A stretch of DNA of 64,000 nt from Bisporella sp. PMI_857 (taxonomy: Eukaryota > Ascomycota > Leotiomycetes > Helotiales > Helotiaceae), in assembly GCA_021307315.1 (NCBI GenBank), contig JAJSPD010000001.1, positions 1,736,001 to 1,800,000 on the forward strand. Reading direction: 5' to 3'. Shown piece after piece: positions 1 through 64,000 of this stretch. The notes beneath the pieces were generated by a model. That model did no database searches and had not been told where the DNA came from. It saw only the letters and a program-made list of their open reading frames with translations. The position numbers and the translations under genes were made by a program. Position 1 is the stretch's first letter; every line of letters begins with the position of its first letter.

Positions 1-1348
1 GGTGTTTCTGGATAGGACGGCAGTCAGATGAACGGGATGTCTGTGACCTTGTGCCATGAATCCGTTGTTGAGAGCGATGGGCTCTCGAATCTGCAGTATC
101 TAAATTTACGTATTCTGGTGGTGTTAATGCCAGGCCAAATCCTACAATTTCTTCTTGATCCGTCATCGGAAATACAAAGAAGGAATTTACCATTTAGAGG
201 AAACAGGAAATGGGACAGTCAGCGCGAATGCATCATCCAAGTAAACAATTGGACCTGTTTTTCGACGTGATTCCACGTCAGAGGGAATGGTGGTCTGCCT
301 GGTGTGACAAGGTATCTATCCGGACGGATGGTGTACCATGTGCTGGCGTTCAGTAAGGACCAATAAGCACGGATTTCGGCCTGGAAGGGGTATCTTTTTC
401 TGCTTCCTAGGGATCCGGCTTCTCACCGATATGTATTCCGGTCACTCGCCCCTCGCCCCCCCTTGCCCCTCGCATGGCACGTGCAGGAGAAGGAGGAAAT
501 TGGTTGATACACCATGAACATGTTTTAAGGTTATTATTCGTGGTGACGATGGTCACAGGATTCCTTTCCATCTTCCTCATTACTCTATGGGAATAGGGGG
601 GGCTAAGTTTATGGACCTGATAAGGGGGGGCCAACGAATCCATACTTTAATGCACCCCGAATGACAAAAAATCCTTCGGTTTACTCAGCAGCCAGATGGT
701 GGCGATTGATGATCGCAAGTACTTCCAAAAAATAAGTTCGATACAATTATCATCATCATATCCATTTTGTATCAAGACGTGGAAAGCCAATCTTGACGCC
801 CAGTTTTAAAGTTATGCTGCTGGCTGAGAGCGAGTGCACTTGGTTGGTCCAAAACTGCAATCACACCATCGGGAAATGAGGCTCTGCAAGGCCAAAACCA
901 GGGGGAAATGCTCATTACTGCATTACTGTACACAGATACATCCCTCAGCTTGGATAGCGGATTGGGATAAGTAACGTAGCCATCTCTTATTTTGAGTCAA
1001 TATAAACCAAACCAGATCGATCATATCCTCACTCAACGATGCCTAAGTTTGTTCGACCTTTGCTCTGGAAGTCGGAACCCGCTGCAGCGAATCAAAGGAC
1101 TTTGAAGAAGACACATTTACAATTTTGAGCCTCGCACTAGCAAACTCATCCATCCCACTTGCTCACAAAGCATTGTATAGATCTCCTTCTCTTCTCTTCC
1201 CTTGCTTTTCTTTTCTAAGAGACTGTCACTTCTGTATATTCTTACGTATATTTGACTTGCTGGGCTCCTACATGCTGTCCCAAACGTGCAGATAAAAAAA
1301 CGTCGACCTCGACATCAAAGCTTGACTGACCCCCACTTCGATATCAAC
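1..1348. other. Intergenic region upstream of the SERCA gene
   Basis: No convincing coding region is visible; the ORFs here are short and unlike known proteins. The last ~300 bases (about 1010-1348), with TC-rich tracts near 1180-1220, are the likely promoter and 5' leader of the calcium pump gene that starts at 1349. Confidence 0.5.
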
Positions 1349-4516
<3,168 letters not shown>

Positions 4517-4779
4517 ACCATTACAGCACTAACTGAATTGGACCATTGTACATTACTAGACAATTAGATACTAGATCATATAAAGTCCAGTTGTGTTTCA
4601 AAACTCACCAGCTAGGCTTAAGCCTCCCCTTACTTGAAAATCAAGGCATCCATCAATTTTGGGTCATAGTATGATTTTAATATATCTCCCCATTCTAAAC
4701 GCCCTATTTCACTTAAGTGATTCCCGTCGCCCACGTGAATTCTTCTTCGCCGCCCTCCATCAAGGAAGATCAGCAATGA

Positions 4780-4887
4780 AAAAAAAACCGTAGCATCTCT
4801 TGATTGTGCGTGTCATCTTTGTGCAAGGGCCATGCTAATCTTCTCTGTATTGTTTCTTGTAACCAATTGCCCGAGGGCGAGGATTTC
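4780..4887 (-). ncRNA. U6: U6 spliceosomal snRNA
   Basis: The minus strand carries the U6 core: ACAATACAGAGAAGATTAGC, with the ACAGAGA box and AGC triad intact, then CATGGCCCTTGCAC and GATGACACGC of the internal stem-loop. The 5' end, near 4887, has a small GCCC-TC-GGGC hairpin. The 3' end runs into a nine-T tract (4779-4787 on the plus strand as A), the RNA polymerase III terminator and origin of the U6 oligo-U tail. U6 replaces U1 at the 5' splice site and forms the catalytic centre with U2. Ends are approximate to a few bases; I see no intron. Confidence 0.95.
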
Positions 4888-4910
4888 AAAACTTTGAGAG
4901 GAAAAAGAGA

Positions 4911-4918
4911 TTTATATA
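4911..4918 (-). promoter_or_regulatory. Probable TATA box of the U6 gene
   Basis: On the minus strand TATATAAA lies about 25-30 nt upstream of the inferred U6 start, the spacing expected of an upstream TATA element in a Pol III type U6 gene. No clear downstream B box was recognised. Confidence 0.65.
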
Positions 4919-5505
4919 GACTTCACTTCGAGGATTTCTGGCCCAGGCTGACAGGTTACTAGGTCCATAGTCCTTGCCTTTAGTGACGAGTGAGATGGCG
5001 GCTGATCACAGAATTGAGGCAGCATTCCGATAATTTCCTAAAGAGGCAAATCGTGATGATTTTCTGTGAATGACTCGTCACTTACTATGCATGTGGTTTG
5101 GAGGATTTTGGAACGTCGATGGCTGAGCGCAGGCACACACATTCCCCCCTGAAACACTTCCTGATTAGGCGAAGTGACAACAACGTGCCAAGACTTCCTC
5201 ATCACACGGGAATACATACGAGATCCTCAAATCATATGGGACATTGAGACGCTCGCAATATTTCCTGATCTGTATCAAGGAGCTTCTGCCTGAGAATAGG
5301 CACCGCATTTCCGGTCCCTAACCAGGGAATCCTCTGACCACGCAACGAACAAGACTCGTCATCCACCGCCTCCATAGCCCTATATCCGGTGAAACATCCA
5401 TCGCTGCCTCCCACCGGTTCCCTAAAAGCGCAAAAAAATAACTCCCAAACTCCTGCCTAGAGCACACGGCCTACCATCCCAACCTCTGCTCCTTCCCGAA
5501 GGGCC

Positions 5506-5513
5506 TATAAATA
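5506..5513 (+). promoter_or_regulatory. Probable TATA box of the U2 gene
   Basis: TATAAATA lies about 35-40 nt before the inferred 5' end of U2, in an otherwise C-rich upstream tract. Position and sequence fit a Pol II TATA element; this is inference from spacing only. Confidence 0.6.
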
Positions 5514-5545
5514 TTCCCCCTCCCTTCCCCCCTCTTGCAAACCCT

Positions 5546-5740
5546 CAGCTCTCTTCGCCTCAAGGCTTAGATCAAGTGTAGTATCTGTTCTATTCAGTCT
5601 GACCGCTGAATGCCATTCCATGCGTCTGGCCCGACGTCCGCGTCGCACTTATTTTTGAACAAACCGGTCTTTCTCCTCACGGGCTTGCCCGTGGGCGGGG
5701 AGGATGTTTCTTGTCTCTTGCATTACACTGCCGCGAGATG
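5546..5740 (+). ncRNA. U2: U2 spliceosomal snRNA
   Basis: The conserved U2 5' domain is unmistakable: CTTCGCC, AAGGCTTAGATCAAGTG and then the branch-site recognition sequence GTAGTAT (5578-5584) followed by CTGTTC. Stem IIa can form between ATTCAG and CTGAAT. An Sm-type site ATTTTTG lies at 5651-5657. A GC-rich stem III (about 5670-5703) and a stem IV around TTGCATTACAC (5714-5738) end the RNA, for a total of about 195 nt, close to human U2. The 5' TCTCTT can pair with AAGAGA near the 3' end of the U6 gene 0.7 kb away (U2/U6 helix II). The 3' end is approximate. Confidence 0.95.
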
Positions 5741-6011
5741 ATGGGATAGGTCAATTTTGAAGTCTCTTCATTGCGGGCCAGGCGGAGGCTGGGACGTGAA
5801 GAAGAGGAGGTGGGTAGGCAGACGGGGCGTCCAGGAACTAAAGGGAGGGTGGGTGCGGCATTGTCGTCGATGATGGAAGGGTTGAGTTCAATGTCTCATC
5901 CAGCGCGAGACATTTTTGTTTGTAGTCACCAAATTGAAGTGATATTAGGAAAGCGGCTGCTCAAGAGTAAACTACGCCTGCTGGGGAAGTGATTTATTCG
6001 TAACTTAATAT
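5741..6011. other. U2 3' flank / NOP14 3' flank
   Basis: Short convergent region between the U2 snRNA and the 3' end of NOP14. A 73-residue ORF here is not supported by any similarity I recognise. It probably holds 3' processing signals. Confidence 0.4.
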
Positions 6012-8924
6012 TTATTTCTTCCCCTTCTTCCTCCACTCCTTCTCCCTCTCGTAAGCCTTCGCCTCCCTGCCCTCCTCGCCCTGAATCTCTGCAATAAGCC
6101 GCTTATACTTCTTATCATACGCAGCATCCCTCTCCCTCTTCTGTTTCAGGCTCTCCGCCGCTATCGCCCTGGCATCCTTCCTTAATTCTCGGACGGCGCC
6201 CTTGCGTTCTCGCTTGAGCTCCTTTTTCAGCTTGGCAGACTCGGTGCGGTCTCGGTCCGGGTCGTAGTGTTTGTTCGGGTTGTAAGACTCTTCAAATTTA
6301 GGTATAGCCATTTTTATGGCGAGAGGTCGGTGGTGATGTAGTTCCAGGGGACGACGGGCGAGTTGGGCAGTCGAGAGAGAGGTGTTGATGGTGCTAGCGA
6401 GTTTGGTGATGGAATCCTAGCGGATTTGTTAATATTGTAGAAGATGGATCGTGGAGAGTTGTATATTTCTTACCTGTGCGCTTCGAGGAAGCTTTGTCCG
6501 ACATTTCTTGCTGCCGTAATGTTCTACTATTCTTAAGACAGGCTCAAAAATCTCTAACGCAGCTGATTTTTTACCCCAGGTTTGAAGTGCCTTCAGATAT
6601 ATGAGCATGTGTTCTGGTACCGTGAAGATCACAGTTACAGGTAGAGCAAGAATTAAACGTTTACATACCGTATTTAACAGCTTGAGATTAATCTCCAATA
6701 GGGCTAGCTTGAGAGTTACCTCCTCTTCATCAGAAAAATTGCCTCTGGGTTTGCAGTCAGAGAGCGCAATGCTTCGACTTGTAGCTGAGGCACCATTGAT
6801 CCGCATAGGAACCTTTGGTTCATGGTATGAAAAATGGCCGGGGAGTGGTGTTAATGGTGCAGGAGCTAGCACGCAAAGCGTATTTTCGATAAAGCTCATG
6901 ACTGAAGGAACATATCTCTCTGACTTCTGCATATATTGCAGACAGAGAGTGGAGAGATATGCTCCGGTGGCATAGTCGGGGATATCATATGGAACTTTGA
7001 GTCCAAGATATCGATCCATGGTAAGCATTGCTGGAACCACAATATCGTGGAAGTGATCGGCCGTGTTGAAGATGGTACCAATGGCAGTTAAAAGAACCAA
7101 ATCACCTACGTTGAGATCTTTGTGCCGGCTCTCATGGATGTCATTGAGATGACGCACAAATGCTTTCCCAATCTCTAATGCGTGGCCAGTTTTGGCTAAA
7201 GAGTGTATATGGCGTATTAGAGTTTCTATCACAGAGTTTGGTGCCGGCTCTGGCTGATTCGCTTGGTATGAGATGTGATCGACCAGAGTTACCGCAAATT
7301 TGCCTAGTTTTGATTTGTTCTCTGCCTTTAGTTTTGCATCATGTTGAAGTCTGATGCGTTGCACGACTGTTGGAAGATCTAGAACATTAATTCCAGACGT
7401 TATGGAAAGAAGCTCATCATGCGTCTGCGGACATTCAAAAGTATATGCAAGATTTCCATCTACACCATTCTTTTCTGGCAACTGTACCTCCAAGAGTGGC
7501 GCATTAGCACCCGTGAGAAATTCTGGCCGCTTGGATTCCTCCTCTGTTAGTAAGTCTTTGATGAAGTCTGCTTCTTCCTCCTCGTCTGCACCACTTTCAT
7601 CCGCATCCGTGCCTATGTCGCTCTCATCTTCGTCTTCTAATCCTGAATCTGCAAGAAGATCATCGTCAATGATAAAATCATCTTCATCTTCAACTCCATA
7701 ATTGACTTTAGGGCCTTGAATCCCAGAACCCAATCCAAAGTTCCCTTCATTCTCATCTGAGCCAGGTTCTTCCGCATCAAGGTCAGCGTCCTCGTCATCG
7801 TCATCACGCAATCCTCGAAGTTTTCTCTCCTGCCGCTCTTGCTCTTTCAGTCTCTTTGCTTCACGTTCTTTCAATAACCTTGCTGCCTCTGCAGCAATTT
7901 CCTCATCCGTCTTCATTCTCTCTGTGGGCTTTGAGCGAGCATCTTGAGCAAGCTGTTTGAGGCGAAGATCATACTCCTTGTCTGCTTTTGTCTTCTCTCC
8001 AGCTAATAGTGCAGCTCGGTCCGGATCCATTCCCGCAATATCTATCGTTGATGGAGGCTGGGGCTTGATCCCACGAAGAAGCTCATGAATGCCGGATAAC
8101 TCTTTGTCTAACGCTTCGCGTATATCATCATCCTCATCTTTCGCAGCTTGACGCTCTTGCTTGTAATGCTTAGACTTGGCTATAATCTCGTGCATCCTCT
8201 CTTGCTTTGACTTTTTCCTCTCTGGCATGTCTTCCTCATTCTCATTCTCTTCGTTCTCGGAGCCATCATCTTCCACCTCGCGACCTCGTTTTCGGGGATT
8301 GGATAGTTCGTCTTCCCCGTCGGAGAGGTCTGCTTCGTCAAAATCATCTATGGTAGGTCCGTCCAGTGATAACGATTGCCCCATATGTGTGAGCAGCCCC
8401 GGCTCATCGTCATCGAGATCAAACATAGATTGCTTGCTCCGCCTTTCAGCCACTCGTGTAAGCCTTTGTAGCATCTTCTCTTCTGGATCCATGGTTGGAT
8501 CATTTTCTCCGAAACGTTTGTCGACAATACCTCCAACCTTCCTCCGGTTTGCCATTGCATAGGAGATATTCTAAGATATTCGTCAGTCATTGTTAACATA
8601 AAAGCGTGACGAGGGGCCAATATCTTTACTTACATTGTCTTCCGCCCTGGTTTTCCCAACGTGTGATCTTCCAATAATACCACCCTTAGTGCCATTTGAT
8701 CCCTTCATACTTGTAGCCTCAAACTTTGGACCTTTTGACCATCTGTACTCGAAAGGATTGAATTGATCTCGAATTGCGTTGAGCGCCTCAGTTCTGTGTA
8801 TTCTTTTCTCGTTGTTGGCGCCATTTTGGGCATTCTGCTTTTTTTGCTTCTTGGACTTTTGCGGCCCTACAATGCCTTGCTCTCGCAAAGAGGCCTTGAG
8901 TCTCTTAAGTTGTGAAGGAGGCAT
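6012..8924 (-). CDS. nop14: NOP14, small-subunit processome component
   Basis: Nucleolar protein required for 18S rRNA maturation and 40S assembly. Three exons: 8924-8634, 8570-6474 and 6416-6012, joined in phase 0, giving 930 residues, normal for fungal Nop14. The family N-terminus MPPSQLKRLKASLREQG fixes the start, in preference to an upstream in-frame ATG at 8963. KVGGIVDKRFGENDPTM is the conserved Nop14 block after exon 1. A long acidic, Asp/Glu-rich central region (DEDDD, DENEG) follows. The C-terminal exon carries PKFEESYNPNKHYDPDRDR and ends in a basic REKEWRKKGKK tail. The gene converges on the U2 snRNA gene and its 5' end faces a divergent small gene at 9151. Confidence 0.95.
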
Positions 8925-9150
8925 TGTATTTCTGTCTCTTATTGTATAGAAGTTTTGAGCCACAATTTTTTCTCAAAGTTGTCGCTGCTTATCGCTATCA
9001 ATCTCTTATCGGATAGATAGACTAGGCCTAAATTAAAATGTTGGTGCCTCTGGCAGAAATCTTCCCCTACGTTCCAAAGCACTACTAATTCAAATTTCCA
9101 GAAACTACACAGAACCAGTCAATACTGAGCCGAATGTAGTTGTACCAACC

Positions 9151-10160
9151 ATGGCCGGCAAGGCCGTACAGGACCGCCTTTTCTTGATTGCTTTGGGAGT
9201 ATCATCATGTCTGATCATTCATTTCATGCGACGCAGGCTCACTGCATATCGTGAAGCATCCATCATCCCGCCACCTGAAAGCAAGTCTCAGTATATTACT
9301 CAAGACGTTGAAGATTCCTTGAAACTCACCACATTGAGCAAACTTCTTGATAGTCCCAACGAAAGTATCCGAGATAGTGCAACTCGTATCATATGTGAAC
9401 GAGCACTTTACGATGCCGCTACGATTGATATTCTCCTACACCATGTTGCGCAGCCTGATCATGCTACAAGGGACAAAGGAGTCCGAGCTTTGGACACGAT
9501 AATTACTCTATGTATGAAGAAGCATATTTCAATATAGTTTTGCTAAGGCTAATTGACGCTCTAGCGACCGTTGGAATGATGAGCTCTCCCAAGCTTTATA
9601 TGGCTGTGGTGAAGTCGTTGGAATACTCTGTTACCGACTATGAACATAACAAATTCGATCGCGAGTGGGACAATCATTACTTTCGGGACAGTGCTGAAAA
9701 GGGATGTCTCTCAATTCTTGAAAAGATGACCGAAAGCCATGGCCCAGATGGTCTCGTCCGAGCACGTTTCATTGATCGCTGGTTGGTCAAAGAGCCATGG
9801 GGCGAAGACGATGTTGAGCGGCAGTCAAACTTTATAACTCTTCTTCAAAGACATTCCTTTCGACTAAATACGATTTGCGAAGCTTTATACTATAGCGACG
9901 CTGGACGGAAGCAGTTGGAGAATGCTAAGCTGGTAGTTCCTTTGTCAGAGGATGATATCAACATGGTAAATGGTGAGAGCACTGCAGGCGTGATCCTAGA
10001 TGAAGTGGTGGCAGCCGCTGTAGGGGGTAGTAGCCGACGTAGAGAGCGAGTATCTGGAGCAGGTGAAGATTCTCGCAGACGACATCGAGAGGCTATGGTA
10101 CTGAATGATGGAACAACACCGCTTGGAAGAGATGACATCTTTCAACGAGAAATAACATGA
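9151..10160 (+). CDS. Conserved fungal protein with N-terminal membrane segment and helical repeats
   Basis: Two exons, 9151-9511 and 9565-10160 (53-nt intron with a GGCTAATTGAC branch region), encode 318 residues. A hydrophobic segment at residues 9-26 (RLFLIALGVSSCLIIHF) looks like a signal anchor. It is followed by helical, armadillo/HEAT-like sequence around LSKLLDSPNESIRDSATRII and RDKGVRALDTI. The C-terminus is basic (SSRRRERV, RRRHREAM) and probably disordered. I do not recognise a named family; similar small proteins appear in filamentous fungi, as far as I recall. It diverges from NOP14 with only about 230 bp between the two start codons. Function unknown. Confidence 0.8.
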
Positions 10161-10606
10161 ATCGAATTAAAAAATCTCAGTGCCCTCGTCAAGGCATCAT
10201 TTGAACGCTGCCCGATTGTTGGTAGGTTTACTGCCTACAATCCATACTCTGTATTACAGGTGCTCTAGAAACGCGGCTAAGTAGCCAATTTATCACTTAT
10301 AGATAAGTATTGTACGTGCCGCAGCATCTTTTTGTTTATTGTGTATTTGGAAATCTCACATATTCAGCCTTATCAGCCATACTCTTTCCCCAGTCAAGCG
10401 TCTCAATTCATCTACTACAAGTGGTATCGAAGCATTAAATCAACAAAACAAGACAGTCGATCGTGATCGACTAACAAAAAGCGCTCAAGAATTCCTCCGC
10501 TCAAATCCCTCTCTCTATCTAACACTGAACGCTGTCTAGTGACTGATTCCTATACACATGCAATATTGGTATATTCGTACAACACACTTCCTTGCTTGAA
10601 GGCCCT
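10161..10606. other. Convergent intergenic region
   Basis: This stretch between two convergent genes holds only short ORFs. I see no RNA gene or repeat. Confidence 0.4.
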
Positions 10607-11245
10607 TCACTTGTCCTTCCTGCGGAATACCTTCCCCCACCCCCCAAATAGCCAGTCATTACTATGTCTACCAGCATATGTATGCACATTCACGTTCCTC
10701 CTATCAACCTCCATACTTCTTGCCTGTCTGGCGGGGCCTTGCCCGGGGACCGAGTCTTTCTCTACTTCATGTGTTCTTGCTGATCGCACTGACTTCTCGT
10801 TCCGCGTTTCGTCAGCCGAATCAAATGTGGAAACTCTGGCTGGTTTCTCGAGCAGGTCGCTAACCACTTCGCGGAACGAGTTCCTTCGCCCTCGAGAAAA
10901 GTTCTGGTGTGTCGATGGTCGCTGAAGGCCTTTGCCATAGCGGGCCCGTGGCCCGATGTCGCGCTGCCCTGAGGCGTCTGTGACGTCGACTGCTGGTCGG
11001 TGGGGAATGAATAGCTTCTCGAGCTGGGAGTATGATGATTTTCTGACCGATGATCCAGTCGTGGATGAAGTGTTGGTAGTATCGTTCGTCGAGCTTGTGG
11101 GCGAGCGCGAGAAATTCAATAATGTGTCGCCCGTGAAGTCATTCTTGCTATTGAAAGTTGAGGTCGACTCGTTGACCGAGGTGTCGGAGTATAAGTTTCT
11201 CTCAGAGCGTCTTCCATACATTGCCTCAGGGTGATCGTTGGTCAT
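10607..11245 (-). CDS. Hypothetical Ser/Thr-rich disordered protein, 212 residues
   Basis: A single uninterrupted ORF from ATG at 11245. The N-terminal half is rich in Ser, Thr and Asn (STSTFNSKND, SSTNDTTNTSSTTGSS) and so probably disordered. The middle has basic segments (RDIGPRARYGKG, SRGRRNSFREVV). The C-terminus SNDWLFGGWGKVF is the most protein-like part and resembles a short terminal motif I have seen in other fungal hypothetical proteins (recollection, not checked). No enzyme motif, membrane segment or signal peptide. The length and codon use support a real gene, but I cannot assign a function. Confidence 0.65.
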   Translation of the reverse strand: MTNDHPEAMYGRRSERNLYSDTSVNESTSTFNSKNDFTGDTLLNFSRSPTSSTNDTTNTSSTTGSSVRKSSYSQLEKLFIPHRPAVDVTDASGQRDIGPRARYGKGLQRPSTHQNFSRGRRNSFREVVSDLLEKPARVSTFDSADETRNEKSVRSARTHEVEKDSVPGQGPARQARSMEVDRRNVNVHTYAGRHSNDWLFGGWGKVFRRKDK

Positions 11246-12355
11246 GCTAATATTGGAGGCGACTTATAGTGTCTTCGAAGAGTTGTTTCTAAAAGAATTC
11301 TAGAAGGATTGGAAGGAAAGGTGTAGCTTATATCCTTTCGAAATATGACAACGGAACGCGGCATCGTCAGACCGGGTACCGGCACGGATATCATGGATCG
11401 TCTTGCGTCAAGAACTTGGCGCTAAGTCACAACGCATGCCGTAAGGCTTCGTATTCTTGGCTGGGTGGACACCCCGGGATTTTGGCAGCCTGGAAGGGCA
11501 TTATAAAGGAAAGGACAGAACATTTGATTCTGTTTTCAAGTACAAGATGCCGTGGATGTGTTCGGTGTGGGTGATAGGATTACATCGGCTCAAGCCTCGA
11601 AACAAAGTTTGGCGTTTACAGCCGGCAGAAGCCCCAGATACAATTGGAATAAGGACCCTCGGTACAATAGTGGCTCTGGAGATCTGCTGCCTGCCGAGTT
11701 AAGAGTTCAAGCTAATGTATGTGTATGCTATAAATTGACTTTTTTTTAAGGACAACGCGTCTTTATCTTTACGCCACATCCAAGGTATCCCAATTCGGAC
11801 ATATCCGAAAGTCCAAAGTCCTGAACCGGGTCCACATGACTTGTTGTAATATGATTCTCTTGCAACAGAATATTGTCACACCGAAGTCCTTCGTAATGAG
11901 GCATGACTATAGTGTTTGGAGTTTTTGATATGTGAATAAGGCTGTGAGGACTGGCTTTATCAATACAATCTCAGCTGGTACTGCTGACGCCTGTACCTTC
12001 CTAGATTGGTCGATGGGTGCCTTATCCTTGTACTACCTCTAGAAGTGGTCAACGAAGAGCCTCGAAAGCGGGCCGAAAGCCTCGTGTGGGGAGTGTGGGT
12101 GCGTAAATGGAAATGGAACAAGCTTTTACCCATTGTGAGCAAACACTTCTTGAAGAATCTCCAAATTCAACAAAGAATCTAATACCAGTGTGTTTCTCTG
12201 CAGTCCAAGGACAGAAGCAAGGCCAATTTCTGAGCACAAGTGGTACCGGCGATCATTGAACTCATCTGATTTTCTTACATATTTGCTAGAATGATTATAT
12301 GTTCTAATTCTATGTATGTACCTCTCACTGTTATACCGTTCTAGAGAATGACTAG
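11246..12355. other. Intergenic region
   Basis: About 1.1 kb with no supported gene. The first ~100 bases are the leader and promoter of the minus-strand gene ending at 10607. The remaining short ORFs have no recognisable features. Confidence 0.4.
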
Positions 12356-13279
12356 TTGAGAATCGTGAAGTCAGCTATAGATGTCTGGACAGAGAATGCG
12401 ATTACCAAGTCTATGCGCGTCCTCACCTCACATCCGTCTTACATTCCCCTCCTTATCAGCATCACTCCAGGATGCCATATACAGAACCCCAGCCGACCAC
12501 GAAGGTCCAGCATGACAGGTCATCTTCATACCGATCGAGACGTAGCAGACGAACACCGGCTGGTCGACCTTGCACTCGACATTTTCCCCATTAATGAGGG
12601 GAAGAGGAAGCAGCAGGAGGTGGAGCAGGGGGAGGACGAAGACAACTGATGTGGCAGCGGCGGTAACAACCGAAAGAGTTAGTGATACCCATCTATCCGG
12701 CAAGGAGGATGGAAGCTTAAGATCAGCTAAGCAACAACAATCGCTTCCCAGCCTCGATCCATCTCCAGAGCCAAGTCAAGAAGGTGCGAGGAGCGACAGT
12801 CACAGCGACGACGAGCTGAACACCGACGACGATGATAAGGAACCACGTCCTATGAAGCGGAGACGGCCGTCCTCATCCTGCCTTCGCCGGCGCCTTCTGC
12901 ACCACACGCCATGGATACAGACATGTCGCCCGACTACTACAACCTTAACCGATCGTCTGGAGCCGCGCTGCCGACACTGACTGAGGTTACGTTCCGTCCG
13001 CACTCCCCACGCTGCTGCTCCTTCACTTCAGTGATCCGGGACGGCTGTGCCAAGCGAGGAGCCTCTTTCAGCCAAGTTGTCCGACTTATTGCAGGCATCG
13101 GCCATATGGGGAAGATTGACGACTTCACCATCAAGCTAATAGAGCAACATTCGTTCCTCTTGACTGGCTTTAGCCGGCATACCTCATCCCTGGCCTCGTT
13201 CGGTGGCACGACTTTGTCGACTGCTGCGGAGGCAGGCTGTGACCACGTCGATGCTACGCGTACAGTTGTGATGAAGTAG
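12356..13279 (+). pseudogene. Decayed ORF of a probable multicopy fungal family
   Basis: Coding-like sequence runs through at least two reading frames without convincing splice sites. One frame (about 12570-12900) reads a Ser/Asp-rich stretch ending in PRPMKRRRPSSS. The sequence then resumes in another frame at 12911 as MDTDMSPDYYNLNRSSG, LTEVTFRPHSPRCCSFTSV and later GHMGKIDDFTIKLIEQHS, stopping at 13279. GC content and codon use look higher than in the flanking genes. I have the impression that this belongs to a repeated Leotiomycete protein family whose members end in a Myb/SANT-like domain; that domain is missing here. Function unknown. It could instead be a spliced gene whose introns I cannot place. 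Confidence 0.45.
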
Positions 13280-13489
13280 AGGACTGGAGGGTATTCGGGA
13301 CGAGATCAAAGAAGAATCTAATTGAGCGTATAATCAACCTAATGTCCAAAACGAGTAATACTATTTCGAAATCGTTGCTTTCCTTACCAGGACTATTCAA
13401 TCTTCAGTCTAGCGAACTTCAGAAGCGAGAGGCGAAAGGGGCCAATTCCACCAAGTATTCGTATCTGCCTGAGTTCCCAGCACACAGTC

Positions 13490-16400
13490 TCATTCGTCGC
13501 CTCCATCAGCAGTGAAAGTATCCAGATATGCGCTCATCAGTCTCTCTGCCTGTTCCTCACTCAGCATCTCCTCAGACCCTTCTTCATGTTCCGAACTTCC
13601 ACGCCGCCAGCGAGATCCCTCTCCAAAGTCCGACCCTCCCAATGAACTGATGCTGTCATTTCTAGCCCTACTCTTCCTTCTCGATCTGGCTGAGTGGCGC
13701 TCCTCCTCTTTTCTTCTCTCTTCTGCTAAAACTGCAGCTGCGCCAGCAACGCCCGCTGCCACCGGCCCCCAGCCGTTTGTCCCGAGCTCAGGAAGTGGCT
13801 TGTCATCTGCAAGCTGTTGAACACTAGGCCCTAGTGTTTGGCTCTCAACAAGATACAACGGCTTGATCTCCTTAGTAGTATCCCAGGAAGCTGGGCGTGG
13901 TCGATGCCTTGGGAACTTCAGAGGCACTTGACTTTGGCTTGGGGATTTAATAGGCGAGTCTTGGGCGCTTTTGCGGATAGCAGTCTTGATTCCCTCTTTT
14001 GCTAGGCGCCCAGACTCCGGCGTCTCTGGGCGGTTATCTGGCAATCTAGGCAGATCATCGAGAGGTTCAACGTTAAGTGAAGTCGGGTCGCTAGGTGGTA
14101 ATGGAAGAAGGTCGCCATATTGTGGATCTATTGAAGGCCTAAATTGTGGTTGTGTGAGTTCTGGATCAAGAACCTCATCCGCTCGCTTCTTCACCACGCT
14201 CCTCGTATCCTCAAATTCTAAATTCGATCTTCGTGCTGCTTTATCTCTCTTTTTCTGTTCCTTCTTAGATAGCTTTAGCTCAAAGTAATGCTCATTCCCA
14301 GAACCTTCACTTTTAGGCGAATAGTTGAGATCGTGTGGGAACTTTACTTCCTTTGGCTCAGAATCACCTGGCGGCGAGTCTCGTCTCCGATAGCTCGGGT
14401 CGTCGATCACAATATTAGGGTCAAAGCCTGTATCTTGGAGCCCAGCAGATACTGTTGCGGCAAAGTCTAGATCGTCATCGATACCACTAGGCATAGATGA
14501 TTTGGAATGTTCTCCTGTAGTAGTGGCCCCTACACTAACACGAGTCTTCTTTTTCTTCTTGCTCTTCTTTGTCCCTGCCCAGCCGCTCCAATAATCTTCT
14601 TGTGGTCGTTTGATATCGTCGAACGCATCAACAGGGACTGCCATTGACTGTGAACGGGAGGAAACTTGCTCGGGCTCCATCATGCGTCTGTATTGGCTTT
14701 TCTTCATCTTTCGAGTTTCCCCTAAAATGAAATCACTGCTCTTCAGCTCTTCAGCACCAAGCTTCACCTCGTCACTCCACGGATCTCTGTAGCGTTCGAT
14801 AGAATCACGGCCTGTTGCATCTTCGGATGGAAGAATTCCACCACGGAGCAAAACCATCCACTTCGTCTCCTTCTCCGTCACCTTCCTCGACCATTTGCGC
14901 TGCCAGAAGTATGATGCAGTCTCTTCCGGTGACATATACGAGGAGATAAATTCGACTCTCCAGCCATACGGTTTGCATGTACTATTTTTTCTATCATCTA
15001 GCAGGTCTTCGACGGCGCGTCTGGCCTCGTATGGCAGTTCAGCCACATTGGTGATATGCTGAGCAACACCTGAGCGGTCCAATTCGGGATTGGAAAGCCA
15101 GGCTTCTAGGACCGTTTGGTCTCGTGTCAGGAAGGAGGTCTTGTAGTTGAACGGTTCTTGGCTTGTGAATATTCGTATTCTCAAACCGCAGATGCTGATG
15201 ATAGATGGCATTACGGGATAAGGAATCTCCGGGGCGAGGAGCCAACCTTCAAATATGTTGGTAGCAACGGGCGATTCTCTGATGTAAAGTCAGGATCAGT
15301 ATGGAGCTGAATTCGGGATTTTGTCTGTACCTTGATGGAGCGGCTTGTTGAGAAATAGACTCTTTAGATACTTCCTTTCCAAGCGCGCCTGGGTCTGATA
15401 CAGAGTCGCTGGGTGTCTTTTTTAGTGAGTCATCTGAAGCTTGCTTGAAAAGTCCGAAAAAGCTGCCACCCTTTTTCTGAGTCTTGGGAGATGTCGTCTT
15501 GATGGCGAGATCATCAAGAGTCTCTTTGTCGATGGTTGGCTCGGCTCGATATCCATTCAGCGGAACGGTTTTGGCAAGGTTATGCTGCTTGAGACTTTCG
15601 AAAGTGCTTTCTTTTTTAGGTTCCTTTTTGCCCTCTGGCGAAACGGCACGCCTCTTGAAATTTAACTTCGTATTAGGATTTTCTGTGGGACTATCTTTTT
15701 GACTTCCCTGTTTATCCTCCGAGGAAATCACACGCCTCTTAAGATCCAGGTTTGTGGCGGCTATCGTCAAATCTTCAACCCCCATGGTTTCATCTTGAAC
15801 GTAATCGGGAGGGTCATCCGTGCCTACTGCTGGGCCAACCACATACATCGTCACCGATACCGAATCATCTTTGTTATGCTCGACTTTTTCTTTGCCTTTA
15901 TACGCTGGAATAGGCATCAAACCAGCTTGTTGGATACTTCTCACCAGCGCAGGAAGATGTCTCATGAAAAGTTTGAAGTCATCTGCTTGCTCGTCGCTTA
16001 GTAGATTTCTGTTTATCAAATCAGCATTATTCCCTTCGAACCTGGGAATTTAGGGCATGCATGTACTTTTTACTCAGCGATCTCAAGATTGTCAAGTTCA
16101 ACGAATCCAGCAGCAACTGCAAATTCGACTTCGAAGTCTCAATCGAAGCCACCAAATCCTTCAACTCCTGCTCACCCCCAAGAGCATGCTTCAGCTTAAT
16201 CCACACATCAATTTTCTTCACCTGCGCCACACCATCACCAGCCGACTCCTTCCTCACAACTCTCAGCGCCACAAACAGCACATCGAAATTACGGTGACAC
16301 GTGTCCCTCGTCGCAATGAAGTTTTCGACAGTCAATCGACATTCCTTCTCATAGGTATCAATGGTTTCGCCGATCGATTTGAGGATTGAAGATGTGAGTG

Positions 16401-16539
16401 CCACGTCTGCAGTTAGGCTTTTGATTTTTTGCTCGGCGCCGCGGTAGACATTGGTGAAGGTCGTGAGGGTCTTCACGATTTGGATGCCGAAGGCTGCGAT
16501 GCCGATGACGGACGCGGCGACGCTGAGGGGGTCGGCCAT
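13490..16539 (-). CDS. Protein with STAND-type fungal N-terminal domain and long disordered tail
   Basis: Three exons, 16539-16067, 16008-15331 and 15278-13490 (introns 58 and 52 nt), give 979 residues. Residues 1 to about 170 (MADPLSVAASVIGIAAFGIQ) match the N-terminal helical domain often found on fungal STAND/NLR and HeLo-like proteins. No NACHT or NB-ARC P-loop follows. Instead there are charged linkers, a globular-looking block around residues 390-520 (SICGLRIRIFTSQ, YFWQRKWSRKVTEKE, KWMVLLRGGILPSED), and a long disordered C-terminus with a basic KKSKKKKK run, an Ala-rich patch (AAGVAGAAAVLAEE) and an acidic end. The gene diverges from a HET-domain gene 440 bp away. A signalling or scaffold role in non-self response is inference from domain type and position only. 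Confidence 0.85.
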
Positions 16540-16555
16540 GGAGAGCTGCCATCGG

Positions 16556-16843
16556 TTGCAAGGTTAGGAGGACGACAGACCACGACAGTACGGAGATCCA
16601 AGGGAAATGCTCAAGATTCTCAGCTCGCTCGAGCTGAGCCTCGGTGGCTGAAGGTGTTATGTACTCCAAGTCCGATAGGTGGACGGGTGGCCAATGATTT
16701 CCCCCTTGCTTCGTGATGAAGTTCTCCTTCAGTGACCGCAGTGTGTGGCCTGGGAAATGCCGTCCTATCTCTGCCCAGGTCTTGTCTTCGTAGACCATCT
16801 TAGCCAACAGACTCTCTTGATTGTCTGATTGCCAATTGTAACG
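16556..16843 (-). pseudogene. Myb/SANT-like fragment
   Basis: Minus-strand sequence reads YNWQSDNQESLLAKMVYEDK and then TWAEIGRHFPGHTLRSLKE, the pattern of a Myb/SANT helix-turn-helix (spaced W, LL, W.EIG..FPG.T, LK). No start codon precedes the first helix: a stop lies just upstream in frame, and the frame then runs on into the 5' end of the neighbouring gene on the same strand. It is therefore most likely a remnant, though a short gene starting at the internal Met (about 16798) cannot be excluded. Confidence 0.5.
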
Positions 16844-16979
16844 CGTTTCAGGAACTTTCTATTATCGAATTCTGTTCGAGCTCTGGTTGAAAGGTAACCA
16901 AATCTTCAATTCAGCATAACCCGAAAAACATACCACGGCCTGAATTGTATTATAATCTTGGGCATACTGTAGAAAAAAA

Positions 16980-18862
16980 ATGTCACTTTGCAAGCTTTGC
17001 TTGTCAATACCATTTGGATCTCTACCCTCAATACAGGATTACGAGACTTGGGGCCAAGTAGGCCAGAAGTATCTCCATGCCTTTGTGCTCTCATCTGACA
17101 ATGTTGAGAAGACAATCACCGCTGGAATACTACACCAACCTACCTTAGAGAGCCTCAAAAGTTCTGCAAAAGATTGCAAGCTGTGTCGACTTATTCTTAA
17201 GGATGTTGAAAGTGTTATAGCACAGATTGAAGCGTGCACCGCGTCAAGCCATAAAGAAAAGACAAATCCGTGGCTGTATACTCTACGGTTTCGATTTTCA
17301 CTCGTACAAAAAGGGCAGGAAGATGATGGATTCTGGGTGTTATCTTCGACAAACAGCCTAGATACATTTCAGTTGGTCGCCGCTTTTCAATTTTGTGCGA
17401 GTGATGGTATGTCAAAATGTTGGTCTTAGACATCCGCAATAATTAAACTTACATTTTAGATGCTCAAATTTTCCCAGCTCTCAAAGGCCGACCAATAGAA
17501 CCAGATCCTCGAGGTGCGATATCCATGGAAAGAGCACTGAAATGGGCGAAAGAGTGTGATGAGTGCCATCAAGATTGCCAACAAGACCGTCAGCCGCTTC
17601 CATTTCGCGTTCTAGAGATAGGAGATGAAAGGATTAGACTAAAGGAGACCAATGGTGAGTTAGGATCATATATTACTCTTAGTCACTGTTGGGGGTCCTC
17701 GAAACAGCTCACGACCACGCGCTCCACGTTGGCTGCTCGAATATCAGGTATTACCTTCGATGAACTTCCAAAGACATTCCAAGACGCAGTACTCCTTTCA
17801 CGAATACTAAAAATTTCTTATCTTTGGATCGATAGCCTTTGTATTTGCCAGGACGATGAAGAAGATTGGGAAAGGGAGTCGGCAAAGATGGCGACGGTGT
17901 ACGCCAGTTCATATCTGACTGTTGCAGCCATCGCAGCCACGAATAGTGCGGATGGATTATTTGCACTGCGAATTCCGCCACAATTTGTCGAGATTAAATA
18001 TACATTTGCAAATGGGACAATTGGACGAGCGCTGGCTTTTGCGGTTCCTATTTGGAGAGAAGTAAATCCTCAAAAATACACACATTTATCCCACGAGCCT
18101 TTGAGCTCTAGAGCTTGGGCATTGCAGGAGAGAGCATTGGCACGTCGGACGTTGCATTATGGAAATAATCAGATGTATTTTGAATGCAGCACCAGGTTTG
18201 AAGCCGAAGACGGTTTTCGATTCACGGGGCATTACTATCCGGTTCTCAGAAGGTTTCGAAAGGAGATCAATGATAAATCGAATCAAGCCATGATGGATTA
18301 CTGGCAAGATCTGATAAGGGCGTATAGTTCTCGCAAGCTAACAAAAGCTTCCGATAAGCTCCCGGCAATTTCAGGACTTGCTGAACTGATGCAAGAAGCT
18401 TTTATTAATCAAGAATATCTTGCTGGTCTGTGGTCTGGATCTCTAGTTGAGCAACTTTGTTGGTTCACTGACGAGAACACACTCCGCATACCAGAATTAC
18501 GCGCTCCGTCGTGGTCCTGGGCATCCTGCGATGGAAAAATAACCCATTTTAATCTCAAAAAAGATTGCCCGGCCATCGCAGAGATCATTGGCCATCAGGT
18601 GAAGCCCAAAGGGGCAAGTAGATATGGGCAAGTCATCAGTGGATGGATCAAAATCAAGGCTCCATTGATTCCACTATACTTCAGCGAAGAAAACGATCCA
18701 TATAGACTAGACGGTAAGGAGATTTGCATGTTAAAGCCTGCCTTAGGTGCGAAAGGCCTCTTCACGGTTTCTACAGACCACAAGAATGTAGAATTCCCTA
18801 TATATATCATTCATTTAACTCAGGCTTACGAATGGCGGCACCATATATGCCAAAAGCTCTGA
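16980..18862 (+). CDS. HET-domain (heterokaryon incompatibility) protein
   Basis: Two exons, 16980-17406 and 17460-18862, encode 609 residues up to a TGA. The HET domain is clear: YITLSHCWGSSKQLTTT, then LPKTFQDAVLLSRILKISYLWIDSLCI with the CQDDEEDWERESAKM block, YASSYLTVAA, and the distal RAWALQERALARRTLHYG. An N-terminal Cys motif (CKLCLSI) and CRLILKDVE precede it, as in many HET proteins. HET domains trigger programmed cell death after fusion of unlike hyphae. The normal C-terminal part continues downstream in another frame (18871-19281), so this copy may be truncated or frameshifted. It diverges from the STAND-N-domain gene. Confidence 0.9.
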
Positions 18863-18870
18863 ACGTTTAG

Positions 18871-19281
18871 AATGGGCTACGGCCTGCATCTATTTGGGCT
18901 GAAAACAGTAACATCATTGCAGTATGTTATGCTAATCAACCATTCGCTCTAGACACGCGTCCATTATTGAAAACAGACAATGGCCTTTGCAAAAATACTC
19001 CCTTGTTTGATGGCTTGTGCCGTTATAGAGCGTCCTTAGCTATGGAAGAACTCAAAAAACATTTTATCAGATCTTACATTGGCCTAGAAATATTTGCACT
19101 TGTGGTAGGCATAATCGATAACCGTGACGATAAGATACATTACCTGTCCTTAATCGTTACGCCTGTCGAGAAACTATATACAATGAAAAGACTAGGCATC
19201 ATTACAGCGAGTGAAAGTATTTTGGGAGGGCAGACGATGCTTGAGTCTCCAGCAGAGCGACTAGTGGTCACGCTTGTGTAG
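18871..19281 (+). pseudogene. Detached C-terminal part of the HET gene
   Basis: An open frame that begins right after a TAG (18868-18870) and lacks a sensible start reads NGLRPASIW-like sequence after one stop, then ANQPFALDTRPLL, EIFALVVGIIDNRDDK, YLSLIVTPVEKLYTMKRLG. This last segment resembles the usual end of HET proteins. It is shifted by one frame relative to the HET ORF that stops at 18862. I found no convincing donor/acceptor pair to join them, so a frameshift is more likely than an intron. Confidence 0.55.
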
Positions 19282-19436
19282 TACGCTCATGATAGGCCTT
19301 ACAGTACCCACAAGAGACAGGCAGGAACTGTAGGAAATAGAGACCATGGACGAGAGTTTAGCGTTAAAACAATGAGGTAAACAATGAACAAGGCGGACAT
19401 TCTCTCCATGTGTGGAGTTTGCTTCGTTGAATTAGG

Positions 19437-20671
19437 CTAAGGGCCTACTATACTCTGGATATCATCAACTCTCCGCTCCTCGATCCATGATATTGCTTCC
19501 TCTCTGTTCCGACACATGTGAGGCTGGCCTTGGCCGGTGGTGCCTAGCTCTGATGGTTGCCCTTCAAGCGTCATGTCTGCCATGCATAACAGCTGAAGTC
19601 GCAGGTACTCGAAGCACTGGAATTTATAGTCAGTAAGGCAATTATGAATACAATAACTGATGTGTAAATCCGTTTTGCATCTTGACATTGATAAGAATGG
19701 CCTCGATGAATGCCATCTCAAACTTCTGATTGAGGAGAGTTTTCGGCGCGGTATCTACAGTTGACATGGATAGACCAACACTTACATGTTCGGCATGCGC
19801 ATCATTCCGTTCTCCATCAAATCCAAACTTCTGGCTCACGACTAACTGATGGTATGTATCAACGCTATAGTATAACTGTATAACATGAATCAGCCTTTGG
19901 GGCGACACGTGAACTTAAAATGGCTTACACAATGCAATGCGTGTGTCCAAGCTGCCTCATATATTGGTCCACCTCGAACTGGATCATCTTCGATTGGGTG
20001 GCCTAGCAATGGGTAATTTTTATGCTCTGGAATAGCGACGCTACCGCTTCCAACTACAGGATGTTAGAATTAGATCCCTGCATAGGCTGAAAACTGGCTT
20101 ACGAGGCATTCTAAGAACGTCTTGTCAGCGTATGTTAATCATAACAGTTAATTTCCAAATAGTCCGTCGAAGAAGTTTGCCAAGAGGCAAGAATACATAC
20201 AACATGTCCCAGTTCTTGCGAACCTCCATTCTATTTGCATCCGAACTCATGTTTGGGACGAACTTGTCGCTCTCTGGCGTAAGAAGCGTATACCTATGCG
20301 AAGCTACCCACTGATTCAATTTTCGCTCTAAATAACCGCGCTCTCGTCTACTCACTGGGGATATAGAGCCCATTCACATCGCCACCAGTCTCAGTTTCGC
20401 CCTGCGTCCAGCCCGTCCTTGCCATCTTGGCGCCATTTCGGAACAGCTGCAGCACGATGATACTCTGCATCGTTATGATCGCAGACCACCTCAACCACAC
20501 CAATGCCTCTGACCTCGCCCTTCTCCGCCTACTCTGGCGTTTTGCATCTCCGTTCGACTTAAGAAATCCAGTTGACGTTAATGTGGTGTCAGAATCATTC
20601 TCAAGGTCTATATCAAGAATCACGTCGTCCTTCTCCAACGAAGCGTACTTGCTCTGTTTCGAGCCTGCCAT
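19437..20671 (-). CDS. UstYa-family (DUF3328) oxidase-like protein A
   Basis: Six exons: 20671-20356, 20303-20201, 20110-20103, 20053-19929, 19875-19786 and 19616-19437, summing to 273 residues. The third exon is only 8 nt and supplies the LMPL of NWDMLMPLGSGSVAIP, the conserved family block. A transmembrane segment at about residues 58-78 (ALVWLRWSAIITMQSIIVLQLF) follows a cytosolic tail. Both HxxHC motifs are present: HALHC (end of exon 4) and HAEHC (across the exon 5/6 junction). UstYa-type proteins oxidatively cyclise precursor peptides in the ustiloxin, phomopsin and cyclochlorotine pathways. A second family member and a repeat precursor lie next door, so a role in a peptide pathway is likely. 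The 169-nt fifth intron is the least certain part. Confidence 0.9.
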
Positions 20672-21252
20672 AGTGATAATATTAAATTAAAGAAGCCCGC
20701 TCTCAAGAATGAACAAAAGATAGTGCAACCAGTGCTGTGGAGAAAGAAAAGAAAGAAATCTCGAAGACGGGAATTTGATAAAGTTGGGAGTGAAGATGGA
20801 AAGACGGCAAAAATTAAGAAAGCTTCACCCGCGTGGATCTGAACCTCCATATGAAGCTATGACCATCCACTAGCTCTGTGGCTGGGTTACGAAAATGTTT
20901 CACGATGCCAAGTATATCGCACCATGAGCCGTTGAGTGACAAGGAAGGTCAACGCGGCGCCAAGGATCGTGAGACGCCATTTCCGTTCTGTGGGGAGGTG
21001 CTGAGACCAACATGATTTTCCTCGGCGCTGAAACGCATTTATGGTGCCGTGTAGCCGGCTCTTGAAATGAACTGGCAATGCCATGTTAATGCCGCAGCTG
21101 CTCGTAAGAGGTGGTGGAAGATTCGAATTTTACCTAATAAGGGCCAAACACTGAAATCACATATCACAGGATAATCAAAAGGGACAATAATGGTTGGTTC
21201 AGGACTCGAAATATATTATTGGGTATATCTACTGGAAACATTGACAGTGCAT
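20672..21252. other. Region between the two UstYa-family genes
   Basis: Probable promoter and leader of the gene starting at 20671 together with the 3' flank of the gene ending at 21253... orientation being the same for both, the former's upstream region abuts the latter's 3' end. No other gene is visible. Confidence 0.4.
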
Positions 21253-22236
21253 CTATCTTGATGTCTCTATAGGATGAATATCAGGTCGCTCCATATTTCC
21301 AACTGAGTTCTCAATCGCCCACTCTCTCACGGCATCAAAATTCCGGCACACGTGCCATTCGGTATCGAGCTCAGGCCATGGTAATGGGTCTCCGTCCATC
21401 ATGTAGAAGGTGAATAAACCAACATCTGCGTTGCACTGAATGCTCTTGCGTAATATCTCGAGGCAGTGGTCTATGGTTTGTTAGCTATTATCTACAAACC
21501 TTGCGTGGATGGCTTACCGATATGCATGGTGAGGGCTTCCTCGCCATCTTCAAACTCCCCACCAAGGTCCTGATACCAGGATCGATATGCCACCTGGCGG
21601 AGGACGTTGACACAATGTAATTGATGGAAGACTTCGAGGCCGACACGGTACCCCTCGACACCGGTCTTTGGATGTTTTACTTTTAATGATGATTCTGGCA
21701 TATCGAGGATCTGGCGCTCTTCGTCTGTGATCATTTGGTCCCCAACTTGTATTTGTTAGAAGGAACCCAAGACCTAGGGTTTGATGAACGTACCCTCGTA
21801 GGTAATAGCGGCCCATGCCTTGTCAACCTCTGGTCCATATCCCACGTATGGAGAGCCTTCTCCCATCGTATCGTTGAACTGTATCCTCTCATACTTGATT
21901 GCTTCCGCAGCAGGTGCTTTTCTTCACGTTAGCTTGGAAGTAGCGGGCCAGTTAGGCTTACTTACAGTATGCTGAAAATTTCTTCACATAGGTTAAAGTC
22001 GACGCCCTGTTGTAAAAGGAGGCAACGAACATGATGAAAGAGAATGTGAGAAGAACCAGATGAACCAGCCAAAGCCATCGTTCACTCGGCGAGAATCGTG
22101 GTGCAGCACGATCTTGTTCATGGTCTAACAAGGTAGATGTTAAGCTCTCTGATTCTGATGGGCGTCTTGGTTTGATATCGTGAAACTTCTCCGAATCCTT
22201 CTCCGAATCCCCAATCTGTTGATATTTCGAGCTCAT
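21253..22236 (-). CDS. UstYa-family (DUF3328) oxidase-like protein B
   Basis: Four exons: 22236-21966, 21916-21794, 21745-21518 and 21470-21253 (introns 47-49 nt), giving 279 residues. The cytosolic N-terminus is polar, followed by a membrane segment WLWLVHLVLLTFSFIMFVAS at about residues 54-73. Then come the family blocks GYGPEVDKAWAAITY and the two HxxHC motifs: HQLHC (in VFHQLHCVNVLRQ) and HIDHC (across the last intron), both intact. The C-terminus has the usual HVCRNFDAVREWA. It is of a different subgroup from the neighbouring UstYa protein, as the central block is GPEVDKAW rather than RKNWDML. Two differing family members acting on one precursor is a recurring arrangement in fungal UstYa-type peptide clusters. 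Confidence 0.92.
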
Positions 22237-23446
22237 GATTATTATAAAGCTTCCGTCAAGGAAGTGCGAATGAACGTAGAAAATGAGGACAATTAGAACG
22301 AGAAATCAACAAAGTCTGGTTGCTTTGGCCAGCAGCAGCAATGAGTAAGAAGGAAAGAGAATGGGAGGGAGATAGAAAGAAAATCGTGAGAGGCGCTCAA
22401 CACATCCCTAGGACAGAGCAGACTGTACAGTGGGACGGTGGAAAATGAGGTTGGAGAACGAGATCATCTATCTCGCACATGGCCTTAAACTCAAAACGAC
22501 ATTATTTGCCGGTCATTCGATATTCCAGTGATGGTAGTGGCGCGTGTTCGAAACCAAGGTGCCACAGATTATGAAGCCCCGTGCGAAGGGGGTTATGGGT
22601 CGGAGTACATGTTTCAACCATTGAGCGATACCCTAGCGCAGCTCCTTAACCGAGCCAAGGAAAATCTGCATCGCCCAGCAAGCTTGGTATCACGTGTGCA
22701 GATCTCGGTTCCAAAGTTTGAACTTCTTCATCCTCCTCGAAATGGCCTTTGCCGTTTGGGGAACAGCCGGCCGTAGGCTATTCTTTCAATGTTTTGTCTT
22801 GGTTCAGAAGCTCCCCTCCCCTGGTCATGGCCCACCTCAACCTACCAGAGTCGTACCCCTGAGTTAAGCGAGGACACCAAGTGGCTCGCGAATTACATGT
22901 CTGATATGCATTTGTCTGAAGCTTGTGTTTGAGGTGCCAAGAATATCACTAAAATCTCCATTGCTAAGGTCGATTGATTGGTCTTTCCCCTGCTGTTCCC
23001 CAGATCGAGGCGGGCTGGTGTTTGACTAGCTAAAGAATCCACGGCCGAGCCATCGTGAAGGCTAAAGGTTACCCTTCTGGTCAACCGCAGCCGCGCGGAG
23101 CTGGAGGTGCAACTGGTATGGCACTGTTAATCATTTGTCTCGCATCTGGCGTTGTGGGTTTTGAATGACAGCAATGGGAGCCCTGGCCATCAAGCCGCTC
23201 TGATGGAGATACTCCTGACGTTTGGTTCGTTCGTCTGAATTTACGGTTCTCCCTTTGACTCCGTGGTCAGAGAAATGGACTGATCTATAAAACCACTCAA
23301 ATCCCCTCATGAGTTGATTTCATTCTCATCCTATTCTACCTTCGTCACATTCTCCACCTGCTCCATTCACCCCTTCCTCTTTGACAGAGTCTAATTCCAT
23401 TCGCCTACTGCCGGCCAGTCGTTATATATTCACACATTCCTTCAAG
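22237..23446. other. Divergent promoter region between UstYa B and the repeat precursor
   Basis: 1.2 kb separate the two start codons; no supported ORF. The region should hold the regulatory sites of both genes. I did not recognise a specific binding site for a cluster regulator. Confidence 0.5.
23286..23292 (+). promoter_or_regulatory. Probable TATA box of the repeat-precursor gene
   Basis: TATAAAA lies about 160 bp before the start codon and is followed by a pyrimidine-rich leader (TCATTCTCATCC, CCTTCGTCACATTC). This is a strong TATA for a fungal gene and fits high, conditional expression. Confidence 0.5.
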
Positions 23447-24257
23447 ATGCTTACTATTTCGATCGCCCAGCTGTTTGCTCTTGGTCTCTTGGCCACTGCT
23501 CCTCTCACGTTGGCCAATCCCATTTCTTTGGCGTCAGACCTGTCGGCTAGACATGAGGTAGAGCTACATCTCACAGCAAGACTACAGTATACTAACACCA
23601 GCACAGGCATCCTCCTCATCTCCCCTCCTCGATGTAGCCATCGAGGCTAGGCACCATACCGCCAAGCAGATTGCTGCTAAGAAGGCTAAAGCCAATACTC
23701 GTGACCTTGAGGATATTGAAGCGCGGGAACCACACCACACAGCTAAGCAGATAGCTGCTAAGAAGGCCAAGGCAAATGCTCGCGACATCGAGGTGATTGA
23801 GGCTCGTGAGCCTCATCATACAGCGAAGCAAATCGCGGCAAAGAAGGCAAAGGCCAATGGTGCTCGTGATGTTGAAGCCATCGAAGCGCGAGAACCACAT
23901 CATACAGCAAAGCAGATCGCCGCTAAGAAAGCAAAGGCTAATGCCCGCGATCTCGATATTGAGGCTAGGGAGCCACACCACACTGCGAAACAAATCGCAG
24001 CAAAAAAAGCCAAAGCAAATGCCCGTGACGTAGAGCTCGAGACTCGTGAGCCGCACCACACTGCCAAACAAATCGCAGCGAAGAAGGCCAAGGCCAACGC
24101 TCGCGACCTCGATGTCGAGACCAGAGAGCCTCACCACACCGCCAAGCAAATTGCTGCTAAAAAGGCCAAGGCCAACGCCCGTGATGTTGAAGCTATCGAG
24201 GCTAGGCACCACACTGCTAAACAGATCGCAGCTAAGAAAGCAAAGGCAGGAAACTAG
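23447..24257 (+). CDS. Secreted repeat protein, candidate RiPP precursor with eight identical cores
   Basis: Two exons, 23447-23557 and 23607-24257 (49-nt intron, phase 0), give 253 residues. I chose the ATG at 23447 over the one at 23381 because it places a signal peptide at the very N-terminus: MLTISIAQLFALGLLATAPL, cleaved near TLA-NPIS. After a short leader come eight repeats of 25-28 residues. Each contains the invariant HHTAKQIAAKKAKA, separated by acidic spacers such as NARDVEAIEAREP. Lys-Lys occurs in every repeat and may be a kexin site; no KR or RR is present. This is the plan of kexin-processed fungal RiPP precursors (UstA, PhomA types), and two UstYa-family genes lie immediately upstream. 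No Cys, Tyr, Trp or Phe occurs in the repeats. Alternative: a secreted cationic repeat peptide or effector without modification. Confidence 0.85.
23652..24248 (+). repeat. Eight in-frame coding repeats of the precursor
   Basis: Copies of HHTAKQIAAKKAKA start at 23652, 23733, 23814, 23898, 23976, 24054, 24132 and 24207 (period 75-84 nt). Amino acids of the 14-residue segment are identical in all eight, yet third codon positions differ widely between copies, for example GCT/GCC/GCG/GCA for the same Ala and AAG/AAA for Lys. The first and last copies lack the preceding Glu-Pro. Confidence 0.95.
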
Positions 24258-24302
24258 AGCAGCTGGGCGGGCGGGAAGCTTGAGATCAGACATCTTGGCC
24301 AT

Positions 24303-24846
24303 TCAATGTATCATATCTTTAGATAATCCAATAGGGCTTTGGATGGAGCCTATCCCTACCTCTTCATTTCTTTTGGTTCGCTTCCGTGATATCGCTCCTG
24401 TGTAACGCGGCCGAAACTGCAGAATCAACAAGCCTCCTCCGGGAACCCCCGTACTCATCATCTCCCCCCTAATCCGCTTCTCCTCCCTCCTAGCGCCCCG
24501 CTCCTGTGCCGCTATCCGCCTCATCGTCGGCCCCAGCCCATGCATCTTCTCCGCTAACTTAATAAAGCCAAACACCACCGTCACAACAAGCGGGCTGACT
24601 GCGATCACCAGCACTTTCACAACTTGCCTGCGCCGTCCTCCTCACAACGTTCCCTCGGTGTTTCTGATCCGTATCCGAAACGGGGCCGTGACACACACCG
24701 GGTGGGACGGGGCCGTCCTCACGCCTGCCTTCCCCGTCCCGTGATACGGCTTCTGGTTTCTTATATGAGATGGAAGTCGAGATCGAGGTGCTCGCCGCTG
24801 AATCCTCCGTCGCCATTTTCCCTTGAGGTCCGCGATGTTTTGTCAA
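24303..24846 (-). other. Possible small membrane-protein gene, frame-broken or mis-spliced
   Basis: Two overlapping minus-strand frames look coding. One (start about 24816) reads MATEDSAASTSISTSISYKK. The other carries a hydrophobic helix, KVLVIAVSPLVVTVVFGFIKL, followed by a basic tail with RRIAAQERGARREEKRIR. A single shift of frame near 24620-24640 would join them; I found no intron of acceptable length there. It might be a small tail-basic membrane protein or chance. Function unknown; it is next to the repeat precursor, tail to tail. Confidence 0.35.
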
Positions 24847-25914
24847 CCGATCCCTCCAACGCCATCGACCCGGACCTTAAACCTGGAGCATAATAATTCT
24901 CTAGCAATGGGAAAAAAAATAAAAAAAATAAAGAAAAGCTCGGATTATCCAGAAAACAAAACAGGAAAAAACAAATGATGCCTGTCGTGAAAGGTGTTGT
25001 TGCTGACCGCGGATGTTGGATGTCAAAATTAAGCTTCCACGGCGGCTTGACGCCGTCATCTTGGCCGAATGCTTGGGCGATCGTAAATATCTTGGCTGAG
25101 TGCTTGCATCTGAGGACTATCATGGGGGTTTCTGAAGTATACAATACATAAGGGCCTCTGATCACATTAGATGGATAATTATTTATGAAGCTGGCTTGCT
25201 TAATAGACCTTTCGAAAGCACTGCAACTTTTGCCGTATTCGTATCAAATAGGTGTATGACTAGAGAAAGATGGCATGAATTTACATTGATCCCCTTTCCC
25301 TATGGCAGGAGGTATACAACGTTCTTTGTGATGAGGAGTTAAGGAGATATTCTAGGACACCTACCGAGGTTCTCGTGAATGATGGCAGAGATTGCCATTA
25401 CCTCAAAACAAGATACACACATAAGCCCAAAGAGGACATACATCTTAGAATTCTCCATTGATTTGCATCAAGATATATCTAATCTTGCACAAATACCGCC
25501 TTCCATCCTTTGAAAGGTATAGAGAATAAATATCCCTGTATCTCATTTCCGCTGACCGCACCCAGGCCATCTTTGCGTCAAGGTATCCCACCTGATTCCC
25601 CTGAGATCATATCATCGTTGTTTAAATACATCCAGACACTGAATTTAGTACAAATATAAGGGACTGCTACCCGCTCATCGAAGCGTTGAAGCTAACCCCA
25701 AGAATCGAAAATGGTGTGGAATGTCCCGCTTGAAATCGCTAATTGCAAATGAAAATGACCACCTTAAAACGCCTTGTCTCTCGTCCGTTCTCTTTATATC
25801 CTTCCCGAGTCCCCCCGGGATATGTGCCTGAATTACTCCGCGTGTCCTCGAACGCCATTAATATAGAAACACTTTTCCAGTAGTCGTTAATACGTCGCCA
25901 AACAAGTGAAATCC
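24847..25914. other. Intergenic region before the Rho GEF 3' end
   Basis: No supported coding region. A minus-strand ORF at 24761-25165 is dominated by a low-complexity Phe/Leu run from A-rich DNA and is not convincing. The part nearest 25915 is the 3' untranslated region of the Rho GEF gene. Confidence 0.4.
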
Positions 25915-28900
25915 TCATTCCGCTAGTCGAGCAAAATGCTTACTCCAAATCCATCCGATTACCTCGTTAGGATCATCCTGATTCTTTGCTAGCCAAAGCT
26001 CGCCTTTTTGTGCGACAACATCAAAGATCTAGCATGTCGTTAGCTTTTATGATCATTAGTAAGCAAATTTCATTACTTACTTCACCTGCCGAATAGGTTA
26101 GATAGGGGTATCCAGCTTCTTGTTTAGTTGCATGAATATTGAACTCAAATAAGCTTGCTGCAAGATAAAGAACATGGAGTCGACCTGAATCGTTTCGATC
26201 CCGCGAGGAAGCCCTTGAGGAACGGTGGCTGTCTTCAGGGCCATCAGGAAGTGGCATTGCTGAGTGGAACAGCCCTGAAAATGGCCTAACTGATTGAAGT
26301 GGGCCGTCGACATGATAACCTGAAGTATGCGTTGAACTAGATTCGCGTCGGTTCTGGGTATTGTAGTCGTTACTGATCTGTTGCATACCGCTCTCTGAGG
26401 TGAAACTTCTTCCAGTGCTCGGTCTGGGCAAGTTTGGAGGGTGTTGACGAGTTCCAGATGCTGAAGAGTAAGTCTTCACAATCTCAAAAGTTAGTTTCAA
26501 TGTTTAAGAGACATTTTGCAGTAAAGGTAGTATTTCAGGAGTTGTTTACTCTGAAGTCATGCTTCCGACGCATATGCATGTCTAAATAGCAAACAACTCA
26601 TGAAAGAACCCAAATATGAGAAGAGCTCGAATGGGGTATAGAGAGGTGGGAGATTATACTCCAATTGGACTCACCCCGTCAGCTGTTGCTGGGGATCCAG
26701 ATCCGTTTCGAGAATGGCCTTTCGTGAAGGAAGTAGTCTGTGGTGGAAACTGAGGCCCCGCAGCGGGCATAACGCCTACAGGTGGTAAGGAGAATTGACC
26801 GCTATGGCGCTTGAAATATTCTGGAGTCGGCAAGCTGGGAGAATTATCACTAGTGGTAGATTGCGCACGGGAACGACTTGATAAGTTTGATGGTCGGCCT
26901 TGAAGGGAAGTCCGCAACTCCCATGCCGTTTGCAAGAATTGGCCGTTAATGATACCAAGGTCCTTGGCAGCCATCTTATAGTATTTGTAGTCTCGATGGA
27001 ACATTTCCAAGAGCTCGTCAATGGATCTTGGAATCTGGCTATCCTCAAGCACTGAGCGAACTTTCTTCTGCCATATATCGTACCATTGAACCTGCATCAT
27101 TACAAGCTGACTAGTGCATATATCAGCAATAAACTGAGTTTTTGCGGACAGCTGAGAAAGATCCGCCTTGAGTGTTTCGTTAAGCGCTTCATATTCTTCC
27201 ACAAGCCCGGCGAGTTTTGAGTCAATCGACTTCCCTGCTGCTTTCAGCTGTACGGACTTTTCATAGTCAAGTCGTCGTTTGGCACGCTTCTTAATGAAAT
27301 GCCGCGGAGGTTCGTAAGTTGTAATGAGCTTCTCCAGCGGCTCGATCAGGGCTTTCCGTACGGCACTCACCTGCAAATATTAGTCAGATGATAAGGCATA
27401 CTAACTAGTCCGATATACTTACATGCTCCTCTAATGCTATACTACCCATCGTTCTCATGGACATGTTGTAATGCACCCACTTGCTCTCGATCTCAGGCGA
27501 AGAACTTGGACCGCTCCTCATCACTAGCTCCATTGATGAGAGTAGTTTAAGAAAGTGGTCGACGTTGGTTGTGACGGTCCGAATATGAAACTCAACATCG
27601 CGAAGAATGATTTGTAGCTTCAAGAAGTCTTGACCGAATTTTTGGTGCACCGTGACGTAGTTCTGATCCTCATCATCCCCTATGGTAGGTGCGTTCGCGC
27701 CGGATGGGGAGTCTCCTTTTCGTTTGTCGTCTTGTTGAGGCTTTTCGGTGCGCTTAATGATACCGAACACTTTAGGGAACAGGCGGACATCAGACTCTTT
27801 TCTTTTCCGGCCCGCGATTTTTGCAATTGTCTGGACACGTTTCTTAAGATCATTGATGCCCGACAGTATGTCTCCAATGGTAGCTACAGCACCCTTTAAT
27901 GCAAGATAATCAGGGTGTGTATCCTGGGTATGTTTGACAAGCTCAGTGATAAGCATTTTCCACCGGGTCAGGCGCTGCACGGGCTTCACCATGAGCGAGC
28001 CAATGTCCCAAGCTTGCGTCAGATCTTTGGCTACTGTATTGCACTCATTGAGCCAAACTTTTACCGCTGGATCCGTCTGCAGTTGTTCCAAGCGCGTCAT
28101 TGCGGGTTCCTGATTTTTCAAGAATTCCGTGTAAACCACTTCCATTTCCGGAAGATATTTACTAAATGTTGCGCCTATACTAGTCCTTGCATGCCTTTGC
28201 TCCTCCGCTTCTTCCATCAGAGTGACAGCAACGGAAAATCGGTCTTCAGCCGCACCAGTGGTGGCCTTACTTTGCCTTGCTTTGGACCTCGTGGAGTAGA
28301 CGCTCGATGCAGCTGACTTCAAATCCTCCAGAAGTCTTGTTGAAAAATCGACAATCTCATCGCTATTACGAAATATTGCTCTCACATCGCCATATCCAAG
28401 TTTTGGGCATGCCTCCGCGGTTCCCTTGTATATTTCTTCAACAACACTCATATCTTTCAGATAGACGGATTCGGTCTCAATTAGTTCTTTTATGATGTTG
28501 CCCCGTTTTTCGAGTAAGCTCTTTGTCTTCTGGGCAGCCGCTTTCTCCTCTTCTGTAAGGGGTTCATCCTTCTTCGTCGACGACTGGCTAATACTTGCTT
28601 CTTCCACAGATATTTGAGCGCTCGATCTAGGCGTAGTGGACATGGAAGGTCGCGGATCATACGTGTCATCGCTAGCGCGTCTAGATTCGGTGTTGTGGCT
28701 CGTGCCATTCTGACTCGACTGATATATGCTGGATGGCGGCCGTCGGTTATGAAAACTCAAAGGCGGCGGAGAACGGGTTGACTGCACCTGGGATACGGGG
28801 CCTGCATCTTCTAGTTGTGAGGGGACGGATGGCGGCGGTGTGGTTTCATCTGGCGCTAGAACTGACTCAGCCAAAATCGGAGAGGCTGAATTGGAAAAGG

Positions 28901-31900
28901 CGAAGGCAAACCCTTCTCCTGTAGAAATTGGAGGCAGCTGATGCCGGGGAGGACTTGCTACACGAGGAGTCTCTGAGGCAAGAGGAGGCGATGTTTGTGT
29001 GCTGGAATGATCAGGAATTGGCAAATCCTGTTGCAATTGAGCCACCGCACTTCCAAGGGCTTTGCTGCTGTCGTGCAAAGATCGATTCGAATATCGGCCA
29101 TGCTCGGACCAGTCATCACCAGTGTCCAAAGAGCAGTCTGTCCACATAGATTGGTGACTTCCACGAGATGTTGCCCCTGCCCCAGGATGCGGATCGTACT
29201 CGACAGGATACATATCTTGCCCAATCGAGCTCCTCCTTTCATATCCGTCGGAGCTATCGTATTCCATGTCTGTGACAGGAGTGTTTAGATATTCATGAAC
29301 GTTATTCATACCTAATGATGTAGAGGCTAATGGTGTCTGATCTTGTGGATTAACACTATTTGAATCTGGAGTATGAGGCTCATCGTCCTCGGTAGTGGAA
29401 GAGACCTCAAAGGAAGGCGGGAAATGTGATGGTTCGTAACCGATTTCGAATTGACCTGGCATCCGCGACTCCCCGTCGCTAGTATGGCTACTCTCGTGCG
29501 TATCACCTATAACATGAGTCACAGGGTCCGTAGGGGAGGTCTCAATCGGGCTTGCTGAGGTGACTGTAGTTGCGAATATGGGTTTGTCATAGGCAGAATC
29601 ACGTTTGAATGCTCCAGGAGGAGAAGGATCTTTAGCAAAGACGTCACTCGTAGGAGTTGGTTCCTGCGGCAATTCCGTTGCTGGGGATGCGTCAAGCATC
29701 ATCTTAATGGTGCCTTCCTCGCCATGTTCAAGATTATTCAGGCCGAATGATGCTTGTTCAGGGCTCAATTGATTCCACTCAATAAATTGAGAGGAGAGTG
29801 GTCTTGAACCCAGGCGCATGAAAGCGGGTTCTGTCTGTGGTTCGTTGTCGAAATCTGTGGTACCTGTAGCATTTGAAATGGCCGACGCAGGTACTTCGTC
29901 GTCATCTACGAAACTTCCTGGTATTCCAAGCGTTGGAGAATCCGTGTCAACAACGTTAACCGAACTATCAACATGATAAAATGACGTCGAGATTTGCAAA
30001 GGTTGAGTAGTATTGGTCTTTGTTTCCAATAAGGGTTCTGGTGGAGGTTCTCGTGGAGGTTCTTGTGGAGAATCAGCAGACATTTGAGCTTCCATATTTG
30101 TTTGAGCATCGCTTCTCTCTTTTTCTAGATCCCTAGCCTTCCTCTCTTCTAAGCGTCGCAGATTTGCTGCCCTAATCTCCTTCTGTTCGCTTTCCTGTAT
30201 AGATTTTGTATAGGCGCGTTTTATGGTAGCGCGACGTGCTGCAAAGTCGACTGGAACGTCATCTATCTGTCTTGTCGCCTGTTCTTCGGATTTGCGTGCA
30301 ATCTTCATGCCACTTCTGGCTTTCTGTGGGGATCCAGATCCATCCACTACTCTCTGTCTTGAACTAGCCGTAGATGCTGAGACTGTTTGTCGGGGGCGTG
30401 AGCTGCGAAGGGGAGGAGACGTAATCGGAGGAGGAGCTGAAATAATAGCCTTCAAGCTTGAATTGTTATTGTTCTCAAGATTTCTTGCTTTCGTTCGGGA
30501 GGATTGGTATGTAGGTGTTGTGGTTCGACCTGCAGGGCTCCATGGTCTTTGCTCTGTCTTTTGCGATTTTCCATTTGCTAGAGTCCTGGAAGTGAAGGTA
30601 GAGCTCGAGTGAGCTGATGCTGGGTTTGATAACTCTGGTGCTGGCTTTCTCGGCAGGGGCAGGCGACTTGAGCCCTTAGCTGGCTCCGGTATCGATGGCG
30701 CAGCGACGGTGGGAGGGCTGAATGACGGGTTAACACCATTCATAGTATTGACTTTGGTATCTGCGAAGTCGCTGTGATTACGATTGTGGCCGAGAGAAGA
30801 ACGAGACTTTGTATCAACATCTTCTAAAGCAGGAGTAACTCCAAGATACCAAGCAGTGGGAGACGAAGGGGAGATATCCAAGGAAGTCTGATTACGCATA
30901 TGCGCCCAAGACGGATGTAAACTGGAGTCGGACGTTCGACGAGTTGCAACATGAGGTATTCCATAACCGACATCCGAGTCTTGCCCGGAAGCAATGACCT
31001 CTCCAAACAGAGGTCGATGGGCAGGTGTTTGTGTTGGATGCTGCGGCGATGTGGGAGACAGGTTAGTCATTGACTTAGAAGCTTGAGATATGTTACCAGC
31101 TACACCATTCTTCGGTCGTGTATTCCGGGCGACGCCCGAAAGCGTGTTATTCGAGTGTTGATCCTCGACCGCGAATCTGGCCCTTTGCGTCGGTCGACTG
31201 TTGGAAGGCGATTTCACTCCGACGTCTCTGGTCGGAACCCCCGCTTTTGATGTGCTCGTCGTCGGGGTATTTCCTGTGGAACGGCCCTGATATCCAACAC
31301 GGTCCTTCATGTAACCAGCTCCGCCTGTACTACTATCTTTGGTGATAATCCGTGGCGCTGGCTTCCGAACTGTGGTGGATGGAGGTTGAGGACTTGGATC
31401 AAACCGCTTTAGCATCTCCTTCACACTTGGCTGTTTCCCATTCAACCCATTATTCAGTCCAGGTACCGCCTTCGCATTTCCCGCTCCTGTTCTGTCCTTT
31501 ATTGGCTCTGAGAAAGACCGATTTGCTGCTAACGGCTTCAAATTGCTTCGTACTCCAGAGACCGGAGGATGCTTGGGAGTCGTACCATTGCCGTTCGATC
31601 TGAAAGAGGATGGCGGCGGCCTAGGTTCAGTGGTCGATGGCATGCCGTTCGATGCAATTTCTGTATATCCTTGGGTAGAATGTTGTACACCTCTGTACTC
31701 TCTGTAGAACGCATCCGGATCTCCTCCACCGCTCAAGCCTCCACCAAAGCCATTCGCATCTATCGCTTGAAGATTCGATGCCGTCAGGAAGGACAGCTTC
31801 GGAGGGACCTCAGGCGATCTAGATTGGAAGTCGTGCAGGGCTGCACGGTCGTAAGATTGTTGATAAGAGTGTGGTTGGATCGATGCCTGCGGAGGAGCTA

Positions 31901-31949
31901 CTGGTCGTCGTGAGTAGAAGTTCTGGTCTGCGTTGATACCACTTTCCAT
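25915..31949 (-). CDS. DH-BAR-SH3 Rho-family guanine nucleotide exchange factor
   Basis: Four exons: 31949-27423, 27370-26675, 26473-26081 and 26028-25915, giving 1909 residues. The first ~1100 residues are Ser/Pro-rich and disordered. The DH domain starts near residue 1148 (RGNIIKELIETESVYLKDM) and runs to about 1350, including VKPVQRLTRWKMLITELVKH, the hallmark last helix. A BAR-like coiled-coil domain follows at about 1420-1680 (HFIKKRAKRRLDYEK, QVQWYDIWQKKV). The C-terminus is an SH3 domain (about 1843-1909) split by the last intron: LYLAASLFEF, GYPYLTYSAGEIFDVV, GWIWSKHF. There is no PH domain, as in DNMBP/Tuba and the fission yeast Gef1/Gef3 type. It probably activates Cdc42 or Rho at curved membranes, at hyphal tips or septa. 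It shares a divergent 1.7 kb intergenic region with TERT. Confidence 0.93.
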
Positions 31950-32330
31950 CGTGCCTGAACATTTGACGAGCTCAGGCTCGTAGGGCTCGTTGGTGGCAGC
32001 AAAGGAGTGGACCTGGTGGAATGGTGTTCAACAATCCATGTATGTATGAGGTCGTGGTTTCCCTTGAGTGGTCCTGTCGTCTGATTCGTGGTTGCAGGAT
32101 AAGCCGTTTGAGGATTCGTTCGTGATCCACCTGTCCCTGTGCTTTGGATGAATGGGCGGGATTACTATTTGGAGAGAGGGGGGGGGGGAGGGGGGAATGA
32201 TAGGTGCAAACAGGGACGAAATTGGCGGAGAGTAATTGAGTAGAGTGTCCTTTGCGCGCAAAGTAACGAGTGGTTGAAAAGATTCAGGATGTCAGGGCTT
32301 GGTATTTGGGTAGAATGAAAGGGCAAGCTC

Positions 32331-32360
32331 AGGACAGGACAGGACAGGACAGGACAGGAC
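32331..32360. repeat. Pentanucleotide microsatellite (AGGAC)6
   Basis: Six perfect tandem AGGAC units, followed by the near-copy AAGATAGGAC. It is a simple sequence repeat in a promoter region and a potential length polymorphism. Confidence 0.95.
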
Positions 32361-33463
32361 AAGATAGGACGACGGCGGGAGATAGATCAATCAATGGTGA
32401 GAGTGGTTGATTACAGTACTGTGCTGTATTTTGGGGCTCCACCATGGGATGAATCTTGGATCTGCCCTTCATTTTTTGCTTGTCGGGGGGGCTTGTCTTG
32501 GGTTTCTCTGGTTTGGGGGCCTCTAACCCGATACCTAGCCCATTTTCCTTGGTTCGTTTAGCGGCTATTACAGGCCCTGTCCCGCCTATCGATGCGCTAA
32601 GGGCCGATACGAAAAGAAAAATAAAAGCCCTACCCAGACGGCTGTACTCCTGGTCTTACTCATGAGAAACCTAAACCCCCATTATTCCTGTTACTTTACC
32701 CTATCCCATCCTTGGCTAGCCTTTCGATTCCATTCTATATCCGCGCGGAACACACCATTTACACGCGGACCTATAGTTAAACAGAACAATACAAACGTGA
32801 GGAACAGCGGTTTAGTGCGCTTAATCGCGAGCCCTTTCGCGTTTTAGCCTACCATCTCACCCCTGGAACACCCAAAACCATATGACATTTGATATCGGAG
32901 AACATTGGGACAAATCTACCAATTATATATACATAGGCAGAGATGGTGACGAGCAGATGAAATAGATACCAACCATGAATTCCATCGGCCGCTTGGTGCT
33001 CGCAAGATTAGCGATGTTCTTGCGGTGAGGCGGCTTGAACTTTTCACACCTCCATTTGCACCCAACGGTCAAATACAGCCCATCCCGCAAGAAACAAAGC
33101 GTTGGACCGCTGTCACAGGAAAAGTCTATGGTTATGCATCATTCCCATCCCGCTGTTGCTGGTTCGTCCAATTTATATAAGGTTTCAAACCTAAAGTATC
33201 TAGAACTTTTGGTCACAATTTTGCAAATTTGGCATTTCATCCAACTACTACATCATCCCGGATGCGAGTCAGCATGAACCAGGATGATAGTCTACCCAAT
33301 ATGAGATCCTTATTCAGAGTATTTTGACTTGATGGTAACATCCCGTCTTAATGTGGTTTTGTGATAAATATTTGTCTGCATCATTATCCGTGTTCTTAAA
33401 TTTCGGTTTGTGCTACTTGGCAGCTATTTACAAGTCGCGTTGTCGCTGACACGTGAAAAATTG

Positions 33464-33469
33464 ACGCGT
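33464..33469 (+). promoter_or_regulatory. MluI cell-cycle box (ACGCGT) upstream of TERT
   Basis: ACGCGT, the core of the MBF-type cell-cycle box, lies 168 bp before the TERT start codon, next to CACGTG-like sequence (ACACGTGA). One hexamer can be chance; G1/S control of TERT through it is speculation. Confidence 0.3.
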
Positions 33470-33636
33470 CTACTACATCCACGCTTTGTTCCTCCAACTA
33501 ATGCACAAGATCCATACAATTCCCACCGAGCAAGTGAGAGTTTATTCAGCTCATTTCCCAATAACATACCCCGCATTTTGGATGACACAAAGCCTCATCT
33601 CACCTCAATGGCTGAAAATTCCACAAAACTAGCAAT

Positions 33637-36600
33637 ATGACTGTCAAGCGAAAGAGGAACCGGCATGGCAGTGGGAACGGTGGAGATAGCAAAAGACAGA
33701 GGATCTCGGATCAGATGATATCGAAGGACTCGGTAGTCAAACAAGCAGTGTTGTCTCAATATTACACTCAGGTTGTTTCACTCCGTCGATATCTTCTCTC
33801 TAAGTTACCACCAACCTCCAAGCTCAGGAGGAAGAAAATCCTGTCTTTTGACAAAAGAAAACAACCTGATTCAATCGTTGATGCATCATTTTCCAGATTT
33901 TTAGACCAGACTATCGTTGGAGTACGGACTTGTCGGGATGTCTCCTTCCAAGAGCGCAGTGAAAAATGGGTATCCTTCTCCCAGCGGGTTGATACATCAG
34001 ACTCTACATTTACAAACCTCACAGGAATTGGGATCTACTCACAATCCGAGGTAGGTTTCACTCCAGGGTCGGCAGCTTCATATAGTTCAGCTGACTCAAA
34101 CGATTAGATTGTGGACTTTGCCATTTGGTTGCTATTTCAAAAGTCTCGAGGCACCAATGCTAGAGTACAGCATCTCCTGTGTCAAGGATTTCGCAAAGAT
34201 GCGACCTCCAGAGCCATAGGCCGAGATGAGAACGTTTTCTGTGCGATCCCAGGATTGGTTGCAATACACCAAAATAGCCATGTGGAAGCCATGAAAGCAA
34301 CGCCATGGACACGAGTCCTTGCTATTATGGGGAAAGAAGGCGAAAGAGTCATGATTGATTTGATTTTGGATTGTGGAATATTTTTGCCTATCCAGAGTGC
34401 TCGTAGTAGTTATCATCAGCTAAGTGGTATGTATGATGCTATTTCCAGCCTACTATATGCTTATAAAGACTACAGGACATCCTTTAGGCGATCTCCAAAC
34501 CTTAAATGAGGTGGAAGGCCAAGTCATTCCTTCCGCAGTAAAGAATTCCTTAATGTTTGAGAAAGAAATGGTCCTTAATAAACCCGCGCACATAACTTTC
34601 GTCCGCAATCGCATGCTCTATGCAAGAGCTGCTGTTAACGCCCAAGGAGCTGTTAGATTTGGCCTCCGTCACATTCGTACGCACCTCTCAACGTTTAAGT
34701 ATCAATTACTGACAACTCAGATGCTCTCAATAGGTTCAAGGTCCAGAGCTCAAAAGATCCAGACCATGACCAAGATGGCAGCCGAGCCAAACCCCAGGAA
34801 AACACCGTTCGAGTAATGATGTATATATTTCCGAGGCAGTTCGGCCTCCACAACGTCTTCACCAGCAAAGTTGACCCGCGAGAAACAGTGCAGCCTTTGA
34901 AGGATTACACCCTTCGTGAGGATGAGATAAACGGAAGATTTCCAGCGGTATCAAACGTGAAAATTCCGAAGAGATTACGTGGAAAGACTGTAGAATTGGT
35001 ACAAAAGATGCAAGCATTACATAGCCGATGTCCTTATAAAAAGTTGCTTGAATACTATTGTCCTGTATGTTTGCCTGTAAGTTTTGTCATACTAGATACT
35101 GACCATATAGCTTTTTGCTAAAGAATCTCGATATCCGGATCTCAGCACTCCAGACGCAGAGCACACTTCGACTGCATTCCAAACACAAGTACCAATCAGA
35201 AAACCCTATAGTATTGACAGAGCTCTCTCTTCACAGGCTATGGCTCCGCCACAGCGTTCTATGATGGATCACGCAACGCCTACTTCCTTGGTCGGTGCTT
35301 TTTGCCGAGCCGTTCTCTCAAATCTCATTCCGCACGACTTCTTAGGGACTGGCGAAGACCGGGCTCACAATGAAACCATACTGCACCACAACATAAGTCG
35401 TTTCGTTGAGCTTCGGAGATTTGAAAATCTTTCGCTTCATGCGGTATCGCAAGGTATCAAGGCAAGTTAACCTCCATTAAGTGCCCATGCCGCTAAGTCG
35501 GGTCCACCTCAAATATTATTAGTCGGGAGACTATTCTGACAAAGCATAGCTTGCAAATATGACATGGCTTGGGCCGCCGGCAACAGTTGGGCAGAATATG
35601 TCACAGTCTGACCACAATAAGAGGCTGGAAGTACTACACGAGTTCATGTACTACGTTTTCGACTCGCTTCTAATCCCATTGATACGAGCAAACTTTCATG
35701 TCACAGAATCGAACGTTCATCGATACCGCATCTTCTTCTACCGTCATGATGTGTGGCGGACACTGACCGAGCCTGCGATCGCTTCATTGAAGCTAAGCAT
35801 GTTTGAAGAGATCAAGCTTGATCGGGCACAGAGAATTCTGGACTCTCGAACATTCGGTTTCAGTCAAATAAGGTTACTACCTAAGCAGACCGGTGTAAGG
35901 CCGATCATGAATTTGCGGCGTCGGATGATGCAGAAAGGTTACAAGAACATGCTTGGAAGCAGTATCAATTCTGCTTTGGCACCAGTTTATAATGCATTTA
36001 CATACGAGAAGGTGCGTGGAGTCTCATCAACCTCTGAGATCCAGCTAACATGATTTAGGTCATCAACCCAGATCGTCTAGGCGCTGCTTTATTCTCAGTT
36101 GGTGACCTATATAAGAAACTGAAGTCTTTCAAGTCCGCTCTTCGGGATACATTGCGACCACTTTACTTTGCTAAAGTGGATGTCAAAGCTGCATTTGACA
36201 CCATCCCGCAAGATGCCGTCGTGGAGCTCATGGCTTCTGTTCCTACAGAATCAGCGTATCGTATCGCAAGACACGTAGAAGTCAAGCCAGGCAATGGCTA
36301 TCTTGAAAGCAAACAAGAATCGAAACCTATACGGAAATGGACCGCTCTAGCTAAAGCTCCCAACGATCTCCAAACCTTTGACGAGAACCTCGAAACAGAC
36401 CTTGGTTTGGGACGGAAGAACACCATATTTGTAGAGAGTATTGTGAATCAAGTCCGAGATAAGGATGAGCTTGTCTCTTTGCTAGCTGAGCATGTCCAGC
36501 GCAACATGGTAAAGATCGGAAAGAAGTTTTACAGACAGAAAGAAGGCATTCCTCAAGGCTCGGTTCTGTCATCCCTGCTATGCAATTACTTCTACGCTGA

Positions 36601-38244
36601 CCTCGAGGCACGACATTTGACATTTCTACAGACGGGGGGCAGTCTTCTTCTGCGACTCATTGATGATTTCCTCCTCATCACCACCGAAGTATTGCACGCA
36701 AAGCAGTTTTTACAGATTATGCATGATGGACTGCCAGCGTATGGCGTTTCTATCAGCCCCGATAAGACGCTTGTCAACTTCGAGGCAACCATCAATGAGA
36801 GAAAGGTTCCTAGGCTTGTTGGCACTCGGAACTTTCCTTATTGTGGTAGTTTGATCGACACTTCAACATTGAACATCATTAAAGACCGCGAGAGGAATAA
36901 GAATACGGGTGGGTTTCCTTGCTTCGTTAGAACATTGCTTGCTAATGAGGACAGTGATTGCCGACTCTTTGACTGTGGAGTTCTCGAAAGTACCAGGCAA
37001 GTCATTCCATCGTAAGGTATTGAGTAAGTGCATCTGCATCTCTTGTTTCTTCTGACGATACTCGTGGTTAAATCTGTAGAACCAGCGTCCAATCCTTTGC
37101 TTCTGTCACTTAATCTCTCACTCTAATCATATGCTTGGCTTCACCACACTCAAAGTTGCTATGTGGTGTTACAAAACATTTCAAGAGGACACCGTTTGAA
37201 AACTAGTATATGAGTTCAAACAAGTATTCTGCTGGTACATACGACCATAGACTGAGGAGAACTGGGCATCCCGTCCGCTCTGCCATACATAAGCCTCAGA
37301 TCGGTAGACTAGTAGTTGGGTGGGTGACCACCAGCGAATCCCTACTGTTGTATGTTTTGTTTTTTTGTTTTTTTTTCTTCGCCAATATCCTTTTCTAGGC
37401 GCTCTCCGCATTTTTGGAAGGGCTTGTGAAATTGACAACAGGAAAAGTCTATGGAGAAATACTCTACGGACTATTCTCTAGCAATGGGCCAATTTTCCAA
37501 GTTGTGTTGTTGGTGCTTGACATCTGTTTTTGCCAAGGCCCAAATTCTGTGATAGCTTCCAAGGACATAATTGAAAATGCATGTTGGGCCAAGTGCTTTG
37601 AAGATACATGAATAGCTTCTATTTTACTGTTTTATTTTTATTTGTCCTTCTGAAATATTCCCATATAAAATGCTGTGTTTTGCAACCTGGCTGAGGCACC
37701 CACCTGCTGGCTTCACATAACGACATCAAACAAAGAACTGACGCAGAAACAGACTCGTTCAAACTGCAATCACACCCCATGTTCCTCGATACCTCTCACA
37801 ACTCCCTGCCGATTGTCCTTCACAATCTGCATTCCGCCTTCATCGAAACAGCCACGAAGATGTGGACCTACGCCCGCTTCCTCCCTCCTCGCTCGCACCC
37901 CTCGACAACGCTATTGGTGAAGACGGTAGAGGATCTTGTAGGGCTGGCATTTGCGCTCATCAAAGGCAAAGGAAGAAGAAAGGGAATGGAAGGGTATAGA
38001 TGTGCAGTGGGGAGAGTACAGGTGGAATGGTATGTACACGCACCTTCTGAAATCGTAACCACTTACTCACTAGCAACGCAGGCTTGCGCTGATTGCGTTC
38101 AAGAAAGTACTGGGAAGGAGACAGAGCCGGTACCAAGGGTTGCTAGCATGGATCGATCAGCAAATTAAGAGACTGAGGTCAAGATACTGGATTGCATGTC
38201 AGCGGATGGAGGGGATTGTCAAGGAGAAGCCGATCGACGATTGA
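33637..38244 (+). CDS. TERT: Telomerase reverse transcriptase
   Basis: Catalytic subunit of telomerase. Ten exons: 33637-34050, 34108-34426, 34476-34676, 34721-35064, 35111-35461, 35550-36011, 36059-36908, 36955-37023, 37753-38029, 38082-38244, giving 1149 residues. The RNA-binding domain shows HLLCQGFRKD, IPGLVAIHQNSHV and GKEGERVMIDLILDCGIF, then the T-motif region with MMYIFPRQFGLHNVFTS. RT motifs are intact: 1/2 (RLLPKQTGVRPIMNL), A (FAKVDVKAAFD, Asp about 738), B' (IPQGSVLSSLLCNYFYADLE), C (LLRLIDDFLLI, Asp 899-900), D (SPDKTLVNF). The C-terminal extension ends WIACQRMEGIVKEKPIDD. Intron 5 (35462-35549) appears to use a GC donor. Intron 8 is 729 nt, against 44-88 nt for the others, and contains a 5S rRNA gene. 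No frameshift or stop is seen, so the gene should be functional. Confidence 0.97.
37237..37355 (+). rRNA. 5S ribosomal RNA, inside a TERT intron
   Basis: 119 nt starting ACATACGACCATAGACTG and ending CTACTGTTGTATGT. The terminal helix (ACATACGAC with GTTGTATGT) pairs perfectly, and helix II pairs CTGAGG with CCTCAG. The conserved GGGCATCCCGTCCGCTC and GTTGGGTGGGTGACCACC are present, so the internal A box (near TAAGCC) and C box are kept. It lies in the sense orientation within TERT intron 8. Nothing suggests a pseudogene, but comparison with the other genomic copies is needed to say whether this one is a variant. Confidence 0.96.
37355..37376 (+). terminator. Pol III terminator of the 5S gene
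   Basis: T-rich tract (TTTT, G, then runs of seven and nine T) directly after the 5S 3' end, the usual RNA polymerase III stop. It sits within the Pol II intron of TERT. Confidence 0.85.
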
Positions 38245-39824
38245 ACTGATTCTCAAACAATGTAAATCAACAAAAGGCTCCTGATCACTAGCGACCCAAA
38301 CACACTCTAATCTGTATTCAATAAAATAAAATATGCATGTTTCCGCGCTGGGGAGCAATGATCTCTAAATATCTCGCGGTGGCACAAAAACGGCCATCCG
38401 CATCAGATGAAACATCTCCCATTACTCCTTCCCAGATTCCCCTGGCAACCATCGATCTCTTTCCTAATCTCATCACCAGGCTCGGGGACCTGTATTCCCG
38501 AGAATCACCAGCAGGTCACAAACGCATATGCATTTTTAGACCGGCTGGTCATTCGCCCGTTAAATTATTTCTTGGCTGAAAAGCATCGGGTGGGGGAAAA
38601 ACCAAGTTACCAGATCAAAGGTTCATCCTGCAGGATGACGTCCTCGGAGTGCACGCATGGGCACGCATGGAAAGTAGATAGGGCGTTCGTTTGCAATTGC
38701 TATCGAGGTATCTAGGCTGTATGTTTAGAAGGCAACTAGGATTCATGGCATGGAGTATCGTGACGACTGGGCCGTGAACTCTGAAGAAGCGTCCGGCTGA
38801 GACACAAGACTCTATGAGATACAGCTCTCCCCGGGGTTTTGTGTTTTCCTGCTACTTGTGTCTATCGATGCTGCAAGTGAGGCTCGAGCATTGTCGCTGG
38901 ACGTTTCTTCATGCGAATGTTTGCATAGGCTGGAATTATTGATCAACAAGTCTAAACAAGACGCTTTCTAAACGTGACAACGTATTAGTTCCTGGGTTGT
39001 TCGATACGATTATCCAGCAATACGCACTTGGATTAAATGAAGCTGTCAGCGGTTCGTGGGCCTAGATGATAGATACCTTTTAAGGCTCGATCCAAGTCGC
39101 CAGGAGAACCCAAATGACTCAAACTTCTGTCCACCAAAAGCTAATCAGCTTATGCAGGGCTTGCCAATCACTTTCTGCCTGTCTCCCCCCCCCCCCTCTA
39201 GGCTCTGCTGTGAATTTGTGTAGCAAGATAGACATTTCTTCATATTACCCCCGCTTATTGGCACGAGGCTACTAGAACATCGAAAGCGGGTAGTCCTCTA
39301 GTAATTCCATCTGCTTTTTCCCCCACCGCTTATCGCTCACCCTGAGTGCGACCTAAGCTGACAAATTCTACAGCCTTACAAAACCACAGCTCACTCATCT
39401 TCTACAAAGATGCAGCTCATCCCATTTGCTTAGGTACACAAATTCACCTCGAAGTTGGCGTACTCATTATTGCGTCTCGCTTATTCTCGCTAACCCTGAA
39501 TGCTGTCTCAAGCTCCTTTCTGACAGCTTGCAGGTCACTGATCACTTGTTGAAGCTGCGACTCGCCTGATCTGGTCGAACAACTTGGTATCTATTTGCTC
39601 ACTTAAATCCCACTCATCCATGTTGACCCGGACAGCAGCCTTGCTCTCAATCATCCTACAACCTTCCACAATCAAACTTGTCCAGGCAAGCCTGCGACTC
39701 ATTGCAACTAAGCAAGCATCTCAGAAACCCCATTGACCCCTGAACACTGTTTTATAAACACCACCTTTTGCATGTATGTCATTTAGAACCCCTTGAGAGA
39801 TCTCGGCTAATATCCAATTAGATC
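38245..39824. other. Intergenic region after TERT
   Basis: About 1.6 kb with no supported gene. Holds the TERT 3' end, including an AATAAAATAAAA-like tract near 38320, a C-run near 39187, and the upstream region of the hydrolase. ORFs are short and not protein-like. Confidence 0.45.
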
Positions 39825-41950
39825 ATGATGGCTAGAAGATGGCGGCCCGAGCCCCTTGAACCACAGCATACACTAGTTTACCGAAGAGTCAAGCCACCAA
39901 ATATCTATATCCGTCCACGCCGATATACAAAGAAAGGAGGCTGTAATCTATCCTCCGTCATACGCGCGCCGATTAATATCAGAGCAGATGTCTACTTCCC
40001 TGACCAACGTGACGGACCTCGACCTATCATGCTCTTCATACATGGAGAAGGATGGGTACATGGCAGTAGAAAAGACTACTCCCGTGCTATGTTCCAACGC
40101 TTTTTGGGCCAAGGTTTTGTCGTGGTGTCAATGGACTACAGACTAATGCCGGAGTCGAGCTTCAAGACGCAGAAGGATGACGTGCGGTATATCGAAGGCT
40201 GGCTGCGTAATGAAACTCTCTGGGAGGACGAGATAGAAGACCAACCACCTCCTAGCGGGAATAAGGGTGACGAACCTCCAGAACCACCGAATGATGATAA
40301 TCCTGATTCTCGAGAAGAAAAACACATGCCTTCTCCTCCACGTACTCCAGATAGGAATGCTAGTCCACGTGCTCCGAGTTACTCGCCGCAGTCTGACTTG
40401 TACGATGCAACACCTCCCAGAAAAAGTGTCAAAAGCAGGGCAACTATTCCAGATGATGAGATGCGACCATATGGGGGAGGATTCAACGTGGATATTAATG
40501 ATCCTATGGACGTGGACGATCAAGTACCGGACGACCAGCAACTTCAAATGCGGGGCGGAGCTGCATCAGACGATGATGACTATGTAGATCAAATAGATGT
40601 CGATGAAGATATGAAGCTTGATATCGAAGAAAATATCCGGCCAGCCACTCGGACACGAGATAGGAGGGTTGGGACCACGCAAGCTCGAAACGCGCAAGCT
40701 CGAACTACCCAGGCACGAAAAACTCAAGCTAGAAGTGCTCGGGCTCGAACAAACCAAGCTCGAACGAAACAGGGTCGAATCAGCCGACAATCAAAGCCGC
40801 AATCTACAAAGGGAAACTCCCAGGATGGAAAGACAACAAGGAGTAAGCAGGGCAGAAAGGGGCCGAATCGGCAAAACCACATCGAACTAGATGACAACGA
40901 CGAAGAGCACATCTCCGCTCAGGATAGCAATGCCATTTCCGAAAATGGTGTTGGGGGTGAGCCAGGTTTGCAAGGCACTGAAGTCGTTGATGAAGATATG
41001 CCAGATGTAAACCTGGAGGAAGACGGCGCCTCATCATCTGAGCCCGAACCAAAGAAAGTTAAACCAAAAAGCCTGCAGGAGGAGCTAGCTGACAGAGGCG
41101 AGGATATTGAGCTAGATGCTAAACGTATCATCGTTGTCGGCGCGAGCGCTGGGGCCCATCTAGCCCTTCTTACCGTATGTTCCCTCTTCACTTTCTCTCT
41201 TCCCTCCGTCTGATAACTAATACGTCACAGCCGACTCTCTGGAATACCTTACCAACGGCCATCATCTCGCTATATGGTCCAACAAACTTCCGCACCATAA
41301 CGTGGCGCCGCGACCTCCTTGCAGATGTTGGTGACTGCGACGTCTTGAGCCTTGCCCAGGAGCTGCGTTGGAGGGACCCACCCACCGAGATCTCAGATGG
41401 AGGCTTGGAGCGCTATGATATGATATGCCACATATATCGCGAGGAGCTATTGGGTGCATTCTTGTGCCTTGGAGTTACTGAGACGACGCGCTTTACAGAC
41501 GACACTGAGACAGAATATGAGGTTATCGTTGAGCTCCCGCTGGAAAATATCGTGAGCGGGAAGGAACTCGATGCTATCAGTAAGTAGCTTCTGATTGGAC
41601 TCGATGGGCTCCAGCTCAAGACTTGTGTTCCTATTCCATACGAAAACAACGGTAACTATCACGAGAAGCTAGTGCTGTATCTAACTTGTTTATTAGGCCC
41701 AGTGTATCTTTGCACAGAAACCCGCTATCCGCCAGTGTATCAGCTGATAGGGACCAATGACCATTTGTTCCACGCATCACAGGCCGATGAGTTGCACGAT
41801 GCGTTACGAGGAGAAGGTTATGAGTCGGTACGGCTAGAAGCTGATGGGAGAGGCCATGGCTTTGATGTTTATACAGTGCCTGGCGACCTAGATGACACGG
41901 TTTACATCAAGCCTATGGTAGAGTGGGCATATCACATAACCCAGTCGTAG
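39825..41950 (+). CDS. Alpha/beta hydrolase with a large disordered insertion
   Basis: Three exons, 39825-41174, 41231-41579 and 41697-41950, give 650 residues. The fold is split. Residues 1-150 carry the first strands and the oxyanion motif (IMLFIHGEGWVHGSRKDY, FVVVSMDYRLMPES). The nucleophile elbow GASAGAHLALLT comes only at about residue 438. The rest follows: PTAIISLYGPT, the acid region in QLIGTNDHLFHASQ, and the His in GRGHGFDVY. HGEG replaces the usual HGGG of the hormone-sensitive-lipase-like class. Between the two halves lie some 280 residues of low-complexity acidic and basic sequence, including a TQAR-type repeat at about residues 282-318. The insertion is in frame without stops, so it appears to be expressed. 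Substrate unknown; an esterase or lipase is likely. Confidence 0.88.
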
Positions 41951-42168
41951 CTGTATAAGAGTAGTAGATATAATTTTGTACTTATGCTTCCACCCCCCCT
42001 TGACAGGGTGACAATGTACCAGCTTCAGCACATTCATGCTTGGCCTCTGCCTCATGAAAGCCCGGGGACTCCTGCCTCATTCGGAGCCCAGTCACCACGA
42101 TAATCGACAAGAAGTTCTAATCCTTCAAGAGTGATGCTAAATTAAGTGATGCCTCCGGAATGTAGCTT

Positions 42169-43873
42169 TTAAAGTCCCATATTTGACTGTTTACCGAAAT
42201 CCTCAAGTTGTGTTTTGATATAGTGATGCCATTTCTGATCCAAGCAAGACATAACAGTATTCAGCAAGCTTGTGGCTCGACCTTCAAAGTACCATTTGCA
42301 CTCAAGCTTCTTCAGAATAATACAAAAATGTGCCATGAGTATTAGGGCTGCGGGGTGCCGACTACTGAGGAGATTCAAGTACGCAAGTGATAACTGCATG
42401 GGCCAGACACGAAGGGCATGCCAAGTGGTAAACTGCCTGCCCAAGTACTGGGTATGAGAGAATGCCCGAGTGAGCTCAAGTGCTGCATCACGATATATCT
42501 GAGATATTTCTTCAGACCATACATCGGCGGATGTTGGTTCTGGTATGATAGAAAGCAGATATATAAGTAAAGGGTGTAGTACCAAGTCTTCAACGGTTTC
42601 TTGTAGAGCTTCTTCTACGGGCTCGTCCCATACTGAAGCAAGCCCTTTCATGAGACCTTCCGTAAGCTGAGCCCAGACTTCACAAAGTATCAAACATCCG
42701 GCACGCATGAAATATAGCCAACTTGGTATGACATTTTGTTCCTTGTTGGAGACAAACAGTAATTCCTCGTCCTGTCTTGAGGAGGCGAAGGAGTATATTG
42801 CCAGAAGGTGAGCGAATGCGTATATCGCATCACAGTTCTCAACGTTCACATTTTCTATAGCAGCTCGATATAAGGGGAGTGCAATGGCCTGGTGCTTACT
42901 TGCTAACAAGAGAGCGTCTTGTTGATGACATGGTCTAAAATGTGCGATGTGCAGCGCTGTGCAGGCGAGAATTCCGTGCATGACGAATGGAAATCGTTGA
43001 CCAAGCTGTGGCATTGTGCTTTGCCACACTTCTGCTGTTGCGGTATCTGCTAGTGTCGACCACGTAGATGTAGTATAAAAATGCAATAGGGTGTCATCAT
43101 TCAGCGTTGTAGGGAGGTCTAAAATGCTTGGTTTGTGATGAGGCTTGTTAAAATCTTGTGCGCCAACTGGGTATAACAACATAGTGTCTTCTCTTACATT
43201 ACCGTGGTGTTCTTCAAGGAAGAGCTTCCTCTCCTTCTCACCAAGGCTGTAGTAAGGTTCAAAATGCCTCGTATATTCAACAAAATTTGGCTTTGTGAAG
43301 TACTTCAGAAGAGTGCCACGAAAAAAGCTCTGTAGAGGTGTAGCCCTCCAGTCTAAGTTTGCCTAAATTGATGTCAGTATATTGCACCATGTGGTTGCAG
43401 ATATTTAATTAGAGCACCTGTCCTGATTGTCCATGAGCATGAAGCCAGTGATTTTTCATTCTTTTCTCAGTGACGCAGAGGTGAGAACAGGTAGGATGTT
43501 CACATTTGAATCCTTGAAGAACAGGTAAAAGTGGAACTGGAAAGTCCTCAACTTTGAAATCGAGCACTGTTTCCGCATTATTCAATTTGAGCTGCGATAT
43601 GTATCGAAGGAAAGGAAGGCGATGCGATCTAAGGCAGGATGTGGATTAGTTGGTCTTTCGTCCCTCTAAGCAAACACTACGACTGATGACTTTGTCTCCA
43701 GGTAGATAAGTAGTGTTATTACGCAGTACTTGCCTTTTGATTCCGTGAGTCTCCTTTAGGTGGCGTTGAATGGCATTGGGTTGGACAGCATACCGACACC
43801 TAATACAGACAACAACCTTATATTGTGGAAGATAGTGCAGCAACTGAGCTGGGTGTGGATCACATAGACTCAT
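42169..43873 (-). CDS. OrsD-like zinc-motif protein with fungal regulator-type C-terminal half
   Basis: Three exons, 43873-43734, 43628-43418 and 43362-42169, give 514 residues. The N-terminus has two Cys/His motifs: CIRCRYAVQPNAIQRHLKETH and, after the first intron, CEHPTCSHLC followed by KRMKNHWLHAH. This pair is the signature of the OrsD/DUF3505 type seen beside secondary-metabolite genes. From about residue 180 the protein is helical (TLLHFYTTSTWSTLA, FVMHGILACTALHIAHFRP, ALPLYRAAIENV), like the C-terminal half of Zn2Cys6 regulators related to sterol-uptake factors. The first intron seems to begin with GC (GCAAGT). It probably acts as a nuclear regulator; targets are unknown. It diverges from the broken dehydrogenase at 44410. 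Confidence 0.82.
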
Positions 43874-44409
43874 CTTGGCAGCTTAGCGGGCGTCTCCAGT
43901 GCTCGAGGAACGGCACCGTCTCAGGCCAATCCTTCGTATTCAGGTAGAATAGTGCAGCGTGTATAGGGTAGGCTAAGTCTCAGTGCAGGATAGTGACGAG
44001 GCGGAGGAGGAGGGGGAATTGGAATTGAGAGCTTGAGGCATGGAACGGCACCAAGGTTAAGAATATCATGCTGAGAACCGCCTCTTTAGTGGGAAAGGGG
44101 GGCACGGGCCGTGATCCACTTACTGACGGTGTCGTACCCAATTAGAAAACCCCATATGTGATCTAGGATCCACATTAGCCCTCAAGTCGGGATATCAAGA
44201 GATACATACATACAGAAGTAAGTAGAACCAAGGTAGAACCCATGATTCCGTTAAATCCATCTATAGAGTTCGAGTCTCGCGCGAAAAATAAAATTAAGTC
44301 CAGCTAAGCTCCGGGCCCGCGGCCAATGTCGTCATGGCTTTGGTTTATATAAAGGCAGGAGAGTGGTCCCAAACACTTGATCAACGACCCTGAAAAAACA
44401 TTATAGAAC
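43874..44409. other. Divergent promoter region
   Basis: About 540 bp between two divergent start codons. A good TATA box, TATATAAA, lies at 44346-44353, 57 bp before the dehydrogenase start. A tRNA-like GTTCGAGTCTC near 44270 has no cloverleaf around it. Confidence 0.5.
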
Positions 44410-45456
44410 ATGGCTTTCACCCGATCGATACTTATAACTGGTGGTACTTCTGGACTCGGCTACCAATGTGCTCTTATTCGTAGGTTTCTCCCAGTTGGCA
44501 GACTCTATCTCGCCCAACTAGTAATCACTAATTCTTGACTTCTCCCAGTCGCACGTCAAAATCCTCAATATCTGATTATTGTCGCCTCAAGAAACTCACA
44601 AGAAGCGCATATTGCTATCAACAAGGCAACCTCCCAGGAGAATACCATCTTTCTACCTCTCGACCTTTCCTCCCGAGTCAAAGTCCGCGAGTTCGCCTCA
44701 GCATTCATCTCCTCCGATTACCCACCTCTCCAAGTCCTGATCCTCAATGCTGGTCTCCAATTCCCTTCTGGTGTTCAATACACTGATGAAGGTATCGAAA
44801 AATCCTTCGCTGTAAACCACATTGGAGGCGCTTTGCTATTCCACCTGCTTTTCCCAGCACTCGCAGACAACGCACGTATTATCCTTGTCTCGAGTGCTGT
44901 TCACGACCCAACCAAATGGACGATGGAACCCAAGTACAACACTGCAGAGGAGCTCGCACACCCTACATCAGTGACCGAGAAATACAAGGGATAGCAGCGC
45001 TACGCAAGCAGCAAGCTCGCCAACGTCCTCTGGACCTACGCCTTGCACCAACGGCTCAACAATCTCCCTAACAAGAAGATATCCGTTGTGGCTTTCAACC
45101 CAGGGTTGATGTTTGGGACAGGCTTGGTGCGTGACTATAAAGATTACTATCCAGCTTTCGTGATCTGGGTATATACCTATATTATGCCACATCTTGTACC
45201 GCTGGCTCGACTTCTCCTTGGCAGTAATGACATTATGACGGTTGAGAAATCAGGCGTGAACTTGGCCTGGCTTGCTACCAGCCCGGACTGCGAGGATGTG
45301 AGTGGTGTGTACTATACGGAGAGAATGAAAGCCAAGTCGAGTGATGACAGTTATGTTGAGGCTAAGCAGGAGGATCTTTGGAAATGGACTATTGCGTATA
45401 TAGCAACAGAAGCCGAGAAGATCGAGGGCAAGTTTGAGATCGGAAGAAAGCAGTGA
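44410..45456 (+). pseudogene. Short-chain dehydrogenase/reductase with in-frame TAG
   Basis: Two exons, 44410-44479 and 44549-45456, would encode 325 residues of a classical SDR. The Rossmann motif TGGTSGLGYQ lies at the N-terminus, NAG at LILNAGLQF, the catalytic Ser region at IILVSSAVHD and the active-site YASSK at codons about 175-179. Codon 172 is TAG (44992-44994), in GGA-TAG-CAG directly before RYASSK; the frame is open on both sides. The enzyme made from this allele would end before its catalytic Tyr and Lys. The rest of the sequence is undamaged, so the lesion is recent, a strain-specific null, a sequencing error or a recoded codon. NADP-dependent reductase activity of the intact form is family knowledge; its substrate is unknown. 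Confidence 0.85.
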
Positions 45457-46440
45457 AGGCTATTCTTGGCACTGCCGACTGAAGCCTTACTTTCTTTGTT
45501 AGATTAATAATGTAGAGTGTATAATAAATGGACCCATGTACAATGCCACGAACAATTGTCTTGCAATCTACTTTTCGCTACTTCATTTTTATGTCTCGTT
45601 GGCTTTAGTACAGGCATGAAACTTGGTTGGGAAATGCTGCTCTTAAGGCACTAAGAAGCAAAATATACATTGTCTTGGGTTTACACAACTTTATGTGAAA
45701 CTTTGTATATCCGTGTCGGTGCTTGAAACTCGCCAGTGCATACATAACTTGTCGGGACGAAACAATCATCAAACCACTGACTTCGATGTTCCCAAGAGTC
45801 AACTAGAGAACTATCATAACTTCAGCTTGAAGGCATTGGAGTACGGCAGGGCTCGCATGCATAAAGCCTTCGTTCACTTGAGCACTCTACAATGGCGTTT
45901 GCTCTCAAGCTACCCCGTCAGTAGCTATGAATCCCATAAACAAAGAAAGCTAAAATAACAAAGATCATGCCAAGCGAGGAAATTGATAATAAAATATTGG
46001 AATAGTTCTTCTATAATTGCCTACTTGTTGCGACGTAAGAGATCTCATCATGTCATGATGTAAAAAAGGCATATGCACGTGACGATGGCAATCACATTCC
46101 GATTTGGCCCGTTTGATAGAATTAAGGTGATTGGCCACTAAAGCACAATAGAACCAACGGCCTCATCCTGCTTAGAATCGCTTGATGTTGATTGGCCCAA
46201 ATAGCAATTTTGGTGGAAGTAGTACGGTGGACCATAGTGGCGGTTGTGGCTATTCCCATTCTCCCGAGGCTAATACAATCTAACCGTCAACTCTTGTGCT
46301 CTTTCTGCTGCCAATTTCGCCGCACTACCACCCTGCAAGCACCTTTACAACTGCAGACACCTGCCGCTGTATCACCAGCCTCTGTACGAGGAAGGAACAC
46401 GCTCAATTGATCAAGAGCTATCACACTCCACTCCAATATA
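45457..46440. other. Intergenic region upstream of SDHB
   Basis: No supported gene. Contains the 3' end of the dehydrogenase (AATAAATGG near 45525) and the SDHB promoter with two inverted CCAAT boxes. Confidence 0.45.
46130..46195. promoter_or_regulatory. Two inverted CCAAT boxes upstream of SDHB
   Basis: ATTGG occurs at 46130-46134 and 46191-46195, about 310 and 250 bp before the SDHB start. CCAAT is bound by the HAP/CBF complex, which in fungi controls respiratory and iron-containing proteins. The link to this gene is inference. Confidence 0.35.
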
Positions 46441-47490
46441 ATGGCCTCCCTGCGCACCACCGGCTCCCGGCTGCTCGCCAGCAGCGCACGAGCTGCATTC
46501 CGTCCTCAAATGCAGCTTCGCACCATGGCCACCGTGCAAGACACGCAAAAAGAAGTAGGCGGAACCGCAACCGCAAACAGGGGGTTCGTGCCTGAGAGCA
46601 AGACCAGTACGGTCAAGGAGCCTGCTCCAGACGCAGACGCGAGGACCAAGACCTTCCACATCTACCGCTGGAATCCCGACGAGCCATCCAGCAAGCCCAA
46701 GATGCAAAGCTATACTTTGGATTTGAATAAGACGGGTCCTATGATGCTAGATGCGCTGATCCGGATCAAGAATGAGATTGATCCTACCCTGACATTCAGA
46801 CGGAGCTGTCGTGAGGGAATTTGCGGAAGTTGCGCAATGAACATTGACGGAGTAAATACTTTGGCCTGCCTCTGTAAGTTAACTTCGCCATATACAAGCT
46901 TTCCCAAGCTTTTTTTATCCTGCATCACAGAACTTCGGACGAAATGCAATTCCCATCACATTGTGGAGCTCACGAGAGTGATGATCATGTACTAACGTTT
47001 CACCTCTCCCATCACAGGCCGCATTCCAACCGACACAAAAGCAGAATCAAAGATCTACCCCCTCCCCCACACCTACGTCGTCAAAGACATCGTCCCCGAT
47101 CTCACCCACTTCTACAAGCAATACAAATCCATCAAGCCATTCTTGCAACACAGTACGCCTGCCCCCAATGGCAAAGAATACCTGCAATCAAAAGAAGATC
47201 GCAAGAAGCTTGACGGGCTCTACGAATGCATTCTCTGCGCATGCTGCTCGACTTCCTGCCCCAGCTACTGGTGGAACAGCGAAGAGTACTTGGGCCCGGC
47301 TATTTTGTTGCAGAGCTACAGATGGCTTGCGGACAGCAGAGACGAAAAGAAGGATGAGCGCAAGGCGGCGCTGGATAATAGCATGTCGGTATACAGATGC
47401 CATACCATTCTGAACTGCTCGAGGACGTGTCCAAAAGGTTTAAATCCCGGATTGGCGATTGCGGAGATCAAGAAGGAATTGGCCTTTTAA
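46441..47490 (+). CDS. sdhB: Succinate dehydrogenase iron-sulfur subunit (complex II)
   Basis: Two exons, 46441-46873 and 47018-47490 (144-nt intron), give 301 residues. It passes electrons from succinate to ubiquinone in the inner mitochondrial membrane. The N-terminus is a basic Ser/Ala-rich mitochondrial presequence ([20 protein letters not shown]). The [2Fe-2S] ligands are in [13 protein letters not shown], the [4Fe-4S] ligands in [11 protein letters not shown], and the [3Fe-4S] region in [14 protein letters not shown]. The quinone-site residues that commonly change in carboxamide-resistant fungi look wild type here: Pro in CPSYWWN and His in RCHTILNC. The whole length is normal for fungal SDHB. 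Confidence 0.98.
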
Positions 47491-48072
47491 GGTAATTTCA
47501 GAGTGGTTGTTGCATGGTGGTGCCATAGAGCTTTTGGTATGATGAGTCAGGAGACCTGGGTTGCATGATGATCAGACGAGGAGAGGGCGCCTAATGAGAG
47601 GCATAAGACGTATGTATTGAGCGAGCACACGGCGGTGTTTTGATGGTTTCAAAAGAACAGCCAATTATACGGCACTGTGTAAATATGCATCTTATACTGC
47701 AAACTATTTTTTTGCGTTGCTACAAGATCAGATACATCTCAATGTGTGAAGTATTTCGTGGATCACATCATAATGCTATGTTATGCCCGCTGTCTGAATT
47801 GATAACTGCGGTAGGAAGTACTTTGTAAGCTAGTTCATTCTCTACTTGCACTCAATTCAAACTGGTAGGTAATCATACGTTTCTGTAATCAATACTTATT
47901 GACACTGTTTTGACTGAGGTTCCAATCTTCTCGCATCAGCCCAAATTTATAGCCCATGATAAGCATGCCAAATCACAATACTTGCAGGAACAAACCATTA
48001 TTCTGGTCGTGCCAATAACACAAGCCGCTAGTTCCATGCTTAACCCTCCTTTCAAACCCGCTCATTGACCCC
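47491..48072. other. Convergent intergenic region
   Basis: 3' flanks of SDHB and of the minus-strand gene ending at 48073. No other gene or repeat is visible. Confidence 0.45.
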
Positions 48073-50126
48073 CTATGCTGGAGCAGGTACAGGTACAGCA
48101 GGTACTTCAGGAGGCTTAGAAGCATCGATTAACTCATCCACGTCTGGCATTTCTCCTTCTGAAATGATTCTGAGGGATTCAGAAACTGGTCCTGATAGTT
48201 GCCGTCCAAGCGCAATAACAAGCACGGGCTTTTGCATTATAACCTTTCTACCCTTTCGGACAGCTTTCTGGCCGGCGTTCTTCACTCTTGTCCGTCTCTT
48301 CGCTGGTTGCGATGGAGGCAATATGGGAGCCTCTACCTGGTCTGCAAACTGGAGTTAGCCCTTTTTCTCTTGGGGTGGTGAGAATGCGGTTTCTATAGAG
48401 ACTTGCCTGATAAATCTGTAGGCAAGTCTAGTCCGCTCACACCGGGAGCATCAGGGGCTCCATCTACAAGGATCTTGGGCATTTGGATGCTGTTCTGATC
48501 TGCCTTGAGCGGGATAGCAGCTGGCGCATCTGGCACAACTTCGTTGATGTTATCGTGCAATGCTTTCTTCTCTCGTATCTTGCTTCCAGTATTGAGACCT
48601 TCGGTAGAAACAATATTGCTCCCTGTGCTCTGAGCTTTCAAACCTATGGGAAGATTAGCAATCCACAGGTTTGTCAGGTAAGATATCTGCAGAAATTTCA
48701 GTTTTTGCTTACCCGAAGACGTGGAACGAAGTGGCCAGTTCTCAGAATTTCTGTCTTGTGACAATCTTTCTTTCTTGGGCTTTTGCTTGCCTTTTAGATG
48801 CTCCTCCTCACAGCAATTCGGATGGCTACTATTGGAAAGAAGGCTCATGCTGGTATTTTGCAAGTTTTCTTCCGAAGTTCTGATAGCAATAGTGCCCACG
48901 CTGACCATTGGCTCTGCCAATATTCCTCCGATTGGAAAGTCTGGTAAGGTCTGGGTAAGGTCACACTAGGTGGAGACTCATCAGTAATCCAATCGTAGTT
49001 GAGGTCAAGTTTACATCTAATGGCTATGGCATACCGTATGAAATGAGTTTATGCTACCTTGATGTAAATTTAAAGAGCTTGAAGGGCTGGGTGAGATCTC
49101 CCTTAGGCTAGCTAATTCAGCTGTAGTGGACGGTTGTAGCAGCGACTTTAGACGACGTCCATTAGTAAACAATGGGTGGTGTAGTCAATAATCCCATACC
49201 TTATTAGGCATCGAGCTGTTGAGAATACAGGACTTACCAGTTGAGAGGGGGCTCGGATGGGAAAACTTCGTATGTGTGCTAGCCTATCGGTCTGGCGCTT
49301 TCGAGCAGTGTTTGGGAGATTTAGTGAAGTTGAGGAAGAGAAACTAGAAGGTGTGATGTTTTCTGATTGCAACGATGGCGCTGACTCGACTTGCAGCTGG
49401 GCTATCCTCGATGCAATGAAAGATCCGATGGATGAATTCCTTGAAAGTTCCCAATCCTTGTACTTGGAAGGTTCCTCAGATTGTTCCTGCACAGAGAATT
49501 GTGAAGACAGAAGTGCTATAGGAGATGCAGCAAGATTCTGCAGGTCTGAGAGGGGTGGAGTGTCTGCGGCAGCATCTACACTCGCCACAAAAGGAATTGT
49601 ACCCAACCGTCGTTCAATAGGGGAAAGTCGATCGCCGAATGTGAAATACCGTTGTACTGCCTCTAGTCCGCTTGGTGGTCGTGAGAAGATATCCTATTAA
49701 AGAACGTTAGTGCATGCCGCATAATCTTAGTAACACACTTCATCTCCTGAACATTCTCATGTGATAACTTACGAATTCAGGTGTATACTTGCAGCGAAGG
49801 AAGCAGGAGAGGTCCGGCGTAGTGTTTCGAGAACTAGGGTCTTGATGACTGTAGAAACTATAGCTTGATGAGCTTCGCACAGACCGACTGCCGGGAGTAC
49901 TGTTCCGTATCCTTTGAGATACCCTCCGATACACGAGAGGTCGTGGACGACCTCCCTCCCAGAACCTACGATCTGGTTCTCCAGCAGCTGCTTCCACTTT
50001 AGCAATTAGCTCCCTGACAGAATATGACCTCTGTATGGAAGTTAACAGGAGCGAACGAGGTTGAGTGGGAGTGCAATTGATAAGAGGACTAAGATATGGA
50101 TGGGTTGGCCGTTGGGATGGGAGCAT
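48073..50126 (-). CDS. Unrecognised multi-exon disordered protein
   Basis: Clear exons are 50126-49773, 49693-49238, one ending at 48713, 48643-48407 and 48341-48073. The middle part, between 49238 and about 48920, has several possible splice forms that I could not settle; an exon starting near 49149 is likely. The start at 50126 is followed by a basic N-terminus (MLPSQRPTHPYLSPL, SYSVRELIAKVEAAAG), then FDIFSRPPSGLEAVQRYFTF, Ser-rich linkers and a basic block in the last exon (AKRRTRVKNAGQKAVRKG, RKVIMQK), ending in a Pro/Val tail. The last intron appears to have a GC donor. I see no enzyme motif, and no family is recognised. The basic block suggests DNA or RNA binding, but that is a guess. 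Confidence 0.65.
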
Positions 50127-50944
50127 GATTAGGAATACATGCTGGAATTGGAGGTTACATGGAAAGCGGCAGCGAGCAGAAAAAATGAAGGCGCTTCTCA
50201 ATGGGCACTGCCGAATGTGAGAATAGAAGGGAAGTGCGGCCTGCCCGTGAACAAAACAGAAGAGAGCTTGCCCTTCAACCAACTACGTCGAAGTCACAAA
50301 ACATAATCTTGCACTTGATCAGACTCGCCGCATCTACCAACGTATATCTCATGAGTGGCAGCCCTGATATACATATCGGTCTCCCGAATGATAAGGATTT
50401 TGATGGACAAGAACGGCTTCCCATCGCATCTTTGATGAGACATAGGCCTAAAAGTACGACAGCTGCGTAGATGGGAGAGATCGGTCCTGACAATATTCTC
50501 AACAAAACATGACAATCAAGTAATGAAGCTTCTAAGCGTTTCCTGGTTCTTCATCCCAAACTAGTTTTCCTATGTAGGGATAGTTTCGATGTAGAAATAT
50601 CATCATTAGACGGCCCTCTGATTATAGAGCGTCCAAAAAACTCAACAAGTTTGTAGCTAAGTGAATCATCAGAAACAATGCAGATGATGACTCAACATAA
50701 GTCTAAATAGAATGCAGGATGAGACATCCCAAGCACGTAGGATGCTCATGACAGTTCAGCTATTGCTCGTCCTTTGGGCGCAGTGTTTGTTGATTTGTCG
50801 GCAGTGAGATTCAGCCGCCGGCTCCTTGTGGACTAGCCCGCGAAGCGAGCTGCCTAATGACGAAACATTAAAGAGAATGTTGTTTCCAAACCACAATTTA
50901 TTTCTGCCCAAAAACATCTTCGGCAGCACGCATCAGCAGTCAAC
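50127..50944. other. Divergent promoter region
   Basis: About 0.8 kb between a minus-strand gene and the PWI gene. Short ORFs only; I see no RNA gene. Confidence 0.45.
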
Positions 50945-52870
50945 ATGGCGACCTCCGTAGATGCAAAGCTGTTGAGGACGACTAAGTTTCCACCCGAATT
51001 TAATCAAAAGGTCGACATGCAAAAGGTCAATGCCGATCTTATGAAGAAGTATGTTTATCCTCTCCCAGCTGTCCAGATTTCTTTGGCTAACGAAAAACGC
51101 GTCACAGATGGATAGCAGGCCGGATTCAAGAGATATTAGGGAATGACGACGATGTTGTTATCGAACTTTGCTTCAATCTGATCGAGGGCTCACGCTTTGT
51201 AGGTCGATTCAACACGAAACATGTTTGCCAAGCTAATACTTTCCAGCCTGATATCAAGAAAATGCAAATCCAGCTTACAGGGTTTCTCGATAAAGATACG
51301 CCTGCCTTTTGCAAAGATTTATGGAAGTTGTGTTTAAGTGCTCAGACAAATCCACAGGGTGTTCCACAAGAACTGGTCGAAGCCAAGAAGGCGGAGCTCA
51401 TGCAAGAAAAGGTACAGACGTTTAGTTTATTCCGGAGGTTGGATACTGATCAAGCTGTAGATTGAATCTGGAAAAGCGGCAGAGCAGGCACGATTACGTA
51501 GAGAAGATGAGCAGCGCAGAGAACAAAACGTAAACACGATCAGAGACCGTGAGCGAGGAGATCGTGGTCGAGGTCGAGGCGGATTCGGTGGCGACAGCTG
51601 GAGGGGGGGGCGAGGAGACCATAGACGCACGTTCAACCGCGACGGTGATGGACGGGGTGAACGCAGAGATTTTGATCGTGGTGGAGGAAGAGGATTCGAG
51701 CGCAGAGGCCCTAGATCAAGATCACCCCCACCTCGTCGCGGTTCCAGAGATAGAGGCTCATATCGTGCGAGAGCATCTGATACATACATTCCTAGAGGCC
51801 GTAATGAAAGAAGGAGAGATGAACGTAGAAGGTCTACTCCATCTAGATCACCAACTCCAGCGTCCGCACGTTCAGACTCCCGGTCACCAGCACCACGACG
51901 CCGAAGGTCGCCATCACATTCTCGCTCTCCTCCACGCAGATACCGCTCTAGATCACCAGACATGCGTGGTTACAGAGCAGATCGTGGGCGAGGAAGAAGC
52001 CCATATCGTGGACGCCGGCGTAGATCACCTAGCTACTCAGACGCCTCCCTTTCCCGCTCTCCACCTCCAAAACGAAGGAGATCTCCTTCGGTATCCCGTA
52101 GTCCTTCGCCATCACCACGCAGATCCCGCAGACGAAATACGTCTAGCCCCAGCTCTCGTTCCCGCTCCGCATCCTCAGCACGCTCCATAAAGATAAAAAC
52201 CCGCGATTCCAGACGCCTCTCCCGTAGCAGATCTAGATCAAGAAGAAGATCCCGATCCGTAGACTCACATGCAGACTTACTAGAACCACGGGGAGGCAAT
52301 CGCAAACGTGACGAACGTCGGCTAACACGAAGTCCTAGTCGCAGTATCTCCCCTCCGCATCGTCGACGCAGCAGAAGCAGGTCAAGAAGTAGAAGCAGGA
52401 GCAGCAGCCGCAGCAGTAGCAGAGAAGGAGGGAGAACCAGAAAGAGGAGACGATCAATGCAGCGCTACGAGCCTAGCAAGCGTCGTCGAAATACCTGCTC
52501 CGTCTCACCAGCCGATAAAAGAAGGGTGCCATATGCTGATTCTGCTGTTGAAGATAAAGATAACAGACGACCACGAGAACGAAAGGCCGAGTCCAGCAAG
52601 CGTGCTGATGACCCAGACGAGGTTGGTAGCACTTCGTAAATCCTATGTAAGGCAGATGGGGCCTCTTGCATTCATAATCAACGACCATTTGTGTTGAAAG
52701 GAGAGGTTGCTGACAATTTATTGCATTTCCTGAAGGTGCCGCAAACAAATAAGGACCCGCAGAAAGAAGCGGCCGAGTTGAAGGAAAAGCTTTTGAGGGA
52801 GAAGATCAAGCAGATGAGAAAGACGAGTATCGAGTCTCGAGACAAAGCCACAAATGCTAACGCTCACTGA
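50945..52870 (+). CDS. PWI/RS-domain splicing cofactor, SRRM1-like
   Basis: Five exons: 50945-51048, 51108-51198, 51247-51411, 51461-52621 and 52736-52870, giving 551 residues. Residues 1 to about 115 form a PWI domain (LLRTTKFPPEFNQKVDM, KWIAGRIQEILGNDDDVV, MQIQLTGFLDKDTPAFCKDL), a nucleic-acid-binding helical fold of SRm160/SRRM1. A coiled-coil-like link (EQARLRREDEQRREQN) leads to a long RGG- and RS-rich region (RGRGRGGFGG, SRSPSPSPRRSRRRN). The last exon, found by splicing out 52622-52735, restores a charged helix, AAELKEKLLREKIKQMRK; reading through instead would end the protein at VGSTS (52639). It probably works in the nucleus in pre-mRNA splicing or 3' end formation. Confidence 0.92.
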
Positions 52871-54141
52871 GGACATGTATTTTATCACGTCTTCGTAATC
52901 AGGGAAGGAAATAAAAAAAGTCTGGCGCGTTGAAGTTTGGAAGGTTAGATCAATAGAAAAGCTGTCTTTGTGTACTTCCTAGCCACGACATACATCTCCT
53001 TACTTTACTTTTGTATGTGATGGAGCTTGCTTGCTCGCTCGCTCGATTTTCTATTTTTATTGAACCGCGATGAGCACAACAGCCTTCCGTGACTTTTTTT
53101 CTACCTGTGATCCCAATCTACCGCTCATACATATACTCCTACAGAATCTATCGTCCTCAACGCCAAACGCTTTGGCACAGGGGAAACACAACCAACACCT
53201 TCCCCCCACCATCATTCCTAATTCCCCCAAACGCCAGCCCTTTAAATAAAGAATAATTATCGGACCAAAGGCATTGCCAACGAAGACAGCCTGTCCCATC
53301 CGATCAAAAATAGCGTTACAGCTACAAACACGATACCATAATAATAATACACAAACTGAGCCATCCAACGCAAAAAACAATCTGTGTGTGACAAGGATTC
53401 AAATGAATCATTAGGTCCGCAAGGCATGGGGTACATGGTAACAACCAGGCTAGCCAAAAATAAAAGGAGGAATCACATCAAACATTTTTGTTCTTCGCAA
53501 AACGCCGCGCGCGCAAGGGGGCTAAATATTCATGAAAAAAACGGTACCATTTCTAGCAAGGTGCCAAGAAGGGGTGTTCTCGCGAAGCCCTCAAAGCCTG
53601 CCATCGAGGAAAAAGTCTAGTACTTTTGGTAACCTTTCGTGGGAAAAGGAGCAACGATTTTGTGTAAAACGCGACGCAAACTCGCCCGCAACTCTTTAAA
53701 GAGCATGGCGGCGATAGAAAAAAAACAATAAGACCAGGCAAACGACCCCATTCATATCAGCTCATCTCATCCTATCCCGTCCCAGCAACCGGCAACGCAT
53801 CATCAGAAATGAAAAAGGAAAAGGCGGGCAGCTATGTAACATGATGTTGTGTGAGTGGCTCTGTTTTGGAAAAGAGAAAAACCAGGCATTCAATATCCAT
53901 TGTCGTGGACGCATGAAAAAGAAAACGCAAGAGGCACGTCTAATGCACTTTTGTACATGAGCATCATATGCAGAAAACCCCACCCATCCGGTACTTTTCG
54001 AGTAACGCTAAGCACAATAACGTTATCCAGGCGATTGGATGTGAAGAAGTAAAAGCCCTTGGATAGGCAAGCCGAAAGACGCCCCCATGAAAGTCGCTAA
54101 ACGTCAAACTCCAATGCGAACAACGGAAAGGATATGCTAGT
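52871..54141. other. Convergent 3' region
   Basis: About 1.3 kb between the PWI and RRM genes, probably long 3' untranslated regions. The ORFs are short and A/T- or low-complexity driven. No RNA gene recognised. Confidence 0.45.
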
Positions 54142-55736
54142 TTACTGAAGACGTGTTAGTATATTTATTTTGCAGGCCTAAGAATCACTTACTTGAAGAG
54201 GAGGGCCTTGGAAATTGCCGTATGGGTTAGGAGGCATCCCACCGCCCATGTTTTGGTATTGTGGTGGTGGAGGAGCAGGTCGATAAGGAGTGCCAGCTGG
54301 ACCGGAGTTGTTTTGAGAGCGGCCCCAAGAAAGACGGACACGAGAGTTACCGATAGGATAGCCCTGCATCTGGTTGATGGCCATCTCGGCGGCATGTCTT
54401 TGAACGAATTGGACGAAGCCGCAACCCTTTCCGGGTGGGATCTTGACATAAGTAATCTCGCCAAAACCTTGGAAGAAGGAGCGGAGCTCATCCTCAGTGA
54501 CGTATCCAGAAAGTCCTCCAACGAAAACTGTAGTATTGTTTGGGTCGGTAAATTGGTTCATAGGCTGGGGAGCGCCGTAGTAACCAAGTGATGGTGGTGC
54601 ACCCATGGTGTACATTCCTGGGGCACCCATACCTGGACCTCCTGGTGGAGCACCGCCAGCTCCCATTCCGCCCATGACCAAAGTATTTTGCATTGGCAAA
54701 CCGCCTGGTCCTCCACCACCCGACTTGTTCTTTGGGGTCGCAGTTGAGATTCGCATTGGTCGGTTACCACAGTAAACGCCTTGCATCTCGGTGAGGGCAC
54801 GCTGCTGGTCACCTTCATCGGCAAAGCGGACAAAACCGTAGCCTCGAGACATTCCCGAGATTGGGTCCGTCATGATCTTGGCAGACTTGCAAGATGGGAA
54901 GCGTGCCTGGAAGAGGGAGACAAGGACATATTCGTTGACTTCTGGACCAAGATCACCAACGAATATCGAGAACTCGGGACCTCTCTCGTCACTGGGGAAC
55001 GTCAGCAAACATGGTCGAAAGACTATGAATAGTAGAGGAATATGAACAGGGAGCCTTACCGTCTATCAGCAAGTCCTCCGCCAGAAGCCCAATTGAGTTT
55101 GAAGGGTCGAGAAGTATTAGGAATCATGCTGCCATTAAGAGACAGAGCCTTTGCGGCGGCTTGTGGTGATGCGAAGTCGATGAAGCAGTAACCAGCATTA
55201 CTGTTTTGGAGTCAGCAGAAATATCTTTAAATACAACTGACGATCTGATGCTCACCCTGAGAATTTGTCCCGAATCATCTTCACATTGACTTGTTCGCCC
55301 ATGCCAAACCAAACTGATCTGATGAAGTTCTCATCAATCCATGGCTCAAGCTCACCCATCCTGTAGAATTGTTGTTAGTAAGGTTTACATGCTGAGGCGT
55401 CGCTGAAGTGAAGTGAAATCCGATTTTGTAGTCCGAAGATCATTTTTGGCTTGCAAGGGAAGCATATTGATAGGCAAAGCAATCTCATCCACATCCCAGA
55501 AAATTCGAAACTTACCAGAGCGTTGTCTTTGCATCACCTGCGACGCTTCCACCACTGGCCTCTGGGCCACCCTGCTGAGCGAAAGGTGCTGGCGAGCCAC
55601 CCTCTTGGCCTTGTTGGGGTTGCAATTGCTGTTGGGCTTGTTGCAGTTGTGGTGGGGGACCTTGTGCTAATCCATTACCTCCGTCAGGAGCGTATTGGGC
55701 TTGCTGTTGCGATTCAAATTGTGGTTGGAAAGACAT
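54142..55736 (-). CDS. csx1: Three-RRM RNA-binding protein of the Nam8/Csx1 family
   Basis: Exons 55736-55516, 55360-55256, 55200-55060, 54991-54193 and 54144-54142 give 422 residues. A Gln-rich N-terminus (QQAQQQLQPQQGQEGG) precedes three RRMs. RRM1 begins TLWMGELEPWIDENFIRSVW and is spread over three exons (RNP1-like GYCFIDFAS). RRM2 starts FSIFVGDLGPEV with RNP1 RGYGFVRFAD. After a Gly/Met/Pro-rich linker, RRM3 is TTVFVGGLSGYVTEDEL with RNP1 KGCGFVQFVQ. The order matches yeast Nam8/Ngr1 and fission yeast Csx1, which act in U1-dependent splicing or mRNA stability. The stop codon TAA lies alone after the last intron. Without that splice the protein would end VSDS. Confidence 0.93.
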
Positions 55737-58284
55737 TTTGAGTGTTGATATTATACTCGCTGGAAAGTATCAAGGCTTGCGTAAATGTATAAAAAGTGGC
55801 GATGGCCTAAGTTGTGTGGTTGTGAATTGGAAGCTGAGGTTTCAGAGTTGCACTTTGGTTTATAAAGTGAATATACACTAGACGCGGTGCTAAAGTTGAA
55901 TCATTAGCCAAAATCCTGAACGGTCATAGATATGTCAATCGTGCGATTTGACGACGACTGCGCACGCAGCGACTCATTTGTGTTGGTGGGAGACCCGCTA
56001 TATCTGTATAGCGACAGCCTGATTACTTGCCAGGTCCGACAAGGTGAGTCAACTAAGACTTCCAAACTAAAGAAACAAATGTGCATCATATTCAATAACA
56101 AACTCTAAGTGCTGCGTATGAACTGTAACAGAAGAACACTGACATACAAAAACTCGCTTGTGCAATAAGGAGGCGAGGCTAAGCGAGAAATAAAAGGGGA
56201 TGGCTGTTTGCAAGAAGGGGCAATCTATGCCTTTAGCGAAATGAATGATTAGATGATGAAGCGGCGTCGAGGAAACCAAGTTCGTGAACATGAGCACCAC
56301 CACACACGATATAGGCAGGCTTGTGGCTACCACGAGATGTGGAGCGACCAAGGCACTGGAACATCAAAGAGGATGTGAGACTTTGAGTTCAGGTGAAGGC
56401 GTATCTAGATAACGCTAAGTGTCTCTAATCAACGCTTGTGTAAGAGAATATGGATGCTCATTGTGTTTATAGCCATGAGGATATTGTGAATCGTTCGCAT
56501 CTTGTTCCACATAATCCATCAGCAATAAAGCTAGTCTTGCCATGCTGCACCATAACTAATGTCCGACAAGCTGCAATGCAAATCATCCTTACAACAGTGA
56601 TTTCAGCAAAGAAATTCGGGGCTAAAACTCCAAAGTAAAGGGTCGCACAAAGAAGTAAACTCATAGAAGAAAGGGGGACTTGGCAGCAAATGTTCTCTGG
56701 CTGATCTGAGTCTGCTCAAGAGTAGGCTTTGAGGTGGAGATGTGATTTGAACTTGGGGAAACAAGTATGATAATTGACAAGGGGCTGCTACACAATCACT
56801 AGAATTAGAAGCTCTCAAGGTCTTCACTCGAAAGCATTGGATCTTCAATGCATGTGGAGCACATGGCTGTAGGGATGTATGACGCAATTGGATAAACACT
56901 GGTAATCCCGTTGATTCATAATTGTAGGAGTTGTGTCCGATGGTGAAGGGGTAGTTTCAGCATGTTCGAATCCAACTAAAAACGGACTTTAGCTGCCACC
57001 TAGGCAGCAATCCGGCATAGCATCCTTGAGCACTTTTCAATATCCTTCGTGTAGTCACTGACTCATTTATGGTCACAAGAGAGAGAAAGTGACGAGGTCG
57101 GACCTGATGTTATCCTTGCTCTCAAATTCCAGCCAAAAGTGATCTGACTTCACCCTGCTTCCTTCACTTGAATTCCGCGCATGGTAGTCCCGGATATTCG
57201 CCGGGGGTTGATCCCTTCCAAGCTCCTCCCTTGTACAAGGGCAAAAAATTTTATGCATGTAATAAACTAAGTCCGCGCAAGGAAAAAGTTGTTGTTTCCA
57301 ATATCTTTCCAGGTATAGAGGGTCTGCCACTTTGAGAGAGAGTTGAGTGAGGTATCGGCTTACCTCGAAAAGAAGATCAGAACCAGCTCAAAGAGACTAA
57401 AAGCAGGTTTCGTGATATTCGTAACGTTCTGCGGAAGACAAGTAGAAGTCGTATATTTGCGAACAAGTTGAACAACGCTTGCGCCTGTGTCGGGAAATTC
57501 GAAGTTGGGATTCAACAAATATGGTGACGTTGGTTGGAAAGAATCGCGACTACTTCAACTCTGGAACCACCGGAACACGAGTCAGTCCTCAATTGCTATT
57601 TCTAAAAGTGCATCGCGGGAGCAATTGGATGCAGAAGGCAGAAGAGCCACTGGGCTTTGTTGTAAAGCTTTGCGCCGAGCTTGCTAGCAAACGCGCCGTG
57701 GGACTTCAATGAAGGGTGGGTGATCCAAGGGCAACGTATGCGCCAACAGGAACAATGCGTCCAGCTTGAACATGCAAGCAAACCAGCAATGTGCGACAAT
57801 ACAAGTGATTGCATCAATCTCCTATTGCATAGCTGGCGGAAAGGTCTTGAAGTTGTATGAGGGGTTCAAAAGGTGGTGGTGGTGGTGGTTGAGGCTCTTC
57901 GCCGCGACCAGTGAGGCGCAGGTATGAAAGAAATGATCTACTTACAGATGACCAGGCTAATTTGTGCTAGAAAAGCTTTCGTAGGGAGGGGAAAAGCAGC
58001 AAAGCAGTAACGACGCAGGTTCGGAAAGGACACGAAGGACCATTAATTGGGGAGTTGTGAGAAAACAAAGGGACAAACGACGGCGACGAATAACCGAGGG
58101 AGGGAGGAGGTGTTGAGGTAGTAGTTATGGTTGGGGAGTTTTGGAGGAGGGAGGGTGGAGGAGGAGGATAGAAAGGATGGATGGATAGGATGGGATGTGG
58201 ATGGGATGGTGGGGATGAGAAAGTCAAAGAAGAAGAAGGGAAAAGGCACGAGCAAGACCGGGTTGGGCTGGGGGGGGGGGGGAG

Positions 58285-58311
58285 GGTAAGGGTATGGGTA
58301 AGGGTAGGGTA
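58285..58311 (+). repeat. G-rich telomere-like patch
   Basis: Irregular GGGTAAGGGTATGGGTAAGG-type sequence after a 13-G run (58270-58282). It resembles TTAGGG-like repeats but has no regular period. Four or more G3 tracts could form a G-quadruplex. Confidence 0.5.
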
Positions 58312-58762
58312 TGGTAGAGAAGGTGGGTGGTGCGTCGGGAAGGGAACAGCAAAAAAAAGCTGTTTAGGTAGGGTTATAAGTTAGGCTAGGTTAGTATGGT
58401 TAGTACGGTTTGTACGGTTAGGTAAGGTAAAGGTTTTAGCTGGAAAAATGTAAACCTGAAATAAGAACTCGGACACCTGGACACTGAGCAAAATACGCTT
58501 GGGGCGCGGTCTAACGGGCAAACTAGGGTGAGTTTAGTGGAAGGAGGGGCCACCATAAGCACCATACAAGATCGATTCATCGCAAACGGTCGTGGAATTA
58601 GTAAACTGCCTTGGCGGGCGGGAGGGTCTTGAGGCACCCTGCGGCCATCTGCAAGAAGCCTGCCAGAGCCTGTACTTGTGGGTACTTTTGGCCCTATTTC
58701 AGTGCTATAAATGCTGGTTATGGGGCCATCGCTCAGGGTCTGTTGGAAGCCTGCAATGACAC

Positions 58763-58782
58763 ACATACATACATACATACAT
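58763..58782. repeat. (ACAT)5 microsatellite
   Basis: Five tandem ACAT units within a gene-poor stretch, followed at 58786 by a short GTA repeat. Confidence 0.9.
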
Positions 58783-60359
58783 CCTGTAGTAGTAGTAGCA
58801 GTAACACAGTCAGAGTCAGCACGCAAACATCGTCGTACTTCATATCATGGCTTTTGATTGTTGGGGGCTGGGGCTGGGGGCTATAAGTAACTACGAAAAA
58901 GGTATAAGCCAAGTATGAACACAGGGCACTCAGTGCGCTCAGAGTACTCGGCCGGTCCTCCAGTGTACGGCATTCCCGACCCATTTTGCTTCATAAGAAG
59001 GGAAAAAAATATCAGCAACGTAATGCCTTTTGTTCCATTAGTCACCTCCTCAGGCTTAGGAGTTCAGCTAGCTTGTCTCGCTTGTCCCTCAGTCGGCGCC
59101 CTCGGGTGCAGATGTATTGGATCAACTCATCATCGCTCTGGCCCTGGGTCTCTCATGAACCACTCAGCTCTCAGAAGTACGACTTTTGCAGCATGCTAGA
59201 GTCACTAGGGCTAGCCTATCTGTTCCGTATCTGCTGGGTGTGTGGAGATATATCTTATGCTTATTATTACTACTTCCAGTCCGCGTATATGTAAAAAAGA
59301 AGGAAGAAATAACTCATCTTATATGCGATTGAGCCCAAAACAATTCTATCATTTATGCGAAACATGAGCGATAGATCAACTGTCCTTTATATTATGGACT
59401 AAATACTAGGTCGGCTGATTTAGTCATCCTGATCAGTGTTTCATAGAAAACAATCTTTGGAGTTTATATAGCGCATACCCGTATTCCTGTACATGAATTA
59501 TACAATTGTCATATCTGCTTTGATGAGACGCTTTCCAACTGGGTAAAGGTATTGTAAGATATTAAAAAACGACAAGTCTAACAATTCATCCGCATCCTAT
59601 GTCTGAAAGCAGCGTACATCTATCTCATGCTCAATGACGATGTGTCTATATCACACCCGCTTCCGCTCGGCTACGGTATTTTCCCACACCACCTCCCCAG
59701 GCAAAATGCAGGCACATAGTCAAAACTCTATTCAAACCATCAGGACTCGCATACCCAGGTCTGGGCCAGTTACATTGCTGAAAACATCTCTCAGAAATGC
59801 TCAGATGAATCATCTCTTTGATCTTGTACAAGGATTATGAAAAGCCTAGCTTAAACTACTCATCGAAAGCGCATTCGAAGTTCGACGTCTGCGCATTAAG
59901 GGTGGCCTTCCCCGACGGCAAAGGAACCATACATCCCTTCATCTAGAATGCTGATATGGCCTGATTCCCATACAATTAGCCCGAAAAGTTGAAAGAGAGC
60001 TCAAAAGAGTTTTGTTCAAACAAAGCTCCGAATTTCGGCGATCGAGACAGCATGAAACCGCAAGCGGACGAAATTCGTATAGGAGAGCGCTACTACCCAT
60101 CATCGGTATCTGGCTGCTGCAAACAAGTAGCGAGAAATAGATCTCTAATTTAGGTAGAGGGGGGTTATTTGAATTTCACCGGCTCAACAAATCGCAAGCA
60201 TAACCTCGGAATGGGAAAATATCAAAATGCTACTTGCTGCTGCTGCACATCACTTTCTGCACGTAATGTGACGCCTGTCTCATTGGCTATCTGTGATCGC
60301 CGAGCCTTTCTAGAAAAAAGGACATCACCTAATGCACAGGTGGTACACAGAAGGTCACC

Positions 60360-60380
60360 AAAAAAAAAAAAAAAAAAAAA
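60360..60380. repeat. Poly-A tract, 21 nt
   Basis: A homopolymer of about 21 A residues in a region rich in A and C runs. It is a simple repeat and its length may not be exact in the assembly. Confidence 0.85.
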
Positions 60381-61264
60381 GGGCGTGCTGCTTTCACCAA
60401 TTCCCTCCCAAAAGGCACTTCATTTCTTCGCACCCAGCACCGCCAAAAAAGAAAGAGAGTCCCGGCGTTGGGGAAAATAAAATTAAAAAAATATCCGAAT
60501 CCAGCCTCGGAGGTTCCCCGTCACCTATAACGTTCCCCAAAAACGAGAAAAAAAAAAGATGAGCGGGCACCTAAAAATACCACACCGGCAAGCCAGCTAA
60601 AAAAGAAAAAGAAAAAGAAAAACAAATGCATAAGGGAGGGGGGTTATACCGCATGCGGGAAACAAAAGCATACAGGTTGTACAAAGAATGAGCAGCCCCC
60701 CCTCCCCCGGGTGTATACTCCTTTGTCCTGTCCCCCCCCACAGAGAAGCAGGTAAAAGGCTCCCCTGGGGAGGCCTTCCACATATGCGTACCTGAGAAGG
60801 AAAAAAAAACCCCCCCCCAGAGAGCGAAGAAGAGAGAGCAGACGAATGGGCAGGCGATCGAAACGCAGCTGGTGAAGGTTGGGCTTGCTGGAGGTTTCGT
60901 ATTAGGGTCTGGCAAGGCAAAAGCCCCCAGCCATGCGTCCAACGGGATTGTGCGCCAAGCGTGAAGGACGTGATTTATTTATTCAGCGGGTGGGCGGTGA
61001 TCTGGGGGATCTGCCTTGCATGCTCCAGTGCTCGTTTGATCAGGCTTGTGAAATTCGACGTAAGTAATTCCTAGGAATGTTATAGTACACACTGTGAGAA
61101 CATGGAGCCATGGTAAGTTTAGACCGTGGTATTGATATTGATGAGACTTTGCTGGAACCGCATCTGTAGTTGCGTATGGTAAGGCTGAGAGATGGCAGGA
61201 TATGTATTGATATGCGAGCGAAGAGAGGAAGCTTGAATTGCAATTGGTATCATAAACGCAACAA

Positions 61265-63347
61265 CTAAACCGCGATAATCCGTTCCCAAAACCCATAGAA
61301 AACGACAATCATAATAAACGGTCCCGCAAACGCCACACGCATATCGCCGTGCAAAAAAACCTCCATCAGCATCTCTCTCGACTCGATATGGTAACCCCAT
61401 GGAGCCTCGCCATTATCACTCACGCCTTTGCTACCGCTGCCTCATTCTCCTTTCCCTTCCCCAGAAACACATCTTTGACAGCTTTGCTTGGGTGCTCGAG
61501 CGCGTCATACGCTCTCTGCTTCGTTACCCTCTTCTTCCTCTTCCCCTGTGCGGAAAGGCCCTCTAATGCTTCCTCATCACTGCTGCTGATCTCATCATCA
61601 GAATTCTGGATCATCTCGATAGTCGAGCCCTCCTTTTTCTTGCGCTCGCGTTGCTCCTCCTTCATCTTCTGTAGCTCTTCATCATCGCAAGTCCTAACCA
61701 CGACTTGCAGGCCAGGAAAATTCTCGTTCAGGAACTCCTTCAGCTTGGGTAGTATTGAAGCGTCGGGACGATATGTCCCACTGTCGTTGTCGATGTTCAA
61801 CTCGTAGTTCTTGGGTGACTTTGGCGGCGGTTTGTTAGGCGGTCCGCCGGAGATATCTTGTTCTGGATGTGTTGCTTGATCGGGTGCGTCAAGTGGCTTA
61901 TGCGTTTTTTTGAGCCGGCGGATGAAGAACTCGCCGGCGCAGGCGACATATATGTTAACATCGCTATGCATAGTATGTTTTGATAGCAGGTCTATGCCAA
62001 ACTCTTTCCCTGTCTCAGTGAAGCGTAGTAGGCCGTCTAGTGTGAGGACGTAGGTGAAAATACGTCCTCCTTCGTCAAAGTGTACCATCTTGAGGAATTG
62101 AAGAGCCGCTTCTTCAGACTTAGGTTTGACAATCCCATACTCTGTCGTGCTGCTGAAGTTGTAGACTCGCGCATGCTGGTGATGAAGCGCTCTATTTAAA
62201 ATCCGCCCACGAAGGCCCGCTTTCGAGAACATGCCTTTGACGAAAGGTTTGAACTCGACGAAACGATGATAAAGCTCTTGAGGAATAGGTCCCTGAAGTT
62301 GGAGCTGATTTGCTTGGAAGCTATGCTGTATCAGCTTTTGTCAACTCTATTCTTCCAGAGGAACTTACTCATATTTCTCGGCTTTAGCCTTATCATTCCC
62401 ATTTTTCACAGATTTCCCCCCCTTATCTTTCTCGTTTTGTGACTTCGCTTCATTGGCTTTCTCCCTCTCTTCGCTTTCCGGTGCCTTGGTGCCAGTCAGT
62501 CGGCCAATCTATGGCCGCACAGTTAGTTACCTGGATGGGATACTAAATGAATTAACGCGACTGTGGTGGATCTTACCATAGGAGAATAATGCTTGAAGTA
62601 AAATGTCTTCCCAATCGTATACATCCTCCCATACGGCTCTTCTGACGGTCCCAGCACTTCCACGCTCACAATTAGACCACCACTCATCTTGATATTACTA
62701 TTTAGCATCACCACACACCCCCTCAGCAAATACGCTCTCTTGCTCGCCATCCTTTTCCTGATATCGAAGCTGTTCTCCCTGATTCCCTGCCAATTCTCGT
62801 CGATGTGATTTACATATATTGTGACATTACCCAACCGGTCGTCCTGGTTTGCATAATCTTCATCATAAAGGCGACACTTCAAGCGGAACCCGCTGGAGGG
62901 TACGCCCGCCACTATCCACTCAGTGTTCCATTCTGGATCTGTACTCTTATGGACAGTGGGCGTTCGCAAGACCATATCCGGATCTTCCTTATGGCGTTTT
63001 TGGAGAGCCGCGGTAAGCGTGGCGGTTAAGTACGGATCTGAAGACCGGGAACTGACGTCTGAAACAGGAAGGTTCTCAGCGCGATGAAAGGTGATCTTTA
63101 TGGTATAGCCGTCTGGCGCGGGGGGGATTGGTGTTCTATCGTATCCTCCTGGTGGGTTCTGTTTATCTCGAAGCTTCTGCTCTTTCGCAGTTAACTTCTC
63201 CTTTGCATTAGCTACCTTTCCTCCTGTGTGCCTGTTCTGATCCTCCTCGTTCCCTTCGTTCTTTTGATTATTATCATTATGCCCTTGGTTGTCTCCATTG
63301 ACTTGCTCTTGCGATTTCTCGGTCTGCGGCTGCTGATCCTCGGCCAT
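61265..63347 (-). CDS. C2-domain protein with C-terminal membrane segment
   Basis: Four exons: 63347-62577, 62508-62369, 62320-61424 and 61376-61265, giving 639 residues. The N-terminal ~80 residues are Gln/Asn/Lys-rich. A C2 domain follows at about residues 82-200 (YTIKITFHRAENLPVSDV, SSDPYLTATL, DPEWNTEWIV, YDEDYANQDDRLG). This Ca2+-binding-type loop layout suggests lipid binding. The following block (YDFQANQLQLQGPIP, VYNFSSTTEYGIV, GEFFIRRLKKTHKPL) is a conserved fungal region I recognise only as part of this protein type. The last exon, found by splicing out 61377-61423, adds VAFAGPFIMIVVFYGFW, a membrane helix near the C-terminus. Without it the protein would stop at VAKA (61420). Probably a tail-anchored membrane-lipid-binding protein; function unknown. 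Confidence 0.87.
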
Positions 63348-64000
63348 GTTTGCGACTGCGACTGCGACTTCGACTTCAAACTGGCGAATATCAGCCTTTG
63401 CCTGTGATAATGTGCTGAACAAAACTCACAAAATTACATCATTTGTATGCGCTCGTTGCAGGGCTTATGTACCAGTCTTCTAAATAAATCGCGACGCACC
63501 AGGGTGTCGTTACTGTCGCCTTTCAATACCGTCGCGAACCCTGACGTCAAATCGGTCTAGCTCCAGCGGGACAGTCAGCCTTTCAAAGGAAACAAGCTTC
63601 TGCCAAGAGCACTCAAAATACTTGGCTGAGAAGGGTTTCAATTCTGGAAGTGCGAACGGCGGATTTTAATGCAGACGAAGGACAGGCTGTTAATGGAACC
63701 AAGCGGACCCTAAGTCCTGCTTTATTGTAAGTACTAGCCAACTTTCCAACTCTCTTTGTGAAACACACAAAATTCTCGTGTGCGAAAAGGTTAAGGTCTG
63801 TCCTTCCTGCATGATGACGTCAACAGCGTTGAAAAGTTCTCAAATTCGTAATGCCGCATTTGCCGTGAGCTATGTTACCCTGGTATCAATTGTCAAAACG
63901 AACAACAGCTTTATGAGCAAGAACTTGATAGAAGAATCCCATGTGATTTGGTCTGTAATATTCTACTTCATCATAAGGGTGATTTTATGTACTACCATGC
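63348..64000. other. Upstream region of the C2-domain gene
   Basis: Promoter and leader of the minus-strand C2 gene and further sequence to the window edge. No other gene is visible. Confidence 0.45.

Follow-up and report, generated by a model that had tools for sequence, protein, structure and literature searches.

Fungi possess a large family of peptide oxidases, the UstYa proteins, and in the parts of the literature consulted the cross-links ascribed to these enzymes lie on aromatic residues. The locus considered here raises the question of what such oxidases might do to a candidate substrate in which histidine is the sole aromatic side chain. It occupies positions 19437 to 24257, from the stop codon of one UstYa gene to that of a precursor gene, of a window of 64,000 nucleotides from Bisporella sp. 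PMI_857, a member of the Helotiales in the Leotiomycetes (contig of 2,026,417 bases, genome of 55.6 Mb). That this stretch is a RiPP-type cluster, in which two UstYa genes accompany a repeat precursor, is well supported, and the core cluster is taken as these three genes. The reading preferred here, at a probability of roughly three in four, is that they form a minimal fungal RiPP module built around a precursor of the di-histidine type, and that this module would yield an oxidised His-His peptide. The gene models, built from splice signals and family fit without transcripts, give the following features.

19437..20671, minus strand: UstYa-A gene, 273 aa, six exons (20671-20356, 20303-20201, 20110-20103, 20053-19929, 19875-19786, 19616-19437), motifs HALHC and HAEHC
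21253..22236, minus strand: UstYa-B gene, 279 aa, four exons (22236-21966, 21916-21794, 21745-21518, 21470-21253), motifs HQLHC and HIDHC
22237..23446, unstranded: divergent intergenic region common to UstYa-B and the precursor, 1210 bp, from the gene models
23447..24257, plus strand: precursor gene, 253 aa, exons 23447-23557 and 23607-24257, eight HHTAKQIAAKKAKA repeats
23447..23518, plus strand: signal peptide predicted from hydropathy and inspection by eye, spanning roughly residues 1-24, with cleavage near TLA/NP
23652..24254, plus strand: repeat array, eight HHTAKQIAAKKAKA cores and seven acidic Arg-containing spacers

The initial annotation had described a tandem pair of different DUF3328 genes, each with a membrane helix and two intact HxxHC motifs, and this description is borne out by the Pfam profile, the motifs and the hydropathy. 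The UstYa profile (PF11807/DUF3328) scores 181.3 bits for UstYa-B and 62.9 bits for UstYa-A, against a cut-off of 25. Both proteins possess the two HxxHC motifs and, on the N-terminal side, a membrane helix deduced from hydropathy and from the structural model, which is weaker in UstYa-A (highest 19-residue hydropathy of 2.2 in B and a modest 1.6 in A). In both genes the second HxxHC crosses a splice junction. UstYa-B is 100% identical to the public Bisporella sp. PMI_857 protein B0O99DRAFT_605126 (P0037) and UstYa-A 99% identical to P0146, whose gene model adds two residues where the last intron (19617-19785) is spliced out and thereby breaks the second HxxHC; an alternative splice, six bases off, restores HAEHC, the family consensus being HAAHC. 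A 28-nt first intron of UstYa-A was also discarded in favour of a 52-nt intron. Among the relatives of at least 220 aa, which leave aside 31 of the 109 B and 20 of the 77 A matches, the first HxxHC is kept in 77/78 B and 56/57 A proteins, the second in 71/78 B proteins, and two HxxHC motifs occur in 53 of the 57 A proteins. The AlphaFold2 models are of middling confidence (mean pLDDT of 72.5 for B and 66.3 for A, the latter computed on the public sequence, its two added residues included). The UstYa-B model found no fold match in the PDB at E 0.001 or better, and sequence searches against solved structures returned nothing useful. UstY enzymes are described as using a dicopper site in the consulted portion of PMC12186524; UstYa-A and UstYa-B are probably membrane-anchored dicopper oxidases.

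The third gene, which diverges from UstYa-B over the 1210 bp separating the two start codons (the gap between A and B measures 581 bp), likewise agrees with the earlier description of a secreted eight-repeat protein lying across 1.2 kb, the signal peptide being recognised by hydropathy and by eye. Its intron (23558-23606) contains TACTAAC. The repeat core consists of 14 residues, invariant across the eight copies, and yet all 14 of its codons vary between copies, with 14 variable sites at the third base and none at the first or second. Since this variation is purely silent, the peptide itself has been kept by selection. The core bears a charge of +4 and the spacers, six out of seven of which end in Glu-Pro, charges of -1 to -3. 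Past residue 24 the precursor contains 17 His and not a single Phe, Trp, Tyr or Cys. Kexin sites in their usual sense are not found, KR, RR and RK being absent from the protein and KK occurring once per repeat, inside the core. Judging from the 36 database matches (P0001-P0036), none of which is identical to it, the public gene set apparently lacks the precursor gene.

The relatives help to predict where such a protein would be cut. When the window protein and its 36 relatives are taken together, 169 of 174 HH units are preceded by an Arg followed by zero to four X-Ala or X-Pro dipeptides. The five exceptions comprise two units of P0012, which follow runs of five dipeptides when the search pattern allowed four, one unit of P0020 adjoining the signal peptide, and two of P0026 that are not repeat starts. 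This R-(X-A/X-P)n-HH pattern predicts a mature peptide with a free His-His N-terminus, and the peptide probably starts at His-His. A Lys or Arg precedes the Arg in 50/169 units and in none of the eight of the window protein, where six Ala and two Thr are found instead. An alternative main Kex2 cut at the internal KK (AAKK/AKAN) was rejected, because this KK lies inside the conserved core and the dibasic KR of the relatives coincides with the Arg before HH.

From these patterns we infer the processing, the order of its steps and the action of the UstYa proteins as follows. The precursor would enter the secretory pathway, where a Kex2-like protease would cut after the single Arg flanking each repeat; a Ste13/DPP-type dipeptidase would then strip Glu-Pro and a Kex1-type carboxypeptidase the C-terminal Arg. 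At most eight copies of a cationic peptide starting with His-His, about HHTAKQIAAKKAKANA, would thereby be set free. The monoisotopic masses predicted are 1686.964 for HHTAKQIAAKKAKANA (1684.949 with -2H), 1716.975 for the NT form, 1743.986 for the NGA form and 1672.949 for the form with a C-terminal GN. The two UstYa proteins would oxidise each copy, and as to the bond or group formed our proposals are guesses. Cleavage followed by Ste13 trimming is the layout of pheromone and some other repeat precursors, according to the part of PMC6339444 consulted. The genome holds one proprotein-convertase domain match and three DPPIV_N loci, which count in favour of this pathway. The lack of KR and RR in the window precursor counts against the preferred reading, in which the kexin cut after AR or TR is a prediction.

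The association of the three genes recurs in other fungi. The initial annotation had proposed their co-conservation as a check, and in Hymenoscyphus fraxineus the counterparts of A, B and the precursor bear the consecutive tags HYFRA_00010573, 10574 and 10575, with pairs in further species. In Ciborinia the precursor adjoins B (NHQ30_010197, 010198), and in three fungi, Icmadophila and Trichoderma chlorosporum among them, the precursor and A lie on contigs of equal size with tags two or three apart. With a shared contig judged from the equal size of database contigs, 5/36 precursor matches share one with an A or B match, in Hymenoscyphus fraxineus with both. For the other 31 no shared contig was seen, and many of these are short metagenome contigs or clusters reduced to one representative. 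In Lachnellula hyalina an A relative and the precursor occupy different contigs, the precursor entry being partial and a contig break possible. Matches to A and B occur together on 10 contigs of at least 5 kb, that of the window included, and Venturia effusa carries relatives of both on one contig. No named Trichoderma or Talaromyces protein occurs among the 109 B matches, so that a general occurrence of the A/B pair is not established. The relatives of the cluster parts belong to what we take to be several classes of Ascomycota. As to the genome itself, the stretches less than 5 kb from a UstYa match of the profile search add up to 0.8% of its 55.6 Mb, a low estimate since UstYa-A escaped that search, and the adjacency of precursor and UstYa genes is more than chance.

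Is this kind of precursor new? The initial annotation expected a product not resembling those known, an expectation that does not hold at the level of the precursor, whose type was catalogued as early as 2020. The consulted sections of Umemura 2020 (PMC7329392) define a KEP by a signal peptide and at least three repeats, each 8 aa or longer, lying between KR, KK, RK or RR, and include a type G-3 (#6) of 64 proteins from 20 genera, Lachnellula, Botryotinia, Botrytis, Trichoderma and Talaromyces among them, with a di-histidine motif remarked upon as in type G-8. To the doubt whether the repeat protein might be common without UstYa neighbours, the same sections give the opposite answer: 57 of the 64 G-3 members have a DUF3328 gene within 15 genes and 7 do not (PMC7329392). 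The window precursor resembles G-3 in its di-histidine repeats, its signal peptide, the DUF3328 genes within 15 genes and its homologues in the genera of that list; it differs from G-3 in that its sites are single Arg, never KR or RR, and in that a second repeat, of the FG[PS]W type, is lacking. It agrees with the KEP definition solely through the core-internal KK, with a signal peptide read from hydropathy. Judged by relatives, motif and neighbours rather than by the published profile, the precursor fits G-3, and the window cluster is a further member of a kind known since 2020. No product of a G-3-type precursor was found in the literature searched, largely without subscription papers. Cluster 55 of Trichoderma concerns a different peptide in the accessible text of PMC7099791, and work on lichen RiPPs exists (PMC12048977, consulted in part).

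G-8, the other di-histidine class, shares the di-His motif and DUF3328 with the window, as far as the available catalogue pages go, but its sequence differs beyond HH. Two Colletotrichum relatives, P0024 and P0036, display HHRGKKTKKA units after AR-EP (once EPEP), with the same EP-HH junction as the window protein; from the genus list of G-8 they probably belong to that class. In a tree of 40 named B and 4 A rows, which drew long-branch warnings and leaves 29 other rows outside the count, one branch (95/95) splits 11 B rows from G-3 genera or precursor owners from 4 rows from G-8 genera, a split that taxonomy explains in part. The FG[PS]W repeats also occur in 16 of the 36 precursor relatives, including those of Talaromyces, Trichoderma and lichen fungi, and are missing from the other 20, several of which look truncated by eye, and from the window protein. 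UstYa genes lie beside precursors devoid of FG[PS]W in the window, in Hymenoscyphus and in Ciborinia, so that the His-His repeat, and not FG[PS]W, is the likelier UstYa substrate.

Compared with the dikaritins (ustiloxin, phomopsin and asperipin-2a), the cluster has in common a repeat precursor and UstYa-family oxidases, and differs in lacking KR, any Tyr, Phe or Trp to cross-link (none after residue 24) and a tyrosinase. Thus, of the RiPP pathway first proposed for the locus, the repeat precursor with its two UstYa proteins stands, all the more as counterparts exist in other fungi, whereas a cyclisation on Tyr, Phe or Trp as in ustiloxin does not: with none of these residues past the signal peptide, aromatic cross-links of the ustiloxin, phomopsin or asperipin type are impossible. 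The absence of a tyrosinase, methyltransferase or transporter beside the genes was rightly noted, no tyrosinase (PF00264) being matched in the window, as opposed to 36 exon matches elsewhere in the genome, and no methyltransferase or MFS domain in 42 selected window frames of at least 130 aa. On contigs C101 and C112 tyrosinase matches lie within about 3 kb of UstYa matches, those of C101 on the same stretch as a Tyr-rich repeat precursor (L021). The genome contains at least 75 PF11807 exon matches in at least 48 gene-like groups and at least 38 loci, UstYa-A itself being missed. Of the 37 other UstYa loci, 19 were covered by a scan of 20 surrounding regions for exact repeats, which inexact ones would escape. 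It revealed four putative repeat precursors, whose repeats all contain Tyr and KR.

L021, 7530-7931: repeat precursor, units PSWYYDKKR
L030, 1896-2264: repeat precursor, units VPDWNYYGSESSTSKR
L020, 856-1386: repeat precursor, units LLDLTYIDKR
L018, 6539-6892: repeat precursor, units TYVDAENGLYPL

These four loci are candidate dikaritin-type clusters, and among the five precursors only that of the window is free of both aromatic residues (Phe, Trp, Tyr) and KR. Elsewhere, nine dikaritin clusters are reported for Venturia inaequalis in the part consulted of PMC9632046, and four adjacent DUF3328 pairs, one within a co-expressed cluster, for Sclerotinia in that of PMC6941272.

Any oxidation of the peptide must strike His or non-aromatic side chains, since the precursor is devoid of Phe, Trp, Tyr and Cys. 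A narrower version of the preferred reading, which we hold as tentative and somewhat short of even odds, has the UstYa pair desaturate or hydroxylate the peptide, for example at a conserved Ile, without any cross-link, giving a modified linear peptide. The excerpts of PMC10880069 list cyclisation, chlorination, hydroxylation, transacylation and desaturation among DUF3328 activities and, for phomopsin, link members of the family to desaturation at Ile, Asp and Pro. Of 158 HHT units, in which His1, His2 and Thr3 were set by the search pattern, 150 retain Ile7. Such chemistry leaves unexplained why His-His alone is common to both di-His classes. A bolder version, rather doubtful in our estimation, would have the pair install a His cross-link or an imidazole change at the His-His end, UstYa-B representing a subfamily which, throughout the Ascomycota, is dedicated to di-histidine precursors of both classes. 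A copper-binding peptide could then be the product. We know of no UstYa-family member that forms a histidine cross-link or modifies an imidazole.

Two further explanations dispense with UstYa chemistry on this peptide. It seems improbable that the gene encodes a plain linear secreted peptide (a signal, an antimicrobial or a metal-binding peptide), the UstYa genes serving another substrate or being bystanders. The cationic core between acidic spacers agrees with this, as do the secreted repeats with an Arg and Ste13-type dipeptides, shared with ascomycete alpha-pheromone precursors (PMC6339444, seen in part); nevertheless, counterparts of A, B and the precursor cluster in other fungi, pheromone precursors occur without DUF3328 genes save for three exceptions in the consulted part of PMC7329392, and their sequence gives the impression of being unrelated. 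Still less credible, and very improbable, is an uncut repeat protein with a structural or wall role: the window protein does lack KR and RR, but KR occurs in relatives at the corresponding Arg, the X-[AP] pattern persists and the neighbours are UstYa genes. The preferred oxidised His-His peptide has the merit of being directly testable, predicted masses and termini being at hand for UstYa chemistry on such a peptide and three genes being small enough for a full rebuild in a laboratory host.

Two frames lie beyond UstYa-A, the second of which was left out of the cluster.

17447-18859: frame with a HET (heterokaryon incompatibility) domain
16030-16563: frame with a PigL_N domain

The name PigL_N derives from a pigment cluster protein. 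The far side of the precursor shows BAR and RhoGEF domains and a telomerase; more distant are a P-type cation ATPase 15 kb to the left, and an alpha/beta hydrolase and a short-chain dehydrogenase 15.6 kb and 20 kb to the right, respectively. The genome has no second copy of the precursor, the sole other match (L011, 1105-2064, minus strand) being an unrelated repeat protein in which single-Arg spacers separate GNNAESFFKSLRSR units, on a contig without a UstYa match, and perhaps an unmodified secreted peptide precursor.
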